Of a stretch of DNA of 64,000 nt, positions 1-64,000 are shown in pieces. The stretch lies in contig NZ_CP032684.1 in NCBI RefSeq assembly GCF_003627795.1, positions 535,001-599,000 on the forward strand, read 5' to 3'. A program made the position numbers and the translations under genes. Source of the DNA: Rhizobium sp. CCGE531. GTDB lineage: Bacteria > Pseudomonadota > Alphaproteobacteria > Rhizobiales > Rhizobiaceae. Position 1 is the first letter of the stretch, and every line of letters starts with the position of its first letter. A model generated the notes under the pieces. That model was not told where the DNA came from. It worked only from the letters and a program-made list of their open reading frames with translations, and ran no database searches.

Positions 1-77
1 AGGGGCGCGGATTTCACCTTAAACGGCTTCGGCAGACACCGTCATCTACGGCGGCGCGGGTGGTTTTGTCTCTTGTG

Positions 78-103
78 ACGGAGCAGTTCAGCTCCGTTTT
101 TTC
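78..103 (+). terminator. Rho-independent terminator of the gene left of the window
   Basis: A 7-bp perfect stem (ACGGAGC pairing with GCTCCGT, 6-nt loop) is followed by a run of six T. No open frame in positions 1-77 could be assigned to a protein, so the gene it ends lies outside the window. In rhizobia rpsT often precedes dnaA, but nothing here proves that. Confidence 0.7.
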
Positions 104-469
104 AAACAGTTGACGAGTTAAAGCTGGAAGCGGCAACGCTTGCGGAACGAGGAAGCTTGTCTGTCCTTTGCGGCCGGAGTCAATCGCGTGGCTGCGGGGA
201 GGGGAGAAAAATTGACAGCCAGCGGGGCATCCGGTCGGAATACGAGGGCCGATCGATGCTCCAGTTGCAGGCGCCGAGACGAAGCTGCTTTAAGAGCGGT
301 TTTCGCGACGGTGTTTCTGTAGTGCCCGTTGGCCGGGCATGGCTGATGAACCGGTATGCGGCGCGGCTTGGGACAACGAAGCGCGATTGTCATGCTATGG
401 CGAAGAACCTAGGGGCGGCGGGTGCATTGCTCTCCCGCCCTAATAAGAGACTGTGGAAGGCGGCATTAT
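104..469 (+). promoter_or_regulatory. Long dnaA leader, no convincing gene
   Basis: About 366 bp lie between the upstream terminator and the dnaA start. Overlapping short frames on both strands look like high-GC shadows. A TTGACA hexamer at 212-217 could be a -35 box, but the -10 after a 17-bp spacer is poor. One GAGTC (GANTC class, the CcrM methylation site) lies at 177-181. I saw no TTATCCACA-type DnaA boxes or AT-rich unwinding region, so this does not look like oriC. It probably holds the dnaA promoter and a long 5' UTR. Confidence 0.4.
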
Positions 470-2020
470 ATGCAGATACATACGAGGACGACGGGTGCGT
501 TGGAGAATGGGGACAATGCGCAGGCGTTCGGTGCTGTTTGCGTAGAGCCGGCGGGGGCAAAGGGTGACGTGGCGCAAAATAATTTGTTCGAGCGCGTTAG
601 CGCGCGCTTGAAAGCGCAGGTCGGACCCGATGTCTACGCTAGCTGGTTCGCGCGGCTCAAGCTCCATTCGGTATCGAAGAGCGTCGTTCGTCTCACAGTT
701 CCGACGACCTTTCTGAAGTCGTGGATCAACAATCGTTATCTCGATTTGATCACCAGCCTTTTCAAGGCGGAAGATGCCGAGATTCTGAAGGTTGAAATCC
801 TGGTGCGCACCGCGACCCGGCCGGGCGCGAAGCCCAGCACCGACGAGCAGCCGGCATTGCCGGATCAGGCTGCAGTTGCGCCGATCCGCCGTTCTGTCGC
901 GCAGCCGGCAGGCCATGCGGTGGCGCAGGCAGTGAATGCGGCGGCTTCCGCGCGGCCCGCAATGGCCGGCGCGCCTTTGTTCGGCTCTCCGCTCGATTCC
1001 CGCTTCACCTTCGATACCTTCGTCGAGGGCAGCTCGAACCGCGTCGGCCTTGCTGCCGCAAAGACCATCGCCGAAGCCGGTACGGGCGCCGTGCGCTTCA
1101 ATCCGCTCTTCGTCCATGCGACGGTCGGTCTCGGCAAGACGCACCTTCTGCAGGCGATCGCCAATGCCGCCGTGCAGAACCCGCGTGGCCTGCGTGTCGT
1201 CTATCTGACGGCGGAATATTTCATGTGGCGCTTCGCAACCGCGATCCGCGACAATGATGCGCTGACGCTGAAGGATTCGCTGCGCAATATCGATCTGCTT
1301 ATCATTGATGACATGCAGTTCCTGCAGGGTAAGATGATCCAGCACGAATTCTGCCACCTGCTGAACATGCTGCTCGACAGCGCCAAGCAGGTCGTCGTTG
1401 CCGCCGACCGCGCGCCCTGGGAGCTGGAATCGCTCGACCCGCGCGTGCGTTCGCGCCTGCAGGGCGGTGTTGCCATCGAGGTTGAGGCGCCGGACTATGA
1501 AATGCGCCTTGAGATCCTCAAGCGCCGCCTCGACGCTGCCCGTCAGGACGATCCGTCGCTGGAAATCCCGGCGGAGCTTCTCTCGCATGTCGCTCGCAAC
1601 GTCACGGCAAGTGGTCGCGAGCTGGAAGGAGCCTTCAACCAGCTCATCTTCCGTCGCTCGTTCGAGCCGAACCTGACGGTCGAGCGCGTCGACGAACTGC
1701 TGGCCCATCTGGTCGGCTCCGGCGAGCCGCGCCGCGTCCGTATCGAGGACATCCAGCGCATCGTGGCACGCCACTACAATGTCTCGCGCCAGGAACTGGT
1801 CTCGAACCGCCGCACGCGCGTCATCGTCAAGCCGCGCCAGATCGCCATGTATCTATCGAAGACCCTGACGCCGCGTTCCTTCCCGGAAATCGGCCGACGT
1901 TTCGGCGGTCGCGATCATACGACCGTTCTGCATGCAGTGCGCAAGATCGAGGAACTGATCTCCGGCGACAGCAAGCTGTCGCATGAAATCGAGCTGCTGA
2001 AGCGCCTCATCAACGAGTAG
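470..2020 (+). CDS. dnaA: Chromosomal replication initiator protein DnaA
   Basis: DnaA is the AAA+ ATPase that binds and opens the replication origin. The 516-residue product has the N-terminal helicase-loading domain (around [10 protein letters not shown]), an Ala/Pro-rich linker, then the ATPase with Walker A VGLGKTH near residue 220 and Walker B LLIIDD near 278. The C-terminal helix-turn-helix carries the DnaA signature around [11 protein letters not shown]. The ATG at 470 is preceded by GGAAGG at good spacing; a GTG 48 bases upstream is in frame but lacks such a site. A terminator follows. Alphaproteobacterial dnaA is commonly distant from oriC, which fits the lack of origin features here. 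Confidence 0.97.
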
Positions 2021-2049
2021 GCGCGCGGACAGCATTCACTCCGTGTTTC

Positions 2050-2080
2050 ACGGCCGGCCTAACCGCCGGCCGTTTCTTTT
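2050..2080 (+). terminator. Rho-independent terminator after dnaA
   Basis: A perfect 9-bp stem (ACGGCCGGC with GCCGGCCGT, 6-nt loop) is followed by TTCTTTT, 30 bases beyond the dnaA stop. It lies between dnaA and the convergent hemW. Confidence 0.85.
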
Positions 2081-2182
2081 GTGAGGCGTGTCGGCGTTGC
2101 AAGCCCGTCTCCCGAGGGGAGAAGAGGGACGCCAGCAATGACTTCATTTCATGTGCAATTGCCTTGCCCAAAGGGGAGGCGA

Positions 2183-3385
2183 CTAACAGGCGAGATCGGC
2201 AACCACAGAGTCGAGGACCAGCATTCCCGCCGGCGTGCAGCGCAGGCGGGAATTGCCGATCCGCTCTATGAAGCCGTGTTCCAGTAAAAACGCCTCGCGC
2301 TGCGGATCGGGATCGCGGCCGGAAAGCTGCTGCCAGCGGGCGAGATCGACGCCTTCCCGGAGCCGCAGGCCCATCAGCAGCAATTCGTCGGCCTGTTCGT
2401 CGAACCCGAGCATTTCCTGGTCGACCATGCCGTGGCCATCGCGCTCGACCATCTCAAGCCAGCTTTCTGGCTTTCGCTCGGTGGCTGTCGCAAGCTTCTG
2501 CGGCCCGCGGGTCAGGCGGCCATGGGCGCCGGGGCCGATCCCGGCATAGTCGCCATAGCGCCAATAGGTGAGATTATGCCGGCTCTCGGCGCCGGGACGG
2601 GCGTGATTGGAGACCTCGTAGGCCGGCATGCCCTCGCGCTCGGTAATCTCCTGCGTCGCCTCGTAGAGCAGCGCGGATTGGTCACCATCGGGCACGATCA
2701 GCTTGCCGGCCTTATGCAGGCCATAGAAGGGCGTGCCTTCCTCGATCGTCAGCTGATAGAGCGAGAGGTGATCGACCGCATAGGACATCGCCTCCTTCAG
2801 CTCGCGCTCCCATTCCTCGACCGTCTGGTTCGGGCGGGCATAGATAAGATCGAAGGACATGCGCGGAAAAATCTCGCGCGCCAGCCTGATCGCCTTCAGC
2901 GCGTCGGCGACATTGTGCAGGCGGCCCAGGAATTTCAGGTCGCGGTCGTTCAGCGCCTGCACGCCCATCGACACGCGATTGACCCCGGCGGCGCGATAGC
3001 CGCGAAAGCGCTCGGCCTCGACACTCGATGGATTGGCTTCCATGGTGATCTCGATGCCATCAGGCACATGCCAGGTCTTAGCGATGCCGTCCAGGACTGC
3101 GCCGACCGTCTCGGGCTTCATCAGCGAAGGCGTGCCGCCGCCGAGGAAGACACTGGTCACCGTCTTCGGGCCGCTGATCATCCGCATCGTCGCCATTTCC
3201 TTTAGGAAGGCGGCAGCGAAGCGCTCCTGGTCCACAGGCTGATGACGGACATGGCTGTTGAAATCGCAATAGGGACACTTCGCCGCGCAGAAGGGCCAAT
3301 GCACATAGATGCCGAAACCGGGTTCGCCGGTATCCGGTAGCAATTGCGCCCCGCGCATCAGGTCCTGTGTGTCCACGATTTCCAC
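2183..3385 (-). CDS. hemW: Radical SAM heme chaperone HemW
   Basis: The 400-residue protein has the radical-SAM cluster motif C33-x3-C37-x2-C40 in the context PFCAAKCPYCDF, which is typical of HemW (the former HemN-like oxygen-independent coproporphyrinogen oxidase homologue). HemW binds heme and delivers it to client enzymes. The GGGTPS motif follows in the SAM barrel, and a HemW-type C-terminal domain follows that. It is the last gene of a minus-strand group; the rdgB stop lies only about 10 bases upstream of its start. Older annotations call this family HemN, but true HemN has a longer N-terminus. Confidence 0.93.
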   Translation of the reverse strand: MEIVDTQDLMRGAQLLPDTGEPGFGIYVHWPFCAAKCPYCDFNSHVRHQPVDQERFAAAFLKEMATMRMISGPKTVTSVFLGGGTPSLMKPETVGAVLDGIAKTWHVPDGIEITMEANPSSVEAERFRGYRAAGVNRVSMGVQALNDRDLKFLGRLHNVADALKAIRLAREIFPRMSFDLIYARPNQTVEEWERELKEAMSYAVDHLSLYQLTIEEGTPFYGLHKAGKLIVPDGDQSALLYEATQEITEREGMPAYEVSNHARPGAESRHNLTYWRYGDYAGIGPGAHGRLTRGPQKLATATERKPESWLEMVERDGHGMVDQEMLGFDEQADELLLMGLRLREGVDLARWQQLSGRDPDPQREAFLLEHGFIERIGNSRLRCTPAGMLVLDSVVADLAC

Positions 3386-3394
3386 GGGGTTAGC

Positions 3395-4039
3395 TTATGC
3401 CTCCAGGCAGGTTTCGACAAAGGTCTTGAAGGCGCGGGCGCGATGCGACAGTGCATGTTGATCTCCGTGCTTCCAGCCATGTTTCTGGTCGCCGCTCATC
3501 TCGCCGAATGTGGTCTCATACCCCTGCGGCTGGAAAATCGGATCGTAGCCGAAGCCTTGCGTCCCGCGCGGCGGCCAGACGACGGTGCCTTCGACTTCGC
3601 CGCGGAAAAGCTCGGTATGCCCGTCCGGCCAGGCTAGGCAAAGTACGCTGACGAAGCGTGCCGTGCGGCTCTCCGGCGAGTTCGCGCCGGCTTTCTCCAG
3701 GGCGGTCTCGACCTTCTGCATCGCCATGGCGAAGTCGCGCGTGCCGTCAGGCCTCTCCGCCCAATTGGCCGTATAGACGCCGGGGTCGCCGCCAAGCGCA
3801 TCGATGACCAGGCCGGAATCGTCCGAGAGCGCGGGCAGACCGGAAGCGTGTGCCGAGGCAAGCGCCTTGATCGTCGCATTCTCCTCGAAGGTCGTGCCCG
3901 TCTCGTCCGGCTCGATGAAATTGAGATCGGCGGCGGACTTGGCGGTAAAGCCGAGCGGGCCGATGAGATCGCGAATTTCCTGGATCTTGCCGGCATTGTG
4001 GCTGGCAACGACGATGGTCTTGGTGTCGAGCTTGCGCAT
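3395..4039 (-). CDS. rdgB: XTP/dITP (non-canonical purine NTP) pyrophosphatase
   Basis: This RdgB/HAM1-family enzyme hydrolyses dITP, XTP and ITP to monophosphates, keeping deaminated purines out of DNA. The family motif [10 protein letters not shown] lies at residues 13-22, the catalytic DDSGL follows in mid-protein, and FGYDPIF lies toward the C-terminus. I chose the ATG at 4039 (214 residues, MRKLDTKT) because AGGAC sits about six bases upstream and rhizobial homologues begin there. An ATG at 4054 overlaps the upstream VOC gene stop as ATGA and would add five residues, so the two genes are probably coupled. Confidence 0.95.
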
Positions 4040-4050
4040 GTGCTGTCCTG

Positions 4051-4467
4051 TCATAGGCCCCAGATGCGGGGTTCGGCGCATTCCAGGCTGTTGCCGGCCG
4101 GATCGCGGAAATAGATCGAACGGCCGCCATTCGGCCAGTGAAAATCGGCTTCGATATCGACACCGGCTGCCTTCAGCTTCTGCGCCATCGCCTCGATCTC
4201 GTCGTTGTCGAGGCGGAAGCAGACGTGACCCTGCCCCTTCGTGCCATGCGGCGGCACGGGCAGGGCGCCCGGCTCATGCGGCTTGACGGTTTCCGCGCTG
4301 TTGAAGATCAACAGAACGCCCGGCCCGCAGCGGTAGAAGACGTGGCGGTTTCCGCCGCGCGAGATTTTCTGCAGTCCGAGAATGCCGCCATAGAAGGCCT
4401 CGGCCGCATCGAGATCGTCCGCATAGAGCGCGGTTTCAAGGACGCCTGAGAGTATCGCGTTGCTCAA
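4051..4467 (-). CDS. VOC (glyoxalase/bleomycin-resistance) family protein
   Basis: The 138-residue protein shows two vicinal-oxygen-chelate half-modules: [17 protein letters not shown] at the N-terminus and HVCFRLD followed by [10 protein letters not shown] at the C-terminus, where E is a likely metal ligand. Family members are metal-dependent dioxygenases, isomerases or drug-binding proteins, so the substrate cannot be told from sequence. Its stop touches the start region of rdgB, suggesting cotranscription with rdgB and hemW. The gap to rph contains palindromic repeats. Confidence 0.8.
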
Positions 4468-4476
4468 CGGATTAGC

Positions 4477-4517
4477 CCCTCACCCTAACCCTCTCCCCGC
4501 AGGCGGGGAGAGGGGAC
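4477..4517. repeat. REP-like GC palindrome, unit 1
   Basis: A perfect 10-bp inverted repeat (CTCTCCCCGC and its complement, 2-nt loop, arms 4491-4500 and 4503-4512) is flanked by CCCTCACCCTAACC. This looks like an extragenic palindrome common in rhizobial genomes. It lies between the rph stop and the VOC gene start. Confidence 0.65.
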
Positions 4518-4582
4518 GACCTCAATCTCGATCGTCCTCCGATTCCCGCATGATGAAGAGAGATGACGGAAGGTGCGTCTTG

Positions 4583-4612
4583 CCCCTTCTCCCCGTCGAG
4601 ACGGGGAGAAGG
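4583..4612. repeat. REP-like GC palindrome, unit 2
   Basis: A perfect 13-bp inverted repeat (CCTTCTCCCCGTC and its complement, 2-nt loop). The core resembles unit 1 at 4491-4512, and together they form a mosaic repeat that fills most of the 214-bp gap between rph and the VOC gene. It may act as a transcript-end hairpin for rph. Confidence 0.65.
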
Positions 4613-4681
4613 TGGCCGCCCTTCGATAAACTCAGGGCCCGGATGAGGGGCAGGCTGCACGCTCCACATTCGTTGATACCC

Positions 4682-5398
4682 TCAGGCAATCGCCTGCTTC
4701 TGCAGCTCCACCAGTTCGGCGATGCCGGTCTTGGCAAGATGCATCAGCGTGGCGAATTCCTCTTCGCTGAAGGGGGCGCCTTCAGCCGTTCCCTGGATTT
4801 CGACGATGCCGCCCTTGCCCGTCATGACGAAATTGGCGTCGGTCTCGGCCGAGGAATCCTCAAGATAGTCGAGGTCGATGACAGGCTGGCCGGCGAAGAT
4901 GCCGCAGGAGATAGCGGCGATGTGATCTTTCAGCACACGCTCGACCTTGAGCATGTTGCGGCTTTCCATCCACTTCAGGCAGTCGTAAAGCGCGATCCAG
5001 CCGCCGGTGATCGAGGCCGTGCGCGTGCCGCCATCCGCCTGGATGACGTCGCAGTCGACGGTGATCTGACGTTCGCCCAGTTCCTTGAGGTCGACGACAG
5101 CGCGTAGCGACCGGCCGATGAGGCGCTGGATTTCCTGCGTGCGGCCGCCCTGCTTGCCGGCGGCGGCTTCGCGCTTCATGCGCTCGCCGGTCGCGCGCGG
5201 CAGCATGCCGTATTCAGCCGTGACCCAGCCCTTGCCGCTGTTGCGCAGCCATGGCGGCGTCTTGTCCTCCAGGCTCGCCGTGCAGAGCACATGCGTATCG
5301 CCGAACTTGACCAGGCACGAGCCTTCCGCATGCTTGGAAAAATTGCGCTCGAACGACACCTTGCGCATCTGGTCGGTTTTTCTGCCTGAAGGCCGCAT
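4682..5398 (-). CDS. rph: Ribonuclease PH
   Basis: RNase PH is a phosphorolytic 3'-5' exoribonuclease that trims tRNA 3' ends. The 238-residue product matches the family length. It has the start MRPSGR, the [12 protein letters not shown] region that includes the phosphate-binding arginine, and the conserved [14 protein letters not shown]. It is transcribed away from hrcA, leaving a 171-bp divergent promoter region; the hrcA-rph divergence is a usual alphaproteobacterial arrangement. Confidence 0.97.
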
Positions 5399-5569
5399 TC
5401 CACTCTCCTGAATGTTCGTTGACCGCTTCTACGACCCACAGGCCGCTTTTGCAAAGGAAAAGCAGGCCGCGGAACCTCTCGGCGGCCCCAGTGTTATTTT
5501 CCCTTTTGCCATTGCTAACCGAATGATTATATTTTGCCTAAGGCTCAACGGAATGGATCTGACAGCGAA

Positions 5570-6658
5570 ATGGTATTCACGACATCGTCGGTCCCGGATG
5601 TCATTGCCGCACTGGACGAACGCTCCAAGGAAATCTTCCGTCGCATCGTCGAAGGCTATCTGGAAAATGGCGAACCCCTTGGGTCGCGCAATCTGTCGCG
5701 CCTGTTGCCCATGTCCCTGTCGCCGGCCTCGGTGCGCAATGTCATGAGCGATCTGGAGGAGCTCGGGCTCATCTATTCACCGCATGTGAGCGCCGGCCGG
5801 TTGCCGACGCAGATGGGGCTGCGTTTCTTCGTCGATGCCTTCATGCAGGTCGGCGATCTCTCCGCCGAGGATCGGGCCAATATCGACCGACAGGTGCGCG
5901 GCAGCAATCGCGATCAGCCGATGGAATCGATGATGTCGGAGGCGAGCCGCGTGCTCTCGGGCATTTCGCGCGGCGCCGGCCTGGTGATCACCTCCAAGAG
6001 CGATCCGGTACTCAAGCATGTGGAATTCATTCGCCTAGAGCCGACCAAGGCGCTTGCCGTGCTCGTCGGCGATCACGACCAGGTCGAAAACCGCATTATC
6101 GAACTGCCGGCCGGCACGACGTCGTCGCAGCTGACGGAAGCCGCCAATTTCCTCAACGCCCATATGACCGGCCAGACGCTGCCGGAACTACGGCGGCAAC
6201 TGCAGAGCCTCAAGCAGAGCGTTCGCCAGGAGCTGGACAGTCTGTCCCATCAGCTGGTCGAGCGCGGCATTGCCGTGTGGTCCGGCGGCGATGACGACGG
6301 CAAGCCGACGCAGCTCATCGTGCGAGGGCATTCCAACCTGCTCGCCGAGATCGGCGGCGCCGAGGATCTGGATCGCCTGCGCCTTCTTTTCGACGACCTC
6401 GAGAAGAAGGACAGCCTTATCGAGATCCTCAATCTCGCCGAAAGCGGGCCGGGCGTGCGCATCTTCATCGGTTCGGAAAATAAGCTCTTCTCGCTTTCCG
6501 GTTCCTCGCTCATCGTCGCGCCCTATCGCGACGACGACGATCGGATCGTCGGCGCGGTCGGCGTCATCGGTCCGACACGGCTGAACTATGCCCGCATCGT
6601 GCCCATGGTCGATTACACCGCCCAGCTGATTTCGCGGCTGACGCGGCCGGGGATCTGA
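5570..6658 (+). CDS. hrcA: Heat-inducible transcription repressor HrcA
   Basis: HrcA represses chaperone operons by binding CIRCE operators and is stabilised by GroEL. The 362-residue protein has an N-terminal winged helix ([20 protein letters not shown], then [15 protein letters not shown]) and the GAF-like/dimerisation region of the family. The ATG at 5570 (MVFTTSS) fits homologues; an in-frame TTG at 5534 would add 12 residues. No CIRCE element (TTAGCACTC-N9-GAGTGCTAA) was seen near hrcA or grpE, so the target operon, usually groESL, must lie elsewhere. Confidence 0.95.
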
Positions 6659-6682
6659 TAAGACGGGATCTGGCGGCGAAGA

Positions 6683-7117
6683 TCAATCGGGAAGCAGCAT
6701 CCCCGATCCGCCCATTTCCGCCGGCAAATCCTTCTGCTTCGGTAGCCCGTCGCTCAGGTGCAGCACCGTGGTTTCATAGTTGACGTGCAATGCCGGTTGA
6801 AAATCGAGACCGGGCAGCATGGCGGCATAGACATCGGTTACGCCCCATGGCGGATGCTCGGTCAAAAGATGACCGCCGCAGACCGTGCACCACTTGCGCA
6901 CGCTCTTCTCGGTTTTCTGGTAGCTGCCGATCTTGTCCGCGCCCCTGGTGATGTGAACGGCCTGTGGCGGCCAGAGCGAAAAGGCATTGACTGGTCCCGC
7001 CGACCATTCCCGGCAGGAATCGCAATGACAATAGCCCATCGCCATTGGTTCGCCATCGACCGCAATTTCCACTGCGCCACAGAAACACTTGCCTGAAAGA
7101 GATTTGCCATTAGACAT
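6683..7117 (-). CDS. GFA-family (glutathione-dependent formaldehyde-activating-like) zinc protein
   Basis: The 144-residue product carries the seven-cysteine pattern of the GFA fold: C11-x-C13, C30-x-C32-x2-C35 (YCHCDSC) and C77-x2-C80 (WCTVC), which bind two zinc ions. Members include glutathione-dependent formaldehyde-activating enzyme and CENP-V-like proteins, and most bacterial copies have no proven function. An in-frame GTG at 7417 would add 100 residues overlapping grpE, so I use the ATG at 7117. It runs convergent to hrcA and divergent from grpE. Confidence 0.8.
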
Positions 7118-7265
7118 TGAGTCACCCCACGCTGTGCTGAGATGCATTTCAGCATACCACCGGGGAGGAGGGCTGAACACCCGGCGTCCCGAGCGGTATT
7201 CAAGAGCGCAGAGGCGTATTGCTGCCGCCGTAAAGCCGGGAATTGGCTGTTCTTCTCGACAAAGC

Positions 7266-7294
7266 CTTGATTTTTTCCGGCCAAACCTCGATAT
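7266..7294 (+). promoter_or_regulatory. Candidate RpoH (heat-shock) promoter of grpE
   Basis: CTTGAT at 7266-7271 and, after 16 bases, TCGATATC resemble the alphaproteobacterial RpoH pattern CTTGAA-N16-CCCATATT. The predicted start would leave a leader of about 30 bases before grpE. The -10 half is only a partial match. The same spacing occurs in the stronger candidate upstream of the Hsp20 gene. Confidence 0.4.
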
Positions 7295-7331
7295 CGGGCA
7301 CATCCAAAGACCAAGCAATTCGGAGACCGTC

Positions 7332-7973
7332 ATGACCGACGAAACAACAAAAACCGGACCTGATGCCACGGCGGCCGACACGTCAGCGGATTTCGCGCAG
7401 GATGCAGCGGAAACCATTGATGCGGCCGAGCCGTCTCAGCCGGACCCGGTTGAGCTGCTGAAGGCCGAGAACGGCGAACTGCGCGATCGCTACCTGCGCC
7501 TCGCTGCCGAGATGGACAACCTCCGTCGCCGCACCGAGCGCGATGTGAAGGATGCAAAGTCCTATTCCGTGGCAAGCTTCGCCCGCGACATGCTTTCGGT
7601 GGCGGACAACCTGCGCCGTACGCTGGATGCCATCCCGGACGATGCGCGCGCCGGCGGCGATGCCGGCCTGAACACGCTGATCGAAGGCGTCGAGATGACC
7701 GAGCGTTCCATGCTTTCCGCTCTCGATCGCCACGGCGTGCGCCAGCTCGAGCCGGTCGGGCAGAAGTTCGATCCCAATTTCCATCAGGCAATGTTTGAAG
7801 TGCCCAATCCCGAGGTGCCGAACAACACGGTCGTGCAGGTCGTGCAGGCCGGCTTCGCCATCGGCGATCGCGTTCTGCGCCCGGCGATGGTCGGCGTCGC
7901 CAAGGGCGGTCCGAAGATCGTCGAGAATGCCGAGCAGGGCGCCAACAGCCCGCTGGATGAAAAAGACGCCTGA
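7332..7973 (+). CDS. grpE: Nucleotide exchange factor GrpE
   Basis: GrpE releases ADP from DnaK in the DnaK-DnaJ chaperone cycle. The 213-residue product has an acidic disordered N-terminus, a long coiled coil ([20 protein letters not shown]) and the C-terminal beta domain with the family signature ending [16 protein letters not shown]. The ATG at 7332 has GGAG six bases upstream; an open frame extending upstream to 7089 has no support. A heat-shock-like promoter precedes it and a bidirectional terminator follows. Confidence 0.96.
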
Positions 7974-7996
7974 TCCTTTTTCGGGCAGCAGCAACA

Positions 7997-8041
7997 AAAA
8001 ATAAGAGCCGGATGATGTCAGATCATCCGGCTCTTATTTTT
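7997..8041. terminator. Bidirectional rho-independent terminator
   Basis: A perfect 20-bp inverted repeat with a 5-nt loop (arms 7997-8016 and 8022-8041) carries A-runs on the left and T-runs on the right, so it can end transcription of grpE (+) and ptsN (-). It occupies nearly the whole convergent gap. Confidence 0.92.
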
Positions 8042-8067
8042 GCCTTGGTCCGGTGCGACGCGGGTCG

Positions 8068-8532
8068 TCACGCGGCGTTGGATGCCTGTTCCTCGTTGAG
8101 GAAGGCGTAGATGGCGGAGGCTGAATCGGTGGCGCGGAGCTTCGCGACGAGATCCTGGTCCCGCAGAACGCGGGCGATGCGCGACAGCGCCTTCAGGTGG
8201 TCAGCGCCCGCGCCTTCGGGCGCAAGCAGCAAGAAGACGAGATCGACGGGCTGATCGTCCAGGGCCTCGAAATCGACAGGCGCTTCAAGGCGCGCGAAAA
8301 TGCCGGCGATGGACCTGATGCTGGCAAGCTTGCCGTGGGGAATGGCGATGCCGTTGCCGACGCCGGTGGAGCCGAGGCGCTCACGCTGCAGCACGACGTC
8401 GAAAATTTCGCGCTCCGGCAGTCCGGTCAGTTTGGAGGCTTTGGCGGCCAGCTCCTGAAGCAGTTGTTTTTTGGAATTTGCCTTCAAGGCGGGGATGATC
8501 GCATCTTGCTGTAGCAAATCTGCCAATGCCAT
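8068..8532 (-). CDS. ptsN: Nitrogen-regulatory PTS protein EIIA-Ntr
   Basis: PtsN is the terminal phosphoacceptor of the nitrogen-PTS (PtsP-NPr-PtsN) and links nitrogen and carbon status to potassium and other transport. The 154-residue protein has the EIIA-2 fold, with the phosphorylated histidine H66 in GIAIPHGKL. It lies downstream of hpf and rpoN, the classic rpoN-hpf-ptsN order. A hairpin without a T-run separates it from hpf, so partial readthrough expression is likely. Confidence 0.95.
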   Translation of the reverse strand: MALADLLQQDAIIPALKANSKKQLLQELAAKASKLTGLPEREIFDVVLQRERLGSTGVGNGIAIPHGKLASIRSIAGIFARLEAPVDFEALDDQPVDLVFLLLAPEGAGADHLKALSRIARVLRDQDLVAKLRATDSASAIYAFLNEEQASNAA

Positions 8533-8571
8533 TCTCTTTATCCTTCGTGTCGCCGAGAGCCGATGACGGGC

Positions 8572-8609
8572 AAGCGGCGGCCAGCTGCCATGGTGTGCAG
8601 CCGCCGCTT
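8572..8609 (-). other. Intercistronic hairpin between hpf and ptsN
   Basis: Arms AAGCGGCGG (8572-8580) and CCGCCGCTT (8601-8609) form a 9-bp GC-rich stem around a 20-nt loop that itself contains CAGCTG. No T-run follows on the minus strand, so it is more likely a stabiliser or attenuating structure than a full terminator. Confidence 0.5.
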
Positions 8610-8620
8610 ATCTTCTATTC

Positions 8621-9196
8621 TCAGCCTTTGATATTGGCGGCGTCGATCCAGCCAATGTTACCGTCCTGACGGCGGTAGACGATGTTCAGGTGTTTGTTGC
8701 CGGGGCTGCGGAAGAGCAGCAGCGGTTCGTCGGTCATGTCGAGTGCCATCACGGCAGTCGCCACCGACATGGTCTTCAATTGTTTCGAGCTTTCGGCGAC
8801 GATCGCCGGCGCGAAATCGGCAGGAATTTCCTCGTCGTCGTCCGGTACGCCGTCCATCACGGTGTAGGCGACCTCGGCCTGCCCATTTATGTGATTGCCG
8901 GCCTGATGGTCCTTGAGTTTGCGCTTATAGCGGCGCAGGCGCTTCTCGATACGTTCGGACGCAGCGTCGAAAGCAAGCTGCGGGTCCATGGCTTCCCCCG
9001 CGGCATGCAGCACCACGCCGCTGTCGAGGTGAAGCTTGCAATCGGCCGCAAAGCGCGAACTGGACTTATGCACAGTCACCTGACCCGAATACCCCCCGTC
9101 GAAGTATTTCGTCACGGCCATGCCGATCTGGTCTTCAATCCGTTGGCGGAAGGAATCGCCAATTTCCATATGTTTACCGGAGACACGCACACTCAT
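8621..9196 (-). CDS. hpf: Ribosome hibernation promoting factor, long form
   Basis: The 191-residue protein has the N-terminal S30AE/YfiA domain (MSVRVSGKHMEIGDSFRQRI) and the C-terminal dimerisation domain typical of long HPF (LLLFRSPGNKHLNIVYRRQDGNIGWI). Long HPFs dimerise 70S ribosomes into inactive 100S particles in stationary phase. AAGGGA lies just upstream of the ATG. It follows rpoN on the same strand after about 250 bp and probably has its own promoter there. Confidence 0.93.
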   Translation of the reverse strand: MSVRVSGKHMEIGDSFRQRIEDQIGMAVTKYFDGGYSGQVTVHKSSSRFAADCKLHLDSGVVLHAAGEAMDPQLAFDAASERIEKRLRRYKRKLKDHQAGNHINGQAEVAYTVMDGVPDDDEEIPADFAPAIVAESSKQLKTMSVATAVMALDMTDEPLLLFRSPGNKHLNIVYRRQDGNIGWIDAANIKG

Positions 9197-9446
9197 GGAG
9201 TTTCCCTTCTTGTAGTGGTTATTGCGCCTACCAGTTTACGCCAAGCCTCAAGCTCATCCAAGCACTTCACGCAGTCAAAGGCAAATTGCGTATATCGACC
9301 GCCTTTTGGATGGTGGGGATAAGTTTCATGGTCGTGCTGTCCTGCAGCGATTGCGGCGGGCTTCTAGCCCCGCCGCATGCGAAAGTCAACTGCATCTTAA
9401 CGGACTGTTAGGAGATATGCATCCCATGGTTGACGATCAGCGATCG

Positions 9447-11006
9447 TCATAAGCCTGAAACTTTGGCCAGCGCCCGCTTCTCCCGGCGCCGCTGAACGGA
9501 GGAGGGGATGTTCATGGCTTCCCGGTACTTTGCAACCGTACGGCGAGCGAGTTCTATCCCGCCCTTCTTCAGCGTATCGACGATATCGTCGTCGGACAGC
9601 ACCGCATCCGGGCTCTCGTTCGTGATCAGCAAGCGGATCTTGTGGCGCACGGCTTCGGCGGAATGGCCGTCGCCGCCCGCAACGGCGCTGATCGAAACCG
9701 TGAAGAAATATTTGAGCTCGAACAGCCCGCGCGGGGTCAGCATATATTTGTTCGAGGTCACGCGACTGACCGTGGACTCGTGCATCTTGATCGCCTCCGC
9801 CACGGTTTTCAGGTTGAGCGGCCGCAGATGGTCGACCCCATGCATGAGGAATGCGTCCTGCTGCCGCACGATCTCGCTTGCCACCTTCATGATCGTCTTG
9901 GCGCGCTGGTCCAGGCTGCGGGTCAGCCAGTTGGCATTCTGCAGGCATTCCGACAGGAAGGCGTGATCCTGCCCGGTTTTGGAAACGCAGGCGAAGTAGG
10001 ATTGGTTCACCAGCACGCGCGGCAGCGCATCGGGATTGAGCTCCACCAGCCAGCTGCCGTCGGCGGACGAGCGCACGACGATATCGGGCATGATCGCCTC
10101 GGATATCTCGGTCTCGAAGCCGCTGCCGGGCTTGGGGTTCAGCTGGCGGATTTCCGCCATCATGTCGAGCAGGTCTTCCTCATCGACGCCGCAGAGCCGT
10201 TTCAGCGTCGCGAAGTCGCGCCGGGCGAGCAGTTCCAGGTTCTGGACGAGACGTTCCATCGCCGGGTCGAAGCGATCCTTCTGCCGCAGCTGAATTGCCA
10301 GGCATTCGCTGAGGCTGCGAGCAAAGACGCCAGGCGGATCGAGTTGCTGCAGGGCATCCAGCACCCGCTCCACTTCTTGCGGGGTGGTGCCGAGGCGCCC
10401 GGCCGTTTCATCAAGATCGGCGCGGAGATAGCCGGCATCGTCGAGCTGGTCGACGAGATGCTGGGCGATCAGCCGGTCGCCTATGGCGGGCAGCGAGAAG
10501 GGGATCTGTTCGTTGAGATGATCGCGCAACGACACCTGGCCGGCGACGAAGTCGTCGAGGTCGTAGCTTTCGCCAGCCTCGCCGCCAGGCATGGATTTCC
10601 ACTGGCTCAGCAGTTCCGGCGCATCGGCGCGCTGCGGGGAGCCGTCGTCCGGAAAGACATCGTTGAAATTGGTGTCGAGCTCATCGCTCAGCTGCTTGGC
10701 GTTGCCGGTATTGTCGTTTTCGTACCAGTCGCTCGCAAGGTCGCCGGCACCGCGTTCGAAGCTATCGTCCCCGTGCGGTTCTTCCTGGGTCTCGAAATGA
10801 TCGTCCTTGGCTTCGCGTTCGTCGTTGCTGCCTAGATCCTCGTCATTTGACGCAAATTCGAGCAGCGGATTTTTCTCGACTTCCAGCGCGATGAACTGGC
10901 TCAGCTCGAAATGGGTCATCTGCAGCAACTGAATGGATTGCATCAGTTGCGGAGTCATCACCAGGCTCTGGCTTTGGCGCAGGAAAAGATTGGCCGATAG
11001 TGCCAT
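9447..11006 (-). CDS. rpoN: RNA polymerase sigma-54 factor RpoN
   Basis: Sigma-54 directs polymerase to -24/-12 promoters activated by bacterial enhancer-binding proteins (nitrogen assimilation, fixation, C4-dicarboxylate uptake). The 519-residue protein has the Gln/Leu-rich activator-interacting Region I (LRQSQSLVMTPQLMQSIQLL), an acidic Region II, the core-binding domain, and the C-terminal RpoN box ARRTVAKYRE at residues 487-496. A -24/-12-like motif lies about 75 bases upstream on the opposite strand. lptB lies upstream on the same strand with a 195-bp gap. Confidence 0.97.
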   Translation of the reverse strand: MALSANLFLRQSQSLVMTPQLMQSIQLLQMTHFELSQFIALEVEKNPLLEFASNDEDLGSNDEREAKDDHFETQEEPHGDDSFERGAGDLASDWYENDNTGNAKQLSDELDTNFNDVFPDDGSPQRADAPELLSQWKSMPGGEAGESYDLDDFVAGQVSLRDHLNEQIPFSLPAIGDRLIAQHLVDQLDDAGYLRADLDETAGRLGTTPQEVERVLDALQQLDPPGVFARSLSECLAIQLRQKDRFDPAMERLVQNLELLARRDFATLKRLCGVDEEDLLDMMAEIRQLNPKPGSGFETEISEAIMPDIVVRSSADGSWLVELNPDALPRVLVNQSYFACVSKTGQDHAFLSECLQNANWLTRSLDQRAKTIMKVASEIVRQQDAFLMHGVDHLRPLNLKTVAEAIKMHESTVSRVTSNKYMLTPRGLFELKYFFTVSISAVAGGDGHSAEAVRHKIRLLITNESPDAVLSDDDIVDTLKKGGIELARRTVAKYREAMNIPSSVQRRREKRALAKVSGL

Positions 11007-11081
11007 GGCGGACGCGGGACTCCCCTTGAACTCCTCGGGATTCCGCGCCTTCTATTAATAAAATCTTCGCGAAATTCCAAC

Positions 11082-11097
11082 TGGCCCAAAAATTGCT
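11082..11097 (+). promoter_or_regulatory. Sigma-54-type -24/-12 motif divergent from rpoN
   Basis: TGGCCCAAAAATTGCT matches the consensus TGGCACRNNNNTTGCW at every fixed position but one, including GG and GC separated by 10 bp. It points away from rpoN, toward the 3' end of lptB, and sits about 75 bases upstream of the rpoN start codon. Bound sigma-54 could repress rpoN, or antisense or divergent transcription could start here. Confidence 0.5.
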
Positions 11098-11189
11098 TTT
11101 TTATGGGATTTGGTCAAGTGGAACTGTGCCGCGGAAGTAAATTTCCGGCACACGCCGGCGTCCGGTAATATTGGTGGATGAAGGGATGG

Positions 11190-11216
11190 AATTTCAGCCT
11201 ATCAGAGGCTGAAATT
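11190..11216 (-). other. Hairpin overlapping the lptB stop codon
   Basis: A perfect 10-bp inverted repeat (AATTTCAGCC with its complement, 7-nt loop) includes the last codons and stop of lptB. No T-run follows on either strand. It may protect the lptCAB mRNA 3' end or limit readthrough into rpoN. Confidence 0.55.
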
Positions 11217-12014
11217 ATCACCGAGATAGAGCTTGCGTACTTCGGGATTGCTGACGATGTCGTTCGCCCTGCCATGGGTCAGCACCTCACCCGCATGGAT
11301 GATATAGGCGCGATCGATCAGGCCGAGCGTCTCGCGGACATTGTGGTCGGTGATCAATACGCCGATGCCGCGTGCCGTCAGGTGATGCACGAGGTTCTGG
11401 ATGTCGGCGACCGAGATGGGGTCGACGCCCGCGAAAGGCTCGTCGAGCAGCATGAAGGTCGGGTCGGTCGCCAGCGCGCGGGCGATTTCAAGACGCCGCC
11501 GCTCACCGCCCGAAAGCGCGATGGCCGGCACGGTGCGCAGATTGCGAATGTGGAATTCCTCCAGCAGTTCGTCGATCTTGCGCTCCCGCTTCGTCTTGTC
11601 CTTTTCATGGACTTCGAGCACGGCGCGAATGTTTTCTTCCACCGTCAGGCCACGAAAGATCGAGGCTTCCTGCGGAAGATAGCCGACGCCGAGCCGCGCG
11701 CGGCGATACATGGGCATCGACGTGACATTGTTGCCGTCGATCTCGATCGTGCCCTCATCGACCGGGACCAGCCCGGTGATCATGTAGAAACAGGTCGTCT
11801 TGCCGGCGCCGTTCGGCCCGAGCAGGCCGACAGCTTCGCCACGCCGCACCACCAGCGAAACGCCGTTGACGACGCGCCGTGTACGATAGGTCTTGGTTAG
11901 GCCGCGGGCAATAAGCGTGCCCTTATAGCGTGCCTTGTCCGCGGCCGGTGCGTCGGATGCCGCAGAAGACGGCCCGGGCACGCCGGGCAAAATGGAAGTT
12001 GTCGATGTCGTCAC
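11202..12014 (-). CDS. lptB: LPS export ABC transporter ATPase LptB
   Basis: LptB is the cytoplasmic ATPase of the LptB2FG machine that extracts LPS from the inner membrane. The 270-residue protein has Walker A GPNGAGKTT at 66-74, Q-loop LPQEASIF, signature LSGGERRRLEIARAL, Walker B FMLLDEPFAGVD and switch histidine in ITDHNVRE. It has a roughly 30-residue Ser/Ala/Pro-rich N-terminal extension compared with E. coli LptB. It is the third gene of lptC-lptA-lptB, starting 13 bases after lptA. Confidence 0.96.
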   Translation of the reverse strand: MTTSTTSILPGVPGPSSAASDAPAADKARYKGTLIARGLTKTYRTRRVVNGVSLVVRRGEAVGLLGPNGAGKTTCFYMITGLVPVDEGTIEIDGNNVTSMPMYRRARLGVGYLPQEASIFRGLTVEENIRAVLEVHEKDKTKRERKIDELLEEFHIRNLRTVPAIALSGGERRRLEIARALATDPTFMLLDEPFAGVDPISVADIQNLVHHLTARGIGVLITDHNVRETLGLIDRAYIIHAGEVLTHGRANDIVSNPEVRKLYLGDNFSL

Positions 12015-12027
12015 GAGAGGGCCGGGA

Positions 12028-12681
12028 TCAATTTTTCTTTTGTTGCTGCTGCTGCACTTGCTGCGATTTCGGATCGAGCTGGATCTGAACGCGGCCTCCG
12101 CAGGAATCCAGCTGTGCTTCGCCCGTCGCCATGTGCACGGTGAGCTGGCAGCCGGTGAAAACGTTCGGTCCGTCGGTCAGAACCACTTTCTTGCCCTTGA
12201 GGATCGCAAGCTGGTTGGCCATGTCGAAGGAGCCGTCCTCCGCCGTTGCCGTCTGCGTGCCGGAAACGAGGTAAACCTTGTCGGTGACCAGAATATGGTC
12301 GATGTTGGCATCGCCTGATACCAGCGACTGGTTCTGCTCCTTGGCGGCCTTGGCGACAGGATTGTCGGCCTGCTTGGCATCCGCCGGCTGCTTCTTCTTG
12401 TAGAAGACCGTCATCCTGCCCGCCTGCATCGTCGTGGTGCCCTGGACGACCTTGACGTTGCCGGTGAACACGGCCTGGCTTTCCTGATCGTGGATTTCCA
12501 GCTTGTCGCTTTCGATCTGGATAGGCTGATCGCTCGAAAGGGCAAGGCCCGGCATGGAGCTGGTCGTCGACTGCGCGCCTGCCTCCGCGGCTGCGAAGAA
12601 GGCGAGCGCGCTGAAAGCGCCAAGAAGACCCGCCTTGCGCAGGCCGGAGTTGAAAATTGAGTTTGGCCAATACTTTATCAT
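12028..12681 (-). CDS. lptA: LPS transport periplasmic protein LptA (OstA family)
   Basis: LptA forms the periplasmic bridge that carries LPS from LptC to the outer-membrane LptDE. The 217-residue protein has a signal peptide with a hydrophobic stretch ending about AEAGA-QS (residue 36) and the OstA fold (SDQPIQIESDKLEIHD, VFTGNVKVVQGTTTMQAG). The C-terminus is Gln-rich. Its start overlaps the lptC stop by 4 bases (ATGA), so the two are translationally coupled. Confidence 0.92.
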   Translation of the reverse strand: MIKYWPNSIFNSGLRKAGLLGAFSALAFFAAAEAGAQSTTSSMPGLALSSDQPIQIESDKLEIHDQESQAVFTGNVKVVQGTTTMQAGRMTVFYKKKQPADAKQADNPVAKAAKEQNQSLVSGDANIDHILVTDKVYLVSGTQTATAEDGSFDMANQLAILKGKKVVLTDGPNVFTGCQLTVHMATGEAQLDSCGGRVQIQLDPKSQQVQQQQQKKN

Positions 12682-13364
12682 GAACCGCCCGGCTTCTGTT
12701 CGCTAGCTGAATTGTGGAGAGCGGACGGTTCGATATGCATTCGAACCTGCCCGTCGAATTCGATTACGCTCCCCTTATCCGTCATCTTGAGCGAACGCGC
12801 AACAACCGACATGCCGCCCCGGTTGATTGCAACCTCGTCCTGGCTGGTGAGATCGCCCTTCTTGACATCGAGGAACGCGGTCTTGAACTCCGCGCGCAGG
12901 CCATTGTCCATCTGGACGACGAAGGGCTCGGTCAGCTTCAGCGTGTCGGCCTGGCGATCGAAATCCGCGCTCTGGGCCGTCACATGGGCGATCACGTCGG
13001 TATTGACGGGCATGGATGCCTTGATGGTCTTGAGCGTGATCATGTTCGGGTTTCTGATATCCTGCAGCGCTTTCTCCGCCAGCAGGGAGTAATTGATGCC
13101 GTCCTTGTTGCGGCCTGCGATGGCGGGACGCTCCATGACCACCTTGCCGTCCTCGATCTTGGCACCCTCGATCTGTATGTCCGCCGGCAAATAGGCGCGG
13201 ATCAGCGAGACGGTGATGAAGATGAGCGAGACGATGACGGCGGCAAGCGGCAGCAATACCCTCAGCCGCTTCACGCGCGCAGAGTGGAACATTGCGTCCT
13301 TATACACATTCCGTTCCTGCACCGAGCGAATTGCCTCGCCGGGGGTCTCGATCGTATTGAGCAT
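12678..13364 (-). CDS. lptC: LPS export protein LptC
   Basis: LptC is the bitopic inner-membrane protein that receives LPS from LptFG and hands it to LptA. The 228-residue protein has a cytoplasmic N-terminus, one transmembrane segment around residues 36-57 (LPLAAVIVSLIFITVSLI) and a periplasmic YrbK/LptC domain. It is the first gene of the lptC-lptA-lptB group. The N-terminal cytoplasmic part is longer than in E. coli, as is common in rhizobia. Confidence 0.9.
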   Translation of the reverse strand: MLNTIETPGEAIRSVQERNVYKDAMFHSARVKRLRVLLPLAAVIVSLIFITVSLIRAYLPADIQIEGAKIEDGKVVMERPAIAGRNKDGINYSLLAEKALQDIRNPNMITLKTIKASMPVNTDVIAHVTAQSADFDRQADTLKLTEPFVVQMDNGLRAEFKTAFLDVKKGDLTSQDEVAINRGGMSVVARSLKMTDKGSVIEFDGQVRMHIEPSALHNSASEQKPGGS

Positions 13365-13686
13365 GCAACAGGTCCGTCTTTTTTGATCCGGAGAGCCGCA
13401 TTCACGCTATGCGAGGCTGCGCCAAAAAGCCCATCGGATCGTTTCGCATTATTGCACTGGCTTGCCAATATGGATTTTTTCCTGCAGCCGAGGAATTTCG
13501 GCAGAAAAATATGCCATTGGCCCGTTTCATCAGGTCGGGCAATGTCCTATCTGATGAACAGCAGAGCGACCTCCCGCCGACGACATCGAGTACGGGAAAC
13601 GCTTTTCTCTGAGGATTGTGCCCGTTTCAAGGTGTCATATCCGGTTCGTAGCGCATTCGGTTTATTGCAGGGAGAAATAAGGCGTG
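13365..13686. promoter_or_regulatory. Divergent promoter region between lptC and sppA
   Basis: This 322-bp gap holds no convincing gene. Short frames on both strands lack homology or start signals. It must carry the promoter of lptCAB (leftward) and of sppA (rightward). No clear consensus promoter or operator was recognised. Confidence 0.4.
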
Positions 13687-14643
13687 ATGGACAGTTCTGC
13701 AATCGCGGATCGGCGACAATTGCGTCGCAAGCTTGGTTTTTGGCGCATTGTTGCCGTTTTGCTCCTAGTGGCGCTCGGCTTTGCGCTTTATCGCTTCGTC
13801 GCCGGAGACCTCCCCGACACGCGCGGCCCACAGATTGCCCGTGTCGCGATTTCCGGGCTCATCCAGGACGATCCGGAACTTCTCGAACGTCTGAAGAAGA
13901 TCCGCGACAATGACCAGGTCAAGGCGCTGATCGTCTCGATCTCGTCGACCGGCGGCACCACCTATGGCGGCGAGCGCATCTTCAAGGCGATCCGCGCCGT
14001 CGCCGCCAAAAAGCCCGTCGTGTCGGACATTCGCACGGTCGCCGCCTCGGCCGGCTATATGATCGCGACCGCCGGCGACAATATCGTTGCCGGCGATACC
14101 TCGATCACCGGGTCGATCGGCGTCATCTTCCAGTATCCGCAGCTCAAGGATCTGTTCGACAAGCTTGGCGTTTCCCTCGACGAGATCAAGTCGGCGCCGC
14201 TGAAGGCCGAGCCATCGCCCTTCCATCCGGCAAGCGAGGACGCCAAGAACATGATCCGCAACATGGTCATGGACAGCTATGGCTGGTTCGTGGATCTGGT
14301 AGCGGATCGCCGCAAGCTGCCGCGTGAAGACGTGTTGAAGCTTGCCGACGGCAGCATCTTCACCGGCCGTCAGGCGCTGCAGAACAAGCTGATCGATACG
14401 CTCGGCGGTGAGGACGAAATTCTGGCCTATCTCGAAACGCGCAAGGTCAAGAAGGACCTGCCGGTCGTCGATTGGAAGCGGGAAGACAAAACTTCGTCCT
14501 TCTTTTGGCCGGTTGCCGCTTCCTGGTTGCTAAATCGTCTTGGTTATGATGATTTTGTAAAAGGAGAATCTTTCCAGAAAATTATGACCGATAAGTTGTT
14601 TCTTGACGGCCTGCTTTCTGTTTGGCAGGGTGCAGCCAATTGA
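13687..14643 (+). CDS. sppA: Signal peptide peptidase SppA (S49 family)
   Basis: SppA degrades signal peptides left in the inner membrane. The 318-residue protein is the short (36K) type with one N-terminal transmembrane anchor at about 20-38, the catalytic serine S121 in VAASAGYMIA and the general-base lysine K173 in PLKAEPSPF. The ATG at 13687 is preceded by AAGG; a GTG at 13684 is an alternative one codon earlier. The ihfB gene starts 26 bases after its stop, so the two are probably cotranscribed. Confidence 0.93.
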   Translation: MDSSAIADRRQLRRKLGFWRIVAVLLLVALGFALYRFVAGDLPDTRGPQIARVAISGLIQDDPELLERLKKIRDNDQVKALIVSISSTGGTTYGGERIFKAIRAVAAKKPVVSDIRTVAASAGYMIATAGDNIVAGDTSITGSIGVIFQYPQLKDLFDKLGVSLDEIKSAPLKAEPSPFHPASEDAKNMIRNMVMDSYGWFVDLVADRRKLPREDVLKLADGSIFTGRQALQNKLIDTLGGEDEILAYLETRKVKKDLPVVDWKREDKTSSFFWPVAASWLLNRLGYDDFVKGESFQKIMTDKLFLDGLLSVWQGAAN

Positions 14644-14669
14644 TAAATCAATGATTTAAGGGGATAGCT

Positions 14670-14975
14670 GTGATCAAGTCGGAACTGGTGCAGATTGTTG
14701 CCGCCCGCAACCCGCATCTCTATCACCGCGACGTCGAAAATATCGTCAACGCTGTCCTCGATGAGATCACCGATGCGCTCGCCGCCGGAAACCGGGTTGA
14801 ACTTCGCGGTTTCGGTGCCTTTTCCGTCAAGAACCGTCCTTCGCGCTCCGGTCGCAACCCGCGCACCGGCGATACCGTCTTCGTTGAGGAAAAATGGGTT
14901 CCCTTCTTCAAGACGGGCAAGGAACTGCGCGAGCGCCTGAATCCGGGCGCCGGCGACGAGGAAGACGACAACTGA
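14670..14975 (+). CDS. ihfB: Integration host factor subunit beta
   Basis: IHF-beta is a 101-residue DNA-bending nucleoid protein that dimerises with IHF-alpha. It assists sigma-54 promoters, replication and recombination. The HU/IHF signature [21 protein letters not shown] includes the intercalating proline region. The start is GTG (GTG ATC AAG TCG), with GGGG 10 bases upstream. The C-terminus has an acidic tail. It follows sppA, an order widespread in proteobacteria. Confidence 0.95.
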
Positions 14976-15075
14976 TCGGCCGATCGCGCCGAGCTTTCCC
15001 GAAAATGCCGCGCCCGAAAATCTCGCGATGGAATGCTGTCGGACATGTTTGTGCCGCGACGCGATGGCACTTGAA

Positions 15076-15107
15076 TTCAGCCGCCTCTTTTCTATTCTGC
15101 GGCTGAA
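15076..15107 (+). other. Hairpin between ihfB and the LapA-like gene
   Basis: Perfect 9-bp arms TTCAGCCGC and GCGGCTGAA enclose a 14-nt T-rich loop. No T-run follows the second arm, so a classical terminator is unlikely. It may be a weak terminator of ihfB or a leader structure of the next gene. Confidence 0.5.
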
Positions 15108-15155
15108 GGCGGCTTGGGTGCGGGCATCCATGGCTGCGGATAAAGGAGCTGCGCA

Positions 15156-15488
15156 ATGGCCAAGAAGATCGTCAATCTGCTGATATTGCTGCCGCTCGGC
15201 ATCATCCTCATCATATTCTGCGTTGCCAACAGACAATCCGTGACGCTGGCTTTCAACCCGTTCCGGCCGGACGATCAGGTCCTGTCGCTGAATGCGCCTC
15301 TGTTCGTACTGCTGTTTGTCGCTCTGATCCTCGGCATGGTCGTCGGAGCCGCGGTTACCTGGTTCAATCAGGGAAAGCACCGCAAGCGCGCCCGCAACCA
15401 GTCGCGGGAGGCGGTGCGCTGGCAGGCCGAGGCCGACAAGCATCGAACGCGAGCGGAAGAAATCGCCGGCCAGCTTCCGTCAAAATGA
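15156..15488 (+). CDS. LapA (lipopolysaccharide assembly A, DUF1049) domain membrane protein
   Basis: The 110-residue protein has two transmembrane helices (about 8-27 and 46-68) separated by a short periplasmic loop, then a basic, coiled C-terminal tail rich in Lys, Arg and Glu. This is the LapA/DUF1049 layout. In E. coli LapA works with LapB to tune LpxC and thus LPS synthesis; no lapB is visible here. AAGGAG precedes the ATG. The last bases overlap the convergent GNAT gene by 9 bp. Confidence 0.8.
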   Translation: MAKKIVNLLILLPLGIILIIFCVANRQSVTLAFNPFRPDDQVLSLNAPLFVLLFVALILGMVVGAAVTWFNQGKHRKRARNQSREAVRWQAEADKHRTRAEEIAGQLPSK

Positions 15489-15938
15489 CGGGCTGGCGTC
15501 AAGCCGCATCTCCTTGTAGTCGCCTTCGGGCGACGCGCCGTCGCCGATGATCTCGAAGCCGAGTTTTCGATAGAAGGTCATGGCGTTCGTGTTTTTGACC
15601 AGGCATTTCAGCCGATAGCGGCGCGCAGGCCAGTCCGGCAGGGCGGTGAGCAGGGCTTTGCCGGCGCCGCGCCCCTGGAAGGCCGGCAGGATATAGAGCA
15701 TATGGATGAAGTCGTCCGGCTCCCACACTGCGGCAAAGCCTGCAACCACGCCGTCCTCGTCTTCGCAGACGAACAGGCGCTCGCCATTCGTATGAACGGC
15801 GAAATCATCAACGTTGAAGCGCCCGGGATCGACCCATCGGAATGTCTCGCGACGGACGCAGAGATAAATCTTCGCGAGGATCCGCATGTCTTGTTCGCGT
15901 ACGGGCCGGACAGCCCAGCTCTCGGATTTCGATGCCAT
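15480..15938 (-). CDS. GNAT family N-acetyltransferase
   Basis: The 152-residue protein shows the GNAT fold: a beta strand with VCEDEDGVVAGFAAVW, the acetyl-CoA-binding loop LPAFQGRGAGKALL (R/Q-x-x-G-x-G/A) and the C-terminal NTNAMTFYRKLGFEIIG. The substrate is unknown. The gene is convergent with the LapA-like gene and in the same direction as the downstream-lying SRPBCC gene start, with a 36-bp gap. Confidence 0.82.
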   Translation of the reverse strand: MASKSESWAVRPVREQDMRILAKIYLCVRRETFRWVDPGRFNVDDFAVHTNGERLFVCEDEDGVVAGFAAVWEPDDFIHMLYILPAFQGRGAGKALLTALPDWPARRYRLKCLVKNTNAMTFYRKLGFEIIGDGASPEGDYKEMRLDASPSF

Positions 15939-15974
15939 GATCGACTATATGGGCGCCAAATGTGCCCGCGGCAA

Positions 15975-16427
15975 TCAGGCGTTGGCCTGACCGTTGATCG
16001 CCGCGGTGAAATCGGCAAAAAATTGCTGCGCCAGCTTCTTGGCGCTGGAATCGACCAGTCGTGAGCCGAGCTGCGCGATCTTGCCGCCGACCTGGGCCTT
16101 GGCCTCATACTGCAGGATCGTCTCGCTGCCGTCTTGCTTGAGGACGACGTCGGCGCCACCCTTGGCGAAACCGGCGATACCGCCCTTTCCCTCGCCCGAT
16201 ATCGTGTAGCTTTCCGGCGCGTTGATGTTGGAAAGCTTGACCTCGCCATTGAAGGAGGCGGAAACCGGGCCGATCTTCAGCTTCACGGTCGCTGTCAGTT
16301 CCGTCGGAGAAATCCTCTCTAGGCTTTGACAGCCGGGAATGCATTGCTTGAGGATTTCGGGATCGTTCAGTGCCGCCCACACCGCGTCCCTGGGTGCTGC
16401 GATCCGCTCCTCGCCGGTCATGTCCAT
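15975..16427 (-). CDS. SRPBCC family protein, CoxG-like
   Basis: The 150-residue protein matches the carbon-monoxide-dehydrogenase subunit G (CoxG/COG3427) family: MTGEERIAAPRDAVWAALND, LKQCIPGCQSLE, and a C-terminal amphipathic helix ending KKLAQQFFADFTAAI. CoxG helps recruit or mature aerobic CO dehydrogenase, but many genomes have stand-alone copies with no cox genes. None are nearby here, so the role is open. The start at 16427 has an excellent GGGAGG site; a longer frame starting at 16466 lacks one. Confidence 0.8.
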   Translation of the reverse strand: MDMTGEERIAAPRDAVWAALNDPEILKQCIPGCQSLERISPTELTATVKLKIGPVSASFNGEVKLSNINAPESYTISGEGKGGIAGFAKGGADVVLKQDGSETILQYEAKAQVGGKIAQLGSRLVDSSAKKLAQQFFADFTAAINGQANA

Positions 16428-16539
16428 GCGCAATCCTCCCAATGTGACATTTTGTGCATGGATCATCGCAGATCGGAAAGCGCTTTGCCAAGTGGCGGCC
16501 AGATGCTATTTGCACGCACATATCAATTTTGAGACAAGC

Positions 16540-17706
16540 ATGGTGAAACACAGGGAAAACCGCCCCGGCCACAAGGCCGCCGGCGGTCTTGGGGCAAAGC
16601 CCCGGCGCGATATGCCCGGCAAGCCGCCGGCAAAACCCGCGCATGCTTCAAGGCCAGCCAAGCCTTCGCATGATGCCAGGCCTTCGCGTGATGCCAAGCC
16701 TTTGCGCGATCATGGCGAGCGGGTGGTCGAGCCGCGCGATGCGGCGACCGCGTCTGCGACGCCCGAGCGCCCGCTGATGACGCGAAGCGGCGAGCGGCCG
16801 GCCGAACGCGTGCCCGTTATTCTCGAATCGCTGGGTGCCGGGGATTTTCACCTCATCGACAGCGGCAATAGCCTGAAGCTCGAGCAGTACGGTCCCTATC
16901 GCATCGTCCGGCCCGAGGCGCAGGCGCTGTGGCCGCCGTCGCTCGCCTCCCATGTCTGGGACAATGCCGATGCCATCTTCACCGGCGATACGGATGAGGA
17001 CGGCATGGGCCGGTGGCGTTTCCCGCGCGAGGCGCTGGGTGAGACCTGGCCGCTGCAATTGCTCGGCGTCGATTTTCTCGGCCGTTTCACCGCCTTTCGC
17101 CATGTCGGGGTCTTCCCGGAGCAGATCGTGCACTGGGCCTGGATGAAGGAGCAGGGCGAGGCGGCGAAAAGGCCGCTGAAGGTCCTGAACCTCTTCGGCT
17201 ATACCGGCGTGGCGTCTCTGGTGGCGGCAGCCGCCGGCGCGGAAGTGACCCATGTCGACGCCTCGAAGAAGGCGATCGGCTGGGCGCGCGAAAACCAGGC
17301 TTTGGGCCGCATGGAAAAGCTGCCGATCCGCTGGATCTGCGAGGATGCGATGAAGTTCATCCTGCGCGAGGAGCGGCGCGGCAACAAATACGACATTATC
17401 CTCACCGACCCGCCGAAGTTCGGCCGCGGCCCGAATGGCGAGGTCTGGCATCTGTTCGAGCACCTGCCGCTGATGCTCGATATCTGCCGCGAGATCCTGT
17501 CGCCGAAGGCGCTCGGCCTCGTGCTGACGGCCTATTCCATCCGCGCCAGCTTCTATTCGATCCATGAGCTGATGCGCGAGACGATGCGCGGCGCCGGCGG
17601 CGTGGTCGAATCCGGCGAGCTCGTCATCCGCGAGGCAGGCCTCGACGGCCGCACGCCGGGCAGGGCGCTTTCCACCTCTCTCTTCAGCCGCTGGGTGCCG
17701 AAATGA
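16540..17706 (+). CDS. Class I SAM-dependent (rRNA-type) methyltransferase
   Basis: The 388-residue protein has a methyltransferase domain at the C-terminus: the SAM loop NLFGYTGVASLVAAAAGAEV, the acidic ribose-binding VDASKKA and the catalytic DPPKFGRG. It resembles COG1092 (RlmI/RlmK-like) enzymes acting on 23S rRNA. The first ~80 residues are unusual: basic and low-complexity, with imperfect repeats such as AKPSHDARPSRDAKP, possibly an RNA-binding tail. The stop overlaps the next gene start (ATGA). The ATG at 16540 lacks a strong ribosome-binding site. Confidence 0.82.
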   Translation: MVKHRENRPGHKAAGGLGAKPRRDMPGKPPAKPAHASRPAKPSHDARPSRDAKPLRDHGERVVEPRDAATASATPERPLMTRSGERPAERVPVILESLGAGDFHLIDSGNSLKLEQYGPYRIVRPEAQALWPPSLASHVWDNADAIFTGDTDEDGMGRWRFPREALGETWPLQLLGVDFLGRFTAFRHVGVFPEQIVHWAWMKEQGEAAKRPLKVLNLFGYTGVASLVAAAAGAEVTHVDASKKAIGWARENQALGRMEKLPIRWICEDAMKFILREERRGNKYDIILTDPPKFGRGPNGEVWHLFEHLPLMLDICREILSPKALGLVLTAYSIRASFYSIHELMRETMRGAGGVVESGELVIREAGLDGRTPGRALSTSLFSRWVPK

Positions 17707-18563
17707 ACCAGGATTTCCGTAATGACGGCCCGCGCAAGGTCGGACAGGTCAAGGAAGTTACCTCGCTTGCCAATCCGATCGTCAAGGATATCAAGGCGCT
17801 GACGGTCAAGAAGTCCCGCGAGGAAAGCGGCGCCTTCCTGGCCGAGGGCTTGAAGCTCGTCATCGACGCGCTCGATCTCGGCTGGACGATCCGCACGCTG
17901 GTCTATGCCAAGGCCGCCAAGGGCAAGCCGCTTGTCGAGCAGGTTGCCGCCAAGACGGTCGCCGCCGGCGGACTGGTGCTGGAAGTAAGCGAAAAGGTCA
18001 TCGGCTCGATCACCCGCCGCGACAATCCGCAGATGGTGGTCGGCGTGTTCGAGCAGCGCTGGCGACAGCTTCGGGACGTCAAGCCGAAGGCGGGCGAGAC
18101 CTGGGTGGCGCTCGACCGAGTGCGGGATCCCGGCAATCTCGGCACCATCATTCGCACCGCCGATGCGGCCGGCGCTTCCGGCGTGATCCTCCTCGGCGAG
18201 ACGACCGACCCGTTTTCGCTGGAAACCGTGCGCGCTACCATGGGCTCGGTCTTCGCCGTTCCCGTCGTCAAGGCGACGCCGGAGGAATTTCTTGCCTGGA
18301 AAAAGGCGGCCGGTGTTGCCGTCGTCGCCACCCATCTGGCCGGCGCGGTCGACTACCGCACCATCGATTACAAGAGGAAGCCCGTCGTCATCCTGATGGG
18401 CAACGAGCAGTCCGGCCTGCCGGATGCCCTGGCGAAAGAGGCCGACGCGCTTGCCCGCATTCCGCAGGCCGGCCGCGCCGACAGCCTCAATCTGGCGGTG
18501 GCGACGGCAGTCATGCTGTTCGAGGCCCGCCGCCATATCCTGACCCTGAGCGAGACCCGATGA
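17703..18563 (+). CDS. TrmH/SpoU family RNA 2'-O-ribose methyltransferase
   Basis: The 286-residue protein has an N-terminal substrate-binding domain (ITSLANP-like [15 protein letters not shown]) and the SPOUT knot with all three motifs: [26 protein letters not shown] and [15 protein letters not shown]. It methylates a ribose in tRNA or rRNA; the exact site cannot be deduced. It overlaps the genes on both sides by four bases, so the methyltransferase, this gene and lspA form a coupled operon. Confidence 0.9.
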
Positions 18564-19078
18564 CCGAAAGCGAGACCAACGAACAGCCGACTGCGAAGCC
18601 GGCCCTGTTTTCACGGCCCCTGCCGATCCTGATCTTCATCGTGGTTGCGGTCATCCTCGACCAGGCCATCAAGATCACGGTCGATCACTGGCTGCCGCTG
18701 CAGGAGATGGTTCCGGTCATTCCGATGCTGGCGCTCTATCGCACCTATAATCTCGGCGTGGCCTTCTCCATGCTGTCGGGGATGGACGGCTGGTTCATCG
18801 TCGGCATGCGGCTCGTCATCGTCGCTTTCGTGCTGTGGCTCTGGCGGCGCACGCCCGATCATCGCTGGCTTGCCCATATGGGCTTTGCCCTGATCATTGC
18901 CGGGGCGCTCGGCAACCTGATCGACCGCTTTCTCTATGGCCATGTGATCGACTATATTCTCTTTCACACGCAGACATGGTCTTTCGCGGTGTTCAATCTC
19001 GCCGACAGTTTCATCACGATCGGGGCGGGTTGCGTCATTCTCGACGAGCTTCTGATGCCGAAAAAGGCAAAAGCTTAA
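18560..19078 (+). CDS. lspA: Lipoprotein signal peptidase (signal peptidase II)
   Basis: LspA cleaves the signal peptide of prolipoproteins after diacylglyceryl addition. The 172-residue inner-membrane protein has four predicted helices and both catalytic aspartates: D131 in GHVIDYI and D149 in NLADSF. It is the last gene of the coupled methyltransferase operon. The final acyltransferase of the same pathway, lnt, lies at 45.6 kb. Confidence 0.97.
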
Positions 19079-19133
19079 AATTCTAGCGAATCCCTGAAGG
19101 CATCGGGAAGGTTGCATGTGTTAGCCAGATTGC

Positions 19134-21422
19134 ATGAGCACTCTGGCAAATCTGCAGCAAAAGCTTGCCGCAGCCGAAATCCGCGGCCATACGGGACCGA
19201 TCGAAGGACCGGCCGAAAACGACCCGTCCCTCGCAAAACCGATCGAGCCATCGCAGGATGAGCTCCGCCGGCCGGCATCGTCGGCGCGGGCCTGGTGGCT
19301 GCAAGGCCATTGGCTGAATGGCGGTGGTCTCGTGGCGGGCGCGGCCCTTCTTGCGATCGGCTTTGTCGGAGGTCCGCTGACGCTCGCGGCCGTTCTTGGC
19401 CTTGTTGCCCTTATCCTTGCCGCCGTCGGCATCTCCAATGCCCGCAACGCATCGCGCAAGCCCGCGGCCGTCGCAGCCGACTTCAGCGAGAGCGAGCACG
19501 ACCGTCTTTGGGAACACAAGGAAAGCACCAGCCTGCTTGCCACCATCCACGATGCGCTTGGCGACATCGCGGTCACACGCAGCATCGATCGCCGGATTCT
19601 GCATGCCAATGCCACCTTCCGCAAGCTGACCGGCAAGTCGCATCCGGAAGGCCTGACGCTGGAAGAGGCCGGCCTGGTATTCCGTGCCGTCACCGACGCA
19701 AAACATCAGGACGCCGAAATCGCCACACCCGAGGGGCGGCGCATCTTTGCCTGGCACGATGTCATGTTCCGTGATCCGACGACGGGGCAATTGTGTTTAC
19801 AGAGCATCGCGCGCGACGTCACGGAAGAGCGGCAGACCGCCCGCCTGCGCGAGGATGCGCGGCTGAAGGCCGAATATAACAGCGCGGCCAAGTCGCGGCT
19901 GCTCGCCACCGTCAGCCATGAGATCCGCACGCCGCTATCGGGCATTCTCGGCATGAACTATCTGCTTGCCCAGACGCCGTTGACTTTGGAGCAGGCAAAT
20001 TACCTGACGGGTATTCGCCAGTCGGGTCACGCGCTGGTGCAGCTGGTCGAAGACCTGCTTGATTTCTCCACGATCGAGGTCGGCCGCTTCCAATTGCATC
20101 CACGTAAGGAGGCTTTGCGCCCCCTGCTGGAAGGCGTCATCGAGATGCTCGCCCATCGAGCCCATGAAAAAGGCATCGAAATCGCTGCAAGCGTTGCGGC
20201 CAAGGTCCCCGAGAGCATGGAATTCGATCCGGCCCGCCTGCGCCAGATCCTGTTCAACGTCATCGGCAACGCCGTGAAGTTCACCCAGACCGGCGGCGTG
20301 CTTGTCCGTGTCGATTTTCGGGGACGGGATTTGACGATATCGGTGCGGGATAGCGGCCCCGGCATGACCGAGGAAGAACAGGCGCGGGTCTTCGGCGAGT
20401 TCGAACAGGCCGGGACGATCGTGGAAAAAAGCGCCGGCACTGGCCTGGGGCTGGCCATTTCCGCCCGCATCCTGCGCGAATTCGGCGGCAGGCTCAGCGT
20501 CGTCAGCGAGCGCGGCAGGGGCAGCGAGTTCGTTATTTCCTTTCCGGTCGGCCTGGAGGCCGAGGAAGATGGATATGAGTGGCGCGATATCATGCTCAAG
20601 GGATCGCGCGTCCTGCTGCTGGCTCCTAAGGGGCCAGCGAGCGAGGCAATCATGCAAACCATCCAGACCCTTGGCGGCCATTGCAGGCTGATCGGCGCCG
20701 CCGACATGGATGATCTGCCGCGCTCGTTTCCGGTGGGCGAGGAGGGGACGTGGACGGATCTCATCGTCGACCACCGCATGGCGCCCTGGTACTTCAGTGA
20801 GGGAGCCGCGCTTGCCGTGCCCGGCCTGCGCAAGATCTTCCTGGTCAATCCGGAGGAGCGCAACACCCATCCGCTCGATCTCTTTGACGCCTGGCTCATT
20901 CGGCCGCTGCGCGAGCAGTCGCTGATCGATGTGCTGAGAGGCCGCATGCGTGGCATGGAAAAGCGTGATGCCTTTATCGAAGCGGTCTCCGAGATCGGCA
21001 TAACAACGCCGGAGGCGGAAGATCGCACGCTGGATATCCTGCTTGGCGAGGATGATCCGGTCAATGCGATGCTGGTGCGGGCCATGCTCTCCAAGGCCGG
21101 TCACAGGGTTCGCCTCGTCGAGGATTTCGACGGACTTCGCGTTCGCATCGAAAACGCCGAAGCGCGGCCCGAGGTGCTGGTAACCGATTTCAATATGCCC
21201 GGCGGTTCGGGCGCGGTCGTGCTTGCGCAATTGCGGGCCCACGAGCGTCGGCACGGTTTGCCGCCGCTTCCGATCGTCGTGTTGACCGCGGACAGCCGTG
21301 ATTCGGTCCGCCGTCAGGCTTTGCTGGCCGGGGCCGATGCCGTCATCGTCAAGCCGGTCGATCCTGAAAAGCTGTCTGCAACGCTGCAGGGCCTGTCGAG
21401 GTCGGTTTTCGAACGCGGCTAG
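19134..21422 (+). CDS. Hybrid sensor histidine kinase with receiver domain
   Basis: The 762-residue protein has two N-terminal membrane helices (about 64-100), a PAS-like domain (about 125-235), a HisKA domain with phosphorylatable H262 in ATVSHEIRTPLSG, and an ATPase domain with the N-box FNVIGNAVKFTQ and G-box GTGLGLAIS. A C-terminal receiver follows, with the acceptor aspartate in VTDFNMPG and KPVDP. Between kinase and receiver, about residues 490-625, lies a stretch resembling a degenerate receiver (VDHRM, IRPLREQSLIDVL). The stop codon is immediately followed by the IS110 insertion core. In rhizobia this kinase gene normally neighbours olsB. Confidence 0.92.
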   Translation: MSTLANLQQKLAAAEIRGHTGPIEGPAENDPSLAKPIEPSQDELRRPASSARAWWLQGHWLNGGGLVAGAALLAIGFVGGPLTLAAVLGLVALILAAVGISNARNASRKPAAVAADFSESEHDRLWEHKESTSLLATIHDALGDIAVTRSIDRRILHANATFRKLTGKSHPEGLTLEEAGLVFRAVTDAKHQDAEIATPEGRRIFAWHDVMFRDPTTGQLCLQSIARDVTEERQTARLREDARLKAEYNSAAKSRLLATVSHEIRTPLSGILGMNYLLAQTPLTLEQANYLTGIRQSGHALVQLVEDLLDFSTIEVGRFQLHPRKEALRPLLEGVIEMLAHRAHEKGIEIAASVAAKVPESMEFDPARLRQILFNVIGNAVKFTQTGGVLVRVDFRGRDLTISVRDSGPGMTEEEQARVFGEFEQAGTIVEKSAGTGLGLAISARILREFGGRLSVVSERGRGSEFVISFPVGLEAEEDGYEWRDIMLKGSRVLLLAPKGPASEAIMQTIQTLGGHCRLIGAADMDDLPRSFPVGEEGTWTDLIVDHRMAPWYFSEGAALAVPGLRKIFLVNPEERNTHPLDLFDAWLIRPLREQSLIDVLRGRMRGMEKRDAFIEAVSEIGITTPEAEDRTLDILLGEDDPVNAMLVRAMLSKAGHRVRLVEDFDGLRVRIENAEARPEVLVTDFNMPGGSGAVVLAQLRAHERRHGLPPLPIVVLTADSRDSVRRQALLAGADAVIVKPVDPEKLSATLQGLSRSVFERG

Positions 21423-21436
21423 AGTATCCGTGTTGG

Positions 21437-22384
21437 TCAAGTAGGGGTTGCCGTCCATTCTCGGCCGTCCCTGAGCAATGCGTTTGCGAGCACGATGAGC
21501 TTTCGCATGATGGCTGTGATGGCAACCTTCGGTGCTTTTCCGGCAGCTTTGAGCTGGTCGTATTTTGCCTTGAGGTCGGGATTGAAGCGCATAGCGACAA
21601 GCGCCGGCATGTAGAGTGCCTGTCGCAGCTTTGCCCGGCCGCCGCGGATGAAGGCACGGCCGGTCCATGTCCCGGACTGCCGTGCGACGGGAGCCAGGCC
21701 AGCAAGCGAGGCTGCTTGGCCGTGGGCGAGCGTGCCGAGTTCGGGCATGTCGATGAGAAGCGCGAAGGCGGTGGTTGCTGAGATGCCGGGGATCGAAATG
21801 AGGCTTTCGAAGCGTCTTGCGAGGACGAGATTGTCCTTGATGAGCATCATGATCTCCCTTTCGATCGCGGCCATCTGGCGTTCGATCTGCCTGAGTTGCT
21901 CGGCGTTGTGACGCTTGAGCACGGTCAAAGTCAGGTTCTTTGCCCTGTTCTTGGCGGCGGTGCGGTTCTTGACCAGCGCCTCGCGGGCCATGTGCAAGTC
22001 CTTGAGGTCGTTGAGGATCGGGCTGCGTGCCGGCCGTGCTTCGAGTTCAAGGAGTGCCCCCATGCGCGCCAGCATAGCGGCGTCCAGCCGATCGGTCTTG
22101 GCGAGCTTGCCCGTGGCTTCGGCAAAACGCCGTGCCTGGCGTGGATTAACCTTGACGAGGGCCGCGCCTGCCGCAGCCAGCCGACGCTCGAAGGCCCGGT
22201 GATAAGGGCCTGTCGGTTCATAGACGATGCGTGTGTCATGAATGGTCTCAAGCTGGCCGAGCCAGCTCATGAAAGCTCCGTGGCCGACACTGTCGTTGGC
22301 GAAGCGGCGGATCGCGCCGTCGCTCATCCGGTGGGCATCGAGATGATCTTTCGAGATATCGACGCCAATGGTATCCTTTGTCAT
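21437..22384 (-). CDS. IS110-family transposase (RuvC-like DEDD/Ser recombinase)
   Basis: The 315-residue protein has an N-terminal RuvC-like domain with a complete DEDD set: D9 (GVDISKD), E56 (VYEPTGPYH), D98 and D101 (KTDRLDAAML). A central coiled coil follows. The C-terminal Tnp domain has the catalytic serine S237 in RQSGTWTGRA, followed by the conserved RGGRAKLRQALY. No frameshift or stop disrupts it, so the element could be active. The start at 22384 (MTKDTIG) fits the family; the longer open frame to 22486 runs through the noncoding RNA region and is rejected. Confidence 0.95.
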   Translation of the reverse strand: MTKDTIGVDISKDHLDAHRMSDGAIRRFANDSVGHGAFMSWLGQLETIHDTRIVYEPTGPYHRAFERRLAAAGAALVKVNPRQARRFAEATGKLAKTDRLDAAMLARMGALLELEARPARSPILNDLKDLHMAREALVKNRTAAKNRAKNLTLTVLKRHNAEQLRQIERQMAAIEREIMMLIKDNLVLARRFESLISIPGISATTAFALLIDMPELGTLAHGQAASLAGLAPVARQSGTWTGRAFIRGGRAKLRQALYMPALVAMRFNPDLKAKYDQLKAAGKAPKVAITAIMRKLIVLANALLRDGREWTATPT

Positions 22385-22389
22385 CTTTC

Positions 22390-22555
22390 GCTTGTCCTCT
22401 GCTTGTCGTCCGGAGCCAAACTCCGGGTATCCGTTCAGGACCAAAGAGAAAGACGAGGGCGATCCGACTCTAGCTCGACCCGTCAAACGGTCTGCGTTTC
22501 AACGATCCGACCCTCGCCGCTGTGGGAGGGCGGCTACCCTCTCTCAGCGGCTCAT
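22390..22555 (-). ncRNA. Predicted bridge RNA of the IS110 element
   Basis: On the element strand the left end folds into three units. The first is a 5' stem-loop (22517-22550, CCGCTG/CAGCGG plus GAGGG/CCCTC). The second is a target-type loop closed by CGAGGG/CCCTCG (22454-22459 with 22511-22516). The third is a donor-type loop closed by GTCCT/AGGAC (22437-22441 with 22394-22398) with the apical hairpin CCGGAG/CTCCGG (22410-22426). Guides: LTG about 22493-22503, RTG 22468-22474, LDG 22427-22434, RDG 22401-22407. RTG, LDG and RDG match target or donor sequence over 7-8 nt in register with core CT; LTG matches partially. This is the order known for IS621 bridge RNA. RNA ends are estimated. Confidence 0.78.
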
Positions 22556-22591
22556 TCTTCGCCTGTTCGGCAGCAAAAGTCATAAGACAAG

Positions 22592-22688
22592 CCCTTCAGC
22601 TTTTCACAGAAACTCTGAACCGCTCTATCTCTTTGTTATCTAGCAATTCCGGACGGAAAACCGCTGCGCACTTTTCCTGGAATTGCTC
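22592..22688 (+). repeat. RIME-like palindromic repeat, copy A, split by the IS110 element
   Basis: This copy shares its body with the copies at 25268 and 45433: CTGAACCGCTCTATCTCTTT, then a second palindrome running from GCAATTCCGG to GGAATTGC. Its first arm is interrupted: the AGAG lies at 21421-21424 on the other side of the IS, and CCCTTCAG follows at 22592. Two large palindromes in about 100 bp is the known layout of the rhizobial RIME1 element. Confidence 0.8.
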
Positions 22689-22922
22689 CAGACATCATCG
22701 CTGATCTTCGGATGAAGGTTAGGAAAGCCGGCTCATCAATGCTCGATAGCGGCCGGCAATATGGTTCAACCTGTGGCAATTGCCGTTGCTAAGTTGGGGA
22801 TGGTGTGTCCATTCGAAAATTGGAATGGGCACACTTCTTGCTTTTAGCAGAGCTGCATGTCACTTTCCTGTCGCACGAATTTGGTTTATGGCGCTATATC
22901 GGCCCGTAGGGGGAGAATCGCC

Positions 22923-23801
22923 ATGTCCATCGAAATCTTGAATCGCGAAGCTCAGGGCGAAATGGTTCAGTCTTCAAAGGCAACGGTTGCGCCGGTTGCC
23001 AGCGATGTGCTCGGACGCATCGGAAATTTAGAAACGCGCCTTGCCCGCACGGCGCGTGAAATCGATGCCGCTCAGGCCGTCCGCTATCGCGTTTTCGTCG
23101 AGGAGATGAACGCGCAGCTGCCGGCCGACGCCATGCGTCGCCAGCGTGATGTCGACAGTTGGGACGCCATTTGCGACCATCTTCTGGTTTTGGACCGTTC
23201 GATCGAGGGCGATTCGGAAGACCAGATCGTCGGCACCTATCGCCTGCTGCGCCAGGAAGTAGCCATGGCCAATGGCGGCTTCTATTCCTCTTCGGAATTC
23301 GACATCGACACGCTTCTCGTCCGCCATCCGGACAAGCGTTTCATGGAGCTCGGGCGCTCCTGCGTATTGCCGGACTATCGCAACAAGCGCACGGTGGAGC
23401 TGCTCTGGCAGGGCAATTGGGCCTATGCGCTGAAGCATGGCATGGGCGCGATGATCGGTTGCGCCTCTTTCCCCGGCGTCCTTCCGGAACAGCATGCGCT
23501 GGCTCTGTCCTTCCTCTATCATAATGTCGTTGCCAAGGACGAATGGACCGTCGGCGCTTTGCCGTCGCTTGCTCGCAACATGGATCTGATGCCGGTCGAA
23601 GCCATCAATCCGAAAAAGGCGCTGATGGCGATGCCGCCACTGATCAAGGGTTATCTGCGCCTCGGTGCGATGGTCGGCTCGACCGCCGTCGTCGATCAGG
23701 CCTTCAATACGACAGATGTCCTGATCGTCCTGCCGATCGCCAGCATTTCGGACCGCTACGTCAATTATTACGGCGCGGATGCCGGTCGCTTCGCGAGCTG
23801 A
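22923..23801 (+). CDS. olsB: L-ornithine N(alpha)-acyltransferase
   Basis: OlsB transfers a 3-hydroxyacyl group from acyl carrier protein to ornithine, giving lyso-ornithine lipid, the first step of phosphorus-free ornithine lipid synthesis. The 292-residue protein belongs to the GNAT-like acyltransferase family (RYRVFVEEM, IVGTYRLLR, MELGRSCVLPDYR). The ATG at 22923 has a strong GGGGGAGA site; an upstream in-frame start at 22857 is not needed. The second-step enzyme, olsA, lies at 40361. It is convergent with the cyclase gene, with stop codons 2 bp apart. Confidence 0.88.
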   Translation: MSIEILNREAQGEMVQSSKATVAPVASDVLGRIGNLETRLARTAREIDAAQAVRYRVFVEEMNAQLPADAMRRQRDVDSWDAICDHLLVLDRSIEGDSEDQIVGTYRLLRQEVAMANGGFYSSSEFDIDTLLVRHPDKRFMELGRSCVLPDYRNKRTVELLWQGNWAYALKHGMGAMIGCASFPGVLPEQHALALSFLYHNVVAKDEWTVGALPSLARNMDLMPVEAINPKKALMAMPPLIKGYLRLGAMVGSTAVVDQAFNTTDVLIVLPIASISDRYVNYYGADAGRFAS

Positions 23802-23803
23802 TC

Positions 23804-25213
23804 TCAAGGGATCGCAAAAATATCGATCGCATCCGTAATGCCGCGAAGCGAGACATGATGCGATTGCGGCTTCAAACCCCGCGTCGTCAACAATTCGGCG
23901 GCGCGGGCATTCTCCAGTACCGCGCTTGTGGCAAATATCTCGCTCGACGTCGCCAGATGCTGCACGCGTGAGGCGATATTGACCGTTTGTCCGAAATAAT
24001 CCTGCCGCTCGTTCAGGCTGACCGCAATGCACGGTCCCTCGTGGATGCCGATCTTCAGAAGAAGATCGTCGTTGCCGCGTTCCCTGTTGAGGCTCGACAT
24101 GGCCTCTCGCATCCGCATCGCCGCGGCGAGCGCCCGGTCCGGCGTCGGGAAAGTGGCCATGACGGCGTCGCCAATGGTTTTGACGACCGCACCGGCCTCC
24201 GCCCCCACGATCTCGTGCAGGATACTGAAGTGTGTCTTGACCAGATCGAAGGCGGCAAGATCGCCGACCCGCTCGTAGAGTTCGGTCGAACCGCGCAGAT
24301 CGGTGAAGAGAAAGGTGAGGCTGGCGATTTTCAGCCGCTGGTTGATGTCGATCGTATCGGTCCGGTATATGTCGCGGAAGGTCTGGTTGGAGAGCAGCCG
24401 CTTGGCGGTCAGGAATGGCCGGCGCTGGCCGAGCAGCGTGTGAAGTGCGTCATTGGCGATGCATACCGACGGCAGGGTGCGGACCTCCGTGTGGTTCTCT
24501 ATGACGATGCGCAGCGGGCCGGGTCTAAGCTCGATGGTGTCGTGGTGCCGATGCATGCGATCGAAGACGAGCGTTATGCTCTGCCGTTCCTTGGATGGTT
24601 CGCCCTTTACGTCGATGAACTGCGCGCTATGGGTAACCGGTTCAAAAATAATGACGAATTCGGCCGGCAGCTGCAGCGATACGACAGCCTTTTCGCCCGC
24701 CGGCAGCTCCAAGGCTTCCAGCAGGAATTCATCGACCTTTTCCTCATAGCCCTCCTCCGGAAGGTCGACGCCCGAACTCCAGTAGATCTGGCGAAAATAT
24801 TCATGAGGCGGCAAATCATGCGGATTGTGGGCGCCGATGTGGCGCAAGCGCGGACTGACGGTGAAGGTGACTTCGACCATCTCGTCGAGCGTCGGCTCGT
24901 AGCCGGCCGCACACAGGGTGCAGCTATAGGCTTCGCTCTGGACTGACTTCAGCGATGTATTGGCATCCAGAACGCCGCCGCATCCCGGACACAGCACATT
25001 CCACGACATCTCGAACAGGCCAAGGCGCGCGGCGTGCAGAAACGCGCTGATGGTTTGTTCTTCGTCGAAGCCATGGTCGTCGGCGAAGGCGAGCGCATTC
25101 ATGCGGTTGAGCTTGCGGTCGGACGCCTCAAGGACCATCCGCTCGATTGCGTCGACAATATCCGGCCGCGCCGAATGGCGCAGCACTTCGAACAGGGGCT
25201 GAGCTTCAGTCAT
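23804..25213 (-). CDS. Class III adenylate/guanylate cyclase with N-terminal zinc-ribbon-like region
   Basis: The 469-residue protein ends in a class III cyclase domain (about 290-469) with the metal-binding aspartates in FTDLRGSTELY and IGDAVMATF and the transition-state Asn/Arg in TVNIASRVQ, so catalysis looks possible. The N-terminal 280 residues have CPGCGG and CTLC cysteine pairs that could bind zinc, then a DUF5939-like region. No transmembrane helix is evident. Similar architectures occur in rhizobia, which have many cyclases. The nucleotide product (cAMP or cGMP) and the signal are unknown. Confidence 0.83.
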   Translation of the reverse strand: MTEAQPLFEVLRHSARPDIVDAIERMVLEASDRKLNRMNALAFADDHGFDEEQTISAFLHAARLGLFEMSWNVLCPGCGGVLDANTSLKSVQSEAYSCTLCAAGYEPTLDEMVEVTFTVSPRLRHIGAHNPHDLPPHEYFRQIYWSSGVDLPEEGYEEKVDEFLLEALELPAGEKAVVSLQLPAEFVIIFEPVTHSAQFIDVKGEPSKERQSITLVFDRMHRHHDTIELRPGPLRIVIENHTEVRTLPSVCIANDALHTLLGQRRPFLTAKRLLSNQTFRDIYRTDTIDINQRLKIASLTFLFTDLRGSTELYERVGDLAAFDLVKTHFSILHEIVGAEAGAVVKTIGDAVMATFPTPDRALAAAMRMREAMSSLNRERGNDDLLLKIGIHEGPCIAVSLNERQDYFGQTVNIASRVQHLATSSEIFATSAVLENARAAELLTTRGLKPQSHHVSLRGITDAIDIFAIP

Positions 25214-25267
25214 CCCCCATCCTACACCTATTTCATAGGGCAGCCATCATCTTTGTTCGGCCGCCCC

Positions 25268-25370
25268 AGAGTGGTTCAGTTTTTCGCGGAATCTCTGAAC
25301 CACTCTATCTCTTTGTTGTCTCGCAATTCCGGACGGAAAACCGCTGCGCACTTTTCCTGGAAATTGCTCT
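25268..25370 (+). repeat. RIME-like palindromic repeat, copy B
   Basis: An intact 103-bp copy. The first palindrome has arms AGAGTGGTTCAG and CTGAACCACTCT; its two arm changes are compensatory relative to the other copies, so the hairpin is preserved. The second palindrome runs from GCAATTCCGG to GGAAATTGC. It lies between the cyclase gene start and the malic enzyme stop. Confidence 0.82.
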
Positions 25371-25381
25371 AGTGGCAAAAG

Positions 25382-27670
25382 TCAGGCGCCTGCACCGTAG
25401 GCGGCGATGGCAGCCATGTTGACGATGTCGGAATCCTTGGCGCCCATGGAGGTGATCTGCACCGGCTTGTCGAGGCCGACGAGCAGTGGCCCGATCACGG
25501 TGGAGCCGCCGAGTTCCTGCAGCATCTTGGTGGAGATCGCCGCCGAATGGAACGCCGGCATGACGAGAACGTTTGCCGGCCCGGAGAGCCGCGAGAAGGG
25601 ATAGAGGCTCTCCATGATCTTGCGGTCCAGCGCCACGTCGGCGGACATTTCGCCGTCGAATTCGAAGTTCAAATGGCGATGATCGAGGATGTTGACAGCT
25701 TCGCGCACCCGCTCGGAGCGTTCGCCCGAGGGATGGCCGAAGGTGGAATAGGCGAGCATGGCGACGCGCGGCTCATAGCCCATACGGCGGGCAAAGCCGG
25801 CAGCTTCCTCGGCGATATCGGCGAGCTCCACGGCCGTCGGCATGTCGTGCACGGCGGTATCGGCGACGAAGACGGTGCGGCCCCGGGCAAGCACGATCGA
25901 TATGCCGATCACTCGGTGCCCCGGCTTGGCGTCGATGCAGCGGCGCACGTCTCCGAGCGCCGTCGAATAATTACGCGTCACGCCGGTCACCATGCCGTCG
26001 GCGTCTCCCAGCGCCACCATGCAGGCGGCGAAGTGATTGCGGTCGTTGTGGATCAGGCGCGTCACATCGCGATGCAAGTAGCCCTGGCGCTGCAGCCGGG
26101 CATAGAGATAGTCGATATAGGCATCGCCGCGCTTGGAAATGCGCGCGTTGACGATTTCGAGACCGGGGCGATTGAGATCGATGCCCGCGCGTTCGGCGGT
26201 GGCTTCGATCAGATCTTCGCGGCCGAGCAGGATCGCCGTGCCGAGCCCCTGATTGGCATAGGAGAGGGCAGCGCGCATGACCTGTTCTTCTTCTGCCTCG
26301 GCAAACACGATGCGCTTCTGGTACCGCCGTACGCGCTCATAGAGCTGTGACAGCGTCGAGGCGATCGGATCGCGCCGGGCCGAGAGCTCACGGGCATAGG
26401 CATCCATATCGGGCATGTCGCGGCGGGCGACGCCGCTTTCGATCGCCGCCTTGGCGACAGCCACCGGGATGGCCGAGATCAGGCGCGGGTCGAATGGCAC
26501 CGGGATGATGTATTGCGCGCCGAAGCGCGGCCTTGCGCCCTGATAGGCGGCGACCACGTCGTCCGGCACGTCTTCGCGCGCCAGGCTTGCCAGCGCGTTG
26601 ACGGCGGCAATCTTCATCTCGTCATTGATGGTGGTGGCGCGCACGTCGAGCGCGCCACGGAAGATATAGGGGAAGCCAAGGACGTTGTTCACCTGGTTCG
26701 GATAGTCCGAGCGCCCCGTCGCCATGATGGCGTCGTCACGGATGCGGGCGACTTCCTCCGGCGTGATTTCCGGATCGGGATTGGCCATGGCGAAAATGAT
26801 CGGCTTGTCCGCCATGGAGCGGATCATATCTTCGGAGAAAGCATCCTTCTGCGAAAGGCCGAGAACGACGTCGGCACCCTGCATCGCTTCAGCCAGCGTG
26901 CGCTTGTCGGTCTTGACGGCATGCGCCGACTTCCACTGGTTCATGCCCTCGCTGCGGCCCTGGTAGATCACGCCCTTCGTATCGCAAAGGACGACGTTCT
27001 CCGGGTTGAAGCCCATGGCCTTGATCAGTTCGATGCAGGCGATGGCCGCCGCACCTGCGCCGTTGCAGACGAGCTTGGTGGTCTTCAGGTCGCGGCCCGT
27101 CAGTTCGAGCGCATTGATCAGGCCGGCGGCGGCGATAATGGCGGTGCCGTGCTGGTCGTCATGGAAAACGGGGATGTCCATCAGCTCGCGCAGCCGCTGC
27201 TCGATGATGAAACAGTCAGGCGCCTTGATATCCTCGAGATTGATGCCGCCGAAGGAGGGGCCGAGATAGCGCACGCAATTGATGAATTCGTCGACATTCT
27301 CCGTGTCGATCTCGAGATCGATCGAATCGACGTCGGCGAAGCGCTTGAAGAGGACGGCCTTGCCTTCCATGACAGGCTTGGAGGCGAGTGCGCCGAGGTT
27401 GCCGAGGCCGAGAATGGCCGTGCCGTTGGAGATGACGGCGACCATGTTGCCGCGCGAGGTATAGTCGTAGGCGGTGGCCGGATCGGCCGCGATCGCTTTT
27501 ACGGGAACGGCGACGCCGGGCGAATAGGCAAGGGAAAGATCGCGCTGGGTTGCCATCGGCTTGGTCGGGTTGATCTCAAGCTTGCCGGGGCGGCCGTTCT
27601 TGTGGAAATCGAGCGCTTCCTGCTCGGTGATCCCCGTTCCCGAACGCGACTTGCTCTTGCTGTCAGCCAT
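25382..27670 (-). CDS. tme: Malic enzyme with C-terminal phosphotransacetylase-like domain
   Basis: This enzyme oxidatively decarboxylates malate to pyruvate. The 762-residue protein has a malic enzyme N-domain ([12 protein letters not shown]), an NAD(P)-binding domain ([32 protein letters not shown]), and a phosphate acetyltransferase-like domain from about 430 ([18 protein letters not shown]) that is regulatory in rhizobia. Rhizobia have an NAD-type (Dme) and an NADP-type (Tme) copy. The position between olsB and mutS is where I recall Sinorhizobium tme, so I favour that name, but cofactor use is not proven by sequence. It is divergent from mutS with a 112-bp gap. Confidence 0.85.
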
Positions 27671-27782
27671 TGTTCCTCCAAACCTCCTGTGGGCGACCGG
27701 TCCCTCTTGCCCGATAGCTGTTGTCTTCTATAGCGGCGCGCGGATAGGGTGGCACCTCATTTTTTGGAAAAACTGCACCTCC

Positions 27783-30524
27783 GTGAACGAACGTATTAAC
27801 GCCAGCATCGATGCTTTCTCGGCCGCCGAGCTTGCCTCGGAGGAAAGCCGCGCCTCGGCTACTCCGATGATGGAGCAATATATCGAGATCAAGGCGAACA
27901 ATCCCGGTTCGCTGCTGTTCTATCGCATGGGCGACTTCTACGAATTGTTCTTCGAAGACGCCGTCGACGCCTCGCGCGCGCTCGGCATCACGCTGACGAA
28001 GCGCGGCCAGCACATGGGGCAGGATATCCCGATGTGCGGCGTGCCGGTTCATGCCGCCGACGACTATCTGCAGAAGCTGATTTCACTGGGCTTCCGCGTC
28101 GCCGTCTGCGAGCAGGTGGAAGATCCCGCCGAGGCGAAGAAGCGTGGCGGCAAGTCGGTGGTGCGGCGTGACGTCGTCCGCCTCGTCACGCCTGGCACGA
28201 TCACCGAAGAAAAGCTGCTTTCGCCCTCGGAATCCAACTATCTGATGGCGCTCACCCGCATTCGCGGCGGCGCCGAGCCGCAGCTGGCGCTCGCCTGGAT
28301 CGATATTTCGACGGGTGTGTTCCGGCTGGCAGAGACGGAAGCCTCAAGGCTGCTGGCCGATATCCTGCGCATCGATCCGCGCGAGCTGATCCTGCCGGAT
28401 ACGATGTTCCACGATCCGGAATTGAAGCCGGCTTTCGACATACTCGGCCGCACCGCCGTTCCGCAGCCGGCGGTGCTGTTTGACAGCGCCAGCGCCGAGG
28501 GCCGCATCACGCGCTATTTCGGCGTTTCCACGCTTGACGGCTTCGGCACTTTCAGCCGCGCCGAACTGGCCGCCGCTGCCGCCGCCATCGCCTATGTTGA
28601 AAAGACCCAGCTTGCCGAGCGGCCGCCGCTCGGGCTTCCGGAGCGTGAAAGCGGCGCCTCCACGCTTTTCATCGATCCCGCCACACGCGCCAATCTCGAA
28701 CTGGTTCGCACGCTTTCAGGCGATCGCAACGGTTCGCTGCTGAAGGCGATCGACCGCACCGTGACCGGCGGCGGCGCCCGACTTCTCGCCGAACGGCTGA
28801 TGTCGCCGCTCACCGATCCGCAGCGCATCAACGAGCGTCTGGATTCGATCGGCTTCCTGACGGAGGAGCCATCGCTTTGCAGTGATCTGCGCTCCGCCTT
28901 GAAGCATGTGCCCGACATGCCGCGCGCCTTGTCTCGGCTGGCGCTCGATCGTGGCGGTCCGCGCGATCTCTGGGCGATCCGCCAGGGGCTGGCGGCGGCG
29001 GCCGATGTCGCGCGCATGCTCGGTGGCGCACTTCTGCCTGAGGAATTGAAGGGTGCGCTGGCCGGGCTCAGCGCATTGCCTGCCGATCTCGAAGCCATGC
29101 TCGCCGCCACCCTTGCCGAAGAGCTGCCTCTGCTGAAGAGGGATGGCGGTTTCTTAAGAGATGGGGCGAATGCCGAGCTGGACGAAGTGCGGGCACTGCG
29201 CGACCAGTCACGCCGTGTCATCGCCGGCCTGCAGCTGCAATATGCCGAGGAAACCGGCATCAAGTCGCTGAAGATCAAACATAACAATGTGCTCGGCTAT
29301 TTCATCGAGGTCACGGCCGGCAATGCCGGTCCGATGACGGATACGAGCGAGGCCAAGGCGCGCTTCATCCATCGCCAGACGATGGCGAACGCCATGCGCT
29401 TCACCACGACCGAGCTTGCCGATCTCGAAAGCCGCATCGCCAATGCCGCCGACAAGGCACTGGCCATCGAGCTGAAAGCCTTCGACCATATGGTCGCGGC
29501 CGTTGTTGCCGCCGCCGAGGCGATCAAGGCCGGCGCCCGCGCTCTGTCGGTGATCGATGTCGCGGCAGGTCTTGCGCTGCTGGCCGAGGAGCAGGCCTAT
29601 TGCCGTCCCCTCGTTGACGCGAGCCGCATGTTCGCCATCGAAGGCGGCCGCCATCCGGTTGTCGAACAGGCGCTGCGCCGCCAGGCGAGTGGACCCTTCG
29701 TCGCCAACAATTGCGATCTTTCTCCACAGGCTGACGGCAAGGATGGCGCCATCTGGCTGCTGACTGGCCCGAACATGGGCGGTAAGTCCACCTTCCTGCG
29801 CCAGAACGCGCTGATTGCCATTCTCGGGCAGATGGGCTCTTTCGTGCCCGCCGCATCGGCCCATATCGGCATCGTCGATCGGCTGTTCTCGCGCGTCGGC
29901 GCTTCCGACGATCTGGCGCGGGGACGTTCGACCTTCATGGTCGAAATGGTCGAGACGGCGGCGATCCTCAATCAGGCGACCGAACGTTCCCTTGTCATTC
30001 TCGACGAGATTGGTCGCGGCACCGCTACCTTCGACGGCCTTTCGATTGCCTGGGCCGCCGTCGAGCATCTGCATGAAGCCAACCGATGCCGAGGCCTCTT
30101 CGCCACCCATTTCCACGAGCTGACCGTCCTGTCGGAAAAGCTTGGCCGGCTCTCCAATGCCACCATGCGCGTCAAGGAATGGGATGGCGACGTCATCTTC
30201 CTGCATGAGGTCGGACCGGGTGCTGCCGATCGCTCCTACGGCATTCAGGTGGCACGTCTTGCCGGCCTGCCGGCCTCGGTGGTGGCGCGCGCCCGCGACG
30301 TTCTGACGCGGCTTGAAGATGCCGACCGCAAGAATCCGGCAAGCCAGCTCATCGACGACCTGCCTCTCTTCCAGGTAGCTGTTCGTCGCGAGGAGGCGAG
30401 CGGCCGGCGAGAACCCTCCAAGGTCGAGGAGCGGCTGAAGACGCTCGATCTCGACGATCTGACGCCACGAGCCGCCCTCGACGTGCTCTACGAGTTGAAG
30501 AAAACCCTCACCAAGACCGGCTGA
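27783..30524 (+). CDS. mutS: DNA mismatch repair protein MutS
   Basis: MutS recognises mismatches and small loops and recruits MutL. The 913-residue protein begins at a GTG (MNERINAS) and has the mismatch-binding motif [11 protein letters not shown] with Phe and Glu, the connector, lever and clamp domains, Walker [11 protein letters not shown] near 662-671, Walker [12 protein letters not shown] and the C-terminal helix-turn-helix. An open frame reaching upstream to 27561 overlaps the malic enzyme gene and is not used. A 98-codon gene follows after 25 bases. Confidence 0.97.
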
Positions 30525-30549
30525 TCACAGGCGATATCCCAAGGACAAC

Positions 30550-30846
30550 ATGATGCATCTCGAAGTTCTTCTCGCCGAAGTCCGCATTCTGGGCGAGCGC
30601 TTCTCTCCGATTGCCGCCCGCGGCAAGATCTGTGGCGAGGGTGAGCCCCCGGACTGTGAATCCGATCGCGGCCTCCTCGACATCACTCTGTCCTGCAGCC
30701 GCATTTCCGACATCTGCTCGAAGATCGCAAAGGCCGGCTATTGGGAATGCGAACGCGAGATGGTGACGCAGATCGGCGCCCAGTCGCGCAACATATTACA
30801 TAGCCTGAACGAGCTCAGGCGGGCGATCGAGCCGGCAAGGCCCTAA
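30550..30846 (+). CDS. Uncharacterised small cysteine-rich protein
   Basis: I do not recognise this 98-residue protein. It has five cysteines (C28, C36, C49, C56, C67), two predicted helices at the ends and no signal peptide or membrane segment. AAGGA precedes two tandem ATGs (30550 and 30553), supporting translation. It begins 25 bases after mutS on the same strand, so it is likely cotranscribed with it; glnD begins 149 bases later. The Cys spacing (C49-x6-C56) does not match a zinc motif I know. Codon use looks like that of its neighbours. Confidence 0.65.
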   Translation: MMHLEVLLAEVRILGERFSPIAARGKICGEGEPPDCESDRGLLDITLSCSRISDICSKIAKAGYWECEREMVTQIGAQSRNILHSLNELRRAIEPARP

Positions 30847-30926
30847 AACTGCCGGTTTCTGCGTCGATTGCCGTCACGCTTCGTCAACTTTGGCCCGGTA
30901 GACACCATAGGGATCGTCGATTCCAT

Positions 30927-30961
30927 GCATTCTACCCTCGAGAGACCCGGGCGTAGAATGC
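30927..30961 (+). promoter_or_regulatory. Inverted repeat upstream of glnD
   Basis: Perfect 9-bp arms GCATTCTAC and GTAGAATGC enclose a 17-nt GC-rich loop, ending 34 bases before the glnD ATG. It could be a leader hairpin, an attenuator or a dimeric regulator site. No T-run follows, so a simple terminator is unlikely. Confidence 0.5.
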
Positions 30962-30995
30962 CTGTGTCAATCGCAGGCCAAAGGGGCTATAGCGC

Positions 30996-33911
30996 ATGCA
31001 GACGAGAAGACAGGCGCGCCAGCAACGGGCCGCTGTCAGCGAACAGAAAGCCGATCGGCAGAGCATGGAAACGCATCATATCGATTTTTCGACCATTCTC
31101 GATGTCTCCGCGCTAAGGGCGGAATGCGAGGCTCTCGCCAAACGCCGCCTGGACAAGAATGAGGAGCGTTCCGCTCTGCTCGCGCTGTTGAAAAAGGCGA
31201 GCCAGGAGGGACGCGAGGCGGCGCGGCGGTCGCTGATCGCGGAAGGCGGCGGCCTTGATTGCGCTTATCGGATCTCCTGGCTGCAGGACCAGATCATCAC
31301 CATCCTCTACGACTTCACCGTCCGTCACGTCTATCCGAAGCAGGCGGGTGCCTTCTCCGTGACGGCGGTCGGCGGCTATGGCCGCGATACGCTGGCGCCG
31401 GGATCCGATATCGATCTTCTCTTCCTCTTCCAGCCGAAGCCGGAGAGCGACACGCACAAGGCGGTCGAATTCATTCTCTATATGCTCTGGGACATGGGCT
31501 TCAAGGTCGGCCACGCCACGCGCACGGTCGAGGAATGCATCCGCCAGGCCAAGTCCGACATGACGGTGCGCACCGCCGTCCTCGAAACCCGCTATATTTG
31601 CGGCAACGCGCCGCTGGAGCGCGAGCTGCAGGCGCGCTTCGACAAGGAAATCGTCACCAATACCGGCCCGGAATTCATCGCCGCCAAGCTCGCCGAGCGT
31701 GACGAGCGCCATCGCAAGGCCGGCGATACCCGCTATCTGGTCGAGCCCAACGTCAAGGAGGGCAAGGGCGGCCTGCGCGACCTGCACACGCTCTTCTGGA
31801 TCTCGAAATATTACTACCATGTCCGCGATCCCGCCGAACTGGTGAAGCTCGGCGTACTCTCGAAGCAGGAATATCGCCTCTTCCAGAAGGCCGAGGACTT
31901 CCTTTGGGCCGTGCGCTGCCACATGCATTTCCTGACCGGCAAGGCGGAAGAGCGGCTTTCCTTCGATATCCAGCGCGATATCGCCGAAGCCCTTGGCTAT
32001 CATGCCCGCCCCGGCCTTTCGGCCGTCGAGCGCTTCATGAAGCACTATTTCCTTGTCGCCAAGGATGTCGGCGATCTCACGCGCATTCTCTGCGCGGCGC
32101 TTGAGGATCAGCAAGCCAAAGCCACCCCGGGGCTCACCGGCGTCATCAGCCGTTTCGCCAACCGTTCGCGCAAGATCGCCGGCACCGTCGAGTTCGTCGA
32201 GGATCGCGGCCGCATCGCGCTTGCCAATCCCGATGTCTTCAAGCGCGATCCGGTCAGCCTCATCAGGCTGTTCTTCGTCGCCGACATCAATGGCCTCGAA
32301 TTTCACCCGGATGCGCTGAAGCGCGTCACGCGATCGCTGAACCTGATCGACAATGATCTGCGCGAGAACGAAGAGGCGAACCGCCTGTTCCTGGCCATCC
32401 TGACCTCGAAGCGCGATCCCGCATTGATCCTGCGCCGCATGAACGAGGCCGGCGTGCTCGGCCGCTTCATCCCGGAATTCGGCAAGATCGTCTCAATGAT
32501 GCAGTTCAACATGTATCATCATTATACGGTGGACGAGCATCTGATCCGCACCGTCGACGTGCTGTCGGAGATCGACAAGGGCAAGGCCGAGGATGTTCAT
32601 CCGCTGACCAACAAGCTGATGCCCAATATCGAGGATCGTGACGCCCTCTATGTTGCCGTGCTCTTGCACGATATCGCCAAGGGCCGCGAGGAAGATCACT
32701 CGGAAGCCGGCGCCAAGGTGGCGCGCAAGCTCTGCCCGCGCTTCGGCCTTTCGCCGAAGCAGACGGAGCTCGTCGTCTGGCTGATCGCGGAACACCTGAC
32801 TATGTCGATGGTCGCCCAGACGCGCGACCTGACCGATCGCAAGACCATCATCGATTTCGCCGACCGGGTGCAGTCGCTCGACCGGCTGAAGATGCTGCTG
32901 ATCCTGACGGTCTGCGACATCCGCGCCGTCGGTCCGGGCGTCTGGAACGGCTGGAAAGGCCAGCTGCTGCGCACGCTCTATTACGAAACCGAACTGCTGC
33001 TTGCCGGCGGCTTCTCCGAAGTGTCGCGCAAGGAGCGGGCCGAAGCGGCAGCCGAAGCGCTTGAACAGGCTCTTGCGGATTGGAGCCAGAAGGACCGCAA
33101 GGCCTACGTCAAGCTGCACTACCAGCCCTATCTGCTGTCCGTGCCGCTGGAGGATCAGATCCGCCACACGCAGTTCATTCGCCAGTCGGACAAGGCGGAT
33201 AAGGTGCTTGCCACCATGGTGCGCACCGACAGCTTCCACGCCATCACCGAGATCACCGTTCTGTCGCCCGACCATCCGCGCCTGCTGACCGTGATTGCCG
33301 GCGCATGTGCGGCGGCCGGCGCGAATATCGCCGACGCACAGATCTTCACGACATCGGACGGCCGCGCGCTCGACACTATCCACGTCAGCCGCGAATTTCC
33401 CGACGATGCCGACGAGCTGCGCCGCGCCGGCACCATCGGCAAGATGATCGAGGATGTGCTGGCCGGCCGCAAGCGGCTGCCGGAAGTCATCGCGACGCGC
33501 ACGAAGAACCGCCGCAAGAACAAGGCCTTCGTCATCCCGCCGTCGGTGATCATCACCAACAGCCTCTCCAACAAGTTTACGGTCATCGAGGTCGAATGCC
33601 TCGATCGCCCTGGCCTCTTGTCGGAAATCACGGCCGTTCTCTCGGACCTGTCGCTCGATATCCAATCGGCGCGCATCACCACCTTCGGCGAAAAAGTCAT
33701 CGACACCTTCTATGTTACCGATCTCGTCGGGCAGAAGATTTCCAACGAGAACAAGCGAGCCAATATCACTGCGCGCCTGAAGGCGGTCATGGCGGGCGAG
33801 GAGGATGAAATGCGCGAGCGCATGCCATCAGGCATCATCGCGCCCGCCGCCACGCGCAGCGTCGCCGTCGAAAAGTCAGACCCCGAGAAGAAAGCCGGTT
33901 CTGCCGCATGA
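30996..33911 (+). CDS. glnD: Bifunctional PII uridylyltransferase/uridylyl-removing enzyme
   Basis: GlnD senses glutamine and uridylylates or deuridylylates PII proteins (GlnB/GlnK), setting nitrogen control. The 971-residue protein has the nucleotidyltransferase motif [18 protein letters not shown] near 126-143, the HD domain [13 protein letters not shown] near 557-569 for the uridylyl-removing activity, and two C-terminal ACT domains (about 750-830 and 860-935) that bind glutamine. AAGGGG precedes the ATG at 30996; a second in-frame ATG at 31065 (METHHID) is a possible start. murJ overlaps the stop by 4 bases. Confidence 0.96.
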
Positions 33912-35509
33912 GCCTAGTCAAGAAATTCATCACGGTCGGTGGTGCGACGCTTGGCAGCCGCATCTTCGGCTTCGCACGCGAAACCCTGATGGCCGCCGCC
34001 CTCGGCACCGGGCCGATGGCTGACGTCTTTTACGCCGCCTTCCGCTTTCCGAATCTCTTCCGCCGCCTCTTCGCCGAAGGCGCCTTCAATGCCGCTTTCG
34101 TGCCGCTCTTTGCCAAGGAAATCGAGGCGAACGGCATCGACGGAGCAAAACGCTTCTCCGAAGAAGTGTTCGGCGTCCTCTTCTCGGTCCTGTTCCTGAT
34201 CACCGTCGTCATGGAACTGGGCATGCCGCTAATCGTGCGCTGGATCATCGCGCCAGGCTTTGCCGACGACCCGGAGAAATTCACGATCACGGTGCGCATG
34301 GCCGCCGTCATGTTCCCCTATCTCATGTGCATGTCGCTGACGGCGATGATGAGCGGCATGCTGAATTCGCTGCATCATTTCTTCGCAGCGGCGGTGGCGC
34401 CCATCTTCCTGAATGTGGTCATGATCGGCGCGCTGTTCTATTCGCTCTATTTCGGCGCGCTGCCGCTGCAGACCGCCTGGTATCTGTCCTGGGGCGTACT
34501 AGCGGCCGGCATCCTGCAATTGCTCGTCGTCTACATCGGCGTCCGCCATGCCGGCATCAATATCGGCTTCCGCTGGCCGCGCGTCACGCCGAACGTCACG
34601 CGGCTGTTGATCCTCGCCATTCCCGCAGCCGTCACCGGCGGCATCACCCAGATCAACCAGATGATCGGCCAGGCGATCGCCTCCAGCCGCGAAGGCGCGA
34701 TCGCCGCCCTGCAATATGCCGACCGCATCTACCAGCTGCCGCTCGGCGTTGTCGGCGTTGCCGTCGGCGTGGTGCTGCTGCCGGAGCTTGCCCGCGCCCT
34801 GAAATCGGGCCACCTGAAGGAAGCCGCCAATCTGCAGAACCGTTCGATGGAATTCGTGCTGTTCCTGACCTTGCCGGCCGCCATGGCGCTCTGGGTCCTC
34901 TCGGACGACATCATCCGCGTGCTCTACGAGCGCCGCGCCTTCCATCAGGAAAACACCCTCATCGTCGGCTCGATACTCGCGATCTACGGGCTCGGCCTGC
35001 CGGCCTTCGTGCTGATCAAGGCGCTGCAGCCCGGCTTCTACGCCCGCGAGGACACCAAGACGCCGATGCGCTTCTCCGGTGTGGCGGTCGCCGTCAATTG
35101 CGCCATCGCGCTCAGCCTCTTTCCCTATATGGGCGCGCCCGGCATCGCGGTCGCGGAGGCGACGGCCGGGTGGATCAGCACGGTTCTGCTGTTCACGACG
35201 CTGCTGCGCCGTGGTTATCTGACCTGGGAATGGGGGCTCGCGCGCCGTACCGCGCTGCTGCTTGTTTCAGCCGGCGTCATGACCGGCGCGATCATCTATC
35301 TGCAGCATCGTTGGGAACCCTATCTCGCCTCCGGCGCCTCGCTGCTGACCAAGGTGAGCACGCTCGGCCTGCTGATCGCGATCGCCATGGCAATCTATTT
35401 CGCCGTCGCCTTCCTGATCGGCGGCGCCGATCTCGGCATGATCCGCCGCAACATCAACCGCAAATCCGCCGCCGCTGCGCCGGATGCCGAGGTGGTGAAC
35501 GGGGAGTAG
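33908..35509 (+). CDS. murJ: Lipid II flippase MurJ (MviN)
   Basis: MurJ flips the peptidoglycan precursor lipid II across the inner membrane. The 533-residue polytopic protein fits the 13-14 helix MOP-superfamily fold and has the family N-terminus ([20 protein letters not shown]) with the conserved arginine and the [22 protein letters not shown] motif. It is translationally coupled to glnD by an ATGA overlap, as in many Rhizobiales. A pair of inverted repeat elements follows. Confidence 0.96.
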
Positions 35510-35549
35510 GGGGCAAATCGGAGTCCGGCGTCTGCTGAAACCTCTATAA

Positions 35550-35594
35550 CCCCCCTCTGTCGCTGTCGCGACATCTCCCCCACAAGGGGGAGAT
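35550..35594. repeat. Palindromic intergenic repeat, left member of an inverted pair
   Basis: It contains CCCCCCTCTGTC, a short GC palindrome, and a perfect 9-bp hairpin ATCTCCCCC/GGGGGAGAT with a 4-nt loop. A closely related unit lies in the opposite orientation at 35689-35733. This family is common between rhizobial genes. Confidence 0.7.
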
Positions 35595-35688
35595 TGGTAA
35601 TATGTGGTGGCCTCTCACGCCCAATTAATATCGCATCTGTTGAAGCCGAGGCTATTGTTTCTGCAGGACATGCGGCAAACTCCTAACG

Positions 35689-35733
35689 ATCTCCCCCCTT
35701 GTGGGGGAGATGTCACGAAGTGACAGAGGGGGG
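35689..35733. repeat. Palindromic intergenic repeat, right member of an inverted pair
   Basis: It has a perfect 9-bp hairpin ATCTCCCCC/GGGGGAGAT (5-nt loop), then GTCAC-GAA-GTGAC, then AGAGGGGGG, mirroring the left unit at 35550-35594. The 94 bp between the two units hold no gene. Confidence 0.7.
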
Positions 35734-35779
35734 TGCGCACTCTCCGCAAACTCGCAATCAATTTGATCCCGGAGCCCCC

Positions 35780-36172
35780 ATGCCCCAATCCCTCTTCCTC
35801 GTTACCCTCGTCGTCGATGATTACGATCGCGCCAAGGCCTTCTATTGCGGTACCCTTGGCTTCGATTGCCTTCAGGACGAAGTGCAGCCGGAGGGCAAGC
35901 GCTGGGTCGCCGTCAAGCCGAAGGGCGGCGAGGGGGCGGCGCTGTTGCTGGCCCAGGCCGCCAGCGACAATCAGCGCGCCGCAATCGGCAACCAGACCGG
36001 CGGCCGCGTCGGCTTCTTCCTGAAGACCGACGATTTTGCCCGCGATCATGCCGCGATGAAGGCAAAGGGCGTGCGCTTTCTGGAGGAGCCGCGCCACGAA
36101 GTCTATGGCACGGTGGCGGTCTTCGCTGATCCCTACGGCAACACCTGGGATCTGATCCAGCATTCTTCCTGA
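35780..36172 (+). CDS. VOC (glyoxalase) family protein
   Basis: The 130-residue protein has the VOC beta-alpha-beta modules ([61 protein letters not shown]). Its function is unknown; relatives include lactoylglutathione lyase-like enzymes and antibiotic-binding proteins. The ATG at 35780 has GGAG nine bases upstream, and the in-frame region to 35699 is repeat sequence. It lies upstream of trpS on the same strand with a 112-bp gap. Confidence 0.8.
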
Positions 36173-36284
36173 GACTCTACCATATAGCCTCTTGATCCTG
36201 CCTGATCCCGCGTGCATAAGCCGCTCGAAACCAAGGGTCGAGCGCGAGCTCGCCCAGGCCCTCCACAAGCCTTTTGAGGACGAC

Positions 36285-37349
36285 ATGACCGAATTCAAGC
36301 CGCTCGTATTCTCCGGCGTTCAGCCCACGGGCAATCTCCACCTCGGCAATTATCTCGGCGCGATCCGCAAGTTCGTGGCCCTGCAGGAAAACAACGACTG
36401 CATCTATTGCGTCGTCGACATGCATGCGCTGACCGCCCAGCTCGTGCATGACGACATGCCGGGCCAGACGCGTTCGATCACCGCGGCGTTTCTTGCCGCC
36501 GGCATCGATCCGGAGAAGCATATCGTCTTCAACCAGTCGGCCGTGCCGCAGCATGCCGAGCTTGCCTGGATCTTCAACTGCGTCGCCCGCATCGGCTGGA
36601 TGAACCGCATGACGCAGTTCAAGGACAAGGCCGGCAAGGACCGCGAGCAGGCCTCGCTCGGCCTTTACGCGTATCCGAGCCTGATGGCCGCCGATATTCT
36701 GCTTTATCGCGCCACCCATGTTCCTGTTGGAGACGACCAGAAGCAGCATCTGGAATTGACCCGCGACATCGCCATGAAGTTCAATCTGGATTTCATGGAG
36801 CACATTCGCCGCTCGGGCTACGGCATCGATATCACCGTTGGCGACGAGCCGGTGCATGCCTATTTCCCGATGGTCGAGCCGTTGATCGATGGCCCGGCGC
36901 CGCGCGTCATGTCGCTGCGTGACGGCACGAAGAAGATGTCGAAATCCGACGCCTCGGACCTGTCGCGCATCAACCTGCTCGACGACGAGGAAAACATCTC
37001 GAAGAAGATCCGCAAGGCCAAGACCGATCCGGATGGCTTGCCGAGCGAAATCGCCGGTCTCGCCGGCCGCCCCGAGGCCGACAACCTGGTCGGCATTTAT
37101 GCGGCCCTTGCCGACAAGTCGAAAGCGGATGTCCTGTCCGAATTCGGCGGCCAGCAATTCTCCGTCTTCAAGCCGGCGCTGGTCGATCTTGCCGTGCATG
37201 TGCTCTCGCCGATCACCATGGAAATGCGCCGCCTGATGGCCGATCCCGGCCACATCGACGCCGTGCTCCGCGATGGCGGTGCCCGCGCCCGTGCTCGCGC
37301 TGACGTGACGATGAAGCAGGTTCGCGACATCATCGGCTTTCTCTATTGA
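36285..37349 (+). CDS. trpS: Tryptophanyl-tRNA synthetase
   Basis: This class I synthetase charges tRNA-Trp. The 354-residue protein begins [25 protein letters not shown], where HLGN is the HIGH motif, and has the KMSKS signature at about 216-220 ([10 protein letters not shown]) and the ATP/Trp-binding [18 protein letters not shown] precedes the ATG at 36285; the longer frame from 36192 is not supported. Confidence 0.97.
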
Positions 37350-37423
37350 TGATGTCGTAATGGAAGCTTCCACCTGAAAACGGGGGCTTGCAAAACGTCC
37401 CCTTCGGGTGTCAGAGTCGCCGC

Positions 37424-37915
37424 ATGGTATCAAAACGTCTCTCACGGCTCGAAGGTCACCGCCGCAAGTTCATGGCGGTCATCGACGGCACGCCCGAATG
37501 CCAGCGCGCCGTCCATTATGCCGGCCGGCGCGCCAAGAATTCCAATGGCGGCCTCGTCTTGCTCTACGTCATCCCCGAAGGCGATTTCCAGCAATGGCTC
37601 GGCGTCGAGGAGATCATGCGGGCGGAAGCACGCGAGGAAGCCGAGGCGGCAACCGCAAAGGCGGCGCAGGCCGTCCGCGAAAATATCGGCATCGATTCGG
37701 AGATCGTCATTCGCGAGGGATCGGCCGCCGAGCAGATCAATGCGGTGATCGAGGATGACCGGGATATCGCGCTTCTCGTGCTTGCCGCCGGTTCCGCCAA
37801 GGAAGGCCCGGGCCCGCTCGTCTCGTCGATCGCCGGGCGCGCCGCGGCCTTTCCGATCCCGGTGACTGTGCTTCCGGACACGCTGAACAACGAGGAAATC
37901 GACGCCCTCAGCTGA
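37424..37915 (+). CDS. Universal stress protein (UspA family)
   Basis: The 163-residue protein has the alpha/beta Usp fold: FMAVIDGTPECQRAVHYAGRRA at the N-terminus, VLLYVIPEGDFQQ, and the C-terminal LVLAAGSAKEGPGPLVSSIAGR, which partly fits the ATP-binding G-x2-G-x9-GS pattern. Its role in rhizobia is unknown. It lies between trpS and nfuA, the usual rhizobial order. Confidence 0.85.
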   Translation: MVSKRLSRLEGHRRKFMAVIDGTPECQRAVHYAGRRAKNSNGGLVLLYVIPEGDFQQWLGVEEIMRAEAREEAEAATAKAAQAVRENIGIDSEIVIREGSAAEQINAVIEDDRDIALLVLAAGSAKEGPGPLVSSIAGRAAAFPIPVTVLPDTLNNEEIDALS

Positions 37916-38032
37916 TCGGCGCATGCCATTTCTTGAGAAACACTCTCTTGAATAGAATGGCCAAAAGGCCTATCTTCTTTTGAAATGTTCTAAAGTCGGG
38001 GCAGGGTGTTCGCCCGCCGCATGGAGATCAAG

Positions 38033-38599
38033 ATGTTCATTCAGACCGAAGCGACGCCGAACCCCGCGACCCTCAAGTTCCTGCCGGGCAAGGTGGTGAT
38101 GGAAAGCGGCACGGCCGAGTTCCGTAGCGCCGAGGAAGCCGAGGCTTCGCCGCTTGCTGCCCGCCTCTTCGAGATTCCGGGCGTGACCGGCGTCTATTTC
38201 GGCTATGATTTCATCTCGGTCTCCAAGGAAAGTCAGGAATGGCAGCATCTGAAGCCCGCCATCCTCGGCTCGATCATGGAGCATTTCATGTCCGGCAAGC
38301 CGGTCATGGGCTCTTCCTCGGTTTCTTCTGAAGTGCAGGATGCCGGCGGCGAATTCTTCGACGAGGGCGACGAGGCGATCGTGCTGACCATCAAGGAATT
38401 GCTGGATACCCGCGTGCGTCCGGCCGTTGCCCAGGATGGCGGCGACATCACCTTCCGCGGCTTCCGCGACGGCAAGGTCTATCTCAACATGAAGGGATCC
38501 TGCGCCGGTTGCCCGTCGTCGACGGCGACGTTGAAGCATGGGGTGCAGAACCTGCTGCGCCATTTCGTCCCGGAAGTGCAGGAAGTCGAAGCCGTTTAA
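38033..38599 (+). CDS. nfuA: NifU-like iron-sulfur carrier NfuA
   Basis: NfuA carries 4Fe-4S clusters to target enzymes. The 188-residue protein has the N-terminal Nfu_N domain (MFIQTEATPNPATLKFLPG) and a C-terminal NifU-like domain with the cluster ligands C157 and C160 in GSCAGCPSS. It is the Nfu type, not the scaffold NifU of nitrogenase clusters. ATGs at 38021 and 38033 are possible; the conserved MFIQTE start is used. Confidence 0.93.
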   Translation: MFIQTEATPNPATLKFLPGKVVMESGTAEFRSAEEAEASPLAARLFEIPGVTGVYFGYDFISVSKESQEWQHLKPAILGSIMEHFMSGKPVMGSSSVSSEVQDAGGEFFDEGDEAIVLTIKELLDTRVRPAVAQDGGDITFRGFRDGKVYLNMKGSCAGCPSSTATLKHGVQNLLRHFVPEVQEVEAV

Positions 38600-38623
38600 T
38601 CTCCGTATTTCGGAAAAATTGAC

Positions 38624-39280
38624 ATGATCGTACTGGCGCTCGACACGGCAGGTGTGGATTGCGCTGCCGCTGTGTATGATAGCGGCAGTGATTCTGTGAT
38701 GGGGGAGGTCACGGAAACGATCGGACGGGGACATGCCGAGCATCTGATGCACGTTGTCGACGAGGCGCTGGCGAAAGCCGGTATGACGCTTTCGGCGATC
38801 GAGCGTGTCGTCGTGACCGTCGGCCCCGGTTCCTTCACCGGCATCCGCATCGGCGTCGCAGCCGCTCGCGGTTTTGCGCTCTCCCTCGATATCTACGCGG
38901 TTGGTGTTACGACCCTCGAGGTCATGGCGGCGACCGTGCGAGCACAGAATCCGGGCAAGTCGGTTCTGGCTGCCATCGACGCCAAGCGCGAGGAGATCTA
39001 TCTCCAGGGCTTCGATGCCGATGGCAACCCGCTGGACGAGGCTCGGGCCGTGACGATCGACGAAGCGCGGGCGATTGCCAGCGCCTTTGACGGCATCGTC
39101 ACCGGCACGGCCGTCGCCCGGTTGAGCGATGCGCCGCCGGCGGAGCGGCCAGACGCATTTCCGATTGCCATCATCGCCCGGCTGGGCGCCGGCAAGCCCG
39201 CCGGCGAAAAGCCGAAGCCGCTTTATCTTCGCGGACCCGATGCCAGACCGCAGGCCGGATTCGCAGTTGCCAGGCAATAG
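38624..39280 (+). CDS. tsaB: tRNA threonylcarbamoyladenosine biosynthesis protein TsaB
   Basis: TsaB is the inactive partner that scaffolds TsaD and TsaE when t6A is made at position 37 of ANN-decoding tRNAs. The 218-residue protein has the ASKHA-fold start MIVLALDTAG, the EHLMHVVDEALAKAG helix and the VGPGSFTGIRIGVAAARG motif. rimI begins 2 bases after its stop, so the two are cotranscribed, as in many proteobacteria. Confidence 0.94.
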   Translation: MIVLALDTAGVDCAAAVYDSGSDSVMGEVTETIGRGHAEHLMHVVDEALAKAGMTLSAIERVVVTVGPGSFTGIRIGVAAARGFALSLDIYAVGVTTLEVMAATVRAQNPGKSVLAAIDAKREEIYLQGFDADGNPLDEARAVTIDEARAIASAFDGIVTGTAVARLSDAPPAERPDAFPIAIIARLGAGKPAGEKPKPLYLRGPDARPQAGFAVARQ

Positions 39281-39282
39281 AA

Positions 39283-39777
39283 ATGCTCGAATCCTATCTT
39301 ACTCTGAAAGCCGAATACGAAATCATCCCGATGGAGCTGAAGGATTGCGTCGAAGTGGCGCTGCTGCACGGCGAACGCTTCCCTCGTGTTTGGGACGAGA
39401 CCGAATTTCAGGATCTCCTCTCGCAGGAGACCACCTTCGGCTTCGTCGCCCGCCAGACCAACGCCATCCTCAAGAAGGCGCTTCCAGGATTCGTGCTGGC
39501 GCGGCATGTGGCAGGCGAGGGCGAAATCCTGACGATCGCCGTCAACGCCAAGCTCGGACGCTCCGGCCTCGGCTGGAGGCTGATGCAGGCCGCCCTCCGC
39601 GAAGCCCGCAGTCGCGGCGGCGAAGCCATGTTCCTGGAGGTTGATGGCGGCAATCAGCCGGCGCTCGGCCTCTACCGCAAGCTCGGTTTCGAGACGGTCG
39701 GCGAGCGCAAGGCCTATTATGTCAGCGACAACGGCACGAAATCGACGGCGCTTGTCATGCGCCGCGTTCTTCGCTAG
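39283..39777 (+). CDS. rimI: Ribosomal protein S18-alanine N-acetyltransferase-like GNAT protein
   Basis: The 164-residue protein has the GNAT acetyl-CoA loop NAKLGRSGLGWRLMQ and the C-terminal ALGLYRKLGFETVGERKAYY, typical of RimI. Coupling to tsaB supports the RimI name. The acetyl-CoA loop begins with GRSGLG rather than the common RxxGxG, a conservative change. The N-terminus is slightly longer than in E. coli RimI. Confidence 0.85.
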   Translation: MLESYLTLKAEYEIIPMELKDCVEVALLHGERFPRVWDETEFQDLLSQETTFGFVARQTNAILKKALPGFVLARHVAGEGEILTIAVNAKLGRSGLGWRLMQAALREARSRGGEAMFLEVDGGNQPALGLYRKLGFETVGERKAYYVSDNGTKSTALVMRRVLR

Positions 39778-39845
39778 AGCATTTTGCAGCCAGGTGGCAT
39801 CACTTGGCGTCGCATAAATGCGGCAAAACAAACGGATAGAGCGGC
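39777..39845. repeat. Mosaic palindromic repeat in the fur/mur leader
   Basis: It starts AGAGCATTTTGC right at the rimI stop, has an imperfect 8-bp hairpin GCCAGGTG/CACTTGGC, then GCGGCAAAAC and finally AGAGCG...GCGCTCT. The pattern of nested short palindromes resembles a widespread rhizobial intergenic repeat. It occupies about half of the 121-bp rimI-fur gap. Confidence 0.5.
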
Positions 39846-39898
39846 AATTCGGCGCTCTGATCCTTGTGACAGTCCAAATAGACCGAAGACAGCATTTG

Positions 39899-40327
39899 AT
39901 GGAAGACGCCGTAAAATCCCTGGAGGAGCTTTGCGCCGAGCGCGGCATGCGCATGACGGAGCAGCGCCGGATCATCGCGCGCATCATCGAGAATTCCGGC
40001 GATCACCCGGATGTCGAGGAGCTTTACCGCCGCTCGGTGCAGGTGGATGCGAAAATCTCGATCTCGACGGTCTATCGCACCGTCAAGCTGTTCGAGGACG
40101 CCGGCCTTCTTGCCCGCCACGATTTTCGCGATGGACGGTCCCGCTATGAGACCGTGCCGGAAGAGCATCATGATCACCTGATCGACCTGAAGAGCGGTGC
40201 CGTGATCGAATTCCACTCGCCGGAGATCGAGGCGCTGCAGGAGCGTATTGCCCGCGAACACGGCTTCAAACTCGTCGACCACCGGCTGGAGCTTTACGGC
40301 ATCCCGCTGAAGAAGGACGAAGGTTGA
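39899..40327 (+). CDS. fur: Fur family metalloregulator (rhizobial Fur/Mur)
   Basis: The 142-residue protein has the winged helix (RMTEQRRIIARIIENSGDHP, ISISTVYRTVKLFEDAGLL) and metal-site histidines in EEHHDHLIDLKSG and EFHSPEIEA. In rhizobia this orthologue generally acts as Mur, a manganese-responsive repressor of Mn2+ uptake genes, rather than a strict iron regulator. The structural Cys-x2-Cys zinc site of E. coli Fur is absent; the segment reads LIDLKSG and the protein contains only one cysteine. The ATG at 39899 gives the conserved MEDAVKSLEELCAERG start. Confidence 0.88.
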   Translation: MEDAVKSLEELCAERGMRMTEQRRIIARIIENSGDHPDVEELYRRSVQVDAKISISTVYRTVKLFEDAGLLARHDFRDGRSRYETVPEEHHDHLIDLKSGAVIEFHSPEIEALQERIAREHGFKLVDHRLELYGIPLKKDEG

Positions 40328-40360
40328 CGTGAAGGCTTTCATGCAGGAGCGAATGATTTG

Positions 40361-41155
40361 ATGACCTGGCTGCGCATCGGCTGTGCCGCCCTGGTCATTG
40401 GCGTCGTCAGCGCCGTGATGCTGCCGCTGCAGATCCTCTGCCTGCGCTTCGACTGGAAGCTCAGGCGATATCTGCCGCGCTACTGGCATCGCATCGTCTG
40501 CTATTGGCTTGGCGTGCGCATCCATGTGGTCGGCAGGATGGAGACGAGCCGGCCGTTGATGCTGGCCTCCAACCATTCGTCCTGGCTCGATATCCTCGTC
40601 CTGTCGGCCGTGGCCGACGTCTCCTTCATCGCCAAGTCGGAAGTGCGGGATTGGCCGATTTTCGGCCTGTTCGCGCAGTGGCAGAAGAGCGTGTTCGTCG
40701 AGCGCGAGCAGAAGCGCAAGACCGGCGAACAGGTCAACGAGATCGCCGACCGCATGGCCGATGGCGAAATCATGGTGCTGTTTCCGGAGGGAACCACCTC
40801 CGACGGCAATCGGCTGCTCGAGGTCAAGTCTTCGCTGTTCGGCGCAGCCGCCGCGGCGCTGCCGAAGGCGCCCGGTGCCGTCGTGCATGTCCAGCCCGTT
40901 GCGGTCGCCTATACCCGCGTCCATGGCACGGCAATGGGCCGCTACTATCGCCCCCTGACGGCATGGCCCGGCGATATCGAGCTCGTGCCGCACCTGAAGG
41001 GCATCGCCCAGTGCGGCGCGATTGATGTCGACGTCTGCTTCGGTGAGGCGGTCGATTATCGCGCCGGCACCAACCGCAAGGAAGTCAGCGCCATCATTGC
41101 GCGGCGTATCCGAACCATGCTCGCCAGCCGCCTTCTGGGGCGCGAGATCGCCTGA
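40361..41155 (+). CDS. olsA: Lyso-ornithine lipid O-acyltransferase (PlsC family)
   Basis: OlsA acylates lyso-ornithine lipid in the second step of ornithine lipid synthesis. The 264-residue protein has an N-terminal membrane helix, catalytic H72-x4-D77 in SNHSSWLDIL, and the substrate-binding FPEGTTSDGNR (E143). The family alone cannot separate OlsA from phosphatidic acid-forming PlsC; the location between fur and miaB, as recalled for Sinorhizobium olsA, and the olsB gene at 22.9 kb favour OlsA. AGGAGCGA precedes the ATG. Confidence 0.82.
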   Translation: MTWLRIGCAALVIGVVSAVMLPLQILCLRFDWKLRRYLPRYWHRIVCYWLGVRIHVVGRMETSRPLMLASNHSSWLDILVLSAVADVSFIAKSEVRDWPIFGLFAQWQKSVFVEREQKRKTGEQVNEIADRMADGEIMVLFPEGTTSDGNRLLEVKSSLFGAAAAALPKAPGAVVHVQPVAVAYTRVHGTAMGRYYRPLTAWPGDIELVPHLKGIAQCGAIDVDVCFGEAVDYRAGTNRKEVSAIIARRIRTMLASRLLGREIA

Positions 41156-41215
41156 TTTCCAGGTGGTTCCAACTTTTCCGTTTTCTCCGAAAGCAAAAGC
41201 CACTACATAGCGGCC

Positions 41216-42628
41216 ATGACCAAGGACAGCCTAACTCTCGACGCCCCGGTGGCCGATGCCTCGCAGCTCGGCCCCCGCGACGGCTCCAACAGCCGCAAGG
41301 TCTTCATCAAGACCTACGGCTGTCAGATGAACGTCTACGACTCGACGCGGATGAGCGATGCGCTTTCCCGTGACGGCTATGAGCCGACCGAGGACATGGA
41401 AGAGGCCGATCTCGTCCTGCTGAACACCTGTCATATCCGAGAAAAAGCGGCCGAAAAGGTCTATTCCGCGCTCGGCCGCCTGCGTGACATGAAGAAGCGC
41501 AAGGCTGCCGACGGCCGCGAGATGATGATTGGGGTTACCGGCTGCGTCGCACAGGCGGAGGGCGAGGAAATCCTGCGCCGCGCGCCTGCCGTCGACGTGG
41601 TCATCGGCCCGCAGACCTATCATCGCCTGCCGGACGCGCTTCGCCGCGCCAAGGAAGGCCAGCGCGTCGTCGACACCGAATATGCGATCGAAGACAAGTT
41701 CGAGCATCTGCCGATACCTGAGAAGACGAAGATTCGCGCGCGCGGCGTCACGGCCTTTCTGACAGTGCAGGAAGGATGCGACAAGTTCTGCACTTTCTGT
41801 GTCGTACCCTATACGCGCGGCTCCGAAGTTTCCCGCCCGGTCTCGCAGATCGTCGAAGAGGCCGAGAAACTTGTGGATGGCGGCGTGCGCGAAATCACCC
41901 TGCTCGGCCAGAACGTCAATGCCTGGCATGGCATCGGCGCCAGCGGCGAAACCTGGAGCCTCGGCGATCTCCTTTATCGCCTGGCCGAGATCCCTGGTCT
42001 TGCGCGCCTGCGTTACACGACCAGCCACCCGCGCGACATGGACGACCGGCTGATCGGCGCGCATCGTGACCTGCGCACGCTGATGCCCTACCTGCATCTG
42101 CCCGTCCAGGCCGGCTCGGACCGCATCCTGAAGGCGATGAACCGGCGGCATACCGCCGTGGAATACCTCGCGCTCATCGAGAAGATCCGCGCCGTACGCC
42201 CTGATATCGCGCTATCAGGCGATTTCATCGTTGGCTTCCCGGGGGAGACAGACCAGGATTTTGAGGATACATTGAGACTGATCGAGGAGGTGAATTATGC
42301 ACAGGCCTTCTCGTTCAAATATTCCACGCGGCCGGGCACGCCCGGCGCGGAATTGAAGGATCAGGTGCCCGAAGAGGTCAAGACGGAGCGGCTGGAGCGT
42401 TTGCAGGCATTGTTGCTGAAGCAGCAGCATGCTTTTGCTGAGGCTTGCGTGGGCAAGGTTGTGGATATCCTTCTGGAAAAGCCGGGCCGGATGCCGGGAC
42501 AGTTGATTGGACGCTCTCCCTGGCTGCAATCTGTGAATGTTGATGCAAAAGCATCGCAAATCGGTGACATTATTAACGTACGAATCACCGGAACCAGCAC
42601 CAACAGCCTTTTTGCTGATTTGCTCTAG
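41216..42628 (+). CDS. miaB: tRNA-2-methylthio-N6-dimethylallyladenosine synthase MiaB
   Basis: MiaB adds the 2-methylthio group to i6A37 in tRNA using two iron-sulfur clusters. The 470-residue protein has the UPF0004 domain with three cluster cysteines ([27 protein letters not shown]), the radical-SAM motif C188-x3-C192-x2-C195 in [10 protein letters not shown], and a C-terminal TRAM domain. It sits upstream of phoH-ybeY-corC-lnt in the standard proteobacterial order. Confidence 0.97.
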
Positions 42629-42658
42629 GTTCCGGACGGGCACAAGGAGCCGCACCGC

Positions 42659-43711
42659 TTGAACGGACAGGAATTGGTTTCTTCTTCATCGCGCCAGCCC
42701 CGCACCGCGAGCGACGCCAATCACTTCACCCTGACGTTCGAGAATAATCGGTTCGCCAGCGAACTTTTCGGGCAGTTCGACCAGAATTTGAAGCTGCTCG
42801 AGGAGCGGCTTGGCATCGATGCCCGCGCCCGCGGCAATTCCGTCGTCATAACAGGCGATGTGCTGGCCACCAATCAGGCACGACGGACGCTCGATTACCT
42901 CTATGACAAGCTGCAAAAAGGCGGCAATGTGGAGCGTTCCGACGTGGAAGGGGCAATCCGCATGGCGGTTGCCGCCGACGATCAATTGACGCTGCCGACC
43001 ATGGAGAGAAAAGCCAAGTTGACGATGGCGCAGATTTCGACGCGCAAGAAGACGATCATCGCCCGCACGCCGACCCAGGATGCCTATATGCGGGCGCTGG
43101 AGCGCTCCGAGCTCGTCCTCGGCGTCGGCCCCGCCGGTACAGGCAAGACCTACCTCGCGGTTGCCCATGCCGCCCAGCTTCTGGAGCGCGGCGCGGTGGA
43201 AAAGATCATCCTGTCGCGACCGGCCGTCGAGGCCGGCGAGCGTCTCGGCTTCCTGCCCGGCGACATGAAGGAAAAGGTCGATCCCTATCTGCGTCCGCTC
43301 TATGACGCGCTCTACGATATGATGCCGGGCGACAAGGTCGAGCGCGCCATCACCGCAGGCGTCATCGAAATCGCGCCGCTCGCCTTCATGCGCGGCCGCA
43401 CGCTCGCCAATGCCGCCGTCATCCTCGACGAGGCGCAGAACACGACATCAATGCAGATGAAAATGTTCCTGACCCGCCTCGGCGAGAACTCGCGGATGAT
43501 CGTCACAGGCGATCCGAGCCAGATCGACCTGCCGCGCGGCGTCAAGTCCGGCCTGGTGGAAGCGCTGCAGCTGCTGGACAGCGTCGAGGGCATCACCATC
43601 GTTCGCTTCAAGGATACGGACGTTGTCCGCCATCCGCTGGTGGCGCGCATCGTCCGGGCCTATGATTCCACCTATGCCGTCAAGGCAGAGGAAAGCGATC
43701 CGCAGATCTGA
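42659..43711 (+). CDS. PhoH family ATPase (PhoH-like/YbeZ)
   Basis: The 350-residue protein has a KH-like N-terminal part and a PhoH ATPase with Walker [14 protein letters not shown] near 157 and Walker [11 protein letters not shown]. YbeZ works with YbeY in ribosome and RNA quality control. The apparent start is TTG (TTG AAC GGA CAG) with AAGGAG about 12 bases upstream. ybeY follows after only a few bases, so they are coupled. Confidence 0.93.
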
Positions 43712-43729
43712 TCTGCGGTGCGGAAACCG

Positions 43730-44236
43730 ATGGCCGAACTCGATATACAGATCAGCGTGGAGGAGGGCGACTGGCCCTCCGAAGAGCAGTTGCAAGTCCT
43801 GGCCGAGCGGGTGTTGGGAGCTGCGGCCGCCTATTTGAAGACGCATGAAAAGCAACCTTTTCCGAAGACGGCGCCTGAATTGTCGCTTGTGTTCACCGAC
43901 GACGCCTCCATCCGCGAAATCAATGCGGAATGGCGCTCGCAGGACAAGGCGACGAATGTCCTTTCCTTCCCGGCCTTCCCGCTGCAGCCCGGCGGCAAGC
44001 CCGGCCCGATGCTTGGCGACATCATCATCGCCAGGGAGACGGTGGAGCGCGAGGCGATCGATCTCGAAAAGAGTTTTGACGACCATCTGACGCATTTGAT
44101 GGTGCATGGTTTCTTGCATCTCTTCGGCTACGACCATATGAATAATAGCGAAGCCGAAAGAATGGAGGGGCTGGAGACTCGCATTTTGGCGAAGCTTGGC
44201 CTATTTGATCCCTATGCGGGACAAGACCCCATTTGA
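43730..44236 (+). CDS. ybeY: Endoribonuclease YbeY
   Basis: YbeY is a zinc-dependent RNase needed for 16S rRNA 3' maturation and 70S quality control. It has been studied in Sinorhizobium as SMc01113. The 168-residue protein has the metal motif H126-x3-H130-x5-H136 in [11 protein letters not shown] and the conserved [22 protein letters not shown] at 43718 is an alternative start, adding MRKP. corC starts 25 bases after the stop. Confidence 0.95.
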
Positions 44237-44261
44237 TTTGAACCCTGCCTGACCAGGAACA

Positions 44262-45434
44262 ATGAGCGACTTTACGACAAGATCGGCCCCCGAGGCCAAA
44301 GATGGAGCCGATGCAGCCTCCTCCGACGAGGTAGGCAGTAGTAGCAACGGCAAGCGATCACATTCTTCCTTCTGGGCGCGCGCTGCGCGTATCCTGCGAC
44401 CGGCACAGGACTCTGCCCGGCTGCGCGAGGATCTCGCCGACGCGTTGATGACCAACGTCGCCGGTGACGATACCTTTTCCCCGGATGAGCGAGCGATGTT
44501 GCACAACATCCTGCGTTTCCGCGAGGTACGCGTCGAGGATGTCATGGTGCCGCGCGCCGATATCGAGGCGGTAGACCAGAATATCACCATCGGCGAACTG
44601 ATGATCCTGTTCGAGGAAAGCGGCCGCTCACGCATGCCCGTCTACGCCGACACGCTGGATGATCCGCGGGGTATGGTGCATATCCGCGACCTGTTGTCCT
44701 ATGTCGCCAAGCAGGCTCGAAACAAGCGCCGCGGGGGCAGCGCCAAGACGGCAGCCACTGCTGCGCCCGCGCCCGCGACTGAGAAGCCGGCGCGCTCGGC
44801 CAAGCCGAATTTTGACCTTTCGCGCGTCGATCTTCAGAAGACGCTGGCCGAGGCCGGCATCATCCGCAAAATCCTGTTCGTGCCGCCCTCGATGCTGGCT
44901 TCCGATCTCCTGCGTCGCATGCAGGTCAACCGCACGCAGATGGCGCTTGTCATCGACGAGTATGGCGGTACTGACGGTCTTGCTTCGCATGAGGACATCG
45001 TCGAAATGGTCGTCGGCGATATCGACGACGAGCACGATGACGATGAAGTCATGTTCAAGCGCGTCTCCGAAGACGTCTTCGTTGCCGATGCCCGCGTCGA
45101 ACTCGAAGAGATCGCCGCCGCGATCGGCTCGGATTTCGATATCGCCGAGCAGGTGGACGAGGTCGACACGCTCGGCGGCCTGATCTTCTCCGCACTTGGC
45201 CGCATTCCGGTGCGCGGCGAGGTCGTGCAGGCGCTTCCGGGCTTTGAATTCCACATTCTCGATGCCGATCCGCGGCGCATCAAGCGGGTTCGCATCACGC
45301 GCAAGCGCCATCCCGCCCGCCGTCGGCCGACCGTCAAGCTGGAAGGTGAGGCAGGTGCGCCCGAACGCGATTTGCCGGCGCCGGAAACAATTGTTGAGGA
45401 AACCTCGACCGGGTCCAACACCGCCAGCCATTAG
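44262..45434 (+). CDS. corC: Hemolysin-family CBS-domain protein (CorC/TlyC)
   Basis: The 390-residue soluble protein has two CBS domains (about 90-240; VMVPRADIEAVDQNITIGEL, MALVIDEYGGTDGLASHED) and a C-terminal CorC_HlyC domain (RVELEEIAAAIGSDFD, DTLGGLIFSALGRIP). CorC-type proteins are linked to Mg2+/Co2+ efflux; ybeY-corC-lnt is the standard gene order. It has long Ala/Pro/Ser-rich termini and an inserted Ala/Lys/Pro-rich linker between the CBS motifs. Its stop codon lies inside a RIME-like repeat. Confidence 0.9.
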   Translation: MSDFTTRSAPEAKDGADAASSDEVGSSSNGKRSHSSFWARAARILRPAQDSARLREDLADALMTNVAGDDTFSPDERAMLHNILRFREVRVEDVMVPRADIEAVDQNITIGELMILFEESGRSRMPVYADTLDDPRGMVHIRDLLSYVAKQARNKRRGGSAKTAATAAPAPATEKPARSAKPNFDLSRVDLQKTLAEAGIIRKILFVPPSMLASDLLRRMQVNRTQMALVIDEYGGTDGLASHEDIVEMVVGDIDDEHDDDEVMFKRVSEDVFVADARVELEEIAAAIGSDFDIAEQVDEVDTLGGLIFSALGRIPVRGEVVQALPGFEFHILDADPRRIKRVRITRKRHPARRRPTVKLEGEAGAPERDLPAPETIVEETSTGSNTASH

Positions 45435-45533
45435 AGCAATTTCAGAAAAAGTGCGTAGCGATTTTCCATCCGGAATTGCTAGGAAACAAAGAGATAGAGC
45501 GGTTCAGAGTTCCGTGAAACGCTGAACCGCTCT
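45433..45533 (-). repeat. RIME-like palindromic repeat, copy C
   Basis: An intact 101-bp copy in the orientation opposite to copies A and B. It has AGAGCAATTTC...GGAATTGC, then AGAGATAGAGCGGTTCAG, a short loop, and CTGAACCGCTCT. It overlaps the last two bases of the corC stop codon and lies between corC and lnt. This copy contains TGAAACGC, a string also present in the IS110 bridge RNA target guide. Confidence 0.82.
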
Positions 45534-45613
45534 AATCGGCACTTCAGCGGGACAAATCGCTCCATTTTTGAAAGACTGCGGCCAGTTGATTCGCAGTTGA
45601 ACGGAGCTGGCGC

Positions 45614-47215
45614 ATGGAATGGCTTTCGGGCCGGGTGATCCTCGTCTGGGGTTTCAAACGTGCGTTGCTTGTGATTTTTGCCGGTGCCATCGGCGTTCTG
45701 GCGCTGCCGCCTTTCGGCTTTTTCGCCGCGATGTTCGTCTCCTTCACGCTGCTGGTCTGGCTGCTGGACGGGGTTGCCGCGGGCCCGGACAGTGGCCTGC
45801 TCGGACGGCTGTGGCCGGCCTTCTTCACCGGCTGGCTGTTCGGCTTCGGTTACTTCGTCGCGGGTCTCTGGTGGCTCGGCCATGCGCTGCTGATCGATGC
45901 CGACGAGTTCGCCTGGGCCCTGCCGCTGGCGATCCTCGGTCTTCCTGCCTTTCTCGCGGTTTTCTACGGCGTGGCGACCATGCTTGCCCGTATCCTGTGG
46001 TCCGATGGCATGGGGCGCATCGCCGCACTCGCATTCAGCTTCGGCATCCTGGAATGGCTGCGCAGCTTTCTCTTCACCGGCTTTCCCTGGAACGCCATCG
46101 GCTATGGCGCCATGCCCATTCCGTTGATGATGCAGTCGGCGCATCCAATCGGCGTGCTGGGTGTCACGGTGCTTGCCGTTTTCGTCTTCGCGGCACCGGC
46201 ATTGCTCGGCACGCGTCAAGGGCGGCTGCCGGGGATCGGCCTTGCCGTCCTCATCGTTACAGCGCATTTCGGCTACGGCTATTATGCGCTTAGCCAGCCG
46301 GAAGCTCCGCTCACCGATGCCAAGACGGCGCCGGTCGTGCGCATCGTTCAGCCTTCCATCGACCAGGAAACCAAGATGGACACGGCTGCCGATCGCGCCG
46401 CCATCTTCGACAAGCACCTGGCGCTTTCGGTTCAGCCGCCGGCAAACGGTGGCAAGCGGCCTGACATCATCGTCTGGCCCGAGACTGCGGTGCCCTTCAT
46501 CCTGACCGACAACCGGGATGCCCTTGCCCGCATTGCGGATCAGCTCGAGGACGATCAGATCCTGATCACCGGTGCCGTCCGCGTCGAAGACATGGGACCG
46601 GGCGTCGAGCCTCGCTACTACAATTCGATCTACGTCATCGACGGGCGCGGCCAGATCATCGGCGCGTCCGACAAGACCCATCTCGTGCCCTTCGGCGAAT
46701 ATGTGCCCTTCGAACACATCCTCAGCTATCTCGGCATCGAGAATGTGGTGGAATTGCCGGGAGGATTTTCCGCGGCGGCCAAGCGGCAGCTGCTGACCTT
46801 GCCCGATGGCCTCAAATTCTATCCGCTGATCTGCTACGAGATCATCTTTCCGAATGAGATGACGCCGGAGATCCGGCAGGCCGATGCCATCCTCAACGTC
46901 ACGAATGATGGCTGGTTCGGCGACACGCCCGGTCCATACCAGCATTTCCTGCAGGCAAGGGTGAGGGCGGTGGAGCAGGGGCTGCCGCTGATTCGAAGCG
47001 CCAATACCGGCATTTCAGCTTTTGTTGATCCGCATGGGCGCGTGCTTTCTGGTGTCGATTATAATCAACAAGGCTTCATTGATACCACTTTAGGTGGCGC
47101 AACCCTATCGCGCATCGACGACAAGGCCAGGAAAATATACTTTTGGTTGATTATCGGGGTAGCCGGCATAATCGCCTTGATTTCACGCATGGGTTTTATT
47201 TCCAGGGTGAATTGA
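45614..47215 (+). CDS. lnt: Apolipoprotein N-acyltransferase
   Basis: Lnt adds the third acyl chain to the N-terminal cysteine of lipoproteins in the inner membrane. The 533-residue protein has several N-terminal membrane helices, a periplasmic nitrilase domain with the Glu-Lys-Cys triad in VWPETAVPF, GASDKTHLVPFGEYVPF and YPLICYEIIFP, and a C-terminal helix. It pairs functionally with lspA at 18.6 kb. Confidence 0.96.
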   Translation: MEWLSGRVILVWGFKRALLVIFAGAIGVLALPPFGFFAAMFVSFTLLVWLLDGVAAGPDSGLLGRLWPAFFTGWLFGFGYFVAGLWWLGHALLIDADEFAWALPLAILGLPAFLAVFYGVATMLARILWSDGMGRIAALAFSFGILEWLRSFLFTGFPWNAIGYGAMPIPLMMQSAHPIGVLGVTVLAVFVFAAPALLGTRQGRLPGIGLAVLIVTAHFGYGYYALSQPEAPLTDAKTAPVVRIVQPSIDQETKMDTAADRAAIFDKHLALSVQPPANGGKRPDIIVWPETAVPFILTDNRDALARIADQLEDDQILITGAVRVEDMGPGVEPRYYNSIYVIDGRGQIIGASDKTHLVPFGEYVPFEHILSYLGIENVVELPGGFSAAAKRQLLTLPDGLKFYPLICYEIIFPNEMTPEIRQADAILNVTNDGWFGDTPGPYQHFLQARVRAVEQGLPLIRSANTGISAFVDPHGRVLSGVDYNQQGFIDTTLGGATLSRIDDKARKIYFWLIIGVAGIIALISRMGFISRVN

Positions 47216-47363
47216 CCAAAAAACCCTAAAATTGCATAGTGCTTAGTGTCCGCCTTTCGAACGTAAACTGGAGGCCTTGGGGGCGTCGGCTGCAACGTGG
47301 CGTTATAGGGGTGGTGAAGGGTACCGGGTGGCAGGTCCTGAATTCAACCTATGTTAGGGTATT

Positions 47364-47783
47364 ATGATGATTGAAAACAAAAAGAAGCCGAACCCCATCG
47401 ACATTCATGTCGGTAGCCGCATACGCCTCCGCCGCACGATGCTTGGCATGAGCCAGGAGAAGCTCGGCGAAAGCCTGGGAATTACCTTTCAACAGATTCA
47501 GAAATACGAAAAAGGCACCAACCGCGTTGGCGCCAGCCGCCTGCAGAATATCTCCAGCATCCTCAATGTCCCGGTTTCCTTCTTCTTCGAAGATGCGCCA
47601 GGCGATCACTCGGCCGCCGGCGGCATGGCCGAGGCGTCCAGCTCCAACTACGTCGTCGACTTTCTGTCCTCTTCCGAAGGATTGCAGCTCAATCGCGCCT
47701 TCGTGAAAATTTCCGATGGCAAGGTCCGGCGCAAGGTCGTCGAGCTGGTCAAGGCGCTGGCCGCCGAGGCGGATGCCGAGTAG
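47364..47783 (+). CDS. XRE family transcriptional regulator
   Basis: The 139-residue protein has a Cro/CI helix-turn-helix (IRLRRTMLGMSQEKLGESLGITFQQIQKYEKG) in its first 80 residues and a C-terminal acidic region ending in EADAE. This family occurs next to metK across rhizobia; a related Sinorhizobium gene was described as phrR-like. Two tandem ATGs (47364, 47367) are both usable. A short imperfect repeat AACCTA-TGT-TAGGGT overlaps its ribosome-binding site. A rho-independent terminator follows. Confidence 0.88.
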   Translation: MMIENKKKPNPIDIHVGSRIRLRRTMLGMSQEKLGESLGITFQQIQKYEKGTNRVGASRLQNISSILNVPVSFFFEDAPGDHSAAGGMAEASSSNYVVDFLSSSEGLQLNRAFVKISDGKVRRKVVELVKALAAEADAE

Positions 47784-47816
47784 CCCTCGAAGCAAGGTCG
47801 AACCGATAAAGTCGAG

Positions 47817-47844
47817 AGGCGGTCATTTTTGGCCGCCTTTTCTG
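47817..47844 (+). terminator. Rho-independent terminator after the XRE gene
   Basis: A 9-bp stem (AGGCGGTCA with TGGCCGCCT, one G-U pair) is followed by TTTTC. It separates the regulator gene from metK, so metK must have its own promoter downstream. Confidence 0.8.
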
Positions 47845-47876
47845 CATTTACGGCAAAATTTTATCACTCTGGCTGG

Positions 47877-47898
47877 GATATAAAGATATATTTATGTC
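47877..47898 (+). promoter_or_regulatory. Palindromic operator candidate upstream of metK
   Basis: GATATAAAGATATATTTATG forms the core of a 22-bp palindrome with two mismatched pairs, about 73 bases before the metK ATG. Its AT-rich symmetric shape fits a dimeric repressor. ArsR-type SahR regulators are known to control S-adenosylmethionine-cycle genes in proteobacteria, and this could be such a site, but the regulator is not identified here. Confidence 0.45.
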
Positions 47899-47970
47899 CT
47901 TGTGCGGCTTGTTTTTCGAGCTGGAGGCGAATATCAAAAGCGGAGATTTGTTCTTTGAGGGGAATCCCGC

Positions 47971-49224
47971 ATGCGCGCGAATTATCTGTTTACGAGTGAG
48001 TCTGTTGCCGAAGGTCACCCGGATAAAGTCTGTGACCGCATCTCCGATGAAATCGTCGATCTGGTTTACCGCGAGGCCACGAAGACCGGCGTGAACCCTT
48101 GGACCGTGCGCATCGCATGCGAGACCCTCGCCACCACCAACCGCGTCGTCATCGCCGGCGAAGTTCGTCTGCCGCCGAGCCTGATGAAGAAGGACAAGGA
48201 TGGCAACGACGTCATCAATCCTTCGAAGTTCAAGGCGGCCGCCCGCCGCGCCATCAAGGATATCGGCTACGAGCAGGATGGCTTCCATTGGAAGAAGGCG
48301 CGCATCGACGTGCTTCTGCACTCGCAGTCCGCCGATATCGCCCAAGGCGTCGATAATGCCGCTGACCAGCAGGGTGACGAAGGCGCTGGCGACCAAGGCA
48401 TCATGTTCGGCTATGCCTGCCGCGAGACCCCGGACCTCATGCCGGCACCGATCTACTATTCGCACAGGATCCTGCAGCTGCTCGCCGCCGCCCGCAAGAA
48501 GGGCGATGGCGACGTTGCCAAGCTGGGTCCGGACGCCAAGAGCCAGGTGACGGTCCGTTACGTCGACGGCAAGCCGTCCGAAGTGGCCTCGATCGTGCTT
48601 TCCACCCAGCATCTCGATGATAGCTGGGATTCGACGAAGGTTCGCTCCGTCGTCGAGCCCTACATCGTCGAAGCGCTCGGCGACCTGAAGATCGCTTCCG
48701 ATTGCAAGTGGTACATCAACCCCACAGGCAAGTTCGTCATTGGCGGCCCGGACGGCGACGCTGGCCTCACCGGCCGCAAGATCATCGTCGACACTTACGG
48801 CGGCGCAGCCCCGCATGGCGGCGGCGCTTTCTCGGGCAAGGACACGACCAAGGTCGACCGTTCCGCGGCCTATGCCGCTCGCTATCTCGCAAAGAACGTC
48901 GTTGCCGCCGGCCTCTCCGACCGCTGCACGATCCAGCTGTCCTACGCCATCGGCGTTGCCCAGCCGCTGTCGATCTATGTCGATCTGCATGGCACGGGCA
49001 AGGGCGTCAGCGAAGACCAGGTCGAAGCGGCCATCCGCAAGAACATGGACCTTTCGCCGACCGGCATCCGCCGTCACCTCGATCTCAACAAGCCGATCTA
49101 TGCCAAGACCTCGGCCTATGGCCATTTCGGCCGCAAGGCCGGCCGCGACGGCTCCTTCTCCTGGGAGCGTACGGACCTGGTCAAGGCTCTCAAGGAAGCC
49201 GTAAAGCTCCGGGAAGCTGCATGA
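47971..49224 (+). CDS. metK: S-adenosylmethionine synthase
   Basis: MetK makes S-adenosylmethionine from methionine and ATP. The 417-residue protein has the signatures [28 protein letters not shown] and [16 protein letters not shown]. It follows the XRE gene after a terminator and a 127-bp leader containing a palindrome. The stop overlaps the trmB start (ATGA), so a SAM producer and a SAM user are translationally coupled. Confidence 0.97.
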
Positions 49225-49922
49225 TCGATACCGAGCGTCGGTCGCGGGCGACGGAAGCATTCTTCGGCCGGCGCAAGGGTAAGGCCTTGCGCGGCCAGCA
49301 GGCTGAAAAGCTGGAAGCATTGCTGCCACAGTATATCGTCGATCTTTCCGCCCCGGCGCCGCAGCCGCTGAATGATCTTTTCCCGGTGCCGACCGAGCGT
49401 CTGCGCCTGGAAATCGGCTTCGGCGGCGGCGAGCATCTCATTTATAGGGCGCTGGAGCAGCCGAAGACCGGCTTCATCGGCGTAGAACCCTTCGTCAATT
49501 CAATGCAGAAGCTGCTTGTGCGCGTCGACGACGCCGGCGCGCACAATATCCGCGTCTACAATGACGACGCGACGCAGGTACTGGATTGGCTGCCGGACGG
49601 CTGCCTCGACCAGATCGACCTGCTCTATCCCGATCCCTGGCCGAAGAAGAAGCACTGGAAGCGCCGCTTCGTTTCACAGGTGAACCTTGCCCGCTTCCAC
49701 CGCGTCCTGAAGCCCGGAGCCCTCTTCTGCTTCGCGTCCGATATCGACACCTATGTCAACTGGACGCTGCAGCATTGCCATGCGCATGGCGGCTTCGAAT
49801 GGACTGCCCGGAATGCCGCCGACTGGCTGACGCCCTATGAGGGCTGGCCGAGCACGCGCTATGAGGCAAAGGCCCGGCGCGAAGGGCGCTCGTCCGCCTA
49901 TCTGACCTTCAAAAGGGTCTGA
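49221..49922 (+). CDS. trmB: tRNA (guanine-N7-)-methyltransferase
   Basis: TrmB makes m7G46 in tRNA. The 233-residue protein has the SAM motif [13 protein letters not shown], the catalytic region [17 protein letters not shown] and the C-terminal [15 protein letters not shown] with the conserved TKYE-like element. It uses an ATG overlapping the metK stop; a much longer open frame in the same reading frame upstream runs through metK and is not the gene. Confidence 0.96.
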
Positions 49923-49978
49923 TTGCTCGTTTTCCAGGGCAAAAATTGGGGATCTCAGTGACCGCATCATCCTGTATG

Positions 49979-49998
49979 GACCGCCGCTCGAGGCGGTC
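49979..49998. terminator. Hairpin in the trmB/DUF1150 convergent gap
   Basis: A perfect 7-bp stem (GACCGCC with GGCGGTC, 6-nt loop). No clear T-run follows, so its terminator function is uncertain. Confidence 0.35.
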
Positions 49999-50083
49999 TG
50001 GATCATGCGCATGCGTCGCGGGATGGGCCGGTTCGATGCGGTCCTTGCGAGCGGTGAAGTTCACCGCCGGGCGACGCTCGTGG

Positions 50084-50341
50084 TCAGTGCAGGCTGACCG
50101 TCTTCAGTTCGTCTTCCGCGGCACGATAGAAGGTGCTGGAGCGATTGTCCGTTAACAGGATCGGCGTGCCGTCGGCACCGAAAAGCGCCCAGAGATCGAC
50201 ATCAGGGTCGATGCTCGGCGCTTCCGGGAAGCAGCGCGATACTTCGGACCAATCCATTTTTCTGACATAAGCGACCTCGCCGGCGCCGATATTGGCAAGC
50301 TCGGATTGGGTCAGGCGGGCGGTAGCTTCTTTCAATAACAT
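50084..50341 (-). CDS. DUF1150 family protein
   Basis: The 85-residue acidic protein matches the alphaproteobacterial DUF1150 family (ANIGAGEVAYVRKM, WALFGADGTPILLTDNR). The function is unknown. Family members typically sit directly downstream of a small heat-shock gene, as here. That suggests a shared role in the heat response. A repeat and a 159-bp gap separate the two, so they may be joined by readthrough. Confidence 0.82.
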   Translation of the reverse strand: MLLKEATARLTQSELANIGAGEVAYVRKMDWSEVSRCFPEAPSIDPDVDLWALFGADGTPILLTDNRSSTFYRAAEDELKTVSLH

Positions 50342-50376
50342 GCTCGTACCTCCACAGCATGAGGGACCAACGGCTC

Positions 50377-50426
50377 AGAGCATGGTGCCGAAAAATGCAA
50401 GCGGCTTTCGGGCGACATCATGCTCT
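50377..50426. repeat. 50-bp palindromic intergenic repeat
   Basis: Outer arms AGAGCATG and CATGCTCT enclose GCCGAAAAATGCAAGCGGC and TTTCGG-type sequence, forming a long imperfect hairpin. It resembles a repeat widespread in rhizobial genomes. It lies between the Hsp20 gene and the DUF1150 gene. Confidence 0.6.
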
Positions 50427-50500
50427 AATTATTTGATTCTAGGCCGGATTCAGATTTCAGGTCGATTCGACCTAAAATTACCCGGCTCTAGGCCGTTGTC

Positions 50501-50932
50501 TTACTGTGAGACCGAAATGTTAATTTTCTTTACTATGCGGTCCGGTTCCGGCCGGATGAGGTCGACGGAGAGCAAGCCGTTCTTTAGCGTCGCGCCGAGC
50601 ACCTGCATGCCGTCGGCAAGCACGAAAACGCGTTGGAATTGCCGGGCGGCGATGCCGCGATAGAGATAGTCGCGCTCACCCTGTTCGACCTGGCGTCCGC
50701 GGATCAGAAGCTGGTTTTCCTCGGTGCTGACATCGAGCTCCTCTTCCGAGAAGCCTGCCACGGCCAGCGTGATGCGCAGCCGCTCCGGCTCGCCCGACAG
50801 GCGGTCCGCACGCATCCGTTCGATATTGTAAGGGGGATATCCGTCACTGACCTTGGAAATCCGCTCCAGCGTCTTTTCCATGGTATCGAAGCCCAGAAGC
50901 AGCGGGCTCGCAAAGGGGGTCGTCCGGCTCAT
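50501..50932 (-). CDS. Small heat-shock protein, Hsp20/IbpA family
   Basis: The 143-residue chaperone holds unfolded proteins for refolding. It has the alpha-crystallin domain (YNIERMRADR, ITLAVAGFSEEELDV, LIRGRQ) and the conserved A-x-x-x-n-G-L motif as ATLKNGLLSVDL, with the C-terminal tail lacking a clear IxI. AAGGAC precedes the ATG at 50932, and a strong RpoH-like promoter lies upstream. Confidence 0.92.
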   Translation of the reverse strand: MSRTTPFASPLLLGFDTMEKTLERISKVSDGYPPYNIERMRADRLSGEPERLRITLAVAGFSEEELDVSTEENQLLIRGRQVEQGERDYLYRGIAARQFQRVFVLADGMQVLGATLKNGLLSVDLIRPEPDRIVKKINISVSQ

Positions 50933-50997
50933 CGTCTCAAAGTCCTTGGGTAACAAGCGACCGTTCCGGACCTGATCTTCAGCACCCGGTTGTCCCT

Positions 50998-51027
50998 AAT
51001 ATGGGAGTACCCGCTTGTGAGTGCAAG
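50998..51027 (-). promoter_or_regulatory. Strong RpoH-type promoter of the Hsp20 gene
   Basis: On the minus strand CTTGCA is followed after 16 bases by CCCATATT, a near-consensus alphaproteobacterial heat-shock promoter (CTTGAA-N16-CCCATATT class). The leader to the Hsp20 start codon would be about 60 bases. It also lies in the divergent region upstream of the nucleoside hydrolase gene. Confidence 0.65.
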
Positions 51028-51163
51028 CCATCGCATCTTCGCATTTGCGAGATGGAATCTTGCCGTGACGATTCGTTTCGTCACATGGCTTTCGAACGCT
51101 TGACAAAGCCTGACCGGACCCGCGACAAAGCCTGTCGATCTTTACCGGAGGAAAGCCACAGAT

Positions 51164-52108
51164 ATGACCGAACCCAGAAAAATCATCATCGATACCGATC
51201 CCGGTCAGGACGATGCCGCGGCGATCTTCCTCGCCTTCGGCAGCCGCCAGGAGATCGACGTTCTTGGCATCACCACGGTCGCCGGCAATGTGCCGCTGCG
51301 GCTGACGAGCCGTAACGCCCGCATCGTCTGCGAGCTCTGCAATCGCCGCGACGTCAAGGTTTTCGCCGGCGCCGATGCGCCGCTCAAGCGCAAGCTGGTC
51401 ACCGCCGAGCATGTGCATGGCAAGACCGGCCTCGATGGCCCGGATCTGTCCGAACCGACCATGGAGCTACAGCCGGGCCACGCCGTCGATTTCATCATCG
51501 ACACGCTGCGCAAGGAGCCGGAAGGGGCAGTCACCCTCTGTACGCTCGGACCGCTGACCAATATCGCGATGGCCTTCCAGAAGGCGCCTGACATCGTCGG
51601 GCGCGTGCGCGAACTTGTCATGATGGGCGGCGGCTTCTTCGAGGGCGGCAACATCACGCCGGCGGCCGAATTCAACATCTACGTCGACCCCGAAGCTGCC
51701 GACATCGTGGTCCGCTCCGGCGTGCCCATCGTCATGATGCCGCTCGATGTCACGCATAAGCTGCTGACCCGCAAGGATCGCGTCGCCCGCATCGCTGCCG
51801 TCGGCACTCCGCCGGCCAAGGCCATGGTCGAGATGCTGGAATTCTTCGAGCGCTTCGACATCGAGAAATACGGCTCGGACGGCGGCCCGCTGCACGACCC
51901 GACTGTGATCGCTTACCTTCTGAAACCCGAGCTGTTCAAGGGGCGCGAGTGCAATGTCGAGATCGAGGTAACGTCGGAGCTGACAGTGGGCATGACCGTT
52001 GTCGATTGGTGGCACGTCACTGACCGCAAGCACAATGCCAAAGTCATGCGCGATGTCGATGCCGACGGTTTCTTCGCGCTTTTGACGGAACGGTTCGCCC
52101 GCATCTGA
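51164..52108 (+). CDS. Inosine-uridine preferring nucleoside hydrolase family protein
   Basis: The 314-residue protein has the family's calcium-binding DTDPGQDDAAA motif at residues 11-21 and the later active-site stretch DGGPLHDPTVIAYLL. It cleaves ribonucleosides to base and ribose. GGAGGAAAG precedes the ATG. Together with the ribokinase at 54.7 kb it could feed nucleoside-derived ribose into metabolism; a terminator follows. Confidence 0.92.
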   Translation: MTEPRKIIIDTDPGQDDAAAIFLAFGSRQEIDVLGITTVAGNVPLRLTSRNARIVCELCNRRDVKVFAGADAPLKRKLVTAEHVHGKTGLDGPDLSEPTMELQPGHAVDFIIDTLRKEPEGAVTLCTLGPLTNIAMAFQKAPDIVGRVRELVMMGGGFFEGGNITPAAEFNIYVDPEAADIVVRSGVPIVMMPLDVTHKLLTRKDRVARIAAVGTPPAKAMVEMLEFFERFDIEKYGSDGGPLHDPTVIAYLLKPELFKGRECNVEIEVTSELTVGMTVVDWWHVTDRKHNAKVMRDVDADGFFALLTERFARI

Positions 52109-52118
52109 TCGGGACCAT

Positions 52119-52155
52119 CAAAAAGGCCGCCGGATCGCTCCGGCGGCCTTTTGAT
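52119..52155. terminator. Bidirectional rho-independent terminator
   Basis: A perfect 14-bp stem (AAAAGGCCGCCGGA and its complement, 4-nt loop) has A-runs on the left and T-runs on the right. It serves the convergent nucleoside hydrolase and chemoreceptor genes. Confidence 0.9.
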
Positions 52156-52173
52156 TCATCAAACTGAGCCGGC

Positions 52174-54519
52174 TTAGAACTCTTCCCAGTCGTCCCGGGC
52201 AAGCGCATTGGCGCCCTGGGTCTGAGGAGCAGGCTTGCGCGTCGGTGCGGCCGCTGGTGCTGTTGCTCTGCGCGGAGAGACGGGCGCCCGCATCTGCTGG
52301 GCGGTGGCTCGCAATGCGCTGGCATTGTCCTGAGCGGCGCGTGCCGTGCGGAAGCGTGCGACGAGGGTCTTCAGCGTCTGGGCTTCCTCGGCAAGCGTCA
52401 CGCTGGAAGCGGTGGTTTCCTCGACCATCGCGGCGTTCTGCTGGGTCACCTGATCCATCTGGTTCATGGCGGAGTTGATTTCCTTCAGCCCGATGGCCTG
52501 CTCGCTCGCGGAGGCGGAAATCTGGCGGATCAGGCCGTTGATCTCCATCACCTGCTGGGCGATCTTGTGCAGGGCGTCGCCTGTGCGGCCAACCAGATCC
52601 ACGCCTTCTTTGACCTGTCCCGCCGAAGTGTTGATCAAGGTCTTGATTTCCTTGGCGGCATTGGCCGAGCGCTGGGCGAGTTCTCGAACTTCCTGTGCAA
52701 CGACCGCAAACCCCTTGCCGGCCTCGCCGGCGCGGGCGGCTTCGACGCCGGCGTTGAGCGCCAGCAGGTTGGTCTGGAAGGCGATCTCGTCGATGACACC
52801 GATGATGCGAGACACTTCCTGCGACGACTGCTCGATGCCATGCATGGAGGAAATGGCCCGCTGGACGATCTCACCGGAGTGCTCGGCATCCTGGGACGCG
52901 GCATTGACGCTGCTTGCGGCGGTGCGGGCATTCTCGGCGCTTGAATTGACCTGCGCCGTGAGTTCGTTGAGGGCTGCTGCCGTCTCTTCCAGGCTTGCCG
53001 CCTGCTGCTCGGTGCGACGGGCGAGATCCGACGCGCTGTTGCTGATTTCACCGGTGCCGCTGCCGATGTTGCCGACGCTGACATTGACGGTGTGGACGGT
53101 TTCTTCGAGGCTCGCAAGCGCGGCATTGAAGTCCTGCTTGAGCTGGGCGTATTCGCCCGGGAAGTCGTCCGTGATCCGTTGATTGAGATTGCCCTTCGAG
53201 AGTTCGGCGAGGTTTTGTCCCAGAATGCTCACGATCTGGCGCTGCAGCGCGACGCTCTCGCCGCGTTCGGCTTCCGAACGGCGGCGCTCGCCCTCGGCAG
53301 CCAGGCGCTGATCGGTGGCTTCGCCTTCGAGGCGCTTGGTATCGGCCAGCTTGAAGCGGAAGCCTTCCAGCGCCTTGGCGACGGAACCGACTTCGTCGGC
53401 GCGGGCCTGGCCGGCGACCGGCTCGGCGTAGTTGCCGGCGCTGAGGCGGTTGACACTGGCGACGAGACCGGCGAGCGGCGTCTGCACGAAGCCGCGCACG
53501 GCGGCATAGAGAGCCAGCATGACGGCGGCGAGCACCAGGATGCCGGCGACGATCATCATATACGTCTGGTCACGCACCGGCGCCGCGATCGCGCTGTGCG
53601 GCACATCGATGAGGACGACCCAGGTCGCGCTGAGGCCCGGAACGGCGAAGGGATAGACGACGCGATCGAATTCCTCGCTGGCGTTTTCCGACAGGTTCCT
53701 GAGGACGTTTGCGGAGGAGGAGGTCAGCGCCGCCTTGATGACATCGGCGCCCGAGCCGTTATAATCCTTCATCAGCAGGTCCGGGGTCGGCGCGACGAGC
53801 CACTTGTTGTCCTGGGAAACCAAGAGAACGCGACCGGTGCCGAAAGGCTGCAGCTTCTGCAGCTTGGTGGAAAGCGAGGCAAGCGAGATGTCGACGCCCG
53901 CGATGCCGATCAGCTTGCCGCCTGATATCACCGGATAGGCGATCGAGCTCATGGTTGTGGGAACGTCGGTGCCCTGAGCCAGGTAGGGCGGGGTAATCGC
54001 ACCCTTGCCGCTGTCGGCTGCAAGCTTCCACCAGGCGGCGGTGTAATCATTGTCGAAGGTGGAGTACTGGATGCCGCCGTCCTTGGTCTTGGACCAATAG
54101 GGCGTGAAGGCACCCTTGTCGTTGACGCCTTCATCCTTGTTGTTGGCAAGCTCCGTCGTCTTGCCGTCCAGCGCGCCGAGCTGCTCGCAGAACCAGCTGC
54201 CGAACGCGAAGGCGTTCTGTTCGACATTCGCCTTGAGGATGTTGATCATGCCCTTGCGATCGAAGGTATGGCCTTCGTGGCCGCGGCCGATGATGGCGGC
54301 CATGGAGCGGGCGGCGCTGGCCATTTCGCCGACATTGGCGGCGATCTCGTTGGAAATGGACTTGGCCTCGGTATTGGCCTGATCCATCGTCAGTGCCTCG
54401 ACGCGATCGCGGGTCTGGGAAATCAATAAAAAGTTGGAGACCAGCAACACGAGCGCAATCGCCAGGCCGGTGACCAAGATCAGCTTGGCCGCAAGCGACT
54501 TCATACGAAAGATGAACAT
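52174..54519 (-). CDS. Methyl-accepting chemotaxis protein with dCache-like sensor
   Basis: The 781-residue chemoreceptor has a first membrane helix near 11-33, a large periplasmic dCache-type sensor (to about 305), a second helix near 310-335, HAMP and linker helices, and the signalling tip [20 protein letters not shown]. The last residues DDWEEF fit the C-terminal pentapeptide that tethers CheR/CheB. GAGGAA lies a few bases upstream of the chosen ATG; two other in-frame ATGs are nearby. Its place between nucleoside hydrolase and ribokinase hints at a nucleoside- or ribose-related ligand, but that is only inference. Confidence 0.93.
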
Positions 54520-54712
54520 CATTTCCTCGAAAAAGCGATGCGTCGGATACACATTATCCAGATGCAAAGTCGGCGCAGGATGGCCCTGTCATGGGACCGC
54601 CGTTAAAATTCCTGCCGCAGCCGGAAGGCCATACGCGCCAGGCCAGAGGAGAATGATATGGAAGCGCAAAAATTTAATTAATTGCGCTTCGCATGGCCTA
54701 CGAAATTTACTC

Positions 54713-55612
54713 TTAAAGCTTTTCGGCGACTTCGCTTGCAACCGGGATGGCCGGCTGCGCGCCCGGCTTCAGGCAGGCCAACGAACCGGCGACGGCAGCG
54801 CGGCGCAGGCTGGCCTTGAAATCAAGGCCCTGATCGAGGCTCGCGGCAAAATAACCGCAGAAAGTGTCGCCGGCACCGACCGTATCGACCGGCTCGATGA
54901 CGAGGCCCTTGGCGCGCGAAAGCTCGCCGTCACGGACGGCGATGACGCCGTCGCCGCCAAGCGTGACGATCAGGGTCTGCCCGGTTTCGTCATGCAGCCG
55001 GACGAGGGCTGCTTCACGTTCGGCCGCCGACATGTTGTCCTGTCCGGCCAGCCGCTCGAATTCCGTCTCGTTGGCGATGACAATGTCGGCCAGCCGGCCG
55101 AGGCGGGCGGCCTCCGGGATCAGAGGGGCGAGATTGAGCACGGTGCGTACGCCCTTCGCCTTCGCAGCATTCAGCGCCATCTCGACCGCGGCGACGGGGA
55201 TCTCGAACTGAAGCATCAGCGTATCGCCTGGGTTCAGTGCGGCGACGGCAGCCGCGGCATCTTCTGCCGTATTCGTGCCGTTGGCGCCGGGAACGACGGC
55301 GATCATGTTCTCGCCGTCGCCGCCCACCAGGATGAGGGCCGTGCCGGTCGGCTCGGACACGCGGCTAACGGCGGAAAGATCCGTGCCGGCCGCGTCGAGC
55401 AAGGCAAGCGCAGGCTCCGCAAAGCCATCATTGCCGACTGCTCCGCTCATGTGCACCGTTGCCCCGGCCCGGCGCGCGGCCAAAGCCTGGTTGGCACCCT
55501 TGCCGCCGGCGGCGGTGGAAAAGCCGTTGCCGGCGACGGTTTCGCCCGGCTTCGGCAAACGATCCGTGGTGGCGATGAGGTCCATGTTGATGGAGCCGAA
55601 AATAGTGATCAT
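54713..55612 (-). CDS. rbsK: Ribokinase
   Basis: This PfkB-family kinase phosphorylates ribose to ribose-5-phosphate. The 299-residue protein has the N-terminal GSINMDLIATTDRLPKPGET, the GGKGANQALAA motif and the C-terminal DTVGAGDTFCGYFAA with the catalytic Asp. No ribose transporter is next to it; the nucleoside hydrolase at 51 kb may supply ribose. AGGACA precedes the ATG at 55612. Confidence 0.93.
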   Translation of the reverse strand: MITIFGSINMDLIATTDRLPKPGETVAGNGFSTAAGGKGANQALAARRAGATVHMSGAVGNDGFAEPALALLDAAGTDLSAVSRVSEPTGTALILVGGDGENMIAVVPGANGTNTAEDAAAAVAALNPGDTLMLQFEIPVAAVEMALNAAKAKGVRTVLNLAPLIPEAARLGRLADIVIANETEFERLAGQDNMSAAEREAALVRLHDETGQTLIVTLGGDGVIAVRDGELSRAKGLVIEPVDTVGAGDTFCGYFAASLDQGLDFKASLRRAAVAGSLACLKPGAQPAIPVASEVAEKL

Positions 55613-55715
55613 GCGGTGTCCTGCCCTGGCTGTTGATCTCGCATGACCCTGCCCGAAGGCCGCCTTATGTCTTTGTGGATCATGCGTCGATTGGGCGCGA
55701 CACTGCCCGAAGCGA

Positions 55716-56894
55716 TCAGTCCTCGTCAACTACCCTCAGCTTGAGTTGGCTGGTGCGGTTGTCGGCAGGCTTGGGCCGGTCCTCCGCACGCGCCTTCACC
55801 GGCTCTTTCGCGGTCTCGAATTCCAGCGCCTCTATCCGCTCGCCGCGCCTTGCCAGCTTGTCGGCCGAGGTGACGATCATGTCGACATCCTTCTGCGCCA
55901 TGGCGAAATGGCCCTGGAGCTTGCGCACGCGTTCGTCCAGCCGCGAGAGATCGTCCATCAGATGCGCCACTTCGCTCTGGATGACATGAGCCTGCTCGCG
56001 CATGCGCTGGTCCTTCAGTACCGCCTGGATGACCTGGATCGACAGCATCAGCAGCGAAGGCGAGACGATGACGATGCGGGCGCGCTGGGCCTTCTGCACG
56101 ATCGCTTCGAAATTCTCGTGGATCTCGGCGAAGATCGACTCGGACGGCACGAAGAGAAAGGCCGTATCCTGCGTCTCGCTCGGGATGAGATATTTTTCGG
56201 CGATATCGCGGATATGCAGCTCCAGATCCCTGCGGAATTGCTGGGCGGCGATCTTACCTTGATCGGGATTGGCGGCGCCGCGAATGGCGTTCCAGGCTTC
56301 CAGCGGGAACTTGGCATCGATAACAAGCGGCGGCGAGCCGTTCGGCATGCGAACGGTGCAGTCCGGCCGCGAGCCGTTGGAAAGGGTAGGCTGGAATGCG
56401 TAGGCGCCCATCGGCAGTCCATCGGCGATGATGGTCTCCATGCGCGCTTGGCCGAAGGCGCCGCGCGTCTGCTTGTTGGAGAGAATGGCCTGCAGGCCGA
56501 CAACATCCTTTGCGAGTGTCTGGATATTGGTCTGTGCCGCATCGATGACGGCGAGCCTTTCCTGCAGTCGGCGCAGGTTTTCATGCGTCGAGCGCGTCTG
56601 CTCGCCGATCGTCGCCGTCACCCGTTGCGACATGCCGTCCAGCCGCTGGCCGATTGCCTGATTGAGCTCGGCCTGCCTGGAGCCGAATACTTCGGCCATG
56701 GTGGCGAGCCGCCCCTGCATCTCCGCCTGCGACCGTAGCAGCGCTGCCATCGTATGCTCGGCGTCGAGCATATCGTCCTCCGCGCGTGCTCTGCCGCGGA
56801 CGAAAAGGACGATCATTGCGATAACAAGCAGAATGACGAGGCCGGTCAGAACCTGGACCGTGGAAATGGCTTGGCCGAAGACGATGAAGGACAT
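55716..56894 (-). CDS. rmuC: DNA recombination protein RmuC
   Basis: RmuC limits inversion at short repeats; its biochemical role is unclear but a restriction-endonuclease-like core is present. The 392-residue protein has an N-terminal membrane helix (about 14-33), a coiled coil and the core with GSRPDCTVRMPNGSPPLVIDAKFPLEAW, in which the D and the D-x-K resemble nuclease residues. It is divergent from def with a ~186-bp gap. Confidence 0.92.
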   Translation of the reverse strand: MSFIVFGQAISTVQVLTGLVILLVIAMIVLFVRGRARAEDDMLDAEHTMAALLRSQAEMQGRLATMAEVFGSRQAELNQAIGQRLDGMSQRVTATIGEQTRSTHENLRRLQERLAVIDAAQTNIQTLAKDVVGLQAILSNKQTRGAFGQARMETIIADGLPMGAYAFQPTLSNGSRPDCTVRMPNGSPPLVIDAKFPLEAWNAIRGAANPDQGKIAAQQFRRDLELHIRDIAEKYLIPSETQDTAFLFVPSESIFAEIHENFEAIVQKAQRARIVIVSPSLLMLSIQVIQAVLKDQRMREQAHVIQSEVAHLMDDLSRLDERVRKLQGHFAMAQKDVDMIVTSADKLARRGERIEALEFETAKEPVKARAEDRPKPADNRTSQLKLRVVDED

Positions 56895-57080
56895 GAAACC
56901 TGGCGCGCTGGTGACGTTCTTATCGGCACCATAGCAAAATTATTGTGAATATCCAGATCAAAACGTGAACAGAATTTTGGGGCCATTTGCGCCGACCCTG
57001 ATGGCGATCGTTGAAAAAACACCGTCTCACCGCCATCTTGGCGATTCCATCGCACAACAAGATGCGTTATGGGAAACGTC

Positions 57081-57596
57081 ATGACGATCAAGCCACTTAT
57101 CATTTTGCCCGATCCGCTGCTCCGCCAGGCTTCGAAGCCCATTGAGCGCATCGATACCGACACTCAGCGCCTTGCCGACGACATGCTGGAAACCATGTAC
57201 GACGCGCCGGGCATCGGCCTTGCGGCGATCCAGATCGGCGTCCCCCGCCGCATGCTCGTCATCGACGTTGCGCGCGAAGGCGAAGAGAAGAAGCCGCTGG
57301 TCGTCATCAATCCGGAAATTATCGCCTCGTCGGACGAGCGTTCGGTCTATGAGGAAGGCTGCCTTTCCATTCCGGATTATTACGCCGAAGTGGAGCGCCC
57401 GGCGCGCGTCACCGTCAAGCATCTCGACCGTGACGGCAAGGAGCAGCTCACCGAGGCTGACGGCTTGCTGGCAACCTGCTTGCAGCACGAGATCGACCAC
57501 CTGAACGGCGTACTCTTCATCGACTATATCTCCCGTCTCAAGCGCGACATGGTGATCAAGAAATTCACCAAGGCCGCCAAGGGCAAGGCTCTCTGA
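57081..57596 (+). CDS. def: Peptide deformylase
   Basis: Def removes the formyl group from nascent proteins. The 171-residue metalloenzyme has the three motifs [18 protein letters not shown] and HEIDH (H136, E137, H140 with the motif-2 Cys as metal ligands). The conserved start MTIKPLII is at 57081; an ATG at 57069 is in frame. In most rhizobia fmt and truA follow directly; here a toxin-antitoxin pair intervenes. Confidence 0.96.
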
Positions 57597-57630
57597 TCCC
57601 AGCCATTGAAAGAGAGGCTTGAAACGCCTA

Positions 57631-57647
57631 TGATATCATTGATATCA
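57631..57647 (+). promoter_or_regulatory. Tandem palindromic operator of the toxin-antitoxin pair
   Basis: Two copies of the perfect 8-bp palindrome TGATATCA lie with centres 9 bp apart, 14 bases before the antitoxin start. Ribbon-helix-helix antitoxins commonly autoregulate by binding such paired sites. Confidence 0.65.
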
Positions 57648-57660
57648 AATGGAGGCGCGA

Positions 57661-57951
57661 GTGAGTGATCTTTTGATTCGCGATATTTCCGAGCCGATGA
57701 AGCACGATATCGCAGAACGGGCAAAGCAGGCCGGTCGCAGCCTCTCGGAAGAAGCAAAAGAACTTTTGCAGAAAGCCCTGATCGCAGAGAAAGCCGCAAC
57801 GGAGGGCGCCGGAGTGTCTGCTTGGGACCTTCTGAGGCCAATTCTCTACGACGGCGATGATGCGGCGGCAACGGAATATGCCCGTATCATGGATGAGATC
57901 GAAGCAGAGCGAAAGACAGACTTCGGCCGTCCGGTCGAGGACTTCGAATGA
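57661..57951 (+). CDS. FitA/VapB-like ribbon-helix-helix antitoxin
   Basis: The 96-residue protein has an N-terminal ribbon-helix-helix (SDLLIRDISEPMKHDIAERA then GRSLSEEAKELLQKAL) and a C-terminal tail (ARIMDEIEAERKTDFGRPV) expected to wrap the toxin. GGAGG lies five bases before the GTG at 57661, which I prefer over the ATG at 57649. Its stop overlaps the toxin start (ATGA). Two TGATATCA boxes precede it. Confidence 0.88.
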   Translation: MSDLLIRDISEPMKHDIAERAKQAGRSLSEEAKELLQKALIAEKAATEGAGVSAWDLLRPILYDGDDAAATEYARIMDEIEAERKTDFGRPVEDFE

Positions 57952-58367
57952 TCCTCCTCGATACGAATGTCATTTCCGAATTGGAAAAACCTGCACCCGA
58001 TCAAAATGTTGCTATCTGGATGAAGGCTCGGCCAAGCACCGAGTTCTATCTTTGCGATGTCGTGGTGATGGAACAATCCTACGATGCTGAGCGCTTTTTA
58101 CTTCGCACACGATCTGATCGCTACAAGCGAATTTTCAATGCGTTGCTTGCGTCGTTCCAAGGCAGGATACTTCGGTTCGATCAAAATTCCGCTATTGAGA
58201 CAGGACGTATTCGCGCGCATCGTGAGCGCTCGGGGCATCAGATTTCCGTACAAGACGCCATGATCGCCGCCATCTGCCTTGCGAACGGTGCGACATTGGC
58301 GACGCGCAACACAAAAGACTTCGAAGGGCTTGATCTCAAGCTCATAAACCCGTTTGAAGGCGGCTAG
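57948..58367 (+). CDS. PIN-domain ribonuclease toxin (FitB/VapC family)
   Basis: The 139-residue protein has the PIN acidic quartet: D5 in LLDTNVISE, E42 in VVMEQ, D103 in SVQDAMIAA and D124 in TRNTKDF. VapC/FitB toxins cleave specific RNAs, often tRNA, when the antitoxin is lost. The coding sequence is visibly more AT-rich than its neighbours, consistent with acquisition. It ends 72 bp before fmt. Confidence 0.9.
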   Translation: MILLDTNVISELEKPAPDQNVAIWMKARPSTEFYLCDVVVMEQSYDAERFLLRTRSDRYKRIFNALLASFQGRILRFDQNSAIETGRIRAHRERSGHQISVQDAMIAAICLANGATLATRNTKDFEGLDLKLINPFEGG

Positions 58368-58439
58368 CGTTTGACCTCGATGGCATGTGCAGTCGCTACC
58401 GGGTCAATCGAAACCTGATATCTTAGCCGGATGGATCGC

Positions 58440-59387
58440 ATGTCGCTCAACATCATTTTCATGGGGACGCCCGAATTCTCCGTACCGACGTTGCGGTCCT
58501 TGATCGATGCCGGACATAAGGTTCGCGCCGTTTATACACAGCCGCCGCGCCCCGGCGGCCGGCGCGGGCTGGACCTGCAGAAATCGCCGGTGCATCAGGC
58601 GGCCGAATTGCTGGGCCTGCCGGTTTTCACGCCCGTCAATTTCAAGGATCCCGACGAGCGCCAGCGCTTTCGCGATCTCGATGCCGATGTCGCCGTCGTC
58701 GTGGCCTACGGCCTGCTGCTGCCGGAAGCGATCCTGACCGGCACGCGGCTTGGCTGCTACAACGGCCATGCCTCGCTGCTACCGCGCTGGCGCGGTGCCG
58801 CGCCCATCCAGCGGGCTATCATGGCCGGCGACAGCAAGACCGGTATGATGGTGATGAGGATGGATAAGGGACTCGATACCGGGCCGGTCGCTCTGACGCG
58901 CGAAGTCGAGATCGACGACACCATGACATCAGGCGAGCTGCATGACAGGCTGATGCTCGTGGGCGCGAGGGTGATGGCCGAGGCCATGAACAAGCTGGAG
59001 CATAACGAGCTGCCGCTGACCGCCCAGCCGGCCGAAGGTGTGCTCTATGCCGCAAAGATCGACAAGGGCGAAACACGCATCGATTTCGGCAAGCCGGCGG
59101 CCGATGTTCACAATCATATTCGCGGCCTGTCGCCGTTTCCCGGTGCCTGGTTCGAGGCTGAAATCGCCAGCAAGTCCGAGCGCATCAAGGTGCTCGGCTC
59201 GGAATTGGCCGAGGGCACAGGAGCCTCCGGCCAGGTCCTGACGGATGATCTCGTCATTGCCTGCGCGTCCGGTGCCATCAGGCTGACGAAGCTGCAGAAG
59301 GCTGGCGGCAAGCCACTGGCGGCGGCCGATTTCCTGCGTGGCACGCCGATCGTGCCAGGCACTGTGCTTGCCTCGGAGCAGGCCTGA
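58440..59387 (+). CDS. fmt: Methionyl-tRNA formyltransferase
   Basis: Fmt formylates initiator Met-tRNA. The 315-residue protein has the formyltransferase N-domain with the start [15 protein letters not shown], the conserved [17 protein letters not shown] with the catalytic Asn/His, and the C-terminal OB-like domain. An ATG at 58431 would add three residues. The stop overlaps the truA start (TGATG). Confidence 0.96.
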
Positions 59388-60193
59388 TGCCGCGTTACAA
59401 AATGACCGTCGAATATGACGGCATCCCCTATGTCGGCTGGCAGCGCCAGGAGAACGGCCCCTCGGTGCAGGGCGCAATCGAAGGCGCCATCCTGTCGCTG
59501 ACGGGCGAGGCGGTTTCGATCCGTGGAGCGGGGCGTACCGATTCCGGCGTGCATGCCATGGGTCAGGTCATGCATGCCGACCTTTCCAAGGAATGGAAGA
59601 CCTATACGCTGCGCAATGCGCTCAATGCCCATCTGAGGCTTGCCGGGGAGCGGGTCGCCATTCTCGATATCGTCGAGGTCGACGCGCGCTTCGATGCGCG
59701 CTTTTCGGCCATCCGCCGTCACTATCTCTATCGCATCATCGCCCGCCGCGCGCCGCTGGCGCTGGAGGCCGGACGCGCGTGGTGGGTGCCGAAGGACATG
59801 GATCACGAGGTCATGCATGCCGCGGCGCAGACCCTGGTCGGCCTGCACGATTTCACCACCTTCCGTTCGGCCCATTGTCAGGCAAACAGCCCGGTGCGGA
59901 CGCTCGACCGGCTGGATGTGGCACGCAGCGGCGAACTCATCGAGATCCGTGCCACGGCGCAAAGCTTCCTCCACAACCAGATCCGGTCCTTCGCCGGTAC
60001 CTTGAAGCTCGCGGGCGAGGGCAAATGGACGCCCGATGATGTGCGCGCGGCGCTGGAAGCTCAGGATCGCAAGGCCTGCGGCCCCGTCGCCCCGCCGGAC
60101 GGGCTCTATTTCATGCAGGTGGATTATCGCGATGACGCCGGTCTGCCTGGCGGCGAGGGGAAGAATACCGATGATGGCGAGGATCTCTCGTAG
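59387..60193 (+). CDS. truA: tRNA pseudouridine(38-40) synthase TruA
   Basis: TruA makes pseudouridine at tRNA positions 38-40. The 268-residue protein has the catalytic aspartate D52 in [15 protein letters not shown] and the conserved [11 protein letters not shown] and [13 protein letters not shown] segments. It overlaps fmt by one base, so the two are coupled. The C-terminus has an acidic tail. Confidence 0.96.
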
Positions 60194-60208
60194 CCCGCTA
60201 CGACTGCC

Positions 60209-60808
60209 TCAAATCGGCGGGTAGACCCCGAGGAAGCGCTGCAGGAAGTCCGTCAGCAGCAGGTTTGGAATGAGCAGCATCAGCGTCAGGGTGCCGACGA
60301 AGAGCGGATGCGTGCCGCAGATCATCCTGAGGATGCGCGCCAGCGAAAAGATGGTAGCCATGGTCAGCGCCAGCGATAGAAGCGCTGCCACGCCCTTCGA
60401 GCCGGGAACAAAGACGATCATGGCAACGAGCAATGCGTTCAGATAGTTTGCCGGCACGAAAAGCCAGTTTACGGTAACGACGATCGGCGCGAACTTGTCG
60501 CCGAAGCGGAAGATCAAAAGCAGTATGCCGGCGAGGATGGGAGGTATCAGCCAATTCGCCGCCTCGACCAGCGCCAGACGCAGGAAGAAGGCCAGACCGG
60601 TCGATGTTTCGGGCGGCATGGCGGTCAGATAGGCCCGCTGCCACCATAGCCACGAAATGCCGATCGACGGCAGGCTCCAGAGGACGGCCCAGAAGGAGCG
60701 CAGCATGCCTCGGTCCGATATGTCCAGATACTGGAAGCCGCGCGCATCCATGCGGATCAGCAGCCACAGGCCGGACAGATAATATTGGACTTCCCTAAAG
60801 GTCGGCAT
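60209..60808 (-). CDS. Uncharacterised membrane protein (YIP1-like layout)
   Basis: The 199-residue protein is hydrophobic, with about five predicted membrane helices (SFWAVLWSLPSIGISWLWW, AFFLRLALVEAANWLIPP, ANYLNALLVAMIVFV and so on) and no catalytic motif I recognise. Its start lies 14 bases inside the end of dapE on the same strand, so translation is probably coupled. The conserved adjacency suggests a stable operon partner rather than a role in lysine synthesis. Confidence 0.72.
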   Translation of the reverse strand: MPTFREVQYYLSGLWLLIRMDARGFQYLDISDRGMLRSFWAVLWSLPSIGISWLWWQRAYLTAMPPETSTGLAFFLRLALVEAANWLIPPILAGILLLIFRFGDKFAPIVVTVNWLFVPANYLNALLVAMIVFVPGSKGVAALLSLALTMATIFSLARILRMICGTHPLFVGTLTLMLLIPNLLLTDFLQRFLGVYPPI

Positions 60809-61988
60809 TCTCGAACCAGCGCTGGATGAAGGTCTGGTAGATCCCGGTCAGCGTTTCGAGATCCGAGAGCGCCACCCGCTCGTCGACCATATGCATGGTC
60901 CGGCCGACGAGGCCGAATTCCACGACAGGGCAGTAGTCCTTGATGTAGCGGGCGTCGGACGTGCCGCCGGTGGTCGAAAGCGTCGGCCTTTGACCGGTGA
61001 CATTTTCGACGGCGGCGGAGAGCGAAGCGATCAGCGCATTGTTGCGCGTCAGGAAGACGTGGCTCGGGCGTTCCGACCAGATGATGTCGTATTTCGCCGG
61101 CGGGCGGCCGGGGCGGAGCGTCTCGTCGGCGGCTGCCGCATCGAGGCGGGCAATGATCTCGGCCTTCAGCGTATCGGCCGTCCATGTGTCGTTGAAGCGG
61201 ATGTTGAAGGCTGCGGTCGCCTTGGCGGGGATGACGTTGGTGGCGGCATTGCCGACGTCGATGCTCGTCACTTCGAGGTTGGACGGCTGGAAATTGTCCG
61301 TGCCGGCATCGAAGGGCGGGTCGAGCAGCGCTTCCGTCAGCTTGATGATGCTGCGGACCGGATTGTCGGCGAGATGCGGATAGGCGGCATGGCCCTGGAC
61401 GCCGTGGACGGTGATGAAGCCGGAGATCGAGCCGCGACGACCGATCTTGATCATGTCGCCCAGCCGGTCCGGGTTGGTCGGCTCGCCGACCAGCGACGCA
61501 TCCCATGTCTCGCCACGCTCGGCAGCCCATTGCAGCAGCTTGACCGTGCCGTTGATCGCCGGTCCCTCTTCGTCGCCGGTGATGAGGAAGGAGATCGAGC
61601 CGGCAGGCTTGCCGTTCTTCTCGATATGGCGTGCCACGGCTGCCACGAAGCAGGCAATGCCGCCCTTCATGTCGACGGCTCCACGGCCGAAAAGTTCGCC
61701 ATTGGCGATTTCGGCGGCAAAGGGCGGATGGCTCCAGGAAGCGGTATCACCGACCGGAACGACATCCGTATGCCCGGCAAACATCAGATGCGGCCCATCC
61801 GCGCCGAGCCGCGCATAGAGGTTCTCGATATCGGGCGTTCCCGGCTCGCTCGCCGTCATGCGCTCGACCTTGAACCCCAGCGGCAGCAGCATATCGGCAA
61901 GCGCGGTCAGCGCGCCGCCTTCGGCCGGGGTGACTGAGGCACAGCGAATAAGGGTCTGCAGATTGGAGACAGGATCGGTAATGGTCAT
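60795..61988 (-). CDS. dapE: Succinyl-diaminopimelate desuccinylase
   Basis: DapE hydrolyses N-succinyl-LL-diaminopimelate in lysine and peptidoglycan precursor synthesis. The 397-residue M20 metallohydrolase has metal ligands and catalytic residues in FAGHTDVVPVGD, GRGAVDMKGG, TGDEEGPAINGT and a C-terminal His in VGRTMHM. The ATG at 61988 (MTITDPVS) is used; a longer start at 62030 adds 14 residues without a good site. It follows dapD on the same strand. Confidence 0.95.
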   Translation of the reverse strand: MTITDPVSNLQTLIRCASVTPAEGGALTALADMLLPLGFKVERMTASEPGTPDIENLYARLGADGPHLMFAGHTDVVPVGDTASWSHPPFAAEIANGELFGRGAVDMKGGIACFVAAVARHIEKNGKPAGSISFLITGDEEGPAINGTVKLLQWAAERGETWDASLVGEPTNPDRLGDMIKIGRRGSISGFITVHGVQGHAAYPHLADNPVRSIIKLTEALLDPPFDAGTDNFQPSNLEVTSIDVGNAATNVIPAKATAAFNIRFNDTWTADTLKAEIIARLDAAAADETLRPGRPPAKYDIIWSERPSHVFLTRNNALIASLSAAVENVTGQRPTLSTTGGTSDARYIKDYCPVVEFGLVGRTMHMVDERVALSDLETLTGIYQTFIQRWFENADL

Positions 61989-62147
61989 CGGGGGCAACTT
62001 ATCCGGCGGGAAATGGCAAAGCGATGGCAAAGGATCGGCGACGAGTCGAAAATCTTTGCCGCGATTCCAGCAATCGCACAGGCATGCTCACCCGGCAAGC
62101 ATGAGGGAAGCGCGATGTGACGACCGCGCTCCCAAAAATTGCAAAGA

Positions 62148-63005
62148 TCAGTCGCGCAGCAGCTCGTTGATGCCGGTCTTCGAGCGGGTCTTTTCGTCGA
62201 CGCGCTTGACGATGACGGCGCAATAGAGGCTGGGGGCCGGCTGGCCGTTCGCCATGATATTGCCGCTCGGCAGCGCGCCGGCGACGACGACCGAATAGGG
62301 CGGAACTTCGCCATAGGTGATCTCGCCGGTGGCGCGATCGACGATCTTGGTCGACTTGCCGATAAATACGCCCATGCCGAGCACCGAACCCTCGCGGACG
62401 ATGCAGCCTTCGACGACTTCCGAGCGGGCGCCGATGAAGCAATTGTCCTCGATGATCGTCGGGCCGGCCTGCATCGGCTCCAGCACGCCGCCGATGCCGA
62501 CGCCGCCGGAGAGGTGCACATGCTTGCCGATCTGGGCGCAGGAGCCGACCGTCGCCCAGGTGTCGACCATGGTGCCTTCGCCGACATGGGCGCCGAGATT
62601 GACGAAGGACGGCATCAAGATGGCGTTGGGAGCGATATAGGCGGAGTGGCGCACGACGGCGTTCGGCACGGCGCGGAAGCCGGCTTCGCGGAAGCGGTTC
62701 TCGCCCCAGCCCTCGAACTTCGAGGGAACCTTGTCCCACCAGGTGGCATTGCCGGGGCCGCCTTCGACGATCTTCATGTCGTTCAGGCGGAAGGAGAGCA
62801 GAACCGCTTTCTTGAGCCATTCGTTGACGGTCCAGTTGCCGTCGGCACCGCGCTCGGCCACGCGAACCTTGCCGCTGTCAAGGAGATTGAGCGCCGTCTC
62901 GACGGCCTCGCGGACTTCGCCGCGCGTCGACGTGTTCACATTGTCGCGATTGTCGAAGGCAGCCTCGATGGACTTTTCGAGGGAGGCGAGATCGTTAGCA
63001 CTCAT
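62148..63005 (-). CDS. dapD: Tetrahydrodipicolinate N-succinyltransferase
   Basis: DapD transfers succinyl from succinyl-CoA to tetrahydrodipicolinate, upstream of DapE in the succinylase route. The 285-residue protein has an alpha-helical N-domain and a left-handed beta helix of hexapeptide repeats ([34 protein letters not shown]). It is separated from dapE by 159 bp and transcribed in the same direction; a divergent gene follows to the right. Confidence 0.96.
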
Positions 63006-63219
63006 GGGAATTCCTTAAAACGTCAGTGCCTATCGTGATTTCCGGCAAGGGTCCGGAAGCGGTCGATTGGTCCTATAGCATGGATATCGAGAATGGAATG
63101 TCTTTTCCGCGCCGATTGAGCTTGGATTCAAGGCGTTGTAGGGGCATATGCAAGAGCTTGGCCGTTCTCGTCCAAGGGCGGGAACGGCCCGTCATGATCG
63201 ATTCGAAAGGCATGAATAG

Positions 63220-64000
63220 ATGAGCAAGGGCAAGAACGGCAGGCTGAGGCGTAAGGACGGGGTTTGGGACCCGTTGAAGACGAGTTCGGCGGACAAGAAG
63301 CGCGCCGAGTCCGTGCCGCGCACGCCGCAGTCGATGTCGCCTTCCTACCGGCTTGCCTATGCCGATGAGGATTTCCTATGCCGTGAGGAACTGCGGCCGA
63401 TCCGCCTGCAGCTCGAACTGCTGAAGACCGAAATGTATCTGACCGAACGCGGCATCACTTCGACCGTCGTCATGTTCGGAGGCGCGCGTATTCCCGCGCC
63501 CGGCACCAATGCATGGGCCGCCCGCAACGACGTTCAGCGCGCCAACCTCGAGGCCGCATCGGTCTATTACGAGGAGGCGCGCAAGTTCGCCCGGCTCTGC
63601 TCCCGCTATTCCGCCGGCTTCGACTTCCACGAATATGTCGTGGTCACAGGCGGCGGCCCGGGCGTGATGGAAGCGGGCAATCGCGGTGCGGCCGAAGAAG
63701 GAGCGCCGTCGATCGGCCTCAACATCGTGCTGCCGCACGAGCAGGCGCCGAACGCCTATGTCACGCCGGAACTCAGCTTCAATTTTCACTATTTCGCGAT
63801 CCGCAAGATGCACTTCATGATGCGCGCCAAGGCGATCGCGGTATTTCCGGGCGGCTTCGGCACGCTGGACGAATTGTTCGAATGCCTGACGCTGATCCAG
63901 ACCGGCCGCATGGAGCGCCTGCCGCTCATTCTCTTCGGCGAGAAGTTCTGGCGCAGCATCATCAATTTCGAAGCGCTGGCCGAATTCGGCACCATCGCGC
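63220..64000 (+). CDS. LOG-family protein (TIGR00730-like), 5' part
   Basis: The gene runs off the window; 260 codons are visible. It has the LOG signatures GGGPGVMEAGNRGA and PGGFGTLDELFE, the family once annotated as lysine decarboxylase and now known to include cytokinin riboside 5'-monophosphate phosphoribohydrolases. The N-terminal ~65 residues are a basic extension (MSKGKNGRLRRKDGVWDPL), longer than in classical LOG and typical of larger bacterial TIGR00730 members. Whether it releases cytokinin is unknown. Confidence 0.85.
   Translation, partial: MSKGKNGRLRRKDGVWDPLKTSSADKKRAESVPRTPQSMSPSYRLAYADEDFLCREELRPIRLQLELLKTEMYLTERGITSTVVMFGGARIPAPGTNAWAARNDVQRANLEAASVYYEEARKFARLCSRYSAGFDFHEYVVVTGGGPGVMEAGNRGAAEEGAPSIGLNIVLPHEQAPNAYVTPELSFNFHYFAIRKMHFMMRAKAIAVFPGGFGTLDELFECLTLIQTGRMERLPLILFGEKFWRSIINFEALAEFGTIA

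Follow-up and report, generated by a model that had tools for sequence, protein, structure and literature searches.

A predicted bridge RNA in the noncoding left end of an IS110-group insertion sequence of Rhizobium sp. CCGE531

An insertion sequence of the IS110 group in Rhizobium sp. CCGE531 carries a 205-bp left end that, as judged by comparison with the sequences of its relatives, very probably encodes a bridge RNA. The element occupies positions 21425-22589 on the minus strand of the window, by which we mean the whole 64,000-nucleotide stretch of DNA that was analysed, and measures 1165 bp without its CT core. A preliminary description drawn from this stretch had folded the left end by hand and assigned guides within it, such that a bridge RNA was readable by eye in one genome window and was then confirmed through the element's relatives. 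The bridge RNA, its loops, the natural redirection of its guides and the targeting of REP sequences by IS110 elements are already described in earlier papers (PMC11208160; PMC11187229; PMC1525189), and we consider the element described here to be a new and well-supported instance of a mechanism that was reported in 2024, not a new mechanism.

The element is intact and is present in the genome in three full copies, in the window and at loci L002 and L003, with identities of 100, 100 and 99.9%; the first two show no differences and L003 a single one, and a fourth locus in the same genome, L004, is a left-end remnant. The recombinase gene (21437-22384, minus strand) encodes a transposase of 315 amino acids with the DEDD_Tnp_IS110 and Transposase_20 domains (PF01548, 1.2e-20; PF02371, 6e-18), scores 206.7 bits against a cut-off of 140 with the NCBI model NF033542, 'IS110 family RNA-guided transposase' (5.3e-61), and matches IS621 (8wt6, E 6e-33) and ISCro4 (9t56, E 4e-32) among PDB structures. 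Its residues D9, E56, D98, D101 and S237 align with residues of IS621 that we take to be catalytic. The noncoding ends are markedly unequal, with 205 nt upstream of the gene (22385-22589, minus strand) and 12 nt downstream. An IS1111-group element, or one of another DEDD branch with its RNA downstream, would share the same protein family, but the long noncoding end and the hit of the RNA model described below are both upstream, and a downstream RNA end of the IS1111 kind was not found in the 12-nt right end; we regard this assignment as extremely improbable. Few genomes of the genus have this left end, as a search with a 20-base pattern from it, tolerating one mismatch, found it in 3 of 148 genomes, and the L003 copy recurs in identical flanks on plasmid pRCCGE532d of Rhizobium sp. 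CCGE532. A second, distant IS110-type element is present in five copies (L005-L009), with right flanks starting CTCTCCC; it proved too distant to serve as comparison material (13.7 bits, E 0.054, with the covariance model).

The boundaries and core are established by the three full copies, the conserved ends of relatives and counts of flanking sequence, all of which agree with the preliminary description. With BLAST-defined ends and no motif filter, CT closes all 24 distinct left flanks and opens 57 of the 60 distinct right ones, 28 of the 60 beginning CTCTAG; the three exceptions, L098, L110 and L113, start with TC, CC and CC. Because the ends are exactly common and are flanked by CT, the element is defined as 21425-22589 with a CT core, the left copy of which lies at 22590-22591 (minus strand) and the right copy at 21423-21424. 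The window copy and L002 have a common left flank and different right flanks, and L003 differs on both sides. A two-base core at both ends together with site-specific insertion is the pattern of the IS110 group. Stems that are not conserved among relatives, or boundaries elsewhere, had been named in advance as outcomes that would contradict the preliminary description, and neither occurred.

Folding of positions 22379-22572 as a single sequence yields a 5' hairpin, a stem-loop, a target-type loop and a donor-type loop, with a z-score of -3.16 and none of 200 shuffled sequences folding equally well. The structure, written once from the window sequence, comprises eight helices and 42 pairs and was counted on an alignment of 53 left ends, from which the identical or near copies L001, L003, L046, L047 and L054, the remnant L004 and the rearranged left ends of L018 and L041 are left out. 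All features of the predicted RNA lie on the minus strand: the 5' stem-loop at 22517-22550 (helices 1-2, with changes on both sides in 11 of 12 pairs), the predicted target-binding loop at 22454-22516 (helices 3-5, with 97.5-100% of cells paired) and the predicted donor-binding loop at 22385-22452 (helices 6-8, with 84.0-92.1% paired). Overall, 92.0% of cells are paired against 35.6-54.0% when the structure is slid along the alignment, a comparison that somewhat favours the structure since it came from one row of that alignment. The compensatory changes appear to be the stronger part of the evidence: they occur in each of the eight helices, 28 of the 42 pairs are changed on both sides, and the covariation score is 0.408 compared with 0.178 for shuffled and 0.062-0.143 for slid structures, a value reached by none of 500 shuffles. 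The weakest helices are the two outer ones of the donor loop, which are 86.4 and 84.0% paired with two and one pairs changed on both sides, respectively. The single-sequence fold and the covariation thus bear out the order of 5' stem-loop, target loop and donor loop that had been drawn by hand, and the modelling of relatives' left ends that had been proposed as a check returned conserved stems. The layout stands, but the limit placed at 22390 does not, as the fold continues to the start codon of the transposase gene.

A covariance model (R1) gives the window left end, itself a row of the model, 211 bits and recovers left ends outside its build, including L026 (118 bits), L052 (97 bits) and L036-L038 (79-88 bits). 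The left end has no match in Rfam at gathering scores; one weak match nearby falls below the gathering score and is irrelevant. The consensus structure from RNAalifold was set aside, as it pairs a left-end TGTC with the GACA in the putative right donor guide and misses the two outer donor helices; we read the TGTC-GACA pairing as complementarity of guide and donor rather than as a helix.

The 3' strand of the donor stem contains AGAGGA, which we read as ribosome-site-like, and the outer stem closes on the transposase start codon, so that the folded RNA would be expected to hide the ribosome site. These features would suit a 5' leader whose structure regulates translation of the transposase, with the protein alone selecting the target, and a 5'-UTR structure that likely hides the ribosome-binding site is reported for ISPpu9 (PMC8450116). 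A leader role gives no reason to expect a relation between loop bases and flanking DNA, however, and within clades the loop bases vary in step with the flanking target. The leader and guide roles are compatible, and we consider it very unlikely that the left end is such a leader with the protein alone choosing the target.

We regard the covariation of the putative guides with the insertion sites as the decisive test of whether the left end acts as a bridge RNA. All four guide strings of the preliminary description are present on the minus strand at their assigned positions. The left target guide (LTG), TTGAAACGC, lies at 22494-22502 within the string GTTGAAACGCA (22493-22503), and the right target guide (RTG), GCTAGAG, the complement of CTCTAGC, at 22468-22474 within GCTAGAGT (22467-22474). 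Left ends were sought with the motif TGTCTTATGAC, with up to two mismatches, following CT, which gave 64 hits of which four were judged spurious; guides were then read by alignment column in 59 of the 60 left ends, the remnant L004 being left out. The LTG set (n=46) omits L054 and a further 12 rows whose 11-nt guide string is a repetition; the omitted rows include L003 and L101, which match well, and L053 and L127, which match poorly. The RTG set (n=35) omits in addition rows without a readable 7-base right flank. A one-base shift is permitted in scoring the LTG, for own and permuted pairs alike.

The LTG matches its own target at an average of 4.93 of 7 positions, compared with 3.09 (sd 0.15) when pairs are permuted, and the RTG at 4.4 of 5, compared with 2.71 (sd 0.14). 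Chance, or shared descent combined with similar flanks, has to be weighed here, because the many elements with CTCTAG flanks and guides ending in GC raise the background, as reflected in the permuted means, and these rise to 3.23 (sd 0.17) and 2.93 (sd 0.15) when permutation is confined within three clades, which were assigned by likeness of the left ends and not by a tree. For the LTG, the own and permuted values are 5.18 and 3.35 in the Rhizobiales-type clade (n=17, 0 of 20000 permutations reaching the observed value), 4.9 and 4.02 in the Agrobacterium-type clade (n=10, 232 of 20000) and 4.74 and 2.71 in the Rhodobacterales-type clade (n=19, 0 of 20000); for the RTG they are 4.14 and 3.56 (n=14, 6 of 20000), 4.43 and 3.61 (n=7, 98 of 20000) and 4.64 and 1.97 (n=14, 0 of 20000), respectively. 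The signal in the Agrobacterium-type clade taken alone is therefore weak, but with all clades pooled none of 20000 within-clade permutations reaches the observed LTG or RTG value, and since this result stands our assessment was left as it was. The clearest cases are the rare RTGs: CTACCGC, CTCACCC, CTATTCA, CTCGAGC and CTTCACC each adjoin an identical, rare flank. We consider coincidence or common descent a negligible explanation of the matches; a covarying fold whose guides covary with their targets exceeds chance, as the preliminary description had held. Sliding the flank against the LTG places the maximum of 4.93 at zero offset, with 3.8 and 3.5 at one base, raised because a one-base shift is allowed, and 1.6-2.7 further away. 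That the target loop corresponds to both strands of the target is indicated by covariation of the sequences.

The placing of both target guides was upheld by this analysis, and the RTG, for which complementarity to the core and right flank had been claimed previously, changes in step with the insertion sites, as does the LTG. The LTG had been called partial, and this is so for the window copy, where two of seven non-core bases are mismatched (as they are at L002), but not for L003, where none is and where 8 of the 9 LTG positions and all 7 RTG positions fit. Four of the 46 LTGs match at three or fewer of seven positions (the minus-strand copy at L020, L042, L044 and L117), and that of L119 matches at 2 of 9 when no shift is allowed; among the 35 RTGs, L015 matches at 0 of 5 and L025 at 3 of 5. 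The right side of L016 matches at 3 of 7, in a row that is uncounted as its guide repeats that of L011, and L035, whose left end and left flank are as in L016, has the expected right flank CTCTAGC. Loci outside the model and the statistics were read by eye, and among ten loci three independent groups were usable, L010 and L013 being short of left flank, L071 and L102 lacking a right end, and L035 being a repeat of L016. Of these, L036 and L037 have a contiguous left match of at least 11 bases and a full right match (7 of 7), as does L038 with one left mismatch, and their LTGs have no match to the core bases; L052 matches 8 of 8 right bases and 6 left ones, and L026 matches 8 left bases and 6 of 7 right ones. 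We note that the target in L036-L038 (around 1284), with about 11 plus 7 guide-matched bases, is the 3' end of a gene; judged by its motif, this is presumably a conjugation gene of the VirB10/TrbI type.

The donor guides are less tested because the donor ends hardly vary within the clade. The left donor guide (LDG), ACGGATAC (22427-22434, minus strand), and the right donor guide (RDG), GACAAG (22402-22407, minus strand), were located by position check and by alignment of relatives, GACAA being invariant in 53 rows, and they match the predicted joined ends at eight and six bases. The RDG had been given as GACAAGC at 22401-22407; its position was confirmed, whereas the match extends over only six nucleotides, GACAAG to CTTGTC, and not seven. 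At L049, L050 and L063 the right end, AGGGATA, and the LDG, AGGGATAC, have changed together. Some pairs of LDG and right end disagree, as at L016, where the right end ATGGATA is mismatched to an LDG of ACGGATAC. The LDG and RDG matches are consistent with a donor role through identity and this one clade-level change.

We infer that the element forms a circle, that the left end is transcribed from it and forms a ribonucleoprotein, and that recombination depends on the RNA. Excision would join the right end, CT and the left end into the predicted junction ACGGATA-CT-TGTCTTAT, and this would assemble a sigma-70-like promoter from a -35-like box, TTGACC (21435-21440, minus strand), in the right end and a -10-like box, TATGAC (22579-22584, minus strand), in the left end, with a spacer of 17 nt. 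Across 49 elements in which both ends are present and this spacing was read, a set that includes near copies, TTGA is present in 47 and TAT in 48; the -35-like box contains the stop codon of the transposase gene. A promoter scan of the integrated element found no promoter-like site, which agrees with a promoter assembled in the circle alone. The left-end RNA transcribed from the junction would then bind the DEDD recombinase. The first internal loop of the RNA would pair with the target (LTG with the left half, RTG with the core and right half) and the second internal loop with the junction of the circle (LDG with the right end and core, RDG with the core and left end), and recombination at CT would insert the element. 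The guide of the present element fits termini of apparently TA-inserting elements, roughly TGAAnCGCT followed by CTAG, which occur at the end of a RIME-like repeat and of an IS630-type element; an example of a predicted target is TGAAACGCTCTAGC.

The window copy and L002 sit at one terminus of a roughly 100-bp dispersed repeat, located in the window at 22592-22690 (minus strand; the outer limit is approximate), with at least 41 matches in its own genome, 40 of 182 first-look candidates having been scored. We call it RIME-like after the RIME elements of rhizobia; literature searches for confirmation of that name for this repeat returned none. Among ten readable copies without the insertion sequence nine have TGAACCGCTC at the end in question, four of these followed by TAG. 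The repeats at the window site and at the distant site L002 (G000:C1 64720-64817) are identical over 98 bp and end in GGGCT, which is rare; the matches listed include no TGAAGGGCTCTAGC that lacks the insertion. The two copies probably descend from one insertion that was copied along with its repeat, which would explain the partial fit of the LTG, as both lie in a mismatched repeat. The two chromosomal sites were read in those loci that were retrieved out of 120 genomes searched for each: the insertion sequence is present in none of 28 loci read at site 1, and repeat and insertion sequence are both absent from all 14 aligned loci at site 2. In same-genus loci that lack both, the gap adjoins TA at site 1 and partly at site 2. 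The relatives read lack repeat and insertion sequence together, as if both were copied as a unit; L176, a same-genus locus at site 1, has a RIME-like repeat without the insertion sequence in opposite orientation, and this place was probably hit independently. Another RIME-like copy, 92% identical, lies 2.7 kb away at 25275-25362 of the window.

The L003 copy adjoins the right end of a transposase gene that we read, from its protein, as IS630-type, the site being TGAAACGC-CT-CTAGC; two other copies of this IS630-type element end TGAAACACTC-TA. Each full copy in the genome sits at a terminus of an element that apparently inserts at TA. We note that the IS630-type element at L003 (519-1500) has two overlapping frames, with the IS110 insertion in its right terminus, and that its end (TGAAACRCTC-TA) is close to that of the RIME-like repeat (TGAACCGCTC-TA), hinting that the repeat may be a miniature relative of such an element. 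When 59 flanks were scored outside the guide against two repeat ends, with no shuffled control, nine besides the window, L004 included, match a repeat end at 13 or more of 21 positions. L016 and L018, with an LTG of TGGAATTGC, are found at the opposite end of repeats of this type, and the LTG of the present genome fits the first end. A check of three other flanks for repetition found L017 repeated (52 matches), L014 single-copy and L024 with only short partial matches, so that targeting of repeats is not a general habit of the clade. It is conceivable, if on balance doubtful, that an alphaproteobacterial IS110 branch exchanges its target guides and leaves its donor ends almost unchanged, and that some of its members have become specialists for the termini of other, TA-inserting elements; under the same tentative proposal these termini would comprise both RIME-like repeat ends and the IS630-type terminus. 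If this is true, dispersed repeats are parasitised by a transposon with an RNA guide, which may be carried along with them.

A comparable habit is that of IS5075 and IS4321, which insert in the terminal inverted repeats of Tn21-type transposons and so likewise in another transposon's end, although they are IS1111-type elements with other target transposons. IS621 (PMC11208160) resembles what is predicted for the present element in having its RNA in the left end, with a 5' stem-loop, a target loop and a donor loop, the guide order LTG, RTG, LDG and RDG with the core inside the pairings, a promoter across the joined ends and repeats (REP) as targets; it differs in target and host, and its recombinase is only distantly alike (E 6e-33). 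The seekRNA of ISEc21 (PMC11187229) is similarly an upstream RNA of an IS110-type element that matches both target strands and for which natural redirection of targets is reported, but host, target and sequence differ. ISRm19 of Sinorhizobium meliloti, a rhizobial IS110-family element described before bridge RNAs were known, is reported to lie in REP repeats in four of four copies (PMC1525189). A search of the open-licence literature found no paper containing both 'bridge RNA' and Rhizobium. The present element connects the targeting of IS110 elements with a dispersed repeat of rhizobia, and its relatives provide natural trios of recombinase, guide and target with a nearly constant donor, with 46 distinct left-guide and 18 distinct right-guide strings, that should be useful for tests of mismatch tolerance and for study of the evolution of guide retargeting. 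Finally, additional right-end fragments at L010 (1177-1257), L018 and L062 adjoin other copies or are inverted against them, suggesting repeated insertion or rearrangement.
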